A stretch of DNA of 58,428 bases from Flavobacteriaceae bacterium (GTDB lineage: Bacteria > Bacteroidota > Bacteroidia > Flavobacteriales > Flavobacteriaceae), in contig JABAZL010000109.1 of NCBI GenBank assembly GCA_018608425.1, forward strand, positions 1-58,428, given 5' to 3'. The position numbers were made by a program, and so were the translations under genes. The stretch's first letter is position 1. The number at the start of each line of letters is the position of its first letter. Of this stretch, positions 1-58,428 are shown in pieces. Under the pieces are notes generated by a model, which saw only the letters and a list, made by a program, of their open reading frames with translations, searched no databases and had not been told where the DNA came from.

Positions 1-11
1 TCGAGAAATAC

Positions 12-41
12 TTGTCAGAAAGCGGATAAGTATTATATTTG
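12..41 (+). promoter_or_regulatory. Bacteroidota-type promoter for the tRNA-Pro pair (TTG at 12-14, 19-nt spacer, TATATTTG at 34-41)
   Basis: Exact match to TAnnTTTG with TTG 19 nt upstream, located 14 nt before the first tRNA. Confidence 0.7.
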
Positions 42-55
42 CGTACCGAATTTTT

Positions 56-130
56 CGGGGTGTAGCGTAGCCCGGTCATCGCGCCTGCTTTGGGAGCAGG
101 AGGTCGCAGGTTCGAATCCTGCCACCCCGA
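56..130 (+). tRNA. tRNA-Pro (anticodon TGG)
   Basis: Acceptor CGGGGTG pairs with CACCCCG; anticodon stem CCTGC/GCAGG with loop TTTGGGA; TTCGAATCC T-loop; no encoded CCA. Confidence 0.95.
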
Positions 131-144
131 CAAAAAATGGAAAA

Positions 145-218
145 CGGGATGTGGCGCAGCCTGGTAGCGCACACGCCTGGGGGGCGTGGGGTCGCAGGTT
201 CAAATCCTGTCATCCCGA
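145..218 (+). tRNA. tRNA-Pro (anticodon GGG)
   Basis: Acceptor CGGGATG pairs with CATCCCG; anticodon stem CACGC/GCGTG with loop CTGGGGG; TTCAAATCC T-loop. Confidence 0.93.
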
Positions 219-220
219 CA

Positions 221-248
221 AAACCATCTGATCTTTCAGGTGGTTTTT
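221..248 (+). terminator. Rho-independent terminator after the tRNA-Pro genes
   Basis: AACCATCTGA / TCAGGTGGTT stem followed by a T run. Confidence 0.75.
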
Positions 249-360
249 TACTTTAAAATAGGCATACTTTTATCATTCTACGAAAGAGTCTTAGTTTTTA
301 AACCATGCATCTTTGTGTGTCCTGTAATTATTCGTATTTTTAAAAATCTAAAATAACTTC

Positions 361-1488
361 ATGAAAAAGTTTACATTCACAATCGCTTTATGCTCATTAT
401 TCTTCAGTAGTTGTGCACAAGACCATGGGCCAAAAATTCAAGATGAATTGGGACCAAAATATATATATGAAACCGTAGTCGATGGAATTGATATTCCGTG
501 GGGTATGACCTTCCTCTCAGCAACTGAGATGTTAGTCACCGAAAAATCTGGAATTCTTTATCATGTTTTGGATGGTGTTAAATCAGAAATATCAGGCCTT
601 CCCGAAATTTATGTGCGTGGGCAAGGTGGTCTTTTGGATGTTACAATTGCACCTGATTTCGAAACTTCAAAAGTAATTTTCTTTACTGCTAGTTCAAGTG
701 ACGGAGAAGCGGCTGGAGGACACACGGCACTTTACAGAGCAAAATTAGAAGGAACATCATTACAGGATTTAAAACAACTTTATAAAGGTGAAGGCAATAC
801 CAAGAAAGGACAACATTGGGGTTCAAGAATAAGTTTTGATGCCGAAGGCCATCTTTATTTTTCAATTGGAGATCGAGGGAATCGGGAAGTAAATCCGCAA
901 GATACTACTCGTGATGGAGGTAAAATTTATCGCCTAAATCAAGATGGAAGTATTCCAACCGACAATCCGTTTTACTACGAAAAAGGAAGCAAACAAGCCA
1001 TATATTCTTATGGGCATCGTAATCCTCAGGGCATGCTTACACACCCCGAAACAGGCGCTATTTGGGTACATGAACATGGCCCAAGAGGTGGTGATGAAAT
1101 CAATGTAATTGGAGCTGGAAAAAATTATGGATGGCCAACAATTACCTATGGTATCAATTATAGCGGAACTCCAATAACAAGCGATACAGATCTCCCTGGT
1201 TTAGAACAACCGCTTTACTATTGGCTTCCTTCGATTGCTCCATCGGGCATGGCGTTTTCAACTTCAGACAATTACCCAAATTGGAAAGGAAATCTATTGG
1301 TTGGTTCTTTGAAATTTGAATATCTAGAGCGTTTGGTCATAACAGATAATGAAGTAAAAGAGCGCCACAAAGTACTGGAAGGTGTAGGCAGAATAAGAAA
1401 CATAAAGCAAGGGCCAGATGGGTTGTTATATCTTGGCGTAGAAGGAAAAGGTATTTTGAAAATAATCCCTCAACCTCCATTAAACTAA
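361..1488 (+). CDS. PQQ-dependent sugar (glucose/sorbosone) dehydrogenase, lipoprotein
   Basis: Beta-propeller sGDH motifs (GxxWGMTFL, GGLLDVTIAPDF, YSYGHRNPQGM, HGPRGGDEIN); lipobox FFSSCAQ. Confidence 0.9.
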   Translation: MKKFTFTIALCSLFFSSCAQDHGPKIQDELGPKYIYETVVDGIDIPWGMTFLSATEMLVTEKSGILYHVLDGVKSEISGLPEIYVRGQGGLLDVTIAPDFETSKVIFFTASSSDGEAAGGHTALYRAKLEGTSLQDLKQLYKGEGNTKKGQHWGSRISFDAEGHLYFSIGDRGNREVNPQDTTRDGGKIYRLNQDGSIPTDNPFYYEKGSKQAIYSYGHRNPQGMLTHPETGAIWVHEHGPRGGDEINVIGAGKNYGWPTITYGINYSGTPITSDTDLPGLEQPLYYWLPSIAPSGMAFSTSDNYPNWKGNLLVGSLKFEYLERLVITDNEVKERHKVLEGVGRIRNIKQGPDGLLYLGVEGKGILKIIPQPPLN

Positions 1489-1495
1489 GTATTCT

Positions 1496-1900
1496 ATGAA
1501 ATATTTACTGTCAATATATTGTATTGGTGTTTTTAGCTTTTTAGGCTATATGCAACAAGAAAAACCTTTGAAGCAAAGTATCTTAGATGGAGAAGAAATC
1601 TATCAAGATTTTTGTCTTCAATGTCATTTAGATAATGGAAAAGGCGTTGAAAATGCATTCCCTCCTTTGGCAAAATCAGACTATTTGCAGAATAATATTG
1701 AGGCTAGTATTCGAGGAATCAAATACGGACTTCGTGGAGAAATTACTGTAAATGGAAACACATACAACGGCGTAATGGTAAATCAAGGGTTAGATGAGGA
1801 AGAAGTTGCCGATGTAATGAACTACATCCTAAACAGCTGGGGCAATAAGGCTGAAAATCAAATCACTGTTGCGCAGGTTTTAGAAGTTCAAAAACAATAG
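1496..1900 (+). CDS. Class I cytochrome c
   Basis: CLQCH heme-binding motif, signal peptide, distal MNYIL region. Confidence 0.85.
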   Translation: MKYLLSIYCIGVFSFLGYMQQEKPLKQSILDGEEIYQDFCLQCHLDNGKGVENAFPPLAKSDYLQNNIEASIRGIKYGLRGEITVNGNTYNGVMVNQGLDEEEVADVMNYILNSWGNKAENQITVAQVLEVQKQ

Positions 1901-1901
1901 T

Positions 1902-2222
1902 ATGGCTTTAAAAGATTTTTTGAATTCTCTGAAGCGTAAAAATAAATCTTATACGATATCGTATATCGCAATTGCATTTCTTTTTACGATTTGGATTCTT
2001 TTTTTAGACTCCAACTCTTGGCTAACGCAAAGGGAATTAGACTCTGAAATTGAAAAGCTAGAACAACAGAAAAGCAAGTTGCGAAAAGCAATAAAAAAAG
2101 ATCAGTACACGATTGACCAGCTCGAAAACCTAGATAGTTTAGAACGTTTTGCACGCGAACATTATGGTCATAAAAAAGACAATGAAACTCTTTTTTTAAT
2201 TGATACCGACAGTATCAAATAG
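1902..2222 (+). CDS. Septum formation initiator family protein (FtsB/DivIC-like)
   Basis: Short bitopic protein: single TM followed by coiled coil, LERFAREHYGHKKDNE motif. Confidence 0.85.
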   Translation: MALKDFLNSLKRKNKSYTISYIAIAFLFTIWILFLDSNSWLTQRELDSEIEKLEQQKSKLRKAIKKDQYTIDQLENLDSLERFAREHYGHKKDNETLFLIDTDSIK

Positions 2223-2230
2223 AAAGAACT

Positions 2231-2262
2231 AAAGTTAAATTTTTGTTCTAAAAATTAACTTT
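2231..2262. repeat. Inverted repeat upstream of parA (AAAGTTAA ... TTAACTTT)
   Basis: 8-bp perfect arms, extended imperfectly by ATTTTT/AAAAAT. Confidence 0.6.
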
Positions 2263-2273
2263 CACGTGGAGAT
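2258..2273. promoter_or_regulatory. Candidate parS-like site (ACTTTCACGTGGAGAT)
   Basis: Central CACGTG palindrome flanked by partial matches to TGTTTCACGTGAAACA, immediately upstream of parAB. Confidence 0.35.
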
Positions 2274-2308
2274 AAATAGTTGTATTTTTAAACATTAATT
2301 AAAAAATA

Positions 2309-3079
2309 ATGGGTAAAATTATTGCAATAGCCAATCAAAAAGGTGGGGTCGGAAAAACAACTACTTCAGTAAACCTTGCAGCTGCAATTGGAGTCCTTGA
2401 AAAAAAGGTTCTATTAATTGACGCTGACCCTCAGGCTAACGCAACATCTGGCTTAGGAATTGATGTTGAAAAACAAGAAAAAGGCACCTACGAACTACTT
2501 GAACACACCGCTAAGGTTGAAGATGTAATCATTAAAACGGAATCTCCGAATTTAGATTTAATTCCTTCCCATATTGATTTAGTTGCAATTGAAATAGAAT
2601 TGGTGGACAAACACGAACGAGAATATATGCTACGTAAAGCCTTAGAAAGCATAAAGGACCAATACGATTATATTTTTATTGACTGTGCTCCATCTCTAGG
2701 CCTTATTACACTGAATGCACTTTCTGCTGCGAATTCAGTTCTGATTCCGATTCAGTGTGAGTACTTTGCACTTGAGGGATTGGGGAAATTATTGAATACC
2801 ATAAAGAGTATTCAAAAAATACACAACAAGGATCTTGACATAGAGGGTTTATTACTCACCATGTACGATTCCCGATTGAGGCTTTCTAATCAAGTGGTAG
2901 AAGAAGTAAAAAAACATTTTGGTAAAATGGTTTTTAAATCTGTCATCCAAAGAAACATTCGCCTGAGTGAGGCTCCAAGTTTTGGAGAGAATATCATTCA
3001 ATATGACGCTACAAGTAAAGGTGCTCAAAACTACTTGAGTTTAGCTCAAGAAGTACTTAAAAAAAATAAAGGAAAATAG
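2309..3079 (+). CDS. parA: ParA family ATPase (Soj)
   Basis: KGGVGKTT deviant Walker A, LLIDADPQANAT, DYIFIDCAPSLG. Confidence 0.96.
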   Translation: MGKIIAIANQKGGVGKTTTSVNLAAAIGVLEKKVLLIDADPQANATSGLGIDVEKQEKGTYELLEHTAKVEDVIIKTESPNLDLIPSHIDLVAIEIELVDKHEREYMLRKALESIKDQYDYIFIDCAPSLGLITLNALSAANSVLIPIQCEYFALEGLGKLLNTIKSIQKIHNKDLDIEGLLLTMYDSRLRLSNQVVEEVKKHFGKMVFKSVIQRNIRLSEAPSFGENIIQYDATSKGAQNYLSLAQEVLKKNKGK

Positions 3080-3081
3080 AA

Positions 3082-3975
3082 ATGGCCAAATCAAATAAAA
3101 AACAAGTCTTAGGTCGCGGACTATCTGCTTTGCTTCAAGACCCAACCAACGACATCAATTCGGTTAATGATAAGAATGCAGACCAAGTTATTGGCAATGT
3201 AATCGACTTAGAATTGGATCGAATCGAAGTAAACCCTTTTCAGCCCAGAACTCAATTTAATGATGAAGCACTCAAACAATTAGCTTCGTCGATTAAGGAG
3301 CTTGGAATCATTCAACCCATTACGGTTCGGAAAATGGATTACAACCAGTACCAATTGGTCTCTGGAGAACGTCGTTACCGTGCAGCAAAATTAATTGGAC
3401 TTACAGCAGTCCCAGCTTTTGTTCGTTTGGCAAACGACCAGGAGTCTTTGGAAATGGCTTTGGTTGAAAACATACAACGTCAAGACTTAGATCCAATAGA
3501 AGTAGCCTTATCCTACCAACGATTAATTGATGAAATCAATGTCACACAAGAAGTACTCAGTGAACGTGTTGGTAAAAAAAGATCTACAATCACAAATTAC
3601 TTGCGCTTATTAAAATTAGACCCGATCATCCAAACAGGTATGCGCGACGGATTCCTTTCCATGGGACACGGAAGAACGTTATTAGCTGTTGAGGATAGAG
3701 CTAGTCAATTAGAAATTTACGAACGCATCATAAAAGGAGATTTAAGTGTCCGGAAAACAGAAGCTATCATAAAAGCACTTAAAAGTGGAGTCGCAACTAA
3801 AATTGCTCCACACAAACCGGTATTCATTCAAGAGGCTATTGAAGATTTTGGAACTTATTTTGAATCTAAAGTTACTATCAGTTATAAAGACGATGGCAAA
3901 GGAGTAATTCATATTCCATTTGACTCACAACAAGATTTCAGTCGGATGAAAAAGTTGCTGAAACGTGAAGAATAA
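3082..3975 (+). CDS. parB: ParB/Spo0J chromosome partitioning protein
   Basis: GRGLSALL N-terminus, NPFQPRTQF, GERRYRAAKL, ALVENIQRQDL, MGHGRTLL. Confidence 0.96.
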   Translation: MAKSNKKQVLGRGLSALLQDPTNDINSVNDKNADQVIGNVIDLELDRIEVNPFQPRTQFNDEALKQLASSIKELGIIQPITVRKMDYNQYQLVSGERRYRAAKLIGLTAVPAFVRLANDQESLEMALVENIQRQDLDPIEVALSYQRLIDEINVTQEVLSERVGKKRSTITNYLRLLKLDPIIQTGMRDGFLSMGHGRTLLAVEDRASQLEIYERIIKGDLSVRKTEAIIKALKSGVATKIAPHKPVFIQEAIEDFGTYFESKVTISYKDDGKGVIHIPFDSQQDFSRMKKLLKREE

Positions 3976-4513
3976 AATTCTCTTAATTCTTATTCTATCC
4001 ATTAGTTTTGTTTCTGCACAAAAATTAGAACTGGATACGTTAACCAGAAAACAACGTCTGATTAAAGATCCGTTGACTCCTTCTAAAGCTGCATTTTATT
4101 CTACAATAGTTCCCGGTTTAGGGCAGATATACACTGAAAAGTACTGGAAACTTCCCATTATATATGGCGGTTTAGGTGCTTCAGGATATTATTACTTTTA
4201 TCAAACCAAACAAATGAATTCTTTTCGAGATATTTACAAAAGAAGGATAGCAGGTTATACCGATGACAAATATGCAAATCGTATTTTTCAAAACGATCAA
4301 TTGATTCAGGGCATGAACTTCCATAAGCGCTACAGAGATTTAGCAGTTTTATACTTTATGGGATTTTATTTATTGAATATTTTAGATGCAAATGTTGGCG
4401 CACATTTGATGCAATTTAACGTAAACAATCAATTGACTTTGCGTCCCCAACTTGAACCGAATCTATTGAATACCGACATGAACTATGGCCTCACTTTAAA
4501 TATTAAATTTTAG
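3965..4513 (+). CDS. DUF5683 domain-containing protein (predicted membrane/secreted)
   Basis: GTG start overlapping parB; signal peptide; PSKAAFYSTIVPGLGQIYTEKYWKLPIIYGGLG motif. Confidence 0.75.
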   Translation: MKNKILLILILSISFVSAQKLELDTLTRKQRLIKDPLTPSKAAFYSTIVPGLGQIYTEKYWKLPIIYGGLGASGYYYFYQTKQMNSFRDIYKRRIAGYTDDKYANRIFQNDQLIQGMNFHKRYRDLAVLYFMGFYLLNILDANVGAHLMQFNVNNQLTLRPQLEPNLLNTDMNYGLTLNIKF

Positions 4514-4516
4514 ACT

Positions 4517-5221
4517 ATGAAAATAGCATTGTTAGGTTATGGTAGAATGGGAAAAGCCATTGAACAAATTGCAATTGAAAGAGGGCATACTATCGTGGCA
4601 AAGATTGACAAAACCGAAAATCAAGGGAATCTATCCCAGGCAGACGTAGCAATCAACTTTAGTGTTCCAGATGCCGCCGTTGCAAACATCAAAGCTGCAA
4701 TGGAAAAACAAATACCCGTTGTTTGTGGAACAACTGGATGGTTGGAGCATCTTAAAGAAGTAGAAGCTTATTGCACACAACATAAAAGTGCCTTCATCTA
4801 TGCATCTAACTTTAGTGTTGGTGTGAATTTATTTTTTAAGCTCAATACAATTTTGGCAAAGTTGATGCACCCACACAAAAGCTATACCCCCCAAATGAAA
4901 GAAATTCATCATATTCATAAACTTGATGCGCCAAGCGGAACTGCAATCACCTTAGCTGAGGGAGTTTTCGAGGAGTCAAAATATACAGACTGGTCTATCG
5001 ATGAAACAAAAGGAGATACCATACTTCCAATTACCGTTGAACGTACAGAAGAAGTCCCGGGTACACATTCCATAGAATATAAATCTGTTGTTGACAGTAT
5101 TTCAATTCAACACGAAGCACATTCGCGTCAAGGGTTTGCATTAGGCGCAGTTATTGCATCAGAATGGATCCAAGACAAAAAAGGTATTTTTACGATGAAC
5201 GACGTTCTAAACATCAACTAA
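4517..5221 (+). CDS. dapB: 4-hydroxy-tetrahydrodipicolinate reductase
   Basis: GYGRMGKAIE NAD-binding motif, VVCGTTGW, HHIHKLDAPSGTA. Confidence 0.96.
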   Translation: MKIALLGYGRMGKAIEQIAIERGHTIVAKIDKTENQGNLSQADVAINFSVPDAAVANIKAAMEKQIPVVCGTTGWLEHLKEVEAYCTQHKSAFIYASNFSVGVNLFFKLNTILAKLMHPHKSYTPQMKEIHHIHKLDAPSGTAITLAEGVFEESKYTDWSIDETKGDTILPITVERTEEVPGTHSIEYKSVVDSISIQHEAHSRQGFALGAVIASEWIQDKKGIFTMNDVLNIN

Positions 5222-5283
5222 ACTGTAACAAAAAAACAAGAAACTCGTCTAAACATTAAACGAGTTACTCCAAAAATAAAATT

Positions 5284-6978
5284 ATGACTGCATCAGAATG
5301 GCTATTATTTATACTTGCAATACAAGTGCTACATTTCCTTGGTACTTTTCGCTTATACCAAAAGGCAGGAAGGAAAAGTTGGGAAGCCCTTGTCCCTGTT
5401 TATAATGCTATCGTTTTAATGCAAATCATCCGCAGACCAAAGTGGTGGGTAATCTTGCTTTTCGTTCCAATAGTAAACCTGATGATGTTTCCTGTGATCT
5501 GGGTAGAAACATTAAGAAGCTTTGGACGAAATCGCTCAATCGATACAGTACTCGGAATACTAACATTGGGATTATACATTTTTATTCCAAATTTTGATTC
5601 TAAAACAACTTATGATAAAGATCGCGACCTCAATTCGAAAACATGGTTTGGGGAATGGATTAGCGCGATGCTTTTTGCTATAATAGCAGCAACGTTAGTT
5701 CACAGTTATTTCATTCAACCGTATATCATTCCAACGGGATCTCTTGAAAAAACACTTCTTATTGGAGATTTCTTATTTGTAAGTAAGGCTCATTATGGTG
5801 CACGTACTCCAACTTCGGCTGTTTCATTTCCTATGGTTCATGATACCATTCCGATTATTAAAAAAAGATCCTATCTAAAAAAACCACAACTCCCCTACTT
5901 CAGACTCCCAGGGTTTCAAGATGTAAAACGAAATGACATCGTTGTCTTTAGCTGGCCTGCAGATACCGTGCGCAGATTTTTTGTTCGCGAAAAAGGAGTT
6001 CAAAAACCCATTGACAAAAAATCGAACTACGTTAAAAGATGTGTAGGGACGCCAGGGGATAGTCTCGAGATCATCAATGGTTTTGTACATATCAACGGTG
6101 AGAAAAGCATACTTCCCGATCGTGCAAAAACTCAATATACACACTACGGATATAACAGCAAAGGGGTATCTTCAAGAAAACTATTAAATGCTGGTTACAA
6201 AGATTTTACTCGAAAATACCGCATCGAAAACATAACACAAGAACGATACAATGCACTTCAACCTTATATATTGGGGCGTTTGTCAGATGACATCAATAAC
6301 TTTATTGTTATCACTCCTTCTGCCGGAATTCCTCCAAAAGTTTTAGGAGAATTAAGACTCAGTGCTAAAGAGCTTTTGGATGCAAAAAAAGATTTAACAC
6401 TCACAATCGCTGAAGCAAAGGAAATTTTAAACACAGGAATTGTTGATAGTATTGTTCAAAAAGTTACCCGAACAAAAAGAGCCAACACCAACTTCTTTCC
6501 CAACACAATTCCGTATGATTGGAATGAAGATAATTTTGGCCCCATCTTGATTCCTAAAGCTGGTATGACAGTAGAGATCAACGAAACAACGTTACCACTA
6601 TACAAGAAAATTATTCGGGTGTACGAAAAAAACGAACTTACAAAAGAAGGATCAACTATCTTCATCAATGGAAAAGAAGCGACAAACTACACCTTTCAGC
6701 AAGATTACTATTGGATGATGGGTGATAACCGTCACCGATCAGAAGATAGTCGCTATTGGGGATATGTTCCTGAAAATCATATTCTTGGAAAACCTGTATT
6801 GGTTTGGTTCAGCATAGATGGAATTAATGATGGAATTAAAAACTGGCGCATTCGTTGGGATCGTATAATGACTACCGTTGGTGGTGAAGGAGAACCAATT
6901 TCGTTCTTCCCCTATGTATTGGCAATTTTCTTAGGATGGCAAGGATGGGTGTATTTCCGTAAACGCAAAAAGGCATAA
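5284..6978 (+). CDS. lepB: Signal peptidase I with N-terminal multi-TM (DUF5684-like) extension
   Basis: IPTGSLEKTLLIGDF Ser box, YVKRCVGTPGDSLEI Lys box, MMGDNRHRSEDSRYWGYVP. Confidence 0.93.
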   Translation: MTASEWLLFILAIQVLHFLGTFRLYQKAGRKSWEALVPVYNAIVLMQIIRRPKWWVILLFVPIVNLMMFPVIWVETLRSFGRNRSIDTVLGILTLGLYIFIPNFDSKTTYDKDRDLNSKTWFGEWISAMLFAIIAATLVHSYFIQPYIIPTGSLEKTLLIGDFLFVSKAHYGARTPTSAVSFPMVHDTIPIIKKRSYLKKPQLPYFRLPGFQDVKRNDIVVFSWPADTVRRFFVREKGVQKPIDKKSNYVKRCVGTPGDSLEIINGFVHINGEKSILPDRAKTQYTHYGYNSKGVSSRKLLNAGYKDFTRKYRIENITQERYNALQPYILGRLSDDINNFIVITPSAGIPPKVLGELRLSAKELLDAKKDLTLTIAEAKEILNTGIVDSIVQKVTRTKRANTNFFPNTIPYDWNEDNFGPILIPKAGMTVEINETTLPLYKKIIRVYEKNELTKEGSTIFINGKEATNYTFQQDYYWMMGDNRHRSEDSRYWGYVPENHILGKPVLVWFSIDGINDGIKNWRIRWDRIMTTVGGEGEPISFFPYVLAIFLGWQGWVYFRKRKKA

Positions 6979-6979
6979 G

Positions 6980-7609
6980 GTGGAACTCGAAATATTCAGT
7001 TCTTATATACCCAATGTAGCAACCCTAGCTGCTCTTGCTCAGCATGAATGCATCAACATTCAAACACAAGCATTCTATCAAAAGCAGACCTATCGCAATC
7101 GCACACAAATAGCTGGTGCAAATGGAGTATTAAACCTTAGTATTCCAATAGAAAAAAATTCCAAAGGTACTCGCTTGGTTGATCAAGACGTATTGATTAG
7201 TTACGAAGAAATGTGGCAGAACAATCATTGGAAATCATTTGTCAGTGCTTATCAATCTTCTCCATTTTTTGAGTTTTACCAAGATGAACTTGAAGCTGTT
7301 TTTTTTAAGGAACACAAAAGACTTCTCGATTTTAACATGGAAATCCTCCAACTTATTACGGATTGGCTCGAGCTGGATACCCAAATCAACATAAGCACGA
7401 AGCAACCCCTATACAATCCAACCGGAGAAGCATTAGTTTCTGCTAAAAAAACCTCCACTCTGCACTTCCCAAAATACATTCAAGTTTTTGAATCTAAACT
7501 GGGGTTTAAATCGAATCTGAATGCACTTGACTTGATCTGTTGCTTAGGTCCAGAAAGCCCTTCTTATTTAAAAAAAATTGATATTACTCCCATCCTAGCG
7601 TTGTCATAA
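6980..7609 (+). CDS. WbqC family protein
   Basis: YxQ(K/T)YRNRTQIAGANGVLNLSIPI and NNHWKSFVSAYQSSPFFEFY motifs. Confidence 0.85.
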   Translation: MELEIFSSYIPNVATLAALAQHECINIQTQAFYQKQTYRNRTQIAGANGVLNLSIPIEKNSKGTRLVDQDVLISYEEMWQNNHWKSFVSAYQSSPFFEFYQDELEAVFFKEHKRLLDFNMEILQLITDWLELDTQINISTKQPLYNPTGEALVSAKKTSTLHFPKYIQVFESKLGFKSNLNALDLICCLGPESPSYLKKIDITPILALS

Positions 7610-8591
7610 TCGGCAGATGATCGGACAACTTGTTGTCATAGGAATTAAAGGCATTTACTTTAAAAACTGGATCCACTAATATAAAATCAATACGAAGTGG
7701 GAAGTAAAAGAAATTGAAGGTGGTTCCAAGTCCCGTTCCAGATTCTTTAAACGCATCATTTCGTCCTTGTTTCAAAGCTCTATAGATGGAAGAGAATTGA
7801 GAATTGTTTAAATCCGTACAAATTATAGAAGGGAGTTCATTTTTGACATTTACAGCTTCAAACTGTTTGATTTGTTCCAATTGCTTTTTGAACACTTGGT
7901 TGAACTTAAGTTGTAAACCTTCGGAATTCCCTTGCGTGATGAGTGTGTCTTTGAGGTTAATTCGCATGGATTCAAGATGCAAATTATAGACACGAGCTTT
8001 CTTACCTCGATGCTCTATGTCTGCATAAATTCCGCTATTTGTAGAGTTATCAAAGTTGATGTAGCCGTTGCCAGTAATTGGAAATTTTGATAAAATTGCA
8101 ATACCCGATTTACCATTAGGCTGAACGGGTTGGATGTAACTGTAAGGATAAGAAGGAAGTTCAGGGGCTTCGTTTTTAGAATATTCTTGAAAACAAATGA
8201 TATCGGGCTGTTCTTGACGAATAAAATACTGAATACTCTTTGGAACATCTTTATTTTTAATCCAATCATAGCGATTGAAAAGGCGAACGTTGTAGGTCAT
8301 AACCTTGAACGTATTGGTACTAGTATGAACAAGCGTTCTTGGAAACTGATACAACAGCCCCCATTCTCCATAGCCAATTAAGAAAGCTACCATAAAAAGA
8401 AGAAAAACCCATTTAGTTCTTAATAGCCAAAAAAGAAAGAAACCAATATTAACAAGTACTACGGCTGGTACAAATAAATTTAAAATTGAAAATTCAAAAA
8501 AAGAAGGAATGCTCCCCATCAACATCAGTTGGAAAATCAATAATAATGCATTAATAAACAGCAATAATTTTTCGAAAAAATTCAATTTCAT
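7584..8591 (-). CDS. Endonuclease/exonuclease/phosphatase family protein
   Basis: MTYNVRLFN, QPDIICFQEY, DLNNSQFSS, DHLPIMTTL motifs; N-terminal TMs. Confidence 0.88.
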   Translation of the reverse strand: MKLNFFEKLLLFINALLLIFQLMLMGSIPSFFEFSILNLFVPAVVLVNIGFFLFWLLRTKWVFLLFMVAFLIGYGEWGLLYQFPRTLVHTSTNTFKVMTYNVRLFNRYDWIKNKDVPKSIQYFIRQEQPDIICFQEYSKNEAPELPSYPYSYIQPVQPNGKSGIAILSKFPITGNGYINFDNSTNSGIYADIEHRGKKARVYNLHLESMRINLKDTLITQGNSEGLQLKFNQVFKKQLEQIKQFEAVNVKNELPSIICTDLNNSQFSSIYRALKQGRNDAFKESGTGLGTTFNFFYFPLRIDFILVDPVFKVNAFNSYDNKLSDHLPIMTTLGWE

Positions 8592-8605
8592 TTGAGAACG
8601 CTTCT

Positions 8606-9484
8606 TTAATTGTCTTTACCAGCTCTGAACAGAAAATCTTTCTCTTCCTGCGTCAAGCTTTCATAGCCAGATGTACTTATTTTATCTAGAATTGCATCAA
8701 TCTTCTGTTGTTGTCCATTTTTGGTTTTATTCTTTGAAACGGTTTGAGAACGATGAACGGTGTGCATGTTCTTCGGTTTCTTAGCTACAAAAAGAGAGCT
8801 GACAAAACCCCATAATCGATCAAGACCCGATCCAATGTCGTTTCCTTTTTGGAGTTGATTTGCATAGAGAAAGCCTATGAAAGCACCGCCTAAATGGGCA
8901 AGTCTACCACCTGCATTTCCATTTGGAATTTGAAGAATATCAACAACAACTAATGCAATACCAATGTATTGAAGCTTCACATTAATAAAAAGCAAACGCA
9001 CTTCTTGATTGGGCGTATAAGTAGCAACAAAAATAAGTATTGCCATTACCCCAGCAGAAGCACCAACTAAAGGAGGATACATGCCGTTGAAAACAGGAAA
9101 CAGATTATATCCAATTAAAAAAACAAGGCCTCCAACAAGAACTCCCAAAAGATAATTCTTTAGGAACTGTTGTTCTGAAAACAAGTTTAAATACATCCGT
9201 GAAACAAAATACAGAAGAACCATATTCCACAGAATATGCATAAAACTTCCATGTAAAAAGCTGTACGTAATTAGTGTCCAAGGACGATAAAGAACTTCAG
9301 TAAAACTAGGTAGCAAATGAAACCAAGACAGAAAGGTAGTGTCTGGAATATTGAATAAATAAAAAAGTGTTTGAAGGAAAAAAGGAATTACAAAAAAGAT
9401 GACATTCAATACAATCAACTTTTCAGCTATCGTAAACCTTTGGTATTTATATTTAAGATTATCGAATGTGCTCATCAGTCCCAA
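8606..9484 (-). CDS. Rhomboid family intramembrane serine protease
   Basis: HGSFMHILWNM, VGASAGVMA, AHLGGAFIG; alternative start at M4. Confidence 0.9.
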   Translation of the reverse strand: MGLMSTFDNLKYKYQRFTIAEKLIVLNVIFFVIPFFLQTLFYLFNIPDTTFLSWFHLLPSFTEVLYRPWTLITYSFLHGSFMHILWNMVLLYFVSRMYLNLFSEQQFLKNYLLGVLVGGLVFLIGYNLFPVFNGMYPPLVGASAGVMAILIFVATYTPNQEVRLLFINVKLQYIGIALVVVDILQIPNGNAGGRLAHLGGAFIGFLYANQLQKGNDIGSGLDRLWGFVSSLFVAKKPKNMHTVHRSQTVSKNKTKNGQQQKIDAILDKISTSGYESLTQEEKDFLFRAGKDN

Positions 9485-10212
9485 CGGTTATTATTAAACT
9501 GTTGTTTCTTCCAATAACGCATCATGATAAAACCCGTAATCGCACCACCTAAATGCGCAAAGTGAGCAATTGGTCCCATTGAAAAAGAACTGAATCCAAA
9601 GAAAAGGTCACCCAGTATCATAAATGGAATCATGTATTTAGCTTTTACAGGAACTGGTATAAACATCAAATACAATTCGGAATTGGGAAACAACATGGCA
9701 AAGGCCACCAAAACACCATATAAGGCGCCCGATGCACCAACCATAGAAGCGTAATATGATTGATAAAAGCTTGATATTTGTTCTTCACTAACACTACTTA
9801 AAATTGTAGTATCATATTTACCGTCATTCAAGAGCATGTTGATGGCATCTTGACCATACCCTAAACTCATCAGCTCTTGGTAGACTGAACTGAACTGAAA
9901 ATGATAAACGAATAACTGAACTGCAGCAGCACCAAAACCAGCAGAAAGGTAAAAGAATATAAATTTCTTTTTTCCCCACAAAGATTCTAGAGGAGAACCA
10001 AACATATACAGTCCAAACATATTAAATAAAATATGATTGAAACTACCGTGCATGAACATGTGCGTAAGGGGTTGCCAAAGCTCAAAACGTGGATTTTGAA
10101 AATAGTGTAATGCAAACCAATTATAAACCTGATCTCCTAAAAGATTAACCGCAAGGAAAAATATTCCGTTGATGATTAATAAATGTTTTATCGTGTCTGT
10201 AATTCTCCCCAT
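9475..10212 (-). CDS. Rhomboid family intramembrane serine protease
   Basis: HGSFNHILFNMFGLYMFG, VGASGALYG, AHLGGAITG. Confidence 0.92.
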   Translation of the reverse strand: MGRITDTIKHLLIINGIFFLAVNLLGDQVYNWFALHYFQNPRFELWQPLTHMFMHGSFNHILFNMFGLYMFGSPLESLWGKKKFIFFYLSAGFGAAAVQLFVYHFQFSSVYQELMSLGYGQDAINMLLNDGKYDTTILSSVSEEQISSFYQSYYASMVGASGALYGVLVAFAMLFPNSELYLMFIPVPVKAKYMIPFMILGDLFFGFSSFSMGPIAHFAHLGGAITGFIMMRYWKKQQFNNNRWD

Positions 10213-12005
10213 TAAATGAATTTTTTATCTAATTCTTCCTGAGTCAAAGTAACAAAAATCTGACGATTAAAAGGAGACACTTGGGTTTCTTTACAAGCAA
10301 ATAAATCATCCAAAAGACGCTGTTGTTCTTCGGGTTTCATCGGCACTCCTCTCTTAATTGCTAAAGTTTTTGCTAAGGATTTTGACAATACATCTGATTG
10401 ACTAAAACTATCAGCAGGTAAATCGCTTTCTAAAGAAGCAAACAGGTTTTCAAAAATATTAGGAATTTCTTTTTCAGAACTCGAAACTGGAATCCCTTTA
10501 ATGATGATTACTGCATTGGAACTTCGCTCAAAAACAAAACCTGCTTCAACCAATACTTCTTCTAAATCAGATAAAAGTACTTGTTGCGTGGTGTCTAATT
10601 CCAAAGAATAAGGAAATAGTAATTGTTGGCTCGCAGTTTTCTTTTGTGTAATTGTTGTTAAAAATTGTTCGTACAATACCCGTTCGTGTGCACGCTGTTG
10701 ATCGATTAAAAGCAAGGCAGAACCTATGGAACTAACGATGTACCGATTCATCAATTGAAAAAGTTTAATCGCATCGTATGCTTTTGTAGTGCTGAATTCC
10801 TGCTCTAAAAGATTGGAAACCGGTTGCGACTCAACTTCAACATATAGGCTTTCCCAACTGGCTTCGTTGGGTTTTGAGAAACGAGTCGCTTCTGGATTTT
10901 TAAATGGATTAAAATTAGAATCAACCTCTAATTGAGGTGTCCCTGCATTTTGATTCACTTGATTGTAAGGAGTATCGAGATTCGGATCGCGATCAAAATC
11001 GAGCGTTGGAGCTACATTAAACATCCCCAAGCTGTGTTTGATACACGAACGCAAAATCGCGTATAGACTCTGTTCGTCCTCAAACTTAACTTCTGTTTTG
11101 GTCGGATGTATGTTGATGTCTATTGTTTGCGGATCTAGGTTGAAAAAAATAAAATATCCCGGGACAGTTCCGTCGGCCAACAAACCTTCATAAGCATTCA
11201 TGATTGCATGGTGCATAAACGGGCTTTTTATAAAGCGATCGTTCACAAAGAAAAACTGCTGCCCACGAGTTCTTTTGGCAGCATTGGGTTTTAGGACAAA
11301 TCCAGAAACTGAGGATACGGATGTCGATTCTTCAACTGGCACTAATTTCTCATCCATTTTGGAGCCAAAAATATGTACAATCCGTTTTCTTAAATTAGCC
11401 GCAGGCAAATCGAACAATTCGTGTCCTCCTTGAAAAAAAGTAAAGGCAATTTGTGGATGTGCCAAAGCCACACGATGAAATTCATCAATAATATGGCGCA
11501 GTTCAACCGTATTGGATTTCAAAAAATTCCGTCGTGCTGGAATATTAAAAAATAGATTCTTTACAGCTATGGAACTTCCTTTAGGAGCTACAGAAGGTTC
11601 TTGTTCTTGAATTTCACTACCAGCAATTTTTATCAGTGTAGCAACTTCATCTTCTTCTGTTCGAGTAAGCATTTCAACATGAGCAACTGCAGCAATAGAT
11701 GCTAATGCTTCTCCCCGAAATCCTTTTGTATTTAACGCAAAAAGGTCGTCTGCAGATTTAATTTTAGAAGTTGCATGGCGTTCAAAAGCCATTCGAGCGT
11801 CAGTAATACTCATCCCCTTCCCGTCATCGACAACTTGGATCAAAAGTTTTCCGGCTTCTTTGATGATCAATTGCACATGGCTGGAGCCTGCATCAATAGC
11901 ATTCTCCATCAATTCTTTAACAACCGAAGCAGGGCGCTGAACAACTTCTCCAGCTGCAATCTGATTAGCTACATGATCAGGTAATAAAGTTATGATGTCT
12001 CCCAT
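10212..12005 (-). CDS. mutL: DNA mismatch repair protein MutL
   Basis: IAAGEVVQRPASVVKELMENAIDAG, GFRGEALASIAAV, FNIPARRNFLKS, DINIHPTKTEVKF. Confidence 0.97.
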   Translation of the reverse strand: MGDIITLLPDHVANQIAAGEVVQRPASVVKELMENAIDAGSSHVQLIIKEAGKLLIQVVDDGKGMSITDARMAFERHATSKIKSADDLFALNTKGFRGEALASIAAVAHVEMLTRTEEDEVATLIKIAGSEIQEQEPSVAPKGSSIAVKNLFFNIPARRNFLKSNTVELRHIIDEFHRVALAHPQIAFTFFQGGHELFDLPAANLRKRIVHIFGSKMDEKLVPVEESTSVSSVSGFVLKPNAAKRTRGQQFFFVNDRFIKSPFMHHAIMNAYEGLLADGTVPGYFIFFNLDPQTIDINIHPTKTEVKFEDEQSLYAILRSCIKHSLGMFNVAPTLDFDRDPNLDTPYNQVNQNAGTPQLEVDSNFNPFKNPEATRFSKPNEASWESLYVEVESQPVSNLLEQEFSTTKAYDAIKLFQLMNRYIVSSIGSALLLIDQQRAHERVLYEQFLTTITQKKTASQQLLFPYSLELDTTQQVLLSDLEEVLVEAGFVFERSSNAVIIIKGIPVSSSEKEIPNIFENLFASLESDLPADSFSQSDVLSKSLAKTLAIKRGVPMKPEEQQRLLDDLFACKETQVSPFNRQIFVTLTQEELDKKFI

Positions 12006-12009
12006 GGAG

Positions 12010-12300
12010 TTAGCTCGAAAAAATAGATAGATCGAAATCTATAATAAATAAAAAAATAAGGATCAATACCGCGATAATAATCAACAAGGTTGGTGTGACT
12101 TTACGGTTAGCACGATTTCTACTTTCTAAACGTGCGTCGCCCCATTGCTTCCCTAGATCGTTTTCATTATACGTTTCACGATACTTGTTGAACTTTGAGT
12201 CGAAATCATAAAGGTTTTCAATCGTTTTACCTTCATAATAACGGGGCGTGTAATTGTATCGCTTGTTGCGATTCAATTTAAAAAGGTTTGCTTTAAACAT
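12010..12300 (-). CDS. Conserved flavobacterial hypothetical protein with C-terminal TM helix
   Basis: Basic/Tyr-rich N-terminus, single C-terminal TM; positioned between mutL and ribH. Confidence 0.65.
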   Translation of the reverse strand: MFKANLFKLNRNKRYNYTPRYYEGKTIENLYDFDSKFNKYRETYNENDLGKQWGDARLESRNRANRKVTPTLLIIIAVLILIFLFIIDFDLSIFSS

Positions 12301-12383
12301 AGGTTTTCCTTAAAACATAAAAATACATTGATTTTACTAGAATCGCAATAGTGACATAAGAGAAGTACTCTAATGTTGACAAC

Positions 12384-12866
12384 TTATTGCTTGGAGAGCT
12401 GTGCCATTTTTAGGGCTGCAACAGCAGCTTCAACACCTTTATTCCCATGTTTACCACCAGAACGATCAATTGCCTGTTGTAGGTTATTGTCTGTTAGCAC
12501 ACAAAAGATAACGGGGATTGTAGATTGTATATTCAAGTCTTTGATCCCTTGAGCAACCCCTTCACAAACAAAATCAAAATGCTTGGTCTCACCTTGAATT
12601 ACGCTGCCAATAACAATAACAGCATCGAATCCTTTGGACTGAGCATGCTTGGCACCATAGATTAGTTCAAAACTACCCGGTACATTGATACGTGCTATTT
12701 TGCTAGCCGATACTTCATGCTGAATGAGGGTATCGTATGCGCCTTGAAAAAGAGGTTCTGTAATCTGAGCATTCCATTCTGCAACAACTATAGCTACAGC
12801 AAAGTTTTTTCCAGAAGGAACTTCATCGGCGTCATAAACGGATAGATTCGTATTAGCCGTTGCCAT
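12384..12866 (-). CDS. ribH: 6,7-dimethyl-8-ribityllumazine synthase
   Basis: VVAEWNAQIT, VPGSFELIYGAK, IGSVIQGETKHFDFV, PVIFCVLTDNNLQQAIDRSGGKHGNKG. Confidence 0.97.
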   Translation of the reverse strand: MATANTNLSVYDADEVPSGKNFAVAIVVAEWNAQITEPLFQGAYDTLIQHEVSASKIARINVPGSFELIYGAKHAQSKGFDAVIVIGSVIQGETKHFDFVCEGVAQGIKDLNIQSTIPVIFCVLTDNNLQQAIDRSGGKHGNKGVEAAVAALKMAQLSKQ

Positions 12867-12872
12867 AAGAAA

Positions 12873-13637
12873 TTAGTTTATGTTTTCTAAACGACCAATT
12901 TGAATTTCAACTTGAGAAGCTTCTTCTGAAGTTGGGTAATCGTTTTTGATACGCTTAAAGTACGATAACGCTTGACTATTTTTATCTAAAGAACTACTCA
13001 ATAATCCGGCTTTAAATAAATACTTAGGAGAAGTATACGCATTTTCGCTTGCCTTAATGGCTTGAGTGTAATAGTTCAAAGCTTGATCACTTTGATCCAA
13101 TTGAGCATAAGCATCACCAATAGCACCTTTAGCTAAAGCGCTCAATAGAATATCATCTGAACTAAAATCTTTCAAGTATTCAATTGCAGCATTGTAATCC
13201 TTCATATTCAAATATGCCATTCCAGCACTAAACGAAGCTAAATCTGCAGCAGGTGTACCACTGTAGTTTTCTATAATATCATCAAAACCATATTTTCCTT
13301 CGCCGCCACGAATAGAACGAGCGTATAGAGAATCGTTGTCTTGACCGTTAACCGCAAGGTTAAAGTAGTATTGTGCTTGGTTCAATTCACCAACTGCTTC
13401 TCTTGAATTGGGTTCAACTACAAGAGATTGGTACCCTAAAGAACCTAAAACTCCAACAGTAACTACACTGATTACGATCAAAATTACATTTTGATATTTC
13501 GCAACAAACTCCTCAGCCTTAGATGCTGTAGTGTCGAGGGTTTCGAAAACTTCAGCAGTTGTACTATCAGTTTGGTGTTCGCTTACATCAGATTTTGTAA
13601 CTGATTTTTTTGCTCCGCGTTTTTTATATGTAGCCAT
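12873..13637 (-). CDS. Tetratricopeptide repeat membrane protein
   Basis: N-terminal TM followed by TPR-like repeats (ALNYYTQAIKAS, SQALSYFKRIKNDYP). Confidence 0.8.
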   Translation of the reverse strand: MATYKKRGAKKSVTKSDVSEHQTDSTTAEVFETLDTTASKAEEFVAKYQNVILIVISVVTVGVLGSLGYQSLVVEPNSREAVGELNQAQYYFNLAVNGQDNDSLYARSIRGGEGKYGFDDIIENYSGTPAADLASFSAGMAYLNMKDYNAAIEYLKDFSSDDILLSALAKGAIGDAYAQLDQSDQALNYYTQAIKASENAYTSPKYLFKAGLLSSSLDKNSQALSYFKRIKNDYPTSEEASQVEIQIGRLENIN

Positions 13638-13827
13638 TGTGGGTTTTTAAAGTTCCCAAAAATAACCTTTTTATTCTAATTCAGAAAGCTCATTTTTCAT
13701 ATTTTAAAAGAAAGAAGTATATTTAATTTTTTCTCCTCTTATTCTAACTATAATTTTGGATAAAAAACTTCGTGTACTGAATGGTTTTTAGCCTAATCGT
13801 TTAGTTTAAACAATAAAACATTTACTC

Positions 13828-14376
13828 ATGTCTCAGGTCATAAAAAACATACAGAAAGAATTTTATCATTACAAAGCTTTGGGCGATCGCACTTTTGAGC
13901 AACTCGACACAGATCAAATGAATTGGAAAAGCAGTTCTGAAAGCAGCAGTATTGGACAGATTGTAAAACATATGAACGGAAATATGCTTTCGCGTTGGAC
14001 GGACTTTCTTTGTTCAGACGGAGAAAAAGAATGGCGCAACCGGAATGATGAATTTGTTGATACTTTAAAAACAAAAGAGGCTATTCTAAACGCTTGGGAA
14101 TCGGGATGGTGTTGTTTGTTCGATGCTATGGACACGCTAAAAGAGGAAGATTTATCAACGGAAGTCTTCATTCGTAACATGGGTCAAACCGTTCAAGCAG
14201 CATTGCATCGTCAATTGGCGCATTATGCATATCATGTGGGACAAATTGTTTTTATTGGAAAAACGGTTACCAACAAAAACTGGAAATCCCTCTCAATACC
14301 CTTCGGAAAATCAGAAGAATACAATCAAGGAAAATTTGCAAAACCCAAGCGAACTTCACATTTTACGGACGACTAG
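13828..14376 (+). CDS. DinB/DUF1572 family protein
   Basis: SIGQIVKHMNGNM, HYAYHVGQIVFIGK metal-ligand-type His motifs. Confidence 0.85.
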   Translation: MSQVIKNIQKEFYHYKALGDRTFEQLDTDQMNWKSSSESSSIGQIVKHMNGNMLSRWTDFLCSDGEKEWRNRNDEFVDTLKTKEAILNAWESGWCCLFDAMDTLKEEDLSTEVFIRNMGQTVQAALHRQLAHYAYHVGQIVFIGKTVTNKNWKSLSIPFGKSEEYNQGKFAKPKRTSHFTDD

Positions 14377-16400
14377 AGTGTTAGGCGTACCCCTCCAAAA
14401 ATATGGCGTGTTGGTGCAGGCTCATAATAGCGTCCACCAAATGCATTGACTCTAATATTGTCGTTATAGATCGTATTCCACAAATTGTTAACACCAAAAA
14501 AGGGAACCCAAACCAGCTTCTCTTGTTCTATACGGTAACTCAAATTGAGGTTTGAAACTAGAAAAGCTTTTTCCTCAACCTCATTGGAATCGTTCGCGAA
14601 CAAACGCCCTTGAAAACGATTGTTTAATGCAATATTCCAACCATTTTTTGTAAACGTAGATACTAAAGATGCCATATGCTTGGGGATTCCAGGAAGCTGT
14701 TTTCCTGTGAAATCTCCATTTGGAGTTGTAAAAGAATCATAACTAAAATCGGAATAGGTATAGCTGATTTTAGTTTTTAGATTCGGATTGTTTTGTCTTG
14801 TATAAGCAAACTCAATCCCGTTTCGTTTGGTCTTCCCTGCATTGCGATAAAAAGTTCGACTAGGAAAGGCTTCCAATTCGTAAGGGACCAAATCATTAGC
14901 CGTATTGATGTTAAAAAGAACAACTTCCCATTGGGATTTGGAATTAAAAAAACGATATCCTATTTCTTTATTAAGAGCTTCCTGCGCAGACAATCTAGCG
15001 TTGAAGCCCCCAGCTCCATTTGGATTTGCAGAAAGTTCGCTCAAAACGGGAGTTTCAAAACTTGTACCCAAAGAAGCAAATACATAGTGCTGCGTACTGA
15101 TTTTATAATTCACTCCCAAAGAAGAACTCCATGCATTCAATGCTATATCTCCACTATCATCTCCATTCGTCAACAGACGATCTACAGCAGCCAAACGATT
15201 CGAATCGTATCGTAAACCTCCAGCTAGCTTTAGTTTCCCAAGCGAAACTTCATCCAATACATAAAAGCCAAGCGTATTGAAGTTTTCTTCTTGGTTTAAT
15301 GTTAGTGCACCTTGTTCTCCTTCGTCATTAACAAATCGTTCACGCAAATCAGATTGACTTGCCCAACTGTATCCCATTTGTGCTAGATGCTTGCCTCCTT
15401 TATATTTCAGTTGAGCTCCTTGCCCAAAATAAGATCGGTCTAGAGCAACTACCCCACCAAAACCAAAAGGAAGTCGAGCATAAAAATCTCGACTAGCATA
15501 AAACCCATAGGTTGAAAAATCGAACTTTGAGTTCAATTGATGCTGAAAAGAAATACCCGTCTTAAATTGTTTTACAGCTTCTTCGGTCTTAAAGGTTACG
15601 TTTCGATCGCGGGCTTGCAAGCGATCCGACTGAACCGATTCCAAATTCAACCCACCGGCATCCTCGGCAACAGGACTATCTGTATAATTTAATAGTACAT
15701 TTATTTCCGATTGGTCAGAAAATTGATGTTTGACTCGTGCATTAATCACACTACTTTCAAAACCGCTTTGTCTTCTGTAACCGTTCGTTTTTATTTTATT
15801 TGCGAGTATGCTTAGAGTGGTTTTATTCTTCTTAACGCCAGCCTCTATTTGATAATTCTGCATACCATAACTACCATACGTGATAATAGGTTTTAGGTAG
15901 TTTTTCTCAATATCACTCGTAGTTTCAATACTGATTATGCCGCCAGAAGCATTCCCATAGAGAAGGGATGACGGACCACGAATCACCTCAACAGCCGCAA
16001 TACTTCCCAATGCCAAATTATCGATTTGACCCTGCCCATCGGGAGTAGTCTCTGGTATACCATCAACTAAAATCTTGATGCCGCGAATTCCAAAGGCAGA
16101 ACGCGCCCCAAAACCTCGAATAGAAACGCGTAAATCTTGAGAGAAATTATTACTGTTTAATGCAAATAGGCCCGGAACACCTTGAACATACTCACTGAAC
16201 GAGAGTTGCTGCATTTGATCTTGTTGTTCTTTAAAATCGAGTTTTGTAACAGACCAAGTGGTTTCTAATAAGGAACCAGAAATTCTTGTGGCAGAAACTT
16301 CAATAGGCTTTAAGTTTATTGTTTGTAGGGAATCAATTTGTGCACTAAGGGTATAACTACATCCTAATAAAAGTAGGATTGAAAATGATTTAATATTCAA
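14373..16400 (-). CDS. TonB-dependent outer membrane receptor
   Basis: Plug domain (GVPGLFALNSNNFSQDLRVSIRGFGARSAFGIRGIKILVDGIPETTPDGQGQIDNL, VIRGPSSLLYGNASGGII), C-terminal aromatic beta signal. Confidence 0.95.
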   Translation of the reverse strand: MNIKSFSILLLLGCSYTLSAQIDSLQTINLKPIEVSATRISGSLLETTWSVTKLDFKEQQDQMQQLSFSEYVQGVPGLFALNSNNFSQDLRVSIRGFGARSAFGIRGIKILVDGIPETTPDGQGQIDNLALGSIAAVEVIRGPSSLLYGNASGGIISIETTSDIEKNYLKPIITYGSYGMQNYQIEAGVKKNKTTLSILANKIKTNGYRRQSGFESSVINARVKHQFSDQSEINVLLNYTDSPVAEDAGGLNLESVQSDRLQARDRNVTFKTEEAVKQFKTGISFQHQLNSKFDFSTYGFYASRDFYARLPFGFGGVVALDRSYFGQGAQLKYKGGKHLAQMGYSWASQSDLRERFVNDEGEQGALTLNQEENFNTLGFYVLDEVSLGKLKLAGGLRYDSNRLAAVDRLLTNGDDSGDIALNAWSSSLGVNYKISTQHYVFASLGTSFETPVLSELSANPNGAGGFNARLSAQEALNKEIGYRFFNSKSQWEVVLFNINTANDLVPYELEAFPSRTFYRNAGKTKRNGIEFAYTRQNNPNLKTKISYTYSDFSYDSFTTPNGDFTGKQLPGIPKHMASLVSTFTKNGWNIALNNRFQGRLFANDSNEVEEKAFLVSNLNLSYRIEQEKLVWVPFFGVNNLWNTIYNDNIRVNAFGGRYYEPAPTRHIFGGVRLTL

Positions 16401-16528
16401 TTGTCTTTTTTTTCAAAATTAAGGAGAATAAATCACAAAAGAAGAGGGAACAAATAAAACCTAATGATTCAGCAGATTGTACTTTTAAAAACATGCAATC
16501 CTTCTGTTGAATCCTTATATTTGTATTC

Positions 16529-17611
16529 ATGAAACTCAAAAGCCTAACCCTTACTCAGTACAAAAACATCAGCTCAGAAAGCTTTGAATTCGATGACCGG
16601 ATCAATTGTTTTATAGGAAATAATGGGGTTGGGAAGTCGAATGTTTTAGATGCTATTTATCATCTGTGCTTTGCTAAAGGATATTTTAATCCAACTGCTG
16701 TTCAAAACATTCAATTCGATACTGATTTTTTTGCTCTAGATGGTGTTTTTGAGAAAAACGAACAAAGTGAAAAAATAACATGCAGCCTCAAAAAAGGACA
16801 TAAGAAAGTACTGAAACGCAACGGAAAGATTTACGAGAAAATTGCAGATCATATTGGTTTGTTGCCGCTTGTAATCATCTCCCCTTCCGATCGAGATTTA
16901 ATAACCGAAGGAAGCAGTATTCGTCGAAAATTCATGGATGGCGTTATTGGTCAAACCGACAGCACTTATTTGAATCAACTACTGAACTACACCAAAATCA
17001 TAAGCCAGCGAAATGCACTTTTAAAATACTTTGCTGCAAACCAAACCTTTGAACCAGAAACACTGGATATATACGATCAGAAAATGATTGAATTGGGCAC
17101 TCCTATTCATGAAAAAAGGAAAGAATTTTTGGCTGATTTCACTCCCATTTTCGAGCAACATTATCAGAGTATTAGTAAATCAGAAGAAGAAGTAACCCTA
17201 GCGTATGAAAGTTCTTTGATCGACTCATCTTTTGCTGCATTGCTAAAGCAGCAATTACCCAAGGATCGTATGGCACAATTCAGTACCGTAGGAATTCATA
17301 AAGAAGATTTATTTTTCTCAATCAGCGGGCAACCCATCAAAAAATTTGGAAGTCAGGGGCAACAAAAATCTTTTTTAATTGCGCTTAAATTGGCTCAGTT
17401 CGATTTCATCAAAAAAATAGCAGGCGTACCTCCTATTGTGCTTTTAGATGACGTGTTCGATAAGCTCGATCAAAATCGAGTAAGTTTGATTATGCAATTG
17501 GTAGAAGAAAATCACTTCGGACAAATTTTCCTCTCAGACACACACGAAGATCGTACTATGGAAGCATTAAAAACAACCCAATTGTCATATAAAGTTTTTA
17601 ATCTCAGTTAA
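16529..17611 (+). CDS. recF: DNA replication/repair protein RecF
   Basis: [19 protein letters not shown] Walker [21 protein letters not shown] signature, [11 protein letters not shown] Walker B. Confidence 0.96.
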
Positions 17612-17653
17612 ATTCTTACCTTTAAAATCCTATATAAATCTTATTCATTTCGC

Positions 17654-18073
17654 ATGAGAAACACCATTTCAAAATTCTTTTTATTAACGATTGGGCTTAT
17701 AATTTCAAGCTGTACTTCGGTATCAGAAAAGGACTTAACGAACCTCAATGGCTATTGGGAAATTGAAAAAGTTGAATCAAACGGAGAAACGTTTACTCCC
17801 AGAGGAGGAGCCATTTTAGTTGATTTTTATCAACTAGATTCAACAACCGGATACCGCAAAAAACTAGCACCAAGTTTCAATGGAAACTACAAGAGCTCTG
17901 AAGATCAATTTGATTTCTCTGTTGTCAATATAGAAGGAAGTTTTTATATAGAATACAAAGAGGCACTTCAACCTTGGAAAGAGAAAATAATCTCTATTAA
18001 CGCAACTCAACTAGAATTAGAGCACAGCGACAAAACCTATGTCTATAAACGTCATGAAAAAATAAGTTTATAA
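17654..18073 (+). CDS. Lipocalin-like lipoprotein
   Basis: Lipobox LIISSCTS; LNGYWEIEKVES opening motif. Confidence 0.65.
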   Translation: MRNTISKFFLLTIGLIISSCTSVSEKDLTNLNGYWEIEKVESNGETFTPRGGAILVDFYQLDSTTGYRKKLAPSFNGNYKSSEDQFDFSVVNIEGSFYIEYKEALQPWKEKIISINATQLELEHSDKTYVYKRHEKISL

Positions 18074-18077
18074 TTCC

Positions 18078-18380
18078 ATGGCAAAGAAAAAAAGATCTTT
18101 TGAACCCCAATCCATCTCCGAAGTATTAGGAGAATTGATCAATCAAAAAAACATCAAGGGTGGTATAACAAAGGTGCGTGTGGAACAAGCTTGGGAAACA
18201 ACAATGGGAACAAGTGTGGCGCAGTATACTCAAGAAGTTAGTTTTAGAGGAACTACACTTTTTGTAAACCTCACTTCTGCTCCGCTTAGAGAAGAATTGT
18301 CGTATGGAAAGGATAAAATTCTGCGCCATTTGAACGAAACGCTCGGCGCAGAAATTATATCTAAATTGGTTTTGCGTTAA
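18078..18380 (+). CDS. DUF721 (DciA-like) domain protein
   Basis: [59 protein letters not shown]. Confidence 0.82.
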
Positions 18381-18796
18381 AAGATCTCTCTTCCAGAAAA
18401 ATGGAAAGCGCCTTCAATTGCTGCGTTTTCATCGCTATCAGAACCATGAACTGCATTTTCGCCCATTGAGGTTGCATACAAACTACGTATAGTTCCTTCG
18501 GCTGCATCTGCTGGGTTCGTAGCACCGATAAGAACACGGAAATCATTAACAGCATTATCTTTTTCAAGAATAGCGGCAACAATAGGGCCTCTGGTCATAA
18601 ATTCAACAAGCTCTCCAAAGAAAGGTCGTTCACTGTGAACACTATAAAACGCTTCTGCGTCTGCAAGTGTTAACTGTGTTTTTTTGAGTGCTGCAATTTT
18701 AAATCCAGCTGATGTGATTTTTTCTAAAATAGATCCGATGTGTCCGTTTTCAACAGCATCTGGTTTAATCATCGTGAACGTACGATTTGTTGTCAT
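18377..18796 (-). CDS. ndk: Nucleoside diphosphate kinase
   Basis: [54 protein letters not shown]. Confidence 0.97.
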
Positions 18797-18976
18797 AGTA
18801 TAGTTTTTATTTCTGCTGCAAACTTATTAAAACCAACTGACATTGAAGCCAGAAAGGAGCATTTTTAACACAGAAGGTTCTATTGTTTTCTTTTGACCCT
18901 CTTCACATTAAACACATTAATATTATCTAAAAAACAGTATATTTTTTTAAGAAAGGATTGGTATCTTAGCCCTGCT

Positions 18977-19987
18977 ATGACAAATAACTTTATTCCTGCT
19001 TTAAGAGAACAACTTTCATCACCCAAAAATATTGTTGTAATTCCACATAAAAATCCAGATGGGGATGCCTTAGGCAGTTGCTTAGGCTGGAAACACTTCC
19101 TCGATCAAATGGGGCACAACTGCACCGTAATTTCACCCAACGAATATCCCAAATTCTTGGATTGGATACCGGATCAAGAAACCATTATCAAATTTAACCA
19201 AGAGGAAGAGGCATGTCAAAAATTACTTTTTGATGCTGATTTGATTTTTACATTTGACTTTAACAGCCTAGGAAGAATAAAACCCATGGATGAAGTCATC
19301 AATAAATGTAAAGGAATTAAAGTGATGATTGATCATCATGAGCAACCCGATGACTATGCTGACTTAATGTATTCTGATCCTAGCTTAGGTTCTACTTGCG
19401 AAATGGTATACAATGTCATGGAGGCTCTCGATGTGTCGAAAATAAACAAAACAATTGCTACCTGCATCTATACTGGAATCGTAACCGACAGTGGTTCTTT
19501 CCGATTTCAATCGACAACGCCAATCACCCACAGCATAGTTTCAAACTTATTGGACTTGGGTATTGATCATGCACAAATTCACCAAAATATATATGACACC
19601 TATAGCTTTGGACGTTTACAACTTTTAGGGAAAGCACTTTCCAATCTTGTAAAAGTAGAACCACTTCAAGCGGTTTATATTACCTTAAGTCAAGAAGATC
19701 TAAATTCATGTGACTTTAAAAAAGGAGACACCGATGGCTTTGTAAATTATGGGCTCAGTTTAGAGGGTATTGAATTGGCTATTATCATGATTGAAAACAC
19801 CCAAGAAAACATTGTTAAAATGTCGTTCCGATCTAAAGGAACATTCAATGTAAATGAGTTTGCTCGCAAACACTTCAACGGGGGTGGGCACAACAATGCT
19901 GCTGGAGGAGCATCGCATGAAAGCCTTGCAATTACCAAAGAAAAGGTACACCAAACCATCCTAGAATATAAAGATCAACTCAGCTAG
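18977..19987 (+). CDS. DHH/DHHA1 phosphoesterase, NrnA-like bifunctional oligoribonuclease/PAP phosphatase
   Basis: PHKNPDGDALGS, IDHHEQPD, GGGHNNAAGG; ATG at 18977 preferred over the track's TTG at 18893. Confidence 0.92.
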   Translation: MTNNFIPALREQLSSPKNIVVIPHKNPDGDALGSCLGWKHFLDQMGHNCTVISPNEYPKFLDWIPDQETIIKFNQEEEACQKLLFDADLIFTFDFNSLGRIKPMDEVINKCKGIKVMIDHHEQPDDYADLMYSDPSLGSTCEMVYNVMEALDVSKINKTIATCIYTGIVTDSGSFRFQSTTPITHSIVSNLLDLGIDHAQIHQNIYDTYSFGRLQLLGKALSNLVKVEPLQAVYITLSQEDLNSCDFKKGDTDGFVNYGLSLEGIELAIIMIENTQENIVKMSFRSKGTFNVNEFARKHFNGGGHNNAAGGASHESLAITKEKVHQTILEYKDQLS

Positions 19988-19989
19988 AT

Positions 19990-20526
19990 ATGCGGAATTA
20001 TAGTTTTTATTTTTTGATGATTTGCTTCCTAATTAGCTGTGCAGAGCCGCAAGCACGAAAGCCGATCAACGAAACAAAGATATCCTTCCTCAAAGGTTCA
20101 GTTCAGCGGAATAAAGACATCATAAAAAAGCAACAAAATCAATTTAAAAAAATAATTGCCCGAGACTCAACACTTGACTACAAAGCCTCGTCAACTGGTT
20201 TTTGGTATGCTTACTTGGTTTCATCAGATGAAAGAGTACTTCCTAAAAGAGGAGACCTGGTTCGTTTCAACTATAAAATCGAAGACCTAGACGGAACTGT
20301 ACTTTATGACGAAATGGAACTAGGAACTGTAAAATATTTAGTTGATAAGGAAGAGCTACTTCCTGCCCTTCGAGAAGCTGTAAAAATTTTGAGTGTAAAT
20401 GAGATTGCAACCTTTCTTTTCCCGTCCTATCTTTGTTACGGGTATCAAGGTGATGATGAAAAAGTTGAAATTAATCAACCCCTACGTTTTAAAATAAAAT
20501 TAATATCACATTCCATAAAAAATTAA
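19990..20526 (+). CDS. gldI: Gliding motility-associated FKBP-type peptidyl-prolyl isomerase, lipoprotein
   Basis: Lipobox FLISCAEP; FKBP-like fold motifs; GldI-like length and organisation. Confidence 0.78.
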   Translation: MRNYSFYFLMICFLISCAEPQARKPINETKISFLKGSVQRNKDIIKKQQNQFKKIIARDSTLDYKASSTGFWYAYLVSSDERVLPKRGDLVRFNYKIEDLDGTVLYDEMELGTVKYLVDKEELLPALREAVKILSVNEIATFLFPSYLCYGYQGDDEKVEINQPLRFKIKLISHSIKN

Positions 20527-20564
20527 ATTTTCGCATATTTGCAAAACCAACTTAAATAATTCCA

Positions 20565-21644
20565 ATGAAAAATAATTTCTTTTATGCACTAGCAACAATC
20601 CTCTTAGTAGGATGTGCCTCTCAATACCCAGAACTTGAAAATGGTCTTTATGCAGATATTGAAACCAACAAAGGTTCTATAGTTGTATCTCTAGAGCTTG
20701 AAAAAACACCAATAACCGTTGCAAACTTTGTTTCTCTTAGTGAAGGAGAAAATGATTTTGTAAGCGATAACTACAAAAACAAAAACTACTACGATGGCCT
20801 TGTGTTCCACCGAGTGATTAAAGATTTTATGATTCAAGGTGGAGATCCAACTGCAACAGGTTCAGGTGATCCTGGTTATAAGTTTAACGACGAAATCGAC
20901 GCTGAACTTTCTCACAGTGGCCCTGGTATTTTATCGATGGCAAACTCAGGTCCTGGAACCAACGGGAGTCAGTTTTTTATTACGCACAAAGCAACACCAT
21001 GGTTGGATGGAAAACATACTGTATTTGGAAAGGTTGTAATTGGTCAGAATGTGGTTGACAGTATTGCACAAAATGATACCATCAGAAAAGTAACCATCAT
21101 CCGTAAAGGATCTGATGCGAAAAAATTTAAAGCTCCTTCTATTTTCAAAAATCACTTCCAAGAACTCGAAACTGAAAAAGCAGATAAAGAAGAGCGTCAG
21201 CAAATCATCAAACTCAATACTCAAGATAAGTTTGAAGGGCAAAGAGCAAAAGCAACAACAACAAAATCAGGACTCCAATACCTCATAACAAAAAAAGGAG
21301 ATGGACCTAAAGTAACTTCTACATACAAAGCAAAAACACATTATGCAGTTTACTATGAAGATGGAACTTTACTTGAAACAAGTGACTTGACAATTGCAGA
21401 AGCACTAGATGCAGTAAATGAACAACGTAAAGCTGCAAAAGCCTATCAACCTATTCCAGCGGATTGTAGTCCAGAAGCTCAAATGATTGAAGGATTTAAA
21501 GAAGGTTTACGTTTATTAAGAACCGGTGATAAGGCAACCATTTTCATTCCTTATACACTTGCATACGGAGAACAAGGCAGACAGGGTATTCCTCCTCGAT
21601 CCAACTTAATCTTTGAATTAGAGATTGTTGAAGTAATCGAATAA
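20565..21644 (+). CDS. Dual-domain peptidyl-prolyl isomerase lipoprotein (cyclophilin + FKBP)
   Basis: Cyclophilin (FHRVIKDFMIQGGDPTATGSGDPGYKF, NSGPGTNGSQFFITHKATPWLDGKHTVFGKV) then FKBP (GLQYLITKKGDGPK... FIPYTLAYGEQGRQGIPPRSNLIFELEIVEV). Confidence 0.93.
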   Translation: MKNNFFYALATILLVGCASQYPELENGLYADIETNKGSIVVSLELEKTPITVANFVSLSEGENDFVSDNYKNKNYYDGLVFHRVIKDFMIQGGDPTATGSGDPGYKFNDEIDAELSHSGPGILSMANSGPGTNGSQFFITHKATPWLDGKHTVFGKVVIGQNVVDSIAQNDTIRKVTIIRKGSDAKKFKAPSIFKNHFQELETEKADKEERQQIIKLNTQDKFEGQRAKATTTKSGLQYLITKKGDGPKVTSTYKAKTHYAVYYEDGTLLETSDLTIAEALDAVNEQRKAAKAYQPIPADCSPEAQMIEGFKEGLRLLRTGDKATIFIPYTLAYGEQGRQGIPPRSNLIFELEIVEVIE

Positions 21645-21660
21645 AAAAAATATGATTCTA

Positions 21661-21686
21661 AAAACCCATCTTCGGATGGGTTTTTT
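21661..21686 (+). terminator. Rho-independent terminator with UUCG tetraloop
   Basis: AAAACCCATC-TTCG-GATGGGTTTTTT. Confidence 0.9.
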
Positions 21687-21688
21687 GT

Positions 21689-21713
21689 TTTAGTGCAAGT
21701 CCATAGCACTAAA
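21689..21713. repeat. Perfect 8-bp inverted repeat TTTAGTGC-N9-GCACTAAA
   Basis: Directly read; follows the terminator in a convergent intergenic region. Confidence 0.7.
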
Positions 21714-21749
21714 CAGATTTTGTGTTTCGGTCTAACTTAGCTTGTATAC

Positions 21750-21872
21750 CTAGAATAATTCTCCTCGGAAGACAAAAAGAGCTAGGAGAATCGTTCCTAC
21801 CAAGAAACAGGCACAGCCTGTAAAAAAACAACCACCAAGAGCATCTTTACCACGAATCATTTCTTCCTTCAT
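21750..21872 (-). CDS. Small Cys-rich single-pass membrane protein (40 aa), not in the ORF track
   Basis: Translation MKEEMIRGKDALGGCFFTGCACFLVGTILLALFVFRGELF*, intergenic, hydrophobic core. Confidence 0.55.
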   Translation of the reverse strand: MKEEMIRGKDALGGCFFTGCACFLVGTILLALFVFRGELF

Positions 21873-21935
21873 AGATGCAAATTAAGACAAAAAATCGTTA
21901 ACTGCTTTTTAATCGCTAATTGCTATCTTAGTCGT

Positions 21936-23000
21936 ATGAAAGTCAGCCGAACCAAAATCTTACTGGCAACAAGTATACTTCCACAAATACTTCTGATTCG
22001 AGTTATTAGTTTATATCCTGAAAAAGTAGAATTCTATTTTTCACAAACCTTTTACCCTTTCCTATTCAATCTCCAGCACGTTTTCATAAAGCCCATACCC
22101 TTCTCTTTTGGTGATTTATTATATCTAAGTTTAGGGATATACATCTGCTATTCAATAACCCGTTTTTTACTAAAATTCAGATTCCCAAAAATCAGCGATA
22201 TCATCGATATTGGTGTTTTCTTTAGCTTATTGTTTTTACTCTTTCAATTAAACTGGGGAATCAACTACCACAGAACTCCTCTGGCAGAAAAACTACCTAC
22301 TGAAAAACAATACTCCGATTCTTTGTTGATTGATCTTACGACACGTTTTGCTATATTGAGTAATACGCTCCACAGTCAGCTCAGCAGTTCGGACACCCTT
22401 GCGGTTTCTATTCCATATGCTAAAAAAGAAATTGCTAATCGCATTCAAAGTTCCTACGACGATTTATGGATCAGTAGTGTTGATGTGCCTCAAGTAAAAG
22501 CATCTCTATTCAGTTTGCCACTGAGTTATATGGGCTATGCAGGTTATCTAAACCCATTTACGTTAGAAGCCCAAGTCAATATGCGAATGCCGAAAATCAA
22601 TTTACCCGTAACCATTGCCCACGAAATGGCACATCAACTCGGATATGCTGCCGAGAATGAAGCGAATTTCGTTGGGTTTATCAATACCTTTAATAACGCC
22701 GACCCCTATTTAAAGTATGCTGCGGTCCTTTTTGGGTTTCGACATTGTTATAGTGATTTAATAAAAAGAGATCCAGATCAAGCAAAAATATTAGTTCAGC
22801 AGTTAAACCTTGGGATCCTCAAAAACTTTGCTGAAAGCCGAGATTTCTGGGAAGAATATAAGAACCCTTTTGAACCATTTTTCAAAGAATCGTATGATGC
22901 TTATCTCAAAGCAAATGGTCAGGAATCTGGAATTAAAACATACAATCAAATAGTTGCTTTTCTTATTGCTTACGATCTTCAAAATAAATTTAAATTTTAA
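21936..23000 (+). CDS. DUF3810 family predicted membrane zinc metallopeptidase
   Basis: HEMAHQLGYAAENEANF (HExxH) plus N-terminal TM helices. Confidence 0.82.
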   Translation: MKVSRTKILLATSILPQILLIRVISLYPEKVEFYFSQTFYPFLFNLQHVFIKPIPFSFGDLLYLSLGIYICYSITRFLLKFRFPKISDIIDIGVFFSLLFLLFQLNWGINYHRTPLAEKLPTEKQYSDSLLIDLTTRFAILSNTLHSQLSSSDTLAVSIPYAKKEIANRIQSSYDDLWISSVDVPQVKASLFSLPLSYMGYAGYLNPFTLEAQVNMRMPKINLPVTIAHEMAHQLGYAAENEANFVGFINTFNNADPYLKYAAVLFGFRHCYSDLIKRDPDQAKILVQQLNLGILKNFAESRDFWEEYKNPFEPFFKESYDAYLKANGQESGIKTYNQIVAFLIAYDLQNKFKF

Positions 23001-23040
23001 CACTAAAAAGCGTACTTTCATTCAATAAAATCGAAAACGA

Positions 23041-26022
23041 ATGAAACCATTACATTTTATTTTAATAGCTTTTGTTTCTTTTGCCAGTCATGCGCAAGAT
23101 TATTTCCCAACAAACAAGGGCGTTAAAACGGAAAACTCGAAACAAATTATGTTGACAGGCGCAATCATTCATATGAATCCGTTACAAAAACTAGACAATG
23201 GAATGCTTCTCATTGAAAACGGAAAAGTAAAAGCCGTAGGGACTGCATTAAGAATTCCAAAAAACGCTGTTGTTGTAGATTTTAAAGGAAAACACATTTA
23301 CCCTTCCTTTGTAGAATTACATTCTGATTTCGGAATTGCTGCCGTAAAAAGCAAATCGAGTGGAAGAAGAAGCGTTCAATATAATGCCAATCGAAAAGGG
23401 TACTATTGGAATGATCATATCATACCAGATTACGACAGTAGTTCAGACTTTAAATACGACAATAAAAAAGCGAAAGAACTCAGAGCCGCAGGTTTCGGTG
23501 TAGTCAATTCCCACCGAAAAGAAGGCATTCACCGAGGCTCAAGTGTTTTGGTTACTTTAAACGACATTCAAGGTAATGGTTATCGCATGATCGAAGATCG
23601 TGCAGCCCAACACCTATCGTTCAGAAAAAGTAATACATCAGGGCAATACTACCCGGGGTCTATTATGGGTGCTATGGCACTTATTCGTCAAGTATACCAC
23701 GATGCAACTTGGTATGCAAACGGAGGAGCAATAAACAAAGACCTTGCATTAGAAGCTTTAAACAAAAATCAAATGCTTCCTGCTATTTTCGAAACTTCTA
23801 ATAAACTGGATGTAGCGCGTGCTGCAAAAATTGGAAAAGAATTTGGAAAAAACTATATCATAAAAGCAGATGGTACGGAATATGAGCAATTGAGTACACT
23901 CAAAAAATTCAATCCAACACTTTTGGTTCCTGTGAATTTCCCTGCAGCTTTTGATGTAGATGATCCCTTCCTTGCACAAAAAATATCATTGAATAAAATG
24001 CGTTATTGGAATCAAGCTCCAGCAAACCCAAAAGCAATTGCTGATGCTGGAATTAAATTTGCATTCACATCTAGTGATTTAAAAAGCTTAAAGAGTTTCC
24101 TTCCCAATATCAAAAAAGCTGTTCAACATGGATTATCTCCAGAAAGAGCACTAGCTGCTTTGACAACAATTCCAGCGCAGCTGATTAAGCAGAAAGGAAA
24201 TGTTGGCGAGTTGAAAAAAGGAGCTTATGCAAATCTTTTGGTGACCGATGGCCCTTTGTTCGAAAAAGAAACGAAGATTCATGAAAACTGGGTACAAGGA
24301 GAACAACACATCATTCAGGCTTCAGCAAAAACTACAATTGATGGAACATATGCTTTAAGCATAAACAATGATTCGTATAAACTGACGCTGTCTAAAAGTG
24401 CTGCTAAAATAAGTGCAAAAACGGTTCAAAACTCAACAACCTTAAAAACAGTAGCTCGTTATAGTAATGATTGGCTTACACTGAAAATCAGTGACAGTAC
24501 CAAAACTAAATTTGCACAACTGAAATCTAAAATAAGTGACCCGGATAGCTTTGATGGCGATGGAACTTTCTTTGATGGATCGGCAATTAGCTGGTCTGCG
24601 AACAAAATAGAAGATTTAAAAGCGAAAAGAGATAAAAAAAGTAAAGAAGTTCTCCAAAAAATACTCCCGATAACCTATCCGAATAATGGATTTGGCTTCA
24701 AAACACTACCAACTTCAGAAAATATTGTATTCACGAACGTTACCGTTTGGACCAATGAAGCTGAAGGAATCATGCAAAATGCTAGTGTTTGGGTTGTAAA
24801 TGGTAAAATCAAAGCAGTTGGTACTATCGACAAAGCTCCGGGAGCTCGTGTAATCGATGGGACAGGTAAACACCTAACCAGTGGCGTTATTGATGAGCAT
24901 TCGCATATTGGTGCGTCTAGTATCAACGAAGGTGGACAAAACTCTTCTGCCGAAGTAACGATCGAAGATGTAATTAATCCAGATGACATTAATTTATACC
25001 GCAACCTATCGGGAGGTGTTACGACCCTGCAAATACTTCATGGTTCTGCAAATCCAATTGGTGGGCGCTCTGCAATTATAAAGCCCAAATGGGGAGCTGG
25101 TGCTGATGAGCTTTTATATCCCAATGCAGATCCATACATCAAGTTTGCTTTAGGCGAGAACGTAAAACAATCGAATTGGCAAAGCTATGCACGTTTCCCA
25201 CAAACACGAATGGGGGTTGAACAGGTTTTTACCGACTATTTCCAACGTGCCAAAGAATACAAAGCAGAATGGAAAGGATACAATGCCTTATCTAAAAAAC
25301 TAAAAGCTAAAACTGTAGCGCCACGCTACGATCTGGAAATGGAAACCATGGTTGAGATTTTAGATGGCAAACGCTTTATTTCTTGTCATTCTTATGTTCA
25401 AAGTGAAATTAATATGTTACTAAAAGTAGCAGATCGCTTTGGCGTTCGCATCAATACCTTTACTCATATCTTGGAGGGCTATAAAGTAGCCGATAAGATG
25501 AAAGAACACGGGGTTGGAGGTTCGACCTTCTCCGACTGGTGGGCCTATAAATTTGAAGTAAATGATGCAATTCCTTACAACGGTGCAATCATGCACAGTC
25601 AAGGAGTTACGGTAGCCTTTAACTCGGATGATTCGGAAATGTCCAGACGATTGAACCAAGAAGCTGCAAAAGCGGTTAAATACGGAGGAGTATCTGAAGA
25701 AGATGCTTGGAAGTTTGTAACACTAAACCCAGCAAAATTATTGCATATTGACGATGAAGTTGGGAGCGTTAAAGTAGGGAAATCTGCTGATCTTGTTTTG
25801 TGGAGCGATCATCCCATGTCCATATATGCCGTAGCAGAAAAAACTATGATCGACGGAGTTATATACTATGATCTTGATCGTGCTACTGCGCAAGTAGAAC
25901 AAATTGCTAAAGAAAAAAATAAACTAATTCAAGACATGCTAGTCGCTAAAAATGGTGGTGCGAAAACACAAAAGCCAGAACGGAAAAAGGCAGTAGAATT
26001 CCATTGTGAAACACTTGATTAA
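23041..26022 (+). CDS. Secreted amidohydrolase with two amidohydrolase-like halves
   Basis: Signal peptide; C-terminal half GVIDEHSHIG, CHSYVQSEI, NTFTHILEGYK, FNSDDSEM, VGSVKVGKSADLVLW. Confidence 0.9.
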   Translation: MKPLHFILIAFVSFASHAQDYFPTNKGVKTENSKQIMLTGAIIHMNPLQKLDNGMLLIENGKVKAVGTALRIPKNAVVVDFKGKHIYPSFVELHSDFGIAAVKSKSSGRRSVQYNANRKGYYWNDHIIPDYDSSSDFKYDNKKAKELRAAGFGVVNSHRKEGIHRGSSVLVTLNDIQGNGYRMIEDRAAQHLSFRKSNTSGQYYPGSIMGAMALIRQVYHDATWYANGGAINKDLALEALNKNQMLPAIFETSNKLDVARAAKIGKEFGKNYIIKADGTEYEQLSTLKKFNPTLLVPVNFPAAFDVDDPFLAQKISLNKMRYWNQAPANPKAIADAGIKFAFTSSDLKSLKSFLPNIKKAVQHGLSPERALAALTTIPAQLIKQKGNVGELKKGAYANLLVTDGPLFEKETKIHENWVQGEQHIIQASAKTTIDGTYALSINNDSYKLTLSKSAAKISAKTVQNSTTLKTVARYSNDWLTLKISDSTKTKFAQLKSKISDPDSFDGDGTFFDGSAISWSANKIEDLKAKRDKKSKEVLQKILPITYPNNGFGFKTLPTSENIVFTNVTVWTNEAEGIMQNASVWVVNGKIKAVGTIDKAPGARVIDGTGKHLTSGVIDEHSHIGASSINEGGQNSSAEVTIEDVINPDDINLYRNLSGGVTTLQILHGSANPIGGRSAIIKPKWGAGADELLYPNADPYIKFALGENVKQSNWQSYARFPQTRMGVEQVFTDYFQRAKEYKAEWKGYNALSKKLKAKTVAPRYDLEMETMVEILDGKRFISCHSYVQSEINMLLKVADRFGVRINTFTHILEGYKVADKMKEHGVGGSTFSDWWAYKFEVNDAIPYNGAIMHSQGVTVAFNSDDSEMSRRLNQEAAKAVKYGGVSEEDAWKFVTLNPAKLLHIDDEVGSVKVGKSADLVLWSDHPMSIYAVAEKTMIDGVIYYDLDRATAQVEQIAKEKNKLIQDMLVAKNGGAKTQKPERKKAVEFHCETLD

Positions 26023-26032
26023 TCTGATTATT

Positions 26033-27328
26033 ATGAAAAATTATATCTCAACATTCGTATTCCTTTTTTGCTGTACTTTAGGAATAGCCCAACAAACACC
26101 CGCAGCTGATCAACAGAACAGTATTCTAATATTGGGGGCAACTGCGCATATTGGCGACGGAACTGTTCTTGAAAACAGTGCTATCGGTTTGCGCGATGGG
26201 AAAATTATAGAAGTCGCTACAGCAGATGCCATACAGAATGAATACAGTAAAACTATTGATGCAACTGGACAACACCTATACCCTGGATTTATAGCTGCAA
26301 ATAGCACCGTGGGTATGGTAGAAGTCGATGCCGTTCGTGCAACCAATGATTTGAATGAAATTGGGGAATATCTTCCGCACATCAGAACCATTATTGCCTA
26401 TAATGCAGAATCTAAAGTAGTAGAAAGTTTACGCCCCAACGGGATATTATCCGCTCAAATAGTACCAACACGTGGTGTTATTTCTGGAAGCTCATCGGTT
26501 GTTAAACTCGATGCATGGAATTGGGAAGATGCTGCACTTGTAACTGATGAAGGTTTACACATCAACTGGCCGCGTGTGTATACGTCTAATAGAAGAAGAG
26601 GACCAAGTAGTGCCATCAAATACAATCAAAAGAGTTACGAAGAAAAAATAAAATCACTCAGTGGATTTTTAAAAGAATCGATGGCATACAATCAAGTGCA
26701 ATCGAAAACCAAACACCTTCCGTTTGCTGCGATGAGCAATGCATTTGTTGGGAGTCAAACAGTGTATTTACACGCCAATGGTCAACGCGAAATTGTGGAT
26801 GGAATCCAATTTTTAAAAGAACATCAAATTAAAAAAATTGTCTTGGTTGGCGGAAACGAAGCGCATTTGGTAACTGATTACCTTAAGAAGCACGACATTC
26901 CAGTAATTGTCTCTAGACCACACCGATTACCAACTCAAGAAGATCAAGACATAAAACTTCCTTTTAAAATGGCTAAAATCCTTATGGATGCTGGCCTATT
27001 GATCACCGTTGATGTGAGTGGAAGAATGGAACGTATGAATACTCGTAACCTCCCGTTTTATGCAGGAAGTTTTGCAGCCTATGGTGTTCCAAAAGAGACT
27101 GCAGTACAAATGATAAGCTTGAATGCAGCAAAAATCATTGGAGTAGCTGATCGTTTAGGTAGTCTAACCGTTGGGAAAGACGCTACCCTATTCTTATCTC
27201 TTGGTGATGCTTTGGATATGCGAACCAATCAACTTACACATGCCTTTGTTGAAGGAAGAGCACTTTCATTAGAGACACACCAAACTGAACTATGGAAACG
27301 CTACATGGAGAAATATTCTAGGAAATAA
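26033..27328 (+). CDS. Secreted amidohydrolase-family protein
   Basis: Signal peptide; GLRDGKIIEV, LYPGFIAANSTVG, RLGSLTVGKDATLFLS; ATG 26033 preferred over the upstream GTG 26006. Confidence 0.85.
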   Translation: MKNYISTFVFLFCCTLGIAQQTPAADQQNSILILGATAHIGDGTVLENSAIGLRDGKIIEVATADAIQNEYSKTIDATGQHLYPGFIAANSTVGMVEVDAVRATNDLNEIGEYLPHIRTIIAYNAESKVVESLRPNGILSAQIVPTRGVISGSSSVVKLDAWNWEDAALVTDEGLHINWPRVYTSNRRRGPSSAIKYNQKSYEEKIKSLSGFLKESMAYNQVQSKTKHLPFAAMSNAFVGSQTVYLHANGQREIVDGIQFLKEHQIKKIVLVGGNEAHLVTDYLKKHDIPVIVSRPHRLPTQEDQDIKLPFKMAKILMDAGLLITVDVSGRMERMNTRNLPFYAGSFAAYGVPKETAVQMISLNAAKIIGVADRLGSLTVGKDATLFLSLGDALDMRTNQLTHAFVEGRALSLETHQTELWKRYMEKYSRK

Positions 27329-27333
27329 AATTA

Positions 27334-28128
27334 ATGAAATACATTTCGAGTGCTCAAAATCCTCAAGTCAAAATCCTCAAAGGACTTCAAGACAAGGCAA
27401 GGAAAAGAGCTGAAAACAATCAATTTGTAATTGAAGGAATAAAGGAGCTTACTTATGCTATTCAAGCAGGTTACACCATTGAGGAACTCTATGTCACCGA
27501 TACCGCGCGAACTAAAAACACAGAGCAGTTAATCATTGAAAAACAAGATGATGGCTGTATTCTTTATGAGTTATCTGCAACATTGTTCAAAACTCTTTGC
27601 TATCGATCTACATCGGATATTCTGGGTGTGGCACAAAAAAAAGAGCACAGCTTAACCTCACTCAAACTCAAAGAAAATCCGCTTATTCTTATTGCAGAAG
27701 CTCCTGAGAAGCCCGGTAATATTGGTGCATTGGCTCGAACAGTTGATGCCGCAAAAGCTGACGCCCTAATCATTGCCAATTCCAAAACCGACTTGTATAA
27801 TTCCAATGTAATTCGGTCTAGCGTAGGATGTATGTTTTCAATTCCAATAGCAATTGCTTCGAATGAAGAGGTTTTTTCTTTTTTAAAATCAAATGGCATA
27901 AAACTTTATAGTGCCGCTCTATCTGAAAAAGCAAAAGCTTATACCGAAGAAAATTATACCGAGGCAACAGCTATCGCTGTGGGTACAGAAGATATTGGCC
28001 TCACAGACGGTTGGTGCAAACAAAGTGAAAATCATATTGTTATCCCCATGTTAGGAGTCAATGATTCACTTAATGTTTCTGTTGCAGCGGGAATTATATT
28101 ATTTGAAGCACTTCGTCAAAGAAAATGA
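27334..28128 (+). CDS. RNA methyltransferase, TrmH/SpoU (SPOUT) family
   Basis: APEKPGNIGALARTVDAAKADALII, SSVGCMFSIPI, IPMLGVNDSLNVSVAAGIILFEALRQR. Confidence 0.93.
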   Translation: MKYISSAQNPQVKILKGLQDKARKRAENNQFVIEGIKELTYAIQAGYTIEELYVTDTARTKNTEQLIIEKQDDGCILYELSATLFKTLCYRSTSDILGVAQKKEHSLTSLKLKENPLILIAEAPEKPGNIGALARTVDAAKADALIIANSKTDLYNSNVIRSSVGCMFSIPIAIASNEEVFSFLKSNGIKLYSAALSEKAKAYTEENYTEATAIAVGTEDIGLTDGWCKQSENHIVIPMLGVNDSLNVSVAAGIILFEALRQRK

Positions 28129-28175
28129 GAAGAAACTTTTGGATGCTAAATTAGTTTCCGTAATTTACTATTAAG

Positions 28176-30377
28176 ATGATAATCGACGAACAGATAGAAA
28201 ATAAGGAAATTGCCAAGCAATACAAAGAATTGCTTCGCATCAGCTACCTTCAACTCAATGAAGAAGACAAGAAGCTGATACGTTTGGCTTTTGATACTGC
28301 TGTCGATGCCCACAAAGACCAAAGAAGAAAATCGGGAGAAGCATACATATTCCATCCCATTGCGGTTGCGAAGATCGTTGCATCGGAAATAGGATTAGAC
28401 GCTACTTGTATTGCAGCTGCATTACTACATGATACAGTTGAAGACACTGAATATACTTTAGACGATATTGAACGTCTTTTTGGCAATACGGTTGCAAAAA
28501 TAGTGCACGGGTTAACTAAAATTTCAAGCCTAAAAAAAGATACCGATGTTTCCTTACAAGCAGAAAACTTTCGGAAAATGCTTTTAACGCTGAATGATGA
28601 TATCCGAGTAATCATCATCAAAATAGCGGATCGTCTGCATAATATGCAGACCATGGATTCTATGCCAGAGCATAAGCAGGTGAAAATTGCTTCGGAAACA
28701 CTATACATCTATGCTCCAATTGCTCATAGAATTGGAATGTATAATATCAAAACAGAGCTAGAAGATTTAAGTTTAAAATACACCGAACCCCTCCGATTCG
28801 ATGCCATAAAAGACAAAATCAAAGGCGGTCAGGAAGAACAAAAGAAATACATAAAAGATTTTTCGGCATTCATTGAAAAATCGCTCAATGGAGAACGTTT
28901 AAAATATTTCATAAAAGGAAGGAGTAAGTCGATTTTCTCGATCCACAAGAAAATGCAAAAACAAAATATCCCATATGAAGGGGTGTTTGATAAATTTGCA
29001 ATACGTGTGGTTTATAAATCCACTCCCAAGAATGAAAAGTTTTTAGCGTGGAAAATTTACTCAATCATTACAGATCACTTTACACCAAACCCTACCCGAC
29101 TTCGGGATTGGATTTCTTCTCCAAAATCAAACGGATATGAATCACTTCACATAACAGTTATGGGGCCCAACAACAAATGGGTTGAAGTGCAAATTCGTTC
29201 AGAACGTATGCACGAAATTGCAGAAAAAGGCTATGCTGCACATTTCAGATACAAGCAAGGAGAACAGAAAGAAAGTGGAATTGACACCTGGTTAAACCGC
29301 GTTCAAGAAGTTTTAGAAAACAAAGAAAGTAATGCGGTAGATTTTGTTGAGGACTTTAAACTCAACCTCTATTCAGAAGAAATTTTTGTTTTTACACCCC
29401 AAGGAGAATTAAAGTCACTGCCTACCGGTTCATCTGTTCTTGATTTTGCATTCAGTATTCATACCGAAGTTGGTGCAAAAGCCAGAGGAGCACGAATCAA
29501 TGGGAAACTAGTTCCTTTGAGTCGAACACTAAAAAGTGGTGAAAACGTTGAAATCATTACTTCGGAAAATTCCAAACCAACGGCAAATTGGTTGGATCAT
29601 GTAATTACTTCTCGGGCACGATCACGAATAAAAGTTGCTTTAAACGAAGAGAAAAAACGCATTGCCGAAGACGGGAAAGAATTATTGAGAAGAAAACTCA
29701 AACACTTAAAGATCACCCTGAACGACAAAACCATTCGAAGGTTAGTATTGTACTTTAAAGTCAATACCAGTTTGGATTTATTTTATCGTGTTGGAATTGG
29801 CATCGTCGACAACAAAAAATTAAAAGATTTTGCAGCTAGTTACAACAGCACATTTTTTAATTTCATCAAGAAAAGAATCACGTCCAATGCGCGTAAGAAT
29901 ATTAACGATCGAGATGAATTTACATCAACCTTCGATAAATTAGTTTTCGGAAAAGACAAAGAAGAACTCCCCTATTCCTTGTCCAAATGCTGTACCCCTA
30001 TAGGAGGTGATAAAGTATTTGGCTTTCTATCCATTCATGATGGACTGAAGGTACACCGTCACGATTGTCCTAATTCACTATCGTTACAGTCTAACTTTGC
30101 TTACAGAGTTTTACCAGCGTGGTGGGTTGATTCATCTGAACAACAGTTCAGTGCGAAACTCAAACTGAGTGGGATTGATCAGGCTGGACTTGTCAATCAA
30201 GTAACCCGAGTTATCTCGAATAATATGCATGCCGATATCTTTAAAATCAATTTCGATACGGATGAAGGACTATTCAATGGTTCAATAAACGTACGTGTGA
30301 AAAACAGTATGATCTTGGATAAATTGGTCAACAATTTGCTTAAAATAAATGGAATTGAAAAAGTTACCCGAGAATAG
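28176..30377 (+). CDS. RelA/SpoT family (p)ppGpp synthetase/hydrolase
   Basis: HD domain AALLHDTVEDTEYT, synthetase GYESLHITVMGP, TGS domain, ACT-like C-terminus. Confidence 0.95.
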   Translation: MIIDEQIENKEIAKQYKELLRISYLQLNEEDKKLIRLAFDTAVDAHKDQRRKSGEAYIFHPIAVAKIVASEIGLDATCIAAALLHDTVEDTEYTLDDIERLFGNTVAKIVHGLTKISSLKKDTDVSLQAENFRKMLLTLNDDIRVIIIKIADRLHNMQTMDSMPEHKQVKIASETLYIYAPIAHRIGMYNIKTELEDLSLKYTEPLRFDAIKDKIKGGQEEQKKYIKDFSAFIEKSLNGERLKYFIKGRSKSIFSIHKKMQKQNIPYEGVFDKFAIRVVYKSTPKNEKFLAWKIYSIITDHFTPNPTRLRDWISSPKSNGYESLHITVMGPNNKWVEVQIRSERMHEIAEKGYAAHFRYKQGEQKESGIDTWLNRVQEVLENKESNAVDFVEDFKLNLYSEEIFVFTPQGELKSLPTGSSVLDFAFSIHTEVGAKARGARINGKLVPLSRTLKSGENVEIITSENSKPTANWLDHVITSRARSRIKVALNEEKKRIAEDGKELLRRKLKHLKITLNDKTIRRLVLYFKVNTSLDLFYRVGIGIVDNKKLKDFAASYNSTFFNFIKKRITSNARKNINDRDEFTSTFDKLVFGKDKEELPYSLSKCCTPIGGDKVFGFLSIHDGLKVHRHDCPNSLSLQSNFAYRVLPAWWVDSSEQQFSAKLKLSGIDQAGLVNQVTRVISNNMHADIFKINFDTDEGLFNGSINVRVKNSMILDKLVNNLLKINGIEKVTRE

Positions 30378-30408
30378 TTAAAGAAACAATACATTTGTAA
30401 CCTAAATC

Positions 30409-30858
30409 ATGATTATGACGGAAACACAAAATCCTCAAGAAGTTGTCAAGGGTGTGTTCATTAACTTTCTGGACCAGAACAAACACCGTAAGACTCCTGA
30501 ACGTTTTGCAATTCTCCATGAGATATATGAGAACGATGACCATTTCGATATCGAGTCGCTCTATATCATGATGAAAAACAAAAACTACCGTGTAAGTCGA
30601 GCCACATTGTACAACACCATAGAACTTTTACTAGAATCTGGATTGGTAAGAAAACATCAATTTGGGAACAATCAGGCTCAGTACGAAAAGTCGTTTTTCG
30701 ACAAACAACACGATCATATTATACTTACTGACACAGGAGAAGTAAAGGAATTTTGCGATCCACGAATTCAGAGCATAAAAAAAACAATTGAAGAGGTGTT
30801 TAATGTTGATATTCATCACCATTCTTTATACTTTTACGGCACTAAAAAAGAATCATAA
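30409..30858 (+). CDS. Fur family transcriptional regulator
   Basis: [62 protein letters not shown]. Confidence 0.92.
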
Positions 30859-30876
30859 ATATAACATTAGCATACT

Positions 30877-32148
30877 ATGTCTATTGACTTATTATTAGGT
30901 CTCCAATGGGGAGATGAAGGAAAGGGAAAAATTGTGGATGTCCTTACCACGAATTATGATATTATCGCACGATTTCAGGGGGGACCAAATGCAGGTCACA
31001 CCCTTAAATTCGATGGGTTTTCTCATGTATTACACACCATTCCTTCTGGAATATTTCATCCAACGGCACTCAATCTAATTGGTAATGGCGTTGTAATTGA
31101 TCCTGTTATTTTTCAAACAGAAATTGAAAAACTAGCTCCTTTCAATATTGATTTCCCAAACAAGCTTTTAATTTCTAAAAAAGCGCATTTGATTCTTCCT
31201 ACCCACCGTTTGTTAGATGCTGCCTCAGAAGCTTCAAAAGGAAAAGCGAAAATTGGATCTACTCTAAAAGGGATTGGACCAACCTATATGGATAAAACCG
31301 GACGAAATGGAATTCGGGTTGGTGATATTTTACTTCCAGATTGGAAAGAACGATATGAAAATTTAAAAACGAAGCATTTGAAAATGCTTGACTTTTACGA
31401 GGGTAAAATTGAATTTGAACTATCAATACTTGAGGAAGCTTTTTTCAAGGCAATAGATGAACTCAAAAAACTACCTTTTGTAGACAGTGAAAACTTCTTA
31501 CATACCGCTTTAAAAGAAGGCAAAAAGGTATTAGCTGAAGGTGCACAAGGATCGTTACTGGATATAGATTTTGGTACTTACCCCTTCGTAACTTCTTCAA
31601 CTACCACAGCAGCTGGTGCTTGTACTGGTTTGGGTATTGCACCCAATACTATTGGTGAGGTTTTTGGAATTTTCAAGGCCTACGCAACTCGTGTAGGAAG
31701 TGGACCTTTCCCAACGGAATTGTTTGATGAAGCTGGAGAAACCATGGGGCGTGTTGGTATGGAATTTGGAGCTACAACTGGACGTTCAAGACGTTGTGGT
31801 TGGATTGACCTTGTTGCTCTTAAATATGCAATTCGTGTCAATGGAGTTACACAACTTATGATGATGAAAGGAGATGTTCTCTCTGGATTTGAAACCATCA
31901 AGGTATGTACTTCGTACAAAACTTCTGAAGGGTCTATTGAACACCTTCCCTTTAGCATTGAACCAGAACATGTGACGCCTGAGTATATTGAATTAGCTGG
32001 ATGGAAAGAAGATTTAACAGCTTTAACAGCTGAAGATCAATTCCCAAAAGAATTCAATGACTACATCGCATATCTTGAAAAAGAACTCGAAACACCCATT
32101 AAGATTGTTTCAGTAGGACCCGATCGTAAACAAACGATTTTCCGTTAA
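30877..32148 (+). CDS. purA: Adenylosuccinate synthetase
   Basis: GLQWGDEGKGKIVD, GGPNAGHTL, GAQGSLLDIDFGTYPFVTSS, TGRSRRCGW. Confidence 0.98.
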   Translation: MSIDLLLGLQWGDEGKGKIVDVLTTNYDIIARFQGGPNAGHTLKFDGFSHVLHTIPSGIFHPTALNLIGNGVVIDPVIFQTEIEKLAPFNIDFPNKLLISKKAHLILPTHRLLDAASEASKGKAKIGSTLKGIGPTYMDKTGRNGIRVGDILLPDWKERYENLKTKHLKMLDFYEGKIEFELSILEEAFFKAIDELKKLPFVDSENFLHTALKEGKKVLAEGAQGSLLDIDFGTYPFVTSSTTTAAGACTGLGIAPNTIGEVFGIFKAYATRVGSGPFPTELFDEAGETMGRVGMEFGATTGRSRRCGWIDLVALKYAIRVNGVTQLMMMKGDVLSGFETIKVCTSYKTSEGSIEHLPFSIEPEHVTPEYIELAGWKEDLTALTAEDQFPKEFNDYIAYLEKELETPIKIVSVGPDRKQTIFR

Positions 32149-32172
32149 ACAAAAAACAGTAACACCTACAGC

Positions 32173-33804
32173 TTGAAATTTATAAAAACGCTTGTTTTTC
32201 TTCTCTTTGTTAGCTTTGGAGTGCGATTTGTATCTGCTCAAGAGCCCAAAATTGTTGAAATCCGACAAGCAGGGTCGTTTGCTAAAGATGAAGCACAATA
32301 TCCTGGAGCAAATATTTTATTAAAAAAAGGAAGCACACGTGTACATTTATTTCATAAAGGAGCATTAGTTGTATCTGACAAATCCTTTTTCTATTCCAAG
32401 AAAAACTTTTTTGAAGCTGCAGGAGAGGTTGTTTTTACACAAGGTGATACGCTTCGAATGACAAGTGATTATCTAGAATATGATGGGGCTAATGGAAAAG
32501 CAAAAGCATGGGGAAATGTTTTTCTAAAACAACCCGACATGTCTCTCGAAACCGATACACTCTACATCGATCGGAACGAAAATATTGCCTATTATGATTC
32601 ACCAGGAACTGTTGTTGACAGCAGTAGCGTATTGAAGAGTAATCGTGGGAAGTATTTTATGAATGAAAAAAAATATCGATTCATCTCCAATGTGCGCATT
32701 ACAAATCCAGAGTACAACGTCACCTCTGCTCAATTGGACTATTTTACAGAAACAAACAAGGCATACTTATACGGGCCAACAAAGATCATTGGAGCTGATT
32801 ATGATATTTATTGCGAACGTGGGTTTTACAACTTAGACGCACAACGTGGAAACTTCAAGAAGAACGCCCTAATTAACTACAACCAAAAAATCATTGAAGG
32901 TGATAGTCTTTACTTCGAAAACGAAAGGGAGTATGCAGCTGCAACCAATGATATCTCCATTACAGACACCATCAATAATTCTATCATCCGAGGGAATTAT
33001 GCAGAGATTTTTAAAGCAAAAGATTCTGCTATTATTACACGACGTGCCTATGCAATTAATCTTTTAGAAAATGATTCGCTTTACATCAAAGCCGATACTC
33101 TAATTGGTACGGGTCCGTCAGAGCATCGCGTATTGAGGGGCTTTTACAATGTAAAGATTTTGAAATCTGACATTCGTGGAAAGTCAGATTCATTGTACCT
33201 AGACAATCAAATTGGTAAAATTGAATTACACAAACGCCCGCTAACCAAAAAAGAAGATCAGATTTTAAGCGATGACGAGAAAAATTCAAAAAACCCAGTC
33301 TTATGGTTTGGCGACAGTCAAATGAGTGGAGAGGTAATTCATTTACTAACCGAGCCTGGAGAAAAAAAATTAGACTCGCTACAGATTTTCGGTAATGCAT
33401 TCATCATCGAAAAAGACTCAATCAGTGCCGATGGATATAATCAAATTGTTGGAAGCGAACTCTACGGAGACTTTGAGGATGGTGCTCTAAAAAACTTAGA
33501 TGTCATAAAAAACACCATGGTTATTTATTATTTATACTCCGATACTGGGGAATTAATTGGAATCAATAAAACCATTTGCAGTGCCCTTGATATTGTTTTT
33601 CTGAACAATGAAATCAACGAAATTTCATTTTACATAAGCCCAGATGGAGAAGTTTTTCCAGAAGAAAAAATTGACAAGAATTTGAGAAAGCTAGATGGTT
33701 TTCTTTGGCGAATCGACGAACGTCCAGACACCTTCGAAGATTTATTCTTAATAGAAAATGTAGAACGTGCAAAAGTTCCAGAAGTTTCAATATCCAAAGA
33801 ATGA
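32173..33804 (+). CDS. OstA-like/LptA-like protein
   Basis: Signal peptide; repeated OstA-type segments (EVVFTQGDTLRMTSDYLEYDGANGKAKAWGNVFL). Confidence 0.85.
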   Translation: MKFIKTLVFLLFVSFGVRFVSAQEPKIVEIRQAGSFAKDEAQYPGANILLKKGSTRVHLFHKGALVVSDKSFFYSKKNFFEAAGEVVFTQGDTLRMTSDYLEYDGANGKAKAWGNVFLKQPDMSLETDTLYIDRNENIAYYDSPGTVVDSSSVLKSNRGKYFMNEKKYRFISNVRITNPEYNVTSAQLDYFTETNKAYLYGPTKIIGADYDIYCERGFYNLDAQRGNFKKNALINYNQKIIEGDSLYFENEREYAAATNDISITDTINNSIIRGNYAEIFKAKDSAIITRRAYAINLLENDSLYIKADTLIGTGPSEHRVLRGFYNVKILKSDIRGKSDSLYLDNQIGKIELHKRPLTKKEDQILSDDEKNSKNPVLWFGDSQMSGEVIHLLTEPGEKKLDSLQIFGNAFIIEKDSISADGYNQIVGSELYGDFEDGALKNLDVIKNTMVIYYLYSDTGELIGINKTICSALDIVFLNNEINEISFYISPDGEVFPEEKIDKNLRKLDGFLWRIDERPDTFEDLFLIENVERAKVPEVSISKE

Positions 33805-34985
33805 AAAAGCTTCAAGAGGATTTCTTAAAATTTCAAGCCAAAACAACTCCATACCCGCTGGGAATTGTTGTAGACCATGCCAAAGGCAGTTATGTATACG
33901 ATACCGATGGAAAAGCCTATTTAGATTTTATTGCTGGGGTTTCGGCCTGCAGTGTTGGGCATTGTCATCCCAATGTAGTTGAAGCGATAAAGACACAAGC
34001 AGAGCGATATTTACACGTAATGGTTTATGGGGAATTTGCTCAAGAACCAGCAGTAGATTTAGCCAAAGAACTAGCTGCGGAGCTTCCTGAAAGTCTTGGA
34101 GTAACCTATCTTGTGAATTCAGGAACCGAAGCTATTGAAGGTGCTTTGAAACTTACAAAAAGAGTAACAGGGAGAGGCGAATTGATAGCAGCTCATAACG
34201 CATATCATGGAAGTACTCACGGGGCATTGAGTCTTTTAGGCGCAGAACAGCAAAAGAAAGCATACCGACCCTTATTGCCTGGTATTCAATTCATCCAATT
34301 TAATAATGCCGACGATCTTGACAAGATAACAACAAAAACTGCAGCCGTTTTACTTGAAACCATTCAAGGTGGTGCCGGATTTATAGTTCCACAAAACGGG
34401 TATCTAAAAAAAGTTAAAGAACGCTGCAAGGCAGTTGGAGCCTTACTTATCTTAGATGAAATTCAACCTGGTTTTGGTCGAACTGGAAAACTATTTGGCT
34501 TTCAACAGTATGATGTAGTACCCGATATTTTAGTCATGGGTAAAGGCATGGGAGGCGGTTTACCCATTGGAGCATTTAGTAGTTCGGCTGCCCATATGGA
34601 TCATTTGACCGAGAATCCAAAGTTAGGGCACATTACAACTTTTGGGGGGAATGCAATTATTGCTACAGCAGCTCTTGCGACCCTACGTACACTTAAAGAA
34701 GAACAGCTTATAGAAGCTGTTGTAGAAAAAGAAAAGCTGTTCCGGTCGTTATTGAAACACCCCAAAATAAAGCAAATTAATGGGACGGGTTTGATGCTAG
34801 CACCCATTTTTGAAACAGAAGAAATCGCAAATACAGTTGTATTGAAGGCCATGGAAAAAGGCCTGCTTTTATTTTGGTTGTTATGGGAAAAGAAAGCGGT
34901 ACGTATTTCACCACCATTGACAATTTCGTTAGACGAAATAAGAAACGGATGTGCTATTATATCTGAGATATTAGACAGTATATGA
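33801..34985 (+). CDS. Class III aminotransferase (aspartate aminotransferase family)
   Basis: VNSGTEAIEGALKLTK, LLILDEIQPGFGRTGKLFGFQ, LVMGKGMGGGLPIGAF; true start overlaps the OstA stop by ATGA. Confidence 0.93.
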   Translation: MKKLQEDFLKFQAKTTPYPLGIVVDHAKGSYVYDTDGKAYLDFIAGVSACSVGHCHPNVVEAIKTQAERYLHVMVYGEFAQEPAVDLAKELAAELPESLGVTYLVNSGTEAIEGALKLTKRVTGRGELIAAHNAYHGSTHGALSLLGAEQQKKAYRPLLPGIQFIQFNNADDLDKITTKTAAVLLETIQGGAGFIVPQNGYLKKVKERCKAVGALLILDEIQPGFGRTGKLFGFQQYDVVPDILVMGKGMGGGLPIGAFSSSAAHMDHLTENPKLGHITTFGGNAIIATAALATLRTLKEEQLIEAVVEKEKLFRSLLKHPKIKQINGTGLMLAPIFETEEIANTVVLKAMEKGLLLFWLLWEKKAVRISPPLTISLDEIRNGCAIISEILDSI

Positions 34986-35082
34986 ACCTAAAAACTGTTA
35001 ATTACTTTGTTAAGAACAATTGAGTTTTTTAATAGATAAAAGCATACTTCTATCTAACTTTAAATAAGCAAATCTCAGACGC

Positions 35083-36450
35083 ATGCAAAATTCGTTTTCA
35101 AATAATTCTGATTCACCAATTCCAAGGTTTGAGCAAATGCTAAAAACCAATGAAGTGTACTACTTTGATGCTGAGGATTTTGAATGCATCATTCAATATT
35201 ACATTGATTCTGGTGAGATTAATCTCGCAAAAAAAGCCTTACACTTAGCCATAAAACAACACCCTGTACACAGCGACTTACTCCTACTAAAATCTGAACT
35301 TTTGATTTTTGATGGAGCAGACGACCAAGCACAAGTCCTTTTAGATTCTATACAAGAACTCGATCCACACAACCAAGAAATATTTGTACAACGAGCTACA
35401 ATTTTCTCAAAAAACAAAGAACATTACGCTGCCATAGAATTGCTTTTAGAGTCTTTACAGCATTCTGACGAACAGCTTGAAATTTGGTGCCTATTGGGAA
35501 TGGAATATATGGTGCTGGAAGATTACAGTAATGCGCAAGCGTATTTCAAATTGGCATTGGAAGAAGATCCCGAAGACTACCAAGTTCTCTACAATCTTTT
35601 GTATTGTTTTGAATATGAAAGATCATATGAAAAAGCAATCGAAGTTCTGAATTCTGTTTTAGAAAAAAATCCATATAACGAAATTGCGTGGCACGAGATT
35701 GGCAAACAATACCTCAACTTGGATCGCAACGAAGAAGCCCTTAGTGCCTTCGATTTTGCAATCATTTCTGAAGATCAATTTACTGGAGCCTATATTGAAA
35801 AAGGGAAAGTTCTAGAAAAAATGGGGCGCTTTAATGAAGCTATTGAGAATTTTCAAATCTCTATCCAAATTGATGATCCCAGTTCGTATGCATACTTAAG
35901 AATAGCAAAATGTCATCAGGCTCTTGGAAATGATATGTTGGCTTTACAATACTTTAAAAAATCGGTGCAAGAAGATCCAGCAAGCGAAAAAAGCTGGAAT
36001 GCATTGATCGATTTTTATATCCACCTTGAAGATATCGATAAAGCTTTTTATTACACAAAAAAAGCATTGATCATAAACGAAGATAGTGTAGGTTACAACA
36101 AACGAAATGCATTATTGTTACAAACCTTAGGGCACTATACCGAAGCAGAAATTGCTTATCAAAACACAGTGCAACTTGGGAACTACGAACTCGAAATTTG
36201 GATTGAATGGATGAATACATTAATCTTTTTAAACGAATGGGAAAAGTTAATTACAATTGGCCATCAAGCAAAGGAGTTTTTTCCCGATGCCGATGAAATT
36301 GATTTTAGAATTGCGGGAAGCTACCGTAGATTAAGTCGATTAAATGAAGCTGAATTTTTCATACAAGATCTTCGCAAAAACGAGAAAGTTCCCTCAGAAA
36401 GTTTGTTGAATTTATTTCCAGAATTCAAAGGAATTTTCTACAACTCCTAA
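35083..36450 (+). CDS. Tetratricopeptide repeat protein
   Basis: At least 8 TPR-like repeats (e.g. AWHEIGKQYLNLDRNEEALSAFDFAI). Confidence 0.9.
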   Translation: MQNSFSNNSDSPIPRFEQMLKTNEVYYFDAEDFECIIQYYIDSGEINLAKKALHLAIKQHPVHSDLLLLKSELLIFDGADDQAQVLLDSIQELDPHNQEIFVQRATIFSKNKEHYAAIELLLESLQHSDEQLEIWCLLGMEYMVLEDYSNAQAYFKLALEEDPEDYQVLYNLLYCFEYERSYEKAIEVLNSVLEKNPYNEIAWHEIGKQYLNLDRNEEALSAFDFAIISEDQFTGAYIEKGKVLEKMGRFNEAIENFQISIQIDDPSSYAYLRIAKCHQALGNDMLALQYFKKSVQEDPASEKSWNALIDFYIHLEDIDKAFYYTKKALIINEDSVGYNKRNALLLQTLGHYTEAEIAYQNTVQLGNYELEIWIEWMNTLIFLNEWEKLITIGHQAKEFFPDADEIDFRIAGSYRRLSRLNEAEFFIQDLRKNEKVPSESLLNLFPEFKGIFYNS

Positions 36451-36472
36451 CCCACTACCTAATTTTTTTTTT

Positions 36473-37444
36473 TTGAAAAAGAAACCACAAACTAAATTCA
36501 GCCTCTTTTTTAAGGGTATGGCAATGGGGATTGCCGATGTCATCCCCGGTGTTTCTGGAGGTACTATTGCATTAATTGCGGGGATATATGAAGAGTTAAT
36601 CAATTCGATAGACCAGATTAGTTTTAGATCATTACTTGTCCTTAAAAAAGAAGGATTTTCTTCTTTTTGGGCAACAATAAACGGGCGTTTTTTACTCCCT
36701 TTAGTGTTGGGGGTGGGAACAAGCATTATTCTTTTCTCAGGAGTTGTTCATTATTTATTACAGGAGCATCCTATCCCAGTATGGGCTTTCTTTTTTGGGC
36801 TTATTTGTTGTAGTATCCTGCTACTTTTAAAACAAAACCAACCCAAATCGATACCCTCAATACTCTTTTTGACTTTCGGTTTTCTTGTAGCTTACAGCAT
36901 AACGCAACTCACTCCGAATGGTGGAGAAATTAGTCTAGGCTATCTCTTCTTCTGTTCGATGATTGCAATCATTGCCATGATCCTCCCCGGCATTTCGGGT
37001 TCGTTCATATACATCCTTCTAGGGGCTTATGAAGTGGTATTGCATACTTCTAAGAATAGTATTCTTGCATTAGTCAATTTTGAATGGGATAATTTTGTAC
37101 AAATCTATTCTAGACTCCTTGTCATTGGATTGGGTATTGTAATTGGATTAAAATCCTTTTCAAGAATACTAAAATGGTTGTTTACGAATAAAAAACAAAC
37201 AACCTTGATGGTTTTAGTAGGTTTTCTGATTGGAGCTTTACCCAAAATATGGCCTTGGCAAAAAGCAATTGCGTGGGAGGTAATTTCTGAAAGTAAAAAA
37301 GTTGCAATCAAAACAAAATATACTGCACCTTGGAATTTTGAAGGAGACCCTCAACTTCTTATTGCAATCGCCATGATGCTTTTTGGATTTCTTTTTCTAT
37401 ATTTCCTTGAACGAAATTCGAACACAAAAAGCAATGCAGCCTAA
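36473..37444 (+). CDS. DUF368 (PopT-type undecaprenyl-phosphate translocase-like) membrane protein
   Basis: FKGMAMGIADVIPGVSGGTIALIAGIYEELI and MILPGISGSFIYILLGAYE; TTG start. Confidence 0.9.
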   Translation: MKKKPQTKFSLFFKGMAMGIADVIPGVSGGTIALIAGIYEELINSIDQISFRSLLVLKKEGFSSFWATINGRFLLPLVLGVGTSIILFSGVVHYLLQEHPIPVWAFFFGLICCSILLLLKQNQPKSIPSILFLTFGFLVAYSITQLTPNGGEISLGYLFFCSMIAIIAMILPGISGSFIYILLGAYEVVLHTSKNSILALVNFEWDNFVQIYSRLLVIGLGIVIGLKSFSRILKWLFTNKKQTTLMVLVGFLIGALPKIWPWQKAIAWEVISESKKVAIKTKYTAPWNFEGDPQLLIAIAMMLFGFLFLYFLERNSNTKSNAA

Positions 37445-38414
37445 AAAAACTCAAAGACAAAAACTTGTATTGATTTGCAAAGGAATTGCCATGGGAGTAG
37501 CCAATAAAATCCCCGGCGTATCTGGAGGTATTGTTGCTTTAGCTGCTGGATTTTATGAAGAACTCATTTACTCTTTTTCAAGATTCAATAAAACTGCATT
37601 AACATTATTATTTAAGAGAGAGTTTAAAGCTTTTTACACCCACATAAACGGGTCATTTTTAAGTCTACTATTCACCGGAGTTGTCATTAGTTTCTTCAGT
37701 GCCTCTTTAATTTTAGATCAGTTCATTCAATATTATCCTCGTCAAGTTTGGGGCTTATTTTTTGGTATGATACTAGCCTCTGTTTTTTTTATTTGGATCA
37801 AAGCAAAACGGTATACTTACAAAGAATATATTGTAACTATTCTAGGGCTTGCATCTGGTCTACTCGTCACCTTCTTAACCCCTGGGCAAGAAAACGACAA
37901 TCTTATATTTGTATTCATTTGCGGAATGATCAGCATCTCTGGGATGATCTTACCCGGGCTTTCGGGATCTTTCTTACTACTCGTGTTGGGAAATTACACC
38001 CTCTTACTAATCGATTCAGTCAATGCCTTGTATTTTACTTTAGTCGATCTCGTTTCTTTTGACTTAAGTTTTTTAGAAGATCCTGAACGACTCAATCTTT
38101 TGGGAGTAATGCTCGCATTCACATTAGGTTCTATTAGCGGATTGCTTGTTCTGTCTAAAGCATTGCGATTGTTTTTACAACACTACCCTAAGAAAATAAT
38201 TGCCTTGTTAATTGGTTTTATTTTAGGCTCGCTAAATGCAATTTGGCCATGGAAAAGAGCTGTTTATAATCCTGTTAAAGGCAAGCAAATCGATTCTTAT
38301 GAATTATTTTGGCCAAAACTTACTGAATTGGAAAACATCTACGTGATCCTTTTCATACTTTTGGGTTTTGGAATTGTTACCCTATTAGAAACCTATGGAA
38401 AAAAAAGTGCATAA
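37434..38414 (+). CDS. DUF368 membrane protein, second tandem paralogue
   Basis: CKGIAMGVANKIPGVSGGIVALAAGFYEELI and MILPGLSGSFLLLVLGNY. Confidence 0.9.
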   Translation: MQPKKTQRQKLVLICKGIAMGVANKIPGVSGGIVALAAGFYEELIYSFSRFNKTALTLLFKREFKAFYTHINGSFLSLLFTGVVISFFSASLILDQFIQYYPRQVWGLFFGMILASVFFIWIKAKRYTYKEYIVTILGLASGLLVTFLTPGQENDNLIFVFICGMISISGMILPGLSGSFLLLVLGNYTLLLIDSVNALYFTLVDLVSFDLSFLEDPERLNLLGVMLAFTLGSISGLLVLSKALRLFLQHYPKKIIALLIGFILGSLNAIWPWKRAVYNPVKGKQIDSYELFWPKLTELENIYVILFILLGFGIVTLLETYGKKSA

Positions 38415-39156
38415 CAATAAACGCTATGGATTGGTTGGCAAAGACATTGCTTACTCTTTTTCGCGTTCTTACTTCGCTGAAAAATTTCAAAAAGAAGGCA
38501 TTGACAACTGTACCTATGAAAATTTTGATTTGGAATCTATTGATGTCATTAAAACCATTTTAAAGACGCAAAATCTAGGTGGACTCAATGTTACTATTCC
38601 TTACAAAGAAGCAATACTCCCTTATATCGATCATCTCTCTGAAGATGCTGAAATAATCGGAGCAGTAAACACGGTTCGTATCTTAGCTGATGGAACGGTT
38701 GAAGGGCACAATACAGACGCCTATGGCTTTAAAGCTGCATTGCTTAGGCAATGGAATGACCATGCAGACAAGGCCCTTATTCTGGGCACGGGTGGCGCTT
38801 CAAAGGCTGTTCATTATGTATTACAACAAATGAATATTGAACCGCTGTTTGTTTCTAGAAACCCCAAGGAGGGGCAAATTACGTATGAGCAAATCGACTC
38901 AGCCCTTATGCAGTCGCACAGACTCATCATCAACTGCACCCCAATTGGCACCCATCCAGACATTGATCGAGCACCTCAAATCCCCTATGATTTAATTGAT
39001 TCAGGACATTTTCTTTTCGATTTAATTTATAATCCAGAGGTTACACTTTTTCTAGCAGAAGGAAAAAAGAAAGGGGCTACAATACAAAATGGACATTTTA
39101 TGCTGGAGCAGCAAGCAGAAAAATCTTGGAATATCTGGAATGAATTCCCTGTTTAA
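38395..39156 (+). CDS. aroE: Shikimate dehydrogenase
   Basis: GLVGKDIAYSFSRSYF, GLNVTIPYKEAILPY, GHNTDAYGFKAAL, LILGTGGASKAV. Confidence 0.95.
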   Translation: MEKKVHNNKRYGLVGKDIAYSFSRSYFAEKFQKEGIDNCTYENFDLESIDVIKTILKTQNLGGLNVTIPYKEAILPYIDHLSEDAEIIGAVNTVRILADGTVEGHNTDAYGFKAALLRQWNDHADKALILGTGGASKAVHYVLQQMNIEPLFVSRNPKEGQITYEQIDSALMQSHRLIINCTPIGTHPDIDRAPQIPYDLIDSGHFLFDLIYNPEVTLFLAEGKKKGATIQNGHFMLEQQAEKSWNIWNEFPV

Positions 39157-39229
39157 TATATTTTTTCGTAAATTTTGACTGAAAATTAATCTACTTGAGC
39201 TCGTTCAATGAACTCACTAAAAACAACTG

Positions 39230-41143
39230 ATGATGGAAAAATCTACTGAACCTAACGAATCTAAGCAAGAAGAGGGGATCAATGAAGCTTCTGAAATCAG
39301 TACAAGTCAAGAGGAAAAAGCTCCAATAACAGAACCTCAGACTGTACCAGAAGTCAAACCAATTAAAACACAACTTAATTTTGACACCCTAGAATTAGAC
39401 TCTTATGCCGATATTCTTAAAAAAATGATCCATGCGGATGATTGGTCAAAAAAAGGGAAAGAAATTCAAGAAGTTATCTCCCAATTTGACAACCGTTTTG
39501 GAAAAATATTTACAGCCAAGAGAAAAGAACATATTGATGTAGAAGGGAATGATTTAGATTTTGAATTCAGCCCAACATATAAAAAAGAAGTCAGTCAACT
39601 CATCCGAGAGTACAAAACCAACAAAAGTGCTCATTATAAATCCCAAGAAAAAAGTCAGAAAGAAAATCTGGAAAAACGCTTGGAGATTATTGAGCAAATA
39701 AAAGCATTAATTGGAATCAGTGAAAACAATTCCAACAACTACAAAAAGTTTAGAGCCTTACAAGAAAGCTGGCACCAGACTGGGCAAGTTCCTAGAGCAG
39801 ATAGCAATAATGTTTGGGAAACCTATAAGCACCATGTAGAACGATTTTACGACTTCTTACATTTGGATCGTGCTTTGCGTGAAAAAGATTTCAAACACAA
39901 TTATGAAGAAAAACTAAAACTCATTGAGCGCGCTGAAACTTTGGTAGATCATCAAGACGTAGTAGTTGCAATTCGTGAGTTGAATGTGTTGCACCGGCAA
40001 TGGAAAACTGATTTAGGGCCCGTTGCACGCGAGCATCGCGAAGAACTTTGGAATCGTTTTCAGGATGCTACAGCCAAAATACACGAACGTAAAAACGAGT
40101 ACAACAAAAATATCGATGCCATTCTACTTGAGAATTTAGCAAAGAAAAAAGCTATATTAACCACGATCGAAGAGCTTTATACGGATCATGCAAGCAACCA
40201 CAACGCATGGCAAAATTCGTTGAAGCAAGTGAATACTTTGAAAGAAGAATTCCACAACATCGGTCGAATTCCTAGAGCACAAAACAAAGCCATTTGGAAT
40301 GAATTTCGTTCGACCTTGAAGAATTTCAATCACCAGAAAAACGAATTCTACAAGACACAAAAACAGGAAGAGAAAATCCATATTGAACAAAAGAAGGTAC
40401 TGATTACTGAAGTAAAAAGTATTCTAGAAAGTGCGGACTGGAGATCCTATACCGACCGTATGAAAGCAATTCAAGTTGCTTGGAAAAAAACAGGACGTAT
40501 TTCTCGTAAACTCTCCAATCAGTTGTGGGAAGAATTTAAAACTGCAACCGACCTTTACTTTGCTCGCCTAAAGAACAAGGAAGAAGCCTATAGCGAACAA
40601 GATCAAGCGATTCTAAAAGCAAAACGAGCCTATTTTGAGGATTTCAAAAGTCAAGAAGCCCCAACAGAAGCTGAAGCATTAACCGATTATATCGAAAATG
40701 CGTTCCAAAATTGGAATGCAATGGGAGAACCTTCGGAGGGTGTTAAGAATTCCATGCAAAGAGAATACACCGATTTCTTAAGAGGGCTTTGGAATAAGAC
40801 CGCCCTAAAGGGAGAGGAAAAAGTAGCTGCGCAATTCAAAACCGATTTACTCTTACTCAAAGACAACGAAGAAGGTTTGAATAAGGAGCATATTTTGCTG
40901 AAGAAAAAAATTGATGAATCCAAAACCGAATTGATTCAATTAGAAAACAACTTGGCCTTTTTCAGCACAACTTCAAGCGAAAATCCCATGGTGCAGGATG
41001 TAAATGCAAAAATCAAAAAACTGAACAACCAAATTGAACATTGGGGATCTAAAGTGAAACAAATCAAAACCTTAAGTAGGGAGTTGAAGAAAAGTTTGGA
41101 AACGGATAGTGCTGAGGATGTTAATGAAGAGACTGTAGATTAA
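39230..41143 (+). CDS. DUF349 domain-containing protein
   Basis: Repeated W-x(n)-G-x-(V/I)PRx(D/Q)(S/N) segments (ESWHQTGQVPRADSNNVWETYKHH, FHNIGRIPRAQNKAIWNEF). Confidence 0.9.
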   Translation: MMEKSTEPNESKQEEGINEASEISTSQEEKAPITEPQTVPEVKPIKTQLNFDTLELDSYADILKKMIHADDWSKKGKEIQEVISQFDNRFGKIFTAKRKEHIDVEGNDLDFEFSPTYKKEVSQLIREYKTNKSAHYKSQEKSQKENLEKRLEIIEQIKALIGISENNSNNYKKFRALQESWHQTGQVPRADSNNVWETYKHHVERFYDFLHLDRALREKDFKHNYEEKLKLIERAETLVDHQDVVVAIRELNVLHRQWKTDLGPVAREHREELWNRFQDATAKIHERKNEYNKNIDAILLENLAKKKAILTTIEELYTDHASNHNAWQNSLKQVNTLKEEFHNIGRIPRAQNKAIWNEFRSTLKNFNHQKNEFYKTQKQEEKIHIEQKKVLITEVKSILESADWRSYTDRMKAIQVAWKKTGRISRKLSNQLWEEFKTATDLYFARLKNKEEAYSEQDQAILKAKRAYFEDFKSQEAPTEAEALTDYIENAFQNWNAMGEPSEGVKNSMQREYTDFLRGLWNKTALKGEEKVAAQFKTDLLLLKDNEEGLNKEHILLKKKIDESKTELIQLENNLAFFSTTSSENPMVQDVNAKIKKLNNQIEHWGSKVKQIKTLSRELKKSLETDSAEDVNEETVD

Positions 41144-41916
41144 TCCACTTTTTTAGCCTCTTGCCAAATAACCTCCATCTCGTCTAGCGACATTTCGTGG
41201 AGGGTTTTCCCTATTTTTTGGGCGTGTTGTTCTAAGTATTGAAAGCGTTTGGTAAACTTTTGGTTCGTTCGTTCTAAGGCAGTATCAGGGTTTATTTTAA
41301 GGAAACGAGCGTAGTTGATTATCGAGAAAAGTACATCACCAAATTCGGCTTCAATGGTTTTGTCAGAACCGTTTTTCACTTCAGCATTCAGTTCGGCTAA
41401 TTCTTCTTGAACCTTGTCCCAAACCTGTTCGGGATGCTCCCAATCGAAACCAACACCAGCTACTTTATCTTGAATGCGTTGAGCTTTTACTAATGCTGGG
41501 AGTCCTTTGGGTACGCCTTCTAAAACAGAGGTTTTTCCTTCTTTTAGTTTCAAGGCTTCCCAATTCTTTTTTACTTCTTCTTCATCTTGAACGGTAACGT
41601 CTCCATAGACATGCGGATGACGGTGTACCAATTTATCAGAAATACTGGTCGCTACATCGGCAATATCAAAGGCTTTTTCTTCGCTTCCTAGTTTGGAATA
41701 AAAAGCAATATGCAGCAACAGGTCTCCGAGCTCGTTTTTTATTTCTTCTAGATTACGTTCCAAGATTGCATCGCCCAATTCGTAGGTCTCCTCAATAGTC
41801 AAATGACGTAAGGATTCGAAGGTTTGTTTTCTGTCCCATGGGCATTGCTCTCGGAGCTCGTCCATGATGGTCAGCAAACGATCGATTGCCTCGAGTTGTT
41901 GGGCTCTCGTATTCAT
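41140..41916 (-). CDS. mazG: Nucleoside triphosphate pyrophosphohydrolase MazG
   Basis: LREQCPWDRKQTFESLRHLTIEETYELGDAI, EIKNELGDLLLHIAFYSKLG. Confidence 0.95.
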   Translation of the reverse strand: MNTRAQQLEAIDRLLTIMDELREQCPWDRKQTFESLRHLTIEETYELGDAILERNLEEIKNELGDLLLHIAFYSKLGSEEKAFDIADVATSISDKLVHRHPHVYGDVTVQDEEEVKKNWEALKLKEGKTSVLEGVPKGLPALVKAQRIQDKVAGVGFDWEHPEQVWDKVQEELAELNAEVKNGSDKTIEAEFGDVLFSIINYARFLKINPDTALERTNQKFTKRFQYLEQHAQKIGKTLHEMSLDEMEVIWQEAKKVD

Positions 41917-42365
41917 TAGGCTTCTTTGGTGGGCGTTGGTTCTTCTGTTGGAGCTTCTGACTCAGCAGCTGGAGCTGCTTCGGCAACTAAAAGACCTTTT
42001 CCAACCAAAACGTTATACCATTGAATGATTTTTTTGATGTCGCTAGGGTATACACGCTCTTCATCATAGTCTTGAAAAACTTCGAAAAAATAAGCTTCTA
42101 AGTCTGTAGCAGGAGCTTTTGGCTTTACAGAACACAACGCGCCTTTCTCATGCGCAAGCATGTTCTGAAAAATATCAGCCAGTGGAACCTCAGCCTGTAA
42201 CCCGTAAATATTAATTTCAGACAACAAACTCACTTGATCTCGCAGGCTAGCAGTAATTCGTTTGCCATCGACAAGGGAGTGGGCTATGAAACCACTTCGG
42301 GTTTGTACCTGAACTTCAAAAAGGCCTGGACGACCTGAAATAGCAATAATTTTATCTAATTCCAT
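41916..42365 (-). CDS. DUF5606 domain-containing protein
   Basis: MELDKIIAISGRPGLFEVQVQTRSGFIAHSLVDGKR with Ala/Glu/Pro-rich tail. Confidence 0.8.
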   Translation of the reverse strand: MELDKIIAISGRPGLFEVQVQTRSGFIAHSLVDGKRITASLRDQVSLLSEINIYGLQAEVPLADIFQNMLAHEKGALCSVKPKAPATDLEAYFFEVFQDYDEERVYPSDIKKIIQWYNVLVGKGLLVAEAAPAAESEAPTEEPTPTKEA

Positions 42366-42373
42366 AAGGGTAT

Positions 42374-42961
42374 TTATCTTTTTTTGGACGCTAAAGGAAA
42401 ACGCATTTTATAATCTACGTCTATATTTCCTTTGGCAATATTATTTAATTTTCCTTTAATTAATCTCTTTTTAAGGGGTGAAAGTTTATCGGTAAACAAA
42501 ACACCCTCGATATGATCGTATTCATGCTGAATAACACGAGCGGCTAAGCCTGAATATTGCTCTGTATGTTCTTTAAAATTTTCATCCCAATAACGAATCT
42601 GAATTTCTTCTTGACGGTACACATCTTCACGAATATCAGGAATACTTAAACAACCTTCGTTAAAAGCCCATTCTTCTCCAGATTCTTCGATTTGAGGGTT
42701 GATAAAAACCTTTTTAAATCCGGTCAATTGTTTTTGTTCCTCTTCGGTCAACTCGTCATCATCTGCAAAAGGAGAAGCATCGACTATAAAAAGGCGGATG
42801 GCAATTCCAACTTGAGGAGCTGCTAGACCAACGCCGTTAGCCTCATACATAGTTTCCCACATATTTTCGAGCAATTGCTCGAATGCAGGATAATCGGGAG
42901 TAATGTCGCTTCCTTTTTTCTTCAATACGGGAGTACCGTAGGCTACTATGGGTAATATCAT
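42374..42961 (-). CDS. def: Peptide deformylase
   Basis: GVGLAAPQVG, EGCLSIPDIREDV, ARVIQHEYDHIEGVLFTDKL. Confidence 0.97.
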   Translation of the reverse strand: MILPIVAYGTPVLKKKGSDITPDYPAFEQLLENMWETMYEANGVGLAAPQVGIAIRLFIVDASPFADDDELTEEEQKQLTGFKKVFINPQIEESGEEWAFNEGCLSIPDIREDVYRQEEIQIRYWDENFKEHTEQYSGLAARVIQHEYDHIEGVLFTDKLSPLKKRLIKGKLNNIAKGNIDVDYKMRFPLASKKR

Positions 42962-43383
42962 AAAATCGTGTTGTTATTCGCTTCTAAATACGACTGCAAG
43001 ATAAGTGTTGCGCTGATTTTATCAAGCAAGCCTTTGTTTTGTCTTTTCTTTTTTCCTATTCCAGAATCGAGCATGGTCTGAAACGCCATTTTGGAGGTAA
43101 AGCGTTCATCGTAGCGTTCTATTGATAAACTTGGAATTTTCTTACTCAAATAGGCAATGAACTTTTTGATTTCGTCTTCAACTTCAGAAAGAGAACCATC
43201 GTGTCTTTTGGGTTGACCCAAGACACAGGTAGCTACTTCATGTGTTTTTAGGTAATTTTCTAAAAACGGAACTACTTCTCGCGTAGGCAGGGTTGTTAAA
43301 CCCGAAGCGACAAGCTGCAACGGATCGGTTGCGGCAATTCCGGTGCGTTTGGTTCCAAAATCGATTGCTATAATTTCTGGCAT
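42958..43383 (-). CDS. ruvX: Holliday junction resolvase RuvX (YqgF)
   Basis: IIAIDFGTKRTGIAATDP, YDERFTSKMA; start moved to the internal ATG at 43383. Confidence 0.92.
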   Translation of the reverse strand: MPEIIAIDFGTKRTGIAATDPLQLVASGLTTLPTREVVPFLENYLKTHEVATCVLGQPKRHDGSLSEVEDEIKKFIAYLSKKIPSLSIERYDERFTSKMAFQTMLDSGIGKKKRQNKGLLDKISATLILQSYLEANNNTIL

Positions 43384-43479
43384 GCGCAAATATACAGCTC
43401 CTTCTTGGGTTCGTATAAAAAAACTAAAATAAAGTCGAGTGAATAGCTTAAATTTGTGCAAAATTTTAAGATCATTTTA

Positions 43480-44286
43480 ATGAGAGCAATTATAGAAGCA
43501 GCTTGGGAAGACCGCAGTCTTTTAGAACAAGAAGAAACACAAAATGCAATTCGTTCCATAATCAAACAATTGGACGAAGGTGACCTCCGTGTTGCAGAAC
43601 CTACATCCGATGGGTGGCAGGTAAACGAATGGGTTAAAAAAGCTGTAGTGCTGTATTTCCCAATTCAAAAGATGGAAACTTTTCATGCAGGTCCTATGGA
43701 ATTTCATGATAAAATGCCCCTTAAAAAAGACTATGCAGCCAAAGGAATCCGAGTAGTACCTCATGCAGTTGCCCGACAAGGAGCTTATATTGCATCTGGT
43801 GTGATTCTAATGCCTAGTTATGTAAATATTGGTGCTTACGTAGACTCTGGCTCCATGATCGATACTTGGGCAACCGTTGGAAGTTGTGCACAAATTGGAA
43901 AAAATGTTCACCTTAGTGGTGGCGTTGGAATTGGTGGAGTTTTAGAACCCCTTCAAGCAGCTCCAGTAATCATTGAAGATGACGCCTTTGTTGGTTCACG
44001 TTGTATCGTGGTGGAAGGAATTCGAGTAGAACGTGAAGCAGTTTTAGGCGCAAATGTTGTCCTTACAGCCTCTACCAAAATAATTGATGTTTCGGGTGAT
44101 GAGCCAATTGAATATAAAGGTGTTGTACCTGCACGATCGGTTGTAATTCCTGGAACCTATGCCAAGCAGTTTCCTGCTGGAGAATATCAAGTTCCCTGTG
44201 CTTTGATCATCGGAAAGCGAAAAGAAAGTACCAATAAAAAAACATCTTTGAACGATGCACTCAGAGAACATAATGTAGCTGTATAG
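43480..44286 (+). CDS. dapD: 2,3,4,5-tetrahydropyridine-2,6-dicarboxylate N-succinyltransferase
   Basis: Left-handed beta-helix hexapeptides: SGVILMPSYVNIGAYVDSGSMIDTWATVGSCAQIGKNVHLSGGVGIGGVLEP; start at ATG 43480. Confidence 0.96.
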   Translation: MRAIIEAAWEDRSLLEQEETQNAIRSIIKQLDEGDLRVAEPTSDGWQVNEWVKKAVVLYFPIQKMETFHAGPMEFHDKMPLKKDYAAKGIRVVPHAVARQGAYIASGVILMPSYVNIGAYVDSGSMIDTWATVGSCAQIGKNVHLSGGVGIGGVLEPLQAAPVIIEDDAFVGSRCIVVEGIRVEREAVLGANVVLTASTKIIDVSGDEPIEYKGVVPARSVVIPGTYAKQFPAGEYQVPCALIIGKRKESTNKKTSLNDALREHNVAV

Positions 44287-44301
44287 ATTAACACAAACCG
44301 A

Positions 44302-44859
44302 ATGGAAACTTTTGCTGGCGCAGCTTGTACTGCTTTACAAAATGGGGAAACCCTACTCTACCCTACCGATACAATTTGGGGGATTGGGTGTGATGCAACC
44401 AAGTCAGAAGCAATAGAAAAAATTTATAAACTAAAGCAAAGGGAGGACAACAAAGCCTTGATTTGCTTAGTTGCTGATCTTGCTATGCTGGAACAACTGA
44501 CAGGGCCATTGGATCAAAACATCAAAACAATAGCTTTGAACACAAAACCGACAACGGTTATTTATCCAACAGTGAGTGGTCTTGCGACCAACCTTACAGC
44601 TGCAAATGGAAGTGTTGGAATTCGGATTGTACAAGATGATTTTTGCAAGAAATTGATTCAAGATTTCGGTAAACCTATTGTTTCTACTTCGGCTAATATC
44701 AGTGGAAAAGATAGCCCAAAAGAATACAATGAAATTGACCAACTCATTTTGGATGGTGTAGACTATATCGTAGCTTTGAGAACAAAAGAAATTAGAACCA
44801 ATCCCTCGACTTTAATATATATTGAAGCCGATGGAACCCTTAAAACGCTTAGAGCATAA
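44302..44859 (+). CDS. L-threonylcarbamoyladenylate synthase (Sua5/YciO/YrdC family)
   Basis: LLYPTDTIWGIGCDATKSEAIEKIYKLKQR, PIVSTSANISG. Confidence 0.93.
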   Translation: METFAGAACTALQNGETLLYPTDTIWGIGCDATKSEAIEKIYKLKQREDNKALICLVADLAMLEQLTGPLDQNIKTIALNTKPTTVIYPTVSGLATNLTAANGSVGIRIVQDDFCKKLIQDFGKPIVSTSANISGKDSPKEYNEIDQLILDGVDYIVALRTKEIRTNPSTLIYIEADGTLKTLRA

Positions 44860-44861
44860 TC

Positions 44862-46295
44862 ATGTTGAAAACGGACTTTAAAGAAATTTTAAGTAGTCAG
44901 CTTTTTAAAACTGTTAGTGAAACAGCAGATGAACTTGGACTAGAGACTTATGTTATCGGCGGTTTCGTTCGAGATCATTTATTGGATAGAAAAAGAAAAA
45001 ATGCCGATATCGATTTTGTGGTAATTGGTTCGGGGATTGAACTCGCGCAAGAGGTACAAAAAAGACTACCCATGGCTACCAAAGTTCAGGTTTTTAAAAC
45101 CTACGGTACAGCCATGCTCAAGTGGGAAGACATTAGCTTAGAATTTGTTGGAGCTCGAAAAGAATCGTATGCCCCTGAAAGTCGGAATCCAGAAGTTACA
45201 GAAGGGAGTTTACAAGACGATCAAAACCGCAGAGATTTTACGATCAATGCAATGGCTATTAGTCTAAACAAAGAAACTTACGGCACACTCCTTGATCCTT
45301 TTAACGGACTTGCAGATTTAGAAAAAGGTATCCTTAGAACACCTCTAGAGCCCGGGATAACCTATTCGGATGATCCTTTACGTATGCTTCGAGCTGTCCG
45401 TTTTGCTTCTCAATTGAATTTTACAATTGAAAAAGAATCGCTGGATGCGATTAAAGAACATGCCGATAGAATCTCAATCATTACCAAAGAACGTTGTGTC
45501 GATGAGATCAATAAAATAATGCAGTGCGATCAGCCCTCTTTTGGTTTTTTACTGCTAGATGATGTTAATCTTCTTCCCTTACTACTCCCTGAACTTATTG
45601 ATTTAAAGGGTATTGAAGAAGTAGAAGGACAGTCTCATAAAGACAATTTTTATCACACCTTTGAAGTGGTAGATAATATTTGCCGAACTACTGATAATCT
45701 CTGGTTACGATGGGCGGCTTTGTTACACGATATTGGTAAAGCTCCTACCAAACGCTTCCACAAAAAAAATGGGTGGACCTTTCACGGGCATGAATTTGTA
45801 GGTGCAAAAATGGTATATAAACTCTTTAAGCGTATGAAAATGCCTTTGAATGAAAAAATGAAATTCGTTCAAAAAATGGTATTGATGAGTTCACGCCCAA
45901 TTGTTATTGCTGAAGATTTAGTTACAGACTCAGCCGTACGTCGTCTTATTTTCGATGCTGGAGAAAATATCAATGATCTGATTACCTTGTGTGAAGCAGA
46001 CATTACGACCAAAAACCCCAAACGCTTTGAACGCTATCACAACAACTTTAAAATCGTTCGTAAAAAAATAGAGGAAGTTGAAGAACGAGATCATGTTCGG
46101 AATTTCCAACCTCCAGTCTCAGGCGAACAGATTATGGAATCATTTGGTTTAGGTCCATCAAAAGCCATTGGTCAAATCAAAGAAGCGATTAAAGAAGCTA
46201 TATTGGAAGGGGTCATTCCTAACGAAACAGAAGCTGCTTTTGAATTGATGAAAGTAGAAGGACAAAAATTGGGTCTAAAACTTATTGAAAAATAA
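44862..46295 (+). CDS. CCA tRNA nucleotidyltransferase-family/HD domain protein
   Basis: YVIGGFVRDHLLDRKRKNADIDFVVIG, RRDFTINAMAI, RWAALLHDIGKAPTKRF. Confidence 0.94.
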   Translation: MLKTDFKEILSSQLFKTVSETADELGLETYVIGGFVRDHLLDRKRKNADIDFVVIGSGIELAQEVQKRLPMATKVQVFKTYGTAMLKWEDISLEFVGARKESYAPESRNPEVTEGSLQDDQNRRDFTINAMAISLNKETYGTLLDPFNGLADLEKGILRTPLEPGITYSDDPLRMLRAVRFASQLNFTIEKESLDAIKEHADRISIITKERCVDEINKIMQCDQPSFGFLLLDDVNLLPLLLPELIDLKGIEEVEGQSHKDNFYHTFEVVDNICRTTDNLWLRWAALLHDIGKAPTKRFHKKNGWTFHGHEFVGAKMVYKLFKRMKMPLNEKMKFVQKMVLMSSRPIVIAEDLVTDSAVRRLIFDAGENINDLITLCEADITTKNPKRFERYHNNFKIVRKKIEEVEERDHVRNFQPPVSGEQIMESFGLGPSKAIGQIKEAIKEAILEGVIPNETEAAFELMKVEGQKLGLKLIEK

Positions 46296-46301
46296 TATAC
46301 T

Positions 46302-47345
46302 ATGAAAACACGTTTTCGTTTTTGGGTAGGAGTTTCACTGGTATTGGTTTATATAGTCATTGCAGCAGGAGCTATTGTAAGGGTTACAGGTAGCGGAATG
46401 GGATGCCCCGATTGGCCAAAATGTTTTGGCTATTTGATTCCTCCAACGGAACGGGCACAATTGGATTGGAATTCGCAACACGAATACAGTGAAGGCGAGG
46501 TGATTATTGTAGATGAAGTCCTTCGAGTTGCAAAAACTGATTTCATCAGTTCTTTACAATACACCGAATCGAATTGGGAAACCTACACAAAACACGACTA
46601 CGCACATTTCAATGCTTTTCATACTTGGGTTGAATTTATCAATCGATTGGCTGGAGCGTTGGCAGGAATCGCTACTTTATTAGTTGGCGTACTATCCATA
46701 CGCTACTGGAAAAAGAAAAAGAGGATTCCAACACTATCTATACTGATAATTCTTGGAATGGGATTCCAAGCCTGGTTAGGAAAAACGGTTGTTGACTCTA
46801 ATCTACTCCCAGCCAAGATTACCATTCACATGGTTATGGCACTCCTTATTGTTGCTCTATTGGTATATCTCTATGCCTATACTTCGCCTCATGAAAAAGA
46901 AGCAACTACTACCCCAACGTTAATTAAAAAACTTGGCCTAGCCGCTATTGTTTTGACCCTTATTCAAATTGGAATTGGAACTCAAATTCGACAATTTATT
47001 GATCTTCAAATAGATTTTTATGGACTAGATCAGGCAGCAAAATGGTTAAATCCCGCACCTTTTAAATTTTACTTCCACAGAAGTTTTTCACTCTTGGTTG
47101 TATTCATTAACGGATATTTGTTTTACACACTTCGTAAAATGAAATTGAATTTTCCTGTTTTCAAATGGATTATTTTCACACTCATCTGTGAAGTTTTTAC
47201 CGGTATACTTATGTATTACTTGGATTTTCCTTTTGCATCACAGCCATTGCATTTACTTTTAGCTTCTCTTTTATTTGGAGCTCAACTATATTTTTTATTT
47301 CAATTGTTCCACCAGAACATAAACACTCCTACCTATGATTTATAG
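46302..47345 (+). CDS. COX15/CtaA heme A synthase
   Basis: GAIVRVTGSGMGCPDWPKCFGYLIPP, FHTWVEFINRLAG, HMVMALLIVALL. Confidence 0.95.
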   Translation: MKTRFRFWVGVSLVLVYIVIAAGAIVRVTGSGMGCPDWPKCFGYLIPPTERAQLDWNSQHEYSEGEVIIVDEVLRVAKTDFISSLQYTESNWETYTKHDYAHFNAFHTWVEFINRLAGALAGIATLLVGVLSIRYWKKKKRIPTLSILIILGMGFQAWLGKTVVDSNLLPAKITIHMVMALLIVALLVYLYAYTSPHEKEATTTPTLIKKLGLAAIVLTLIQIGIGTQIRQFIDLQIDFYGLDQAAKWLNPAPFKFYFHRSFSLLVVFINGYLFYTLRKMKLNFPVFKWIIFTLICEVFTGILMYYLDFPFASQPLHLLLASLLFGAQLYFLFQLFHQNINTPTYDL

Positions 47346-47826
47346 ATTTAGAGTTATTCTAGATGCTAAAGAGGATATCCTAAGGGATATTGAAATTGAA
47401 GGCGCTGCTAGTCTTGAGGATTTTCATTACGCAATTGCACAGGCTTTTGGGTTTGGAGGACGAGAAATGGCTTCTTTTTACAGAACCAATGAAAATTGGG
47501 ATCAAGGAGAAGAGATACCGTTAGTGGATATGGAGGACGGAATTGTTCCGATGGGGCAAGAACAAATTGACAATGTTTTTGATGCAGAAAATCATCATTT
47601 GATCTATGTATACGATTTCCTTGATCTTTGGACATTCTTTATTGAACTGATAGAAGTTGGAGAAAATGAACTTACTACCCTCTACCCTAACTTGATCTTT
47701 GCTCAAGGAGAAGTTCCAGAAGAAGCACCTCAAAAAGATTTTGTGGCTGACGAAGAAATTTCTGATGAATTTGGAGATGACGATGAAGAAGGAATTGACG
47801 ACTTCAATGATGCCGATTTCTATTAA
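47335..47826 (+). CDS. pRiA4b ORF-3-like (IS1096 TnpR-like) family protein
   Basis: YRFRVILDAKEDILRDIEIEGAASLEDFHYAIAQAFGFGGREMASFY, acidic C-tail. Confidence 0.75.
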   Translation: MIYRFRVILDAKEDILRDIEIEGAASLEDFHYAIAQAFGFGGREMASFYRTNENWDQGEEIPLVDMEDGIVPMGQEQIDNVFDAENHHLIYVYDFLDLWTFFIELIEVGENELTTLYPNLIFAQGEVPEEAPQKDFVADEEISDEFGDDDEEGIDDFNDADFY

Positions 47827-47829
47827 TAT

Positions 47830-48897
47830 TTAGGATTTCATTAGATTGGTTAAATTCATGTTTTTATAATTTCTGAGAACAAAGGAAAACGAAGCATGCA
47901 TGACTTCACCCATTCTGGTGCATGTCTGAAAAGCATCATCTTTAGTGAATTTATAAAGTTCTTTTGAGAGGTTTTCAATATTTTCAGGCTTAGAAACCCG
48001 ATCCACATTCATTATTTTCATGAGTTTATTCAAACGTTTACCAGCACTTAAAATTCGTTTTGCCAAAATCGATCGCTCTTCAATTTTGTATTGAATAATC
48101 GAATCTGCAGAAAGTTTGTCTTTCACAACAGAAATCATAGGATAGTTTTCTTTAAAAAACTGTGGACGATAGACCATCAATTTCCCTTCGAAGCTTTGTT
48201 GATCAAAATCAATTGCTCGGATTTGATAGATAACTTTATCAAAATCATGGGTTGGAATTACCACATAATTATAGGCTCGCATATCGCCCAACAGGCGAAT
48301 CATTGAACGCTCATTGAACTTAACATACTCTTTAGCAATCTGTGCTTGCTCAGCTGGAGTACAATCATCTAAATATTTTTCGATAAACACATCACCCGGG
48401 ATGCCTGCGATATGCTCTTCAATAAGGGTTGAACCGTTGACTAAAAAGTTAAGGTTGTGCGGAGAAAGCATGTGTTCAAATTCTAATCCATAAACCCGAG
48501 AAGCATCCGTTTTCTTAACGTAAAAATAGGTGAAGTTATCGTTCAAAATGTTACGCACCTTAACCCGAAAGGGCTTTGAATTTCCAAATGTACAATAGTC
48601 TATTGCGTCGATGTTGAGAAAAGCCATGGTTGATTCATTTCCATCAGAATGTAATAAGGTATAAACTTTTTTGAGATTAAAATCAATTTCCTCACGTTCG
48701 CTATCTGAATAATATACTCGTACCCAGAGCGTATCGTGATCATTTTCATCATATACCACTACAGAGCCAGAAAACCGAAGAAGGTCTTCATAATAAATTG
48801 GGGTATAGACCCAACGACTGTGATGCTTTAGATATTTCTTCAGCTCTTCTATAACAGGGTAAAATGGCTTTTTCTTAGAAATCAACTTTTCTTCCAT
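47830..48897 (-). CDS. Hypothetical protein, possible divergent protein-kinase-like (PKL/APH-type) fold
   Basis: Ordered motifs FYVKK, LEFEH, TLIEEHIAG, GDMRAYNYVV, RAIDFDQ. Confidence 0.6.
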   Translation of the reverse strand: MEEKLISKKKPFYPVIEELKKYLKHHSRWVYTPIYYEDLLRFSGSVVVYDENDHDTLWVRVYYSDSEREEIDFNLKKVYTLLHSDGNESTMAFLNIDAIDYCTFGNSKPFRVKVRNILNDNFTYFYVKKTDASRVYGLEFEHMLSPHNLNFLVNGSTLIEEHIAGIPGDVFIEKYLDDCTPAEQAQIAKEYVKFNERSMIRLLGDMRAYNYVVIPTHDFDKVIYQIRAIDFDQQSFEGKLMVYRPQFFKENYPMISVVKDKLSADSIIQYKIEERSILAKRILSAGKRLNKLMKIMNVDRVSKPENIENLSKELYKFTKDDAFQTCTRMGEVMHASFSFVLRNYKNMNLTNLMKS

Positions 48898-49017
48898 GGG
48901 CGTGCTTTTCTCAAAGGTACTAACTTTATTTCATTGAACTTTTTATTAAAATGAAGTGCAGAAGCTAGTATCACATTCGTTCAAATTGCTTAAATTTAAA
49001 GCCTTATAAAACAAACA

Positions 49018-51006
49018 ATGGCTTTTAAATTAGTTTCGGAATTCTCACCTACTGGCGATCAACCAACAGCGATCAAACAATTGGTCGACGGATTTTCGAA
49101 GACCGAAAAACACATGACTCTGCAAGGAGTTACGGGCTCTGGGAAAACATTTACTGTAGCCAATGTAGTTCAAGAACTGGATCGCCCCACTCTTGTACTG
49201 GCACACAATAAAACCCTTGCGGCTCAGCTGTACTCTGAGTTCAAATTGTTCTTTCCAGAAAATGCAGTGGAATATTTTGTTTCCTATTATGACTACTACC
49301 AACCTGAGGCCTATATACCCGTCACAGGGACTTATATTGAAAAAGACCTATCGATTAACGAAGAGATAGAAAAACTACGCCTAAGCACAACCTCTTCCCT
49401 CCTATCTGGAAGAAGAGATGTAATTGTTGTAGCGTCTGTATCCTGTTTATACGGGATTGGAAATCCTGCTGAGTTTCAAAAAAATGTCGTTTCCATAAAG
49501 CGAGATCAAGTCATCTCGAGAACCAAGTTCTTACATCAATTGGTTCAGAGTTTATACTCCCGAACCATGGCTGATTTTCAACATGGAAACTTCAGAGTTA
49601 AAGGCGATGTAGTCGATGTATATCCGAGTTATGCCGATACTGCATTTAGAATTCACTTTTTCGGGGATGAGATTGAAGAGATTGAAGCCTTTGATCCGAT
49701 CACTAACGAACGGATTGAAAAATTTGATCAACTGAATATCTACCCAGCCAATATGTTTGTGACCTCCCCAGATGTTTTACAAAATGCCATTCACGCTATT
49801 CAAGATGACTTAGTAAAACAACTTGATTTTTTCAGAGAAGTTGGAAAACACTTAGAGGCTAAACGACTTGAAGAACGCACTAATTTTGACTTGGAAATGA
49901 TTCGTGAATTGGGTTACTGTTCTGGAATTGAAAACTATTCACGTTATTTAGACGGTAGAAATCCAGGCACACGACCCTTCTGTTTATTGGATTACTTTCC
50001 TGACGATTTTTTAATGGTGATTGATGAAAGCCACGTTACGGTTTCCCAAGTACATGCGATGTATGGAGGGGATCGAAGTAGAAAAGAAAACCTAGTTGAA
50101 TACGGTTTCAGACTCCCTGCCGCAATGGACAACCGACCCTTAAAATTTGAAGAGTTTGAAAGTTTACAAAACCAAGTTCTTTTTGTCAGCGCAACTCCTG
50201 CCGACTACGAATTGGAGAAAACTGAGGGTGTTTTTGTTGAACAAATTATTCGTCCAACGGGACTACTTGATCCTATAATTGAGGTTCGTCCAAGTGAGAA
50301 TCAGATTGATGATTTGATTGAAGAAATTCAAAAAAGGAACGAAAAAGATGAGCGAACCTTAGTTACTACTCTTACAAAACGAATGGCAGAAGAACTTACC
50401 AAATACATGAGTCGCATACAAATTCGTTGCCGCTATATTCACAGTGATGTAGATACTCTGGAACGTGTAGAGATTATGCAAGATTTGAGGAAAGGTGTCT
50501 TCGATGTTCTTATCGGAGTAAACCTCTTGAGAGAGGGCTTGGATTTACCTGAAGTTTCTTTGGTAGCAATTTTAGATGCTGATAAGGAAGGTTTTTTACG
50601 TTCCAACCGATCGCTTACCCAAACTGTAGGAAGAGCTGCAAGAAACGTAAATGGGTTGGCCATTTTTTATGCCGATAGGATTACGAAAAGCATGCAGTTT
50701 ACGATGGATCAGACCACTTATCGTAGACAAAAACAAATGGAATATAATACGCTAAATAATCAAGTTCCGACCGCTTTGAATAAATCTTTGGACAGTGCGC
50801 TTTCAAAAAACTCTGTTGCCACCTATGCCTCCGAAAAAGAATCCAAGAAAGCAGCGGAAGAGGCTACACGATATTTGACTAAACCACAAATCGAACAAAA
50901 GGTTCGGGACACGAGAAAGTTGATGGAAATTGCTGCAAAGGATTTAAACTTTTTAGAAGCTGCCAGTTTACGTGATCAAATTAAAGTCCTCAAAGAGCAA
51001 TTGTAG
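49018..51006 (+). CDS. uvrB: Excinuclease ABC subunit UvrB
   Basis: GVTGSGKTFTVANV, YYDYYQPEAYIP, ESHVTVSQVHAMYGGDRSRKENLVEYGFRLP, QTVGRAARN. Confidence 0.98.
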   Translation: MAFKLVSEFSPTGDQPTAIKQLVDGFSKTEKHMTLQGVTGSGKTFTVANVVQELDRPTLVLAHNKTLAAQLYSEFKLFFPENAVEYFVSYYDYYQPEAYIPVTGTYIEKDLSINEEIEKLRLSTTSSLLSGRRDVIVVASVSCLYGIGNPAEFQKNVVSIKRDQVISRTKFLHQLVQSLYSRTMADFQHGNFRVKGDVVDVYPSYADTAFRIHFFGDEIEEIEAFDPITNERIEKFDQLNIYPANMFVTSPDVLQNAIHAIQDDLVKQLDFFREVGKHLEAKRLEERTNFDLEMIRELGYCSGIENYSRYLDGRNPGTRPFCLLDYFPDDFLMVIDESHVTVSQVHAMYGGDRSRKENLVEYGFRLPAAMDNRPLKFEEFESLQNQVLFVSATPADYELEKTEGVFVEQIIRPTGLLDPIIEVRPSENQIDDLIEEIQKRNEKDERTLVTTLTKRMAEELTKYMSRIQIRCRYIHSDVDTLERVEIMQDLRKGVFDVLIGVNLLREGLDLPEVSLVAILDADKEGFLRSNRSLTQTVGRAARNVNGLAIFYADRITKSMQFTMDQTTYRRQKQMEYNTLNNQVPTALNKSLDSALSKNSVATYASEKESKKAAEEATRYLTKPQIEQKVRDTRKLMEIAAKDLNFLEAASLRDQIKVLKEQL

Positions 51007-51096
51007 TTAAAGTTTGTTTAAAGGTTTCTTAATTTTTCTTAGATAGAAATTCAAAACCATAGATTCGTCAAGACATTCACCCTAAATGTTTTACCG

Positions 51097-52070
51097 ATGA
51101 AAAACACAACTACCACATTACCAACTATTCTTTTTTTCTATTCGCAAGTATCACGCTAGTTGCACAACAACGCATTGAACAAAGTGAAGAACTTGGGCAA
51201 GTGCACTGGTACCGCGATTATGACAAAGCATTAGTAGTTGCCGCTAAAGAAGATAAAGATGTTTTGCTTCTTTTTCAAGAAGTTCCAGGCTGTTCTACGT
51301 GCCGGAATTATGGACATAATGTTTTGAGTCACCCTTTAATGGTGGAGGCAATTGAATCGCTTTTTGTACCGCTAGCGATTTTCAATAATAAAGAAGGAAA
51401 AGACAAAAAGATTTTAGATCAATACGGAGAGCCCAGTTGGAATAATCCTGTTGTACGAATTGTAGATGAACAGGGAAAAGATGTGGTTAAAAGAATCGGA
51501 AATGACTATTCAGCTTTAACTCTATGCAAGAGAATGATAGCGGCTTTACTCAAAAACAAAAAAGAAGTACCTGAATATTTAACTTTATTAAAACAGGAAC
51601 TCGACCGATTGGTTTCCTCAAACATCAAAGAAAAGACCTTTAAGATGTACTGCTTTTGGAGTGGGGAAAAAGCCTTGGGAGCCTTGGATGGGGTTCTCAG
51701 TACCCAAGCCGGTTTTAGTAATCACTCCGAAGTTGTTAGGGTGCAATATGACAGTCGATTGATTCAAGAAGAGCAACTTACGGCTTATGCCAAAAAAAAT
51801 GCCTGTAGTCCTCTTAAAAGCGCTCCATACAAGTTAGCATCTAACGACCTACATTACTACTTACAACATACCGATTATAAATACCTTCCCCTCACCGAAG
51901 TTCAAAAGACTAAGATCAACAGTGCATTAGGAAACCAAAAGGCAACGCATCTGTTTTTGAGTCCTCGACAAAAAGAACGATTAACACAAATTCAAAAAGG
52001 AGCATTTAAAAAAGAAAATGTTGTTCATACTGAATTTACAGCCGCATGGAATCAGGGGCTTGAAGAATAA
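51097..52070 (+). CDS. Secreted thioredoxin-fold + MsrA-like fusion protein; apparent 1-nt frameshift in the signal peptide at the T7 run 51131-51137
   Basis: ATG 51097 gives MKNTTTTLPTILFF..., out of frame with the body ORF (track GTG 51201) unless one T is added; then FLFASITLVAQQRIEQ... reads through to VPGCSTC and CFWSGEKALG. Confidence 0.7.
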
Positions 52071-52152
52071 GTCGTTCCATAGAATTTTGCAGGGGTAAAA
52101 ATTTGGAGGATCAGATTTCATAAGGATCAAGATTTGTCCTTATTTTAGCCCA

Positions 52153-52716
52153 ATGAATTTACTACTCGAGATTGTAGCAGTTGGGCTGAGTCTTACCTTT
52201 CTGATTTTATTGATAAAAGAAAATATATACTGCTGGTTTTTTGGGATTACGGGTTCTTTGGTCAGTATCTTTTTGTTTTATCGAATAGGGCTTTATGCCG
52301 AGTCTATATTATATTGCTACTACGTACTTATTGGGTTTTATGGTTATCGCCTTTGGAATTCAAGAGACAATACGCAAGAACTCCCTATAATTGATGTACT
52401 TCCCAAACGACACCTCAACTATATTTTCTTTGGTGTCATTACTGCTCTATTCTTGGGCTATATTCTAAAGAATTATACAGAAGCCAGTAACCCCTATCTC
52501 GACGCTTTCACTACAATTTTCAGCTTCATAGCAAGTTATCTCGAAGCAAAGAAAATCCTAAGCGGCTGGTATTATTGGATTATTGTCAATGGTGTAACAC
52601 TCGGACTATACCTTAACAAAGAGCTATACATCTACTTTATTTTAACCCTACTTTACTTTGCGTTATCATTTTACGGGCTCCGAGAATGGAAACGAAAAAT
52701 AAAACTTCTCGCTTAG
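52153..52716 (+). CDS. pnuC: Nicotinamide mononucleotide/riboside transporter PnuC
   Basis: NIYCWFFGITGSLVSIFLFYRIGLYAESILYCYYVLIGFYGYRLW. Confidence 0.93.
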   Translation: MNLLLEIVAVGLSLTFLILLIKENIYCWFFGITGSLVSIFLFYRIGLYAESILYCYYVLIGFYGYRLWNSRDNTQELPIIDVLPKRHLNYIFFGVITALFLGYILKNYTEASNPYLDAFTTIFSFIASYLEAKKILSGWYYWIIVNGVTLGLYLNKELYIYFILTLLYFALSFYGLREWKRKIKLLA

Positions 52717-54197
52717 TATTTAGCAGGTTTTCCGTTTGCTGCTGAATTTTTAATAAAGACTCGAAGATCTTCGTTGGCTTTGATTAGATCCTCACGGCGC
52801 AAATACATCATATGACCCGAACGATAGCCTTCGAAATGAAAACGGTCTTTCATTTTTCCACTGGGATCTACCTGCCATTGGGTGTATTTGGCATTGAAAT
52901 AAGTCGTTGCTCCATCGTAATAACCCGATTGAATCAGCACCTCTAAATAAGGGTTTTGAGCCATAGCTTGTCTTAGGTTATCACGTGTGTTATCGTTGTC
53001 ATTGTTCCATGGACGAACAGGACCGAACATATTGTATTTCATATCTGTTTTGAAATTCAACTCTTTTCGAATGTAATGATTAATCGCTGGTGTAAACGAA
53101 TGCAACCAGGAGGTTAATTCTGGACTATAATCTGGACGCATACCAGCTTCCATTTTATCAATTCCTGTATATCGAGAATCCAGACGTCCTATGGTTTTTC
53201 CTTCATCTCGTAAAAGCTCTTTCCAGAAAAATGAGTTGGGCACATCAAGGTTATGTTGCAGTATTACTTCCTCACTTAGCCCCGAGTAAAAAGCCATTTG
53301 CTTTGCAATCTTTTGCTTTTCTTCTGGACTTAAAAAACCACCACGAATCAGTGCCGGAGTAAGTTCATCTATTGCGAATTTTTCGGCTTCAGGAAGTATA
53401 TCCGTCAAATCCTTATTCTGAAGTTCAGAAGGTAATTGTTTGTGGTACCAAGCAGCTGCTGTATAATAAGGTAAATTCAATGCAGAAGAAACGGGTCCAC
53501 CAACACGCAATACTTTATAATCTGCTGGGGAAACCATAATCACACCATTCAAATACATCCACTGCTGATTTTGTAAAGCCAACGAAAGTCCCATTACACG
53601 AGTTCCGCCATAACTTTCTCCAATAATGTATTTTGGGGCCTCCCAAAGCTGTTTTCTATTGACAAAAGTGTTCATCCATTCGGCCAAGTATTTGACATCT
53701 TCATTGATTCCAAAAAAGGTTTCTTTCTTTTCTTTCTCGCCTTCGTATTCAACAATTCTAGAATAACCTGTATTCACTGGATTGATGAATACAATATCCG
53801 CAACATCTAATATGGAGTAAGGATTGGTCTGAAAACCATAGGGTTGAACAGGATAGCCCTCCGAATCTATGCGTAAAACTTTCGGCCCTGTATAAGCAAC
53901 ATGCATCCAAACAGAAGCGGAACCGGGTCCTCCATTAAAAGAAAAGATGATGGGTCGTTTGGCTTTGCTTTTATCATTGGTTCTTTTATAGTAGGTATAA
54001 AAAAGGGTAGCAATGGGTTTTCCATCTTCATCCCAAACCGGCTGGGTACCTGTTTGTGCCTGATAGTTGACCGCAGCGCCTTTTATTGTTGTGCTGTGAT
54101 TTGTTGTGACAAGAGTATCGATGGGTATTTGACGTTCCTGAGCGAAGAGGGAACATGCAAACAGAGCATTTAAAATGAGGAAGTTTATTGTTTTCAT
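52713..54197 (-). CDS. S10 family serine carboxypeptidase-like peptidase, secreted
   Basis: Signal peptide; FSFNGGPGSASVWMH, YIIGESYGGTRVMGL, GYRSGHMMYL. Confidence 0.92.
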   Translation of the reverse strand: MKTINFLILNALFACSLFAQERQIPIDTLVTTNHSTTIKGAAVNYQAQTGTQPVWDEDGKPIATLFYTYYKRTNDKSKAKRPIIFSFNGGPGSASVWMHVAYTGPKVLRIDSEGYPVQPYGFQTNPYSILDVADIVFINPVNTGYSRIVEYEGEKEKKETFFGINEDVKYLAEWMNTFVNRKQLWEAPKYIIGESYGGTRVMGLSLALQNQQWMYLNGVIMVSPADYKVLRVGGPVSSALNLPYYTAAAWYHKQLPSELQNKDLTDILPEAEKFAIDELTPALIRGGFLSPEEKQKIAKQMAFYSGLSEEVILQHNLDVPNSFFWKELLRDEGKTIGRLDSRYTGIDKMEAGMRPDYSPELTSWLHSFTPAINHYIRKELNFKTDMKYNMFGPVRPWNNDNDNTRDNLRQAMAQNPYLEVLIQSGYYDGATTYFNAKYTQWQVDPSGKMKDRFHFEGYRSGHMMYLRREDLIKANEDLRVFIKNSAANGKPAKY

Positions 54198-54300
54198 GTG
54201 GGCATTATTTTGAATACTATTAATAGCTCAATAAATGTATTGAAAACAAATGAAACATATATTATTCATAGATCATTTCTAGTAAATAACACTGTAGGAT

Positions 54301-54326
54301 TTAAAACTTAAAAATCGTAGTTTTAA
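54301..54326. repeat. Perfect 8-bp inverted repeat TTAAAACT-N10-AGTTTTAA
   Basis: Directly read; 20 nt upstream of the FAD oxidoreductase start. Confidence 0.6.
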
Positions 54327-54346
54327 GAAAACAAAAACATTCTTGA

Positions 54347-55933
54347 ATGATTCAATCCTATAAAAAACCACTTCAACTCGAAGAACAGTACGACGCTATT
54401 ATAATTGGAACTGGAATGGGAAGTTTAACAACCGCAGCTTTTTTGGCGAAAGAAGGCAAGAAAGTGTTGTTATTAGAGCGTCATTATACAGCAGGTGGTT
54501 TTACTCATATTTTCAAAAGAAAGGGTTATGAATGGGATGTTGGAATTCACTACATCGGAGAGGTTCAAAAAGAGAACAGTGCCTTGCGCAAAATGTTCGA
54601 TTACATAACCGATAAAAACCTGCATTGGGCCGATATGGGCGAAGTATATGATCAAATCATTATTGGAGATAAACACTATGACTTTGTAAAAGGTGTTGTG
54701 CCCTTTATTGATAAAATGGTTTCTTATTTTCCTGAAGAACGCAAGGCTATTGAAGCCTATGTTGATATCGTTTTTAAGGCCAATAAGGCTATGGGTAAAT
54801 TCTACATCAACAAAGCTCTTCCAAAAATAATAGGCAACCTAATCGGTGGTATGCTGCAAAAACCATACAAAGAATTCTCAGAAAAAACTACCTACGAAGT
54901 GTTGCGCTCACTTACTGACAATGAAGAGCTCATTAAAGTACTTTGTGGTCAATATGGAGATTATGGATTACCGCCAAAGCAGAGTAGTTTTGCCATGCAT
55001 GCGTCGGTTGTAAAGCATTATTTTGGAGGAGGAAGTTTTCCTATTGGCGGATCATCGCAAATTGTAAATACCATAAATCCTGTTATTGAAGCGGCAAAAG
55101 GAACCATCTTGATCAACGCCGAAGTAGAGGAAATTATCCTCGACAAGCAACGCGCCATTGGAGTGAAAATGAGTGATGGAAAATCATTTTATGCACCCAT
55201 AATTATAAGCGGGGCAGGAATCATGAATACCTACAAAAAGATGATTCCCAAGGAACATAAAATCTATACAGAATTTTCAGAGCAATTGACCAAGGTGAAA
55301 CCTTCTGTAGCCCATGGATGTCTATATATAGGATTGAATGGAACTCCTAAAGAACTTGGACTTCCTAAGAAAAATTTGTGGATTTATCCCGGAGACTTAG
55401 ATCACGATGGCTGTGTGGATCGTTTCCTAAAAGATCACGAACAACCCTTTCCAGTAGTGTATGTGTCATTTCCATCGGCAAAAGATCCGAGTTGGTCTGA
55501 CCGCTATCCAAACAAAAGTACCATTGACATTATTACCTTATTACCTTATGAAAGTTTTCATCAATGGGATGCAACACGTTGGATGAAGAGAGGCGAAACC
55601 TATGAAGCGTATAAAGAACGTTTTTCACAACGTTTACTCAATCACTTATTTGAATATTTTCCGCACTTGAAAGATAAAATTGATTGTTATGAGTTATCTA
55701 CTCCGCTAACAACAAAACACTTTGTCAATTATGAACATGGTGAACTCTATGGATTGGAGCATACGCCAGATCGGTATAAACAAAAATTCCTGAATCCAAG
55801 AACGCCTATTAAAGGGTTGTTTTTAACAGGTCAAGATATTGTAACTGCCGGAGTTGGTGGTGCACTTTTTTCTGGCTTCATAACAACAACTGCTATTACG
55901 GGTAAGAATTTATGGAAGAAAATATACGCATAA
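54347..55933 (+). CDS. FAD-dependent NAD(P)/oxidoreductase (phytoene desaturase/carotenoid isomerase/retinol saturase-like)
   Basis: AIIIGTGMGSLTTAAFLAKEGKKVLLLERHYTAGGFTHIFKRKGYEWDVGIHYIG; C-terminal GLFLTGQDIVTAGVGGALFSGF. Confidence 0.9.
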   Translation: MIQSYKKPLQLEEQYDAIIIGTGMGSLTTAAFLAKEGKKVLLLERHYTAGGFTHIFKRKGYEWDVGIHYIGEVQKENSALRKMFDYITDKNLHWADMGEVYDQIIIGDKHYDFVKGVVPFIDKMVSYFPEERKAIEAYVDIVFKANKAMGKFYINKALPKIIGNLIGGMLQKPYKEFSEKTTYEVLRSLTDNEELIKVLCGQYGDYGLPPKQSSFAMHASVVKHYFGGGSFPIGGSSQIVNTINPVIEAAKGTILINAEVEEIILDKQRAIGVKMSDGKSFYAPIIISGAGIMNTYKKMIPKEHKIYTEFSEQLTKVKPSVAHGCLYIGLNGTPKELGLPKKNLWIYPGDLDHDGCVDRFLKDHEQPFPVVYVSFPSAKDPSWSDRYPNKSTIDIITLLPYESFHQWDATRWMKRGETYEAYKERFSQRLLNHLFEYFPHLKDKIDCYELSTPLTTKHFVNYEHGELYGLEHTPDRYKQKFLNPRTPIKGLFLTGQDIVTAGVGGALFSGFITTTAITGKNLWKKIYA

Positions 55934-56028
55934 CACCTCAAACCACATAGTTAAAACAAGAAGTTTGCTTTTTCGTTAATTGCTCAATGCAATTAAAATC
56001 GTATATTGTAAGTTAACTATTTATACTT

Positions 56029-56532
56029 ATGAAAAATATACTAAGACTACTTGTAGCATCACTCCTATTAAGTGCTTGCACAACTCAAAACACAGAAGCT
56101 GCAAAAGAACGCATGATTGGGTTTCACCCAAATCCTGACATTCCTGAATTGCAATGGCATTTGGGCACACAAGGTGCTATTGATCGTGTAGTTGCATTAG
56201 ACAAAGAATGGTCCTCTAGAAACTTTGAAGGAATGAGAGAATATTTTGTTGACACAGTAGAAGTTACCGATCCTTCTGGGAAAACTACCAATAATTTTGA
56301 AGAATTTAAAGCAGGTTTAGAAGCGGACGATCCATCGGTAAGTTGGGACTTTCAATACGCTTATTCTTTAGATATTGACCCGTCGCAAGGTGGTGAACAT
56401 GTACAGGCTGGTTTTAAAATAACAGTTCCTGGCGAAGAAGATGATTTTACAGAATACTACATCCACGAAAGCTATTTCATTAAGGATGGTAAAGTTGTTT
56501 CGCTAAGTCAATACAAACAGGATATCAAGTAA
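56029..56532 (+). CDS. NTF2-like (SnoaL-type) lipoprotein
   Basis: Lipobox LLLSACTTQ; cystatin-fold-like C-terminal region (GFKITVPGEEDDFTEYYIHESYFIKDGKVVSLSQY). Confidence 0.65.
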   Translation: MKNILRLLVASLLLSACTTQNTEAAKERMIGFHPNPDIPELQWHLGTQGAIDRVVALDKEWSSRNFEGMREYFVDTVEVTDPSGKTTNNFEEFKAGLEADDPSVSWDFQYAYSLDIDPSQGGEHVQAGFKITVPGEEDDFTEYYIHESYFIKDGKVVSLSQYKQDIK

Positions 56533-56580
56533 TTTTGACACCTGAAATAGTGTTTTTAGATTAACAGAGAATACCACATA

Positions 56581-56610
56581 AAAAAGGTTCCCGTTGGGAA
56601 CCTTTTTTTT
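56581..56610. terminator. Strong, probably bidirectional, rho-independent terminator
   Basis: AAAAAGGTTCCC-GTT-GGGAACCTTTTTTTT between convergent genes. Confidence 0.93.
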
Positions 56611-56666
56611 ATATGAACTGATTAGTGAAATACTCACTAAACATATGCATTTTAGTACTAAAAAAC

Positions 56667-57860
56667 TTAACCAATAGCTTCTTGAACCTTATCTGCTGCT
56701 TCTTGAAAAGCTGTAGCCGAAAGTACATTCAAACCAGAGCTATCAATTAATTCTTTTGCAATATCAGCATTTGTTCCCTGTAAACGAACGATAATAGGTA
56801 CGTTTATAGCATCCCCTAAATTGGTGTACGCATCAACAATCCCTTGGGCTACACGATCACAACGTACAATACCACCAAAGATGTTAACTAAAATTGCTTT
56901 TACGTTTGGATCTTTCAATATCAAACGAAAAGCGGTTTCTACACGAGCAGCATCAGCTGTACCACCAACATCTAAAAAGTTAGCTGGATCTCCTCCCGCT
57001 TGCTTAATTAGGTCCATCGTTGCCATTGCTAAACCAGCTCCATTAACCATACAACCTACGTTACCATCAAGATCAACATAGTTCAATCCTACTTCACCAG
57101 CTTCAACTTCAATAGCATTTTCTTCGCGAATATCACGAAGCGCTAAATAATCCTTGTGACGGAAAAGAGCGTTATCATCTATCGATACTTTAGCATCTAC
57201 AGCTAGAATACGATCGTCAGATGTTTTCAGTACTGGATTAATTTCAAATAAAGAAGAATCTGATTTATCATAAGCAGTATACAATGCTGTAATAAACTTA
57301 GTCATCTCCTTAAACGCTTGACCGCTTAAACCTAAGTTGAAAGCAACTTTACGCGCTTGGAATGGTAACATCCCAGTAGCTGGGTCAATTTCTTCAGTGA
57401 AAATTAAGTGAGGTGTTTCTTCAGCTACTGTTTCGATGTCCATACCACCTTCAGTAGAGTACATAATCATGTTTCTACCTGTAGCACGATTCAATAAAAC
57501 AGAAACGTAAAATTCACTAGTTTCTGAAGCTCCTGGATAGTACACATCTTCACAGATCAATACCTGATGAACAGGCTTTCCTTGCGGAGGAGTTTGAGGA
57601 GTAATAAGCTGCATGCCAATAATTTGACCTGCTATAGTTGAAACTTCATCAAGGTTTTTTGCAAGTTTGACACCACCACCTTTTCCACGTCCACCAGCGT
57701 GAATCTGTGCTTTAATCACATGCCATCCAGTACCAGTTTCTTTGGTTAGTGTTTCTGCTGCAGTTACAGCTTCTTCAGCAGTTTGAGCAACAATACCACG
57801 TTGTATTGCAACGCCAAAACTAGCTAAGATCTCTTTCCCTTGATATTCGTGTAAATTCAT
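56667..57860 (-). CDS. sucC: Succinyl-CoA synthetase (ADP-forming) subunit beta
   Basis: MNLHEYQGKEILASFGV, IHAGGRGKGGGVKLA, NIFGGIVRCDRVAQGI. Confidence 0.98.
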   Translation of the reverse strand: MNLHEYQGKEILASFGVAIQRGIVAQTAEEAVTAAETLTKETGTGWHVIKAQIHAGGRGKGGGVKLAKNLDEVSTIAGQIIGMQLITPQTPPQGKPVHQVLICEDVYYPGASETSEFYVSVLLNRATGRNMIMYSTEGGMDIETVAEETPHLIFTEEIDPATGMLPFQARKVAFNLGLSGQAFKEMTKFITALYTAYDKSDSSLFEINPVLKTSDDRILAVDAKVSIDDNALFRHKDYLALRDIREENAIEVEAGEVGLNYVDLDGNVGCMVNGAGLAMATMDLIKQAGGDPANFLDVGGTADAARVETAFRLILKDPNVKAILVNIFGGIVRCDRVAQGIVDAYTNLGDAINVPIIVRLQGTNADIAKELIDSSGLNVLSATAFQEAADKVQEAIG

Positions 57861-57880
57861 TGTTTGAAAATTTAATCCAA

Positions 57881-57913
57881 CAAAAATAGAGAAGTTAAAT
57901 CAATTAAAATCAA
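57881..57913 (-). promoter_or_regulatory. Candidate sucC promoter (TTG - 22 nt - TATTTTTG on the minus strand)
   Basis: Match to TAnnTTTG with upstream TTG, about 21 nt before the sucC ATG. Confidence 0.5.
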
Positions 57914-58028
57914 TCCAAAGGAAAAGTATTTTGTTATATTTAAAACATTATTTTATATTTTTAATATATTCTTGAAAAGCCCTTTCACAGAAGAAAATTG
58001 TTTTTACTTTTGTATCAAAGATTACAAA

Positions 58029-58428
58029 ATGAATTACGCAGAATTACGTTCAGTTGCAGAAGAATTTGGAGGCCCTCTTTATGTTTACGATGCAGAAAAA
58101 ATTAAATTTCAATACGACCGTTTAAGCAATGCCTTTAGTGGAGTAAAGAACCTGAAATTGAACTATGCAACAAAAGCGCTTTCTAACGTTTCCATTTTAA
58201 AATACATCCAAACCCTTGGTGCAGGTCTCGATACCGTTTCTATTCAAGAGGTTCGTCTTGGTCTTGCAGCAGGTTTTGAACCGAGTTCAATCATCTTCAC
58301 ACCTAATGGTGTTTCGTTATCAGAAATTGAAGAAGTTGCAAAACTCGGAGCACAAATTAATATTGACAACCTTTCTATTTTAGAGCAATTCGGAAGTAAA
58401 TATCCAACAGTACCCGTTTGTATTCGAA
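58029..58428 (+). CDS. lysA: Diaminopimelate decarboxylase, 5' part (truncated by window end)
   Basis: MNYAELRSVAEEFGGPLYVYDAEKIKFQYDRL...KLNYATKALSNVSILKYIQTLGAGLDTVSIQEV; PLP-Lys motif YATKA. Absent from the ORF track because it is open-ended. Confidence 0.93.
   Translation, partial: MNYAELRSVAEEFGGPLYVYDAEKIKFQYDRLSNAFSGVKNLKLNYATKALSNVSILKYIQTLGAGLDTVSIQEVRLGLAAGFEPSSIIFTPNGVSLSEIEEVAKLGAQINIDNLSILEQFGSKYPTVPVCIR

Follow-up and report, generated by a model that had tools for sequence, protein, structure and literature searches.

Within the protein-kinase-like (PKL) superfamily, a catalytic loop of the form D-x-[H/R]-x-x-N, which is also that of the protein described here, is the pattern of APH (HGDxHxxN), HipA (DxHxKN) and the PI3-kinases (DRHxxN). 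Some atypical PKL proteins have been repurposed, SelO for AMP transfer and SidJ for glutamylation, and SelO is without the usual catalytic-base Asp. In a 2007 survey of 20 PKL families, PI3K was treated as eukaryote-specific (PMC1821047). The Lani_1194/NoeA-type kinase-methyltransferases, which are likewise atypical, are reported to be widespread in bacteria and to occur in Flavobacteriales (PMC9758233).

We analysed a gene located in a stretch of Flavobacteriaceae DNA of 58,428 nucleotides (hereafter the window), whose product had been proposed in an initial annotation, made from the DNA letters alone, to be an atypical kinase or a pseudokinase. On the basis of its conserved residues and predicted structure, we propose with a probability of roughly 0.83 that this protein is an active, cytosolic, ATP-dependent phosphotransferase of the PKL fold, belonging to a PKL family that is absent from the libraries searched.

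The gene, its neighbours and its distribution

The ORF of 355 codons was found where it had been annotated, on the minus strand (Table 1). Comparison with two close orthologues (92–97% protein identity) gave dN/dS values of ~0.03–0.04, synonymous differences far exceeding non-synonymous ones. In addition, 55 of the 66 orthologues carry, in the 60 nt preceding the start codon, the motif TAnnTTTG, which is the core promoter element of Flavobacterium-type bacteria; in 54 of these it lies 16–23 nt from the start, whereas 5% of shuffled upstream regions contain it. The low dN/dS (~0.03) and this conserved promoter-like motif indicate that the ORF is a real gene under strong purifying selection and, given the distance of 16–23 nt between motif and start, it is probably expressed alone with a very short leader.

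The arrangement of the adjacent genes was also as annotated initially: uvrB starts at 49018 and is divergent from the kinase-like gene, whereas a pRiA4b ORF-3-like gene (PF07929; 47335–47826, + strand) is convergent with it, the stops being 3 nt apart. In the Flavobacteriaceae this PF07929 gene almost always adjoins the kinase-like gene, and the stable neighbours (uvrB, an ABC transporter, ctaA and the pRiA4b-like gene) are stable within this family alone. Outside the Flavobacteriaceae no constant partner gene of at least 100 aa was found, a cut-off below which HipB-like antitoxins can fall. As the neighbours are kept in one family and elsewhere there is no constant partner, the operon context gives no clue to the substrate, and no neighbour, fusion or operon pointing to it was found. 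In three marine Bacteroidota contigs (L095, L103 and L110) the gene lies beside a different conserved gene set and not beside uvrB/ctaA, which indicates that it has moved; one gene of that set encodes what is, by our own reading of the sequence, presumably a sorbosone-dehydrogenase-like protein. Elsewhere in the window, two overlapping tandem ORFs (36473–37444 and 37383–38414, + strand), both PF04018 (VCA0040-like, undecaprenyl phosphate translocase-like), are probably a tandem duplicate, and the ORF at 51201–52070 (+ strand) encodes a Thioredoxin_7 domain and, behind it, a segment that weakly matches positions 1–31 of peptide methionine sulfoxide reductase; the product may be a two-domain protein that has decayed or diverged.

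Members of the kinase-like family were found in 79 of the 296 genomes of a sample taken across the Bacteroidota, including 29 of the 30 sampled from the Flavobacteriaceae, the window's own family; 23 of the 79 positive genomes belong to other classes of the phylum, with ~40–45% identity, and 15 further genomes yielded weak or fragmentary matches only. A second sample, at class level, agreed with this distribution. The gene is a stand-alone one and usually single-copy, as it is in the window's genome, with an orthologue at locus L031 reaching 97% protein identity; judged by this identity, the window's genome is probably Candidatus Arcticimaribacter-like. Even marine genomes as small as 1.4–2.2 Mb retain it, although some genomes have lost it, with apparent remnants in two (G034 and G305). 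One genome (G149) has two copies, L177 and L178, which are 45% and 39% identical to the window's protein respectively and both carry the full catalytic set. All 80 loci kept from the contig scan for relatives bear Bacteroidota names. A mobile-element or phage origin was rejected, since searches of viral contigs and plasmids yielded no relatives. We also considered a link with type IX secretion or gliding, since nearly all genomes with the kinase-like gene have SprA; however, SprA occurs in 229/296 genomes and the kinase-like gene in 79/296, and a specific link is therefore not indicated.

Conserved residues and predicted structure

Searches of Pfam (using 37 diverse members), NCBIfam, PADLOC, PHROGs and PDB sequences gave chance-level matches only. 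PF00454, PF07804, PF01636 and PF08757 matched none of the 37 members, nor did PF00454 match at the locus itself, and a literature search found no description of the family, in keeping with the initial annotation, which had recognized no characterized family. Comparisons by hhalign with PI3K, HipA, CotH and APH alignments were not significant (P=0.068 for HipA, 0.086 for APH and 0.44 for CotH), the scores falling within the range of 15 unrelated neighbour families used as controls. The PI3K comparison is a weak test because its profile is small, consisting of six human sequences, of which the VPS34 letters alone were verified against a database. The best alignments to HipA, APH and PI3K nevertheless bring Asp and Asn into register with the Asp and Asn of the catalytic loop of the respective family; this register lends weak support to the kinase reading, short conserved loops being prone to such matches.

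Conservation was counted over 83 sequences, down to ~39% identity to the query, and in an alignment of 37 diverse rows (A2). The motif residues named in the initial annotation were all present at their positions, and the first of two outcomes that had been named beforehand as evidence against a kinase, namely orthologues in which D205, N210 and D230 are not conserved, was not what we observed: these three were kept, as were K128 and, in 82/83, E141. As that annotation was made without sight of any orthologue, their conservation is an independent confirmation of the residue set. In two places the set could be refined. The β3 lysine had been given as K128 or K129 and can be assigned to K128, because K129 varies (K/R/T/Q/N); and, although D230 does occupy the DFG position, the motif there reads D-F-D and its second Asp, D232, is likewise invariant. 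An alternative partner of K128 is E139, conserved in 81/83 with D as the sole change. In the candidate phosphate-binding loop, whose role we infer, C102, N106 and P109 are invariant and G105 is found in 81/83; position 207 of the catalytic loop is R in 62/83 and H in 21/83. DFD is followed by Q233 (83/83) and Q234 (82/83), and R111, I229, Y243, P245 and N251 are also invariant in the 83 sequences.

Table 1 Features of the kinase-like gene and its product (window coordinates; counts over 83 sequences unless stated)
Feature	Position	Strand	Residues	Observations
Kinase-like protein gene	47830..48897	-	1-355	ATG at 48897, stop ends at 47830; 355 aa; ORF, dN/dS, orthologues across Bacteroidota
Promoter-like TACCTTTG (TAnnTTTG)	48912..48919	-		Just upstream of start codon; motif conserved in orthologues
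N-terminal extension	48619..48897	-	1-93	K10, Y36, W58, Y79, L82 invariant in 37-row A2; partly helical (model)
Candidate phosphate-binding loop C-x-x-G-N-[ST]-x-P	48571..48594	-	102-109	Between β1 and β2
β3 lysine	48514..48516	-	K128	83/83; on strand 121-129
D131 to R134	48496..48507	-	131-134	D131 and R134 83/83; with K128, K-x-x-D-x-x-R
αC glutamate	48475..48477	-	E141	82/83, lone change to D; helix 132-144
Hinge region E-E-H-I	48409..48420	-	160-163	E160 and H162 83/83; after strand 157-161
Catalytic loop D-M-[R/H]-x-x-N	48268..48285	-	205-210	D205, M206, N210 83/83
Putative metal-binding D-F-D (DFG equivalent)	48202..48210	-	230-232	D230, F231, D232 83/83

Twelve K-E-DxxxxN-D combinations whose spacing is loosely that of a kinase occur in the sequence, and in two of these all residues are at least 98.5% conserved over the 83 sequences, namely 128/141/205/210/230 and its D232 variant. 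This level is reached by 4 of the 32 Lys, 4 of the 26 Glu, 5 of the 24 Asp and 5 of the 22 Asn residues of the query, and a blind pick of five conserved residues would thus succeed with a chance of ~1e-4 by simple multiplication.

The AlphaFold2 model of the full-length protein (81 sequences) reached a pLDDT of 80.5 and a pTM of 0.80, and a model of residues 88–355 alone (81.1 and 0.78 respectively) showed the same core. In the predicted N-lobe, β1 (94–101), β2 (110–116) and β3 (121–129, with K128) are followed by αC (132–144, with E141) and β4/β5; the chain then continues through a hinge near 160–163, within the segment STLIEEHIAG that had been called hinge-like, αD, αE (181–202), the catalytic loop (203–210) bearing D205 and N210, a β-hairpin (210–229) and DFD (230–232) into a helical C-lobe, residues 1–93 forming the partly helical extension. 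Both predictions have a bilobal PKL fold with the β3 Lys on its strand and the αC Glu on its helix, so that the second outcome named beforehand as evidence against a kinase, a model without such a fold, did not occur either, the active-site loops being modelled at moderate confidence (pLDDT ~60–66 in the blocks holding residues 101–110, 201–210 and 231–240).

Structure searches with the models bore out the two-lobed kinase fold, the PDB matches being essentially all kinase-fold proteins. Using Foldseek, the listed PDB matches were kinases or pseudokinases, with best E-values of 2.8e-4 (full length) and 5.7e-5 (core) at low TM-scores of 0.23–0.38, and several of the nearest were the TYK2 and JAK2 pseudokinase domains. 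With VIA-align, in which Z 7–8 is the usual level for models that have no clear match, the best 50 rows for the full model were all PI3K, PI4K or mTOR, from VPS34 at Z 12.4 (281 residues, 4.8 Å) down to Z 9.0, with an rmsd of ~5 Å. Helices outside the core supply part of this lead of VPS34, and for the core model CtkA of Helicobacter pylori ranked highest (Z 9.6, 203 residues), followed by PI3K (8.8), the SAGA complex (7.7, the matching subunit presumably being the PIKK Tra1), WaaP (7.1) and APH(2'') (7.1, 150 residues), and then by LanKC and ordinary kinases at Z 6–7; on this predicted core, CtkA and PI3K are tied. A BFVD search returned mostly viral kinases, PI3-kinases being among them. Judged from these models, the protein almost certainly has a kinase fold.

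Proposed activity and alternative readings

From the conservation and the modelled fold, we read the protein as representing a new PKL family with a conserved N-terminal extension of ~90 residues and DFD replacing DFG. In the mechanism that we envisage, ATP-Mg would bind between the lobes, its phosphates being held by K128, with E141 (or E139) as its partner, and by the C-x-x-G-N-[ST]-x-P loop; D205 would act as the catalytic base, and N210 and D230, possibly with the help of D232, would hold the metal ions. The γ-phosphate would then pass to a substrate read by the near-invariant C-lobe segment after DFD (Q233-Q234, Y243, P245 and N251) and by the N-terminal extension. As these putative substrate-side positions are as fixed across the phylum as the catalytic ones, we expect one dedicated, conserved substrate, whether protein, lipid or small molecule, rather than a broad range. 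Such a kinase would be near-core in the Flavobacteriaceae and is left without a name by automatic annotation, and identification of its substrate would reveal a phosphorylation step in a major marine and soil bacterial group.

The near-invariance of the catalytic set, combined with a model of the kinase fold, favours an active phosphotransferase over a pseudokinase or ATP-binding scaffold, in which the fold and nucleotide site would be kept without phosphate transfer and the conserved site would be regulatory. The exchange of the DFG glycine for Asp, the missing canonical HRD or HGD in the catalytic loop and the TYK2 and JAK2 domains among the nearest Foldseek matches would all fit a pseudokinase. 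However, true pseudokinases typically lose one or more catalytic residues, whereas here the set is whole in every sequence, including the second copy L178, save for one conservative E141D change; active PKL enzymes also vary the DFG glycine, an example being the IDFE motif of choline kinase. Since the whole catalytic set is kept, the pseudokinase half of the initial proposal loses weight and we consider it improbable, while the atypical-kinase half agrees with the predicted fold and the catalytic residues. A PKL fold put to different ATP chemistry, e.g. AMP transfer as in SelO or glutamylation as in SidJ, has known precedents, and three invariant residues here are unusual, namely the additional Asp of DFD, H162 and C102; but the catalytic Asp, which SelO is without, is invariant at its standard position, and this explanation appears to us less probable still.

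Closer to our own reading, and overlapping with it in all but branch and substrate class, is a diverged small-molecule kinase of the APH/CAK type lying beyond profile detection. The D-x-[H/R]-x-x-N loop resembles HGDLHxxN, the hhalign register falls on the APH catalytic loop, APH(2'') aligns with the core, and the fixed substrate-side residues would suit one metabolite, although the alignments to PI3K-class proteins and CtkA are longer and higher-scoring and neither PF01636 (0/37 members) nor hhalign gives a significant match; we regard such an assignment as possible but doubtful. The reading furthest from ours, that K, E, D and N stand in kinase order by chance within an unrelated fold, would accord with the absence of a significant kinase-profile match, but sits badly with two separate predictions of kinase-like topology in which all residues lie on the right elements and with listed fold matches that are essentially all PKL, and we give it very little credence.

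Comparison with described kinase families

The active PKL phosphotransferase proposed here can be set apart from several described families. The Lani_1194 proteins have Arg in place of the β3 Lys and a fused methyltransferase (PMC9758233). The kinase-like family keeps the β3 Lys and is without a methyltransferase domain, and Lani_1194 is for these reasons a different family. A member of the CotH kinases (PF08757) was found in the window's genome. CotH carries D-x-D in place of DFG, but the hhalign alignment between the two families covered 12 residues away from the active site. The core search places the APH (PF01636) and Kdo/WaaP kinases in one fold class with the kinase-like family, and the D-x4-N loop is common to them, but there is no profile match and the aligned length is shorter.

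Within the PKL superfamily, the predicted structure lies closest to PI3K and the HipA-like kinases (CtkA). CtkA, a HipA-like kinase (HipA_C, PF07804), ranks first among the structural matches to the core, and the hhalign register falls on the D-x-H-x-K-N loop of HipA; on the other hand, HipA_C matches 0/37 members, the hhalign comparison was not significant and no constant neighbour of at least 100 aa was found outside the Flavobacteriaceae. The PI3/PI4-kinases and PIKKs (PF00454; VPS34, PI3K-δ, PI4K-IIIβ and mTOR) give the best full-model structural alignments and share with the kinase-like family the G-D-x-[H/R]-x-x-N loop and the I-D-F motif. A further lead is the K-x-x-D-x-x-R segment after β3, common to both (K-H-G-D-D-L-R in VPS34). 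The kinase-like family differs in having DFD and not DFG, D-M-R/H and not D-R-H, and a length of only 355 aa, so that the PF00454 signatures D-R-H-x-x-N and DFG are absent and what is shared is the Asp, the Asn and, in 21/83, the His. A specific kinship with PI3K/PIKK is a tentative idea, and rather unlikely. Also rather unlikely is the wider proposal of a bacterial PI3/PI4-kinase/PIKK relative spread across the Bacteroidota, which would link the eukaryotic PI3-kinases with the bacterial HipA-like kinases and carry out a conserved phosphorylation, possibly of a lipid. The predicted structural closeness to both PI3-kinases and HipA bears on how the PI3K branch arose within the kinase superfamily.
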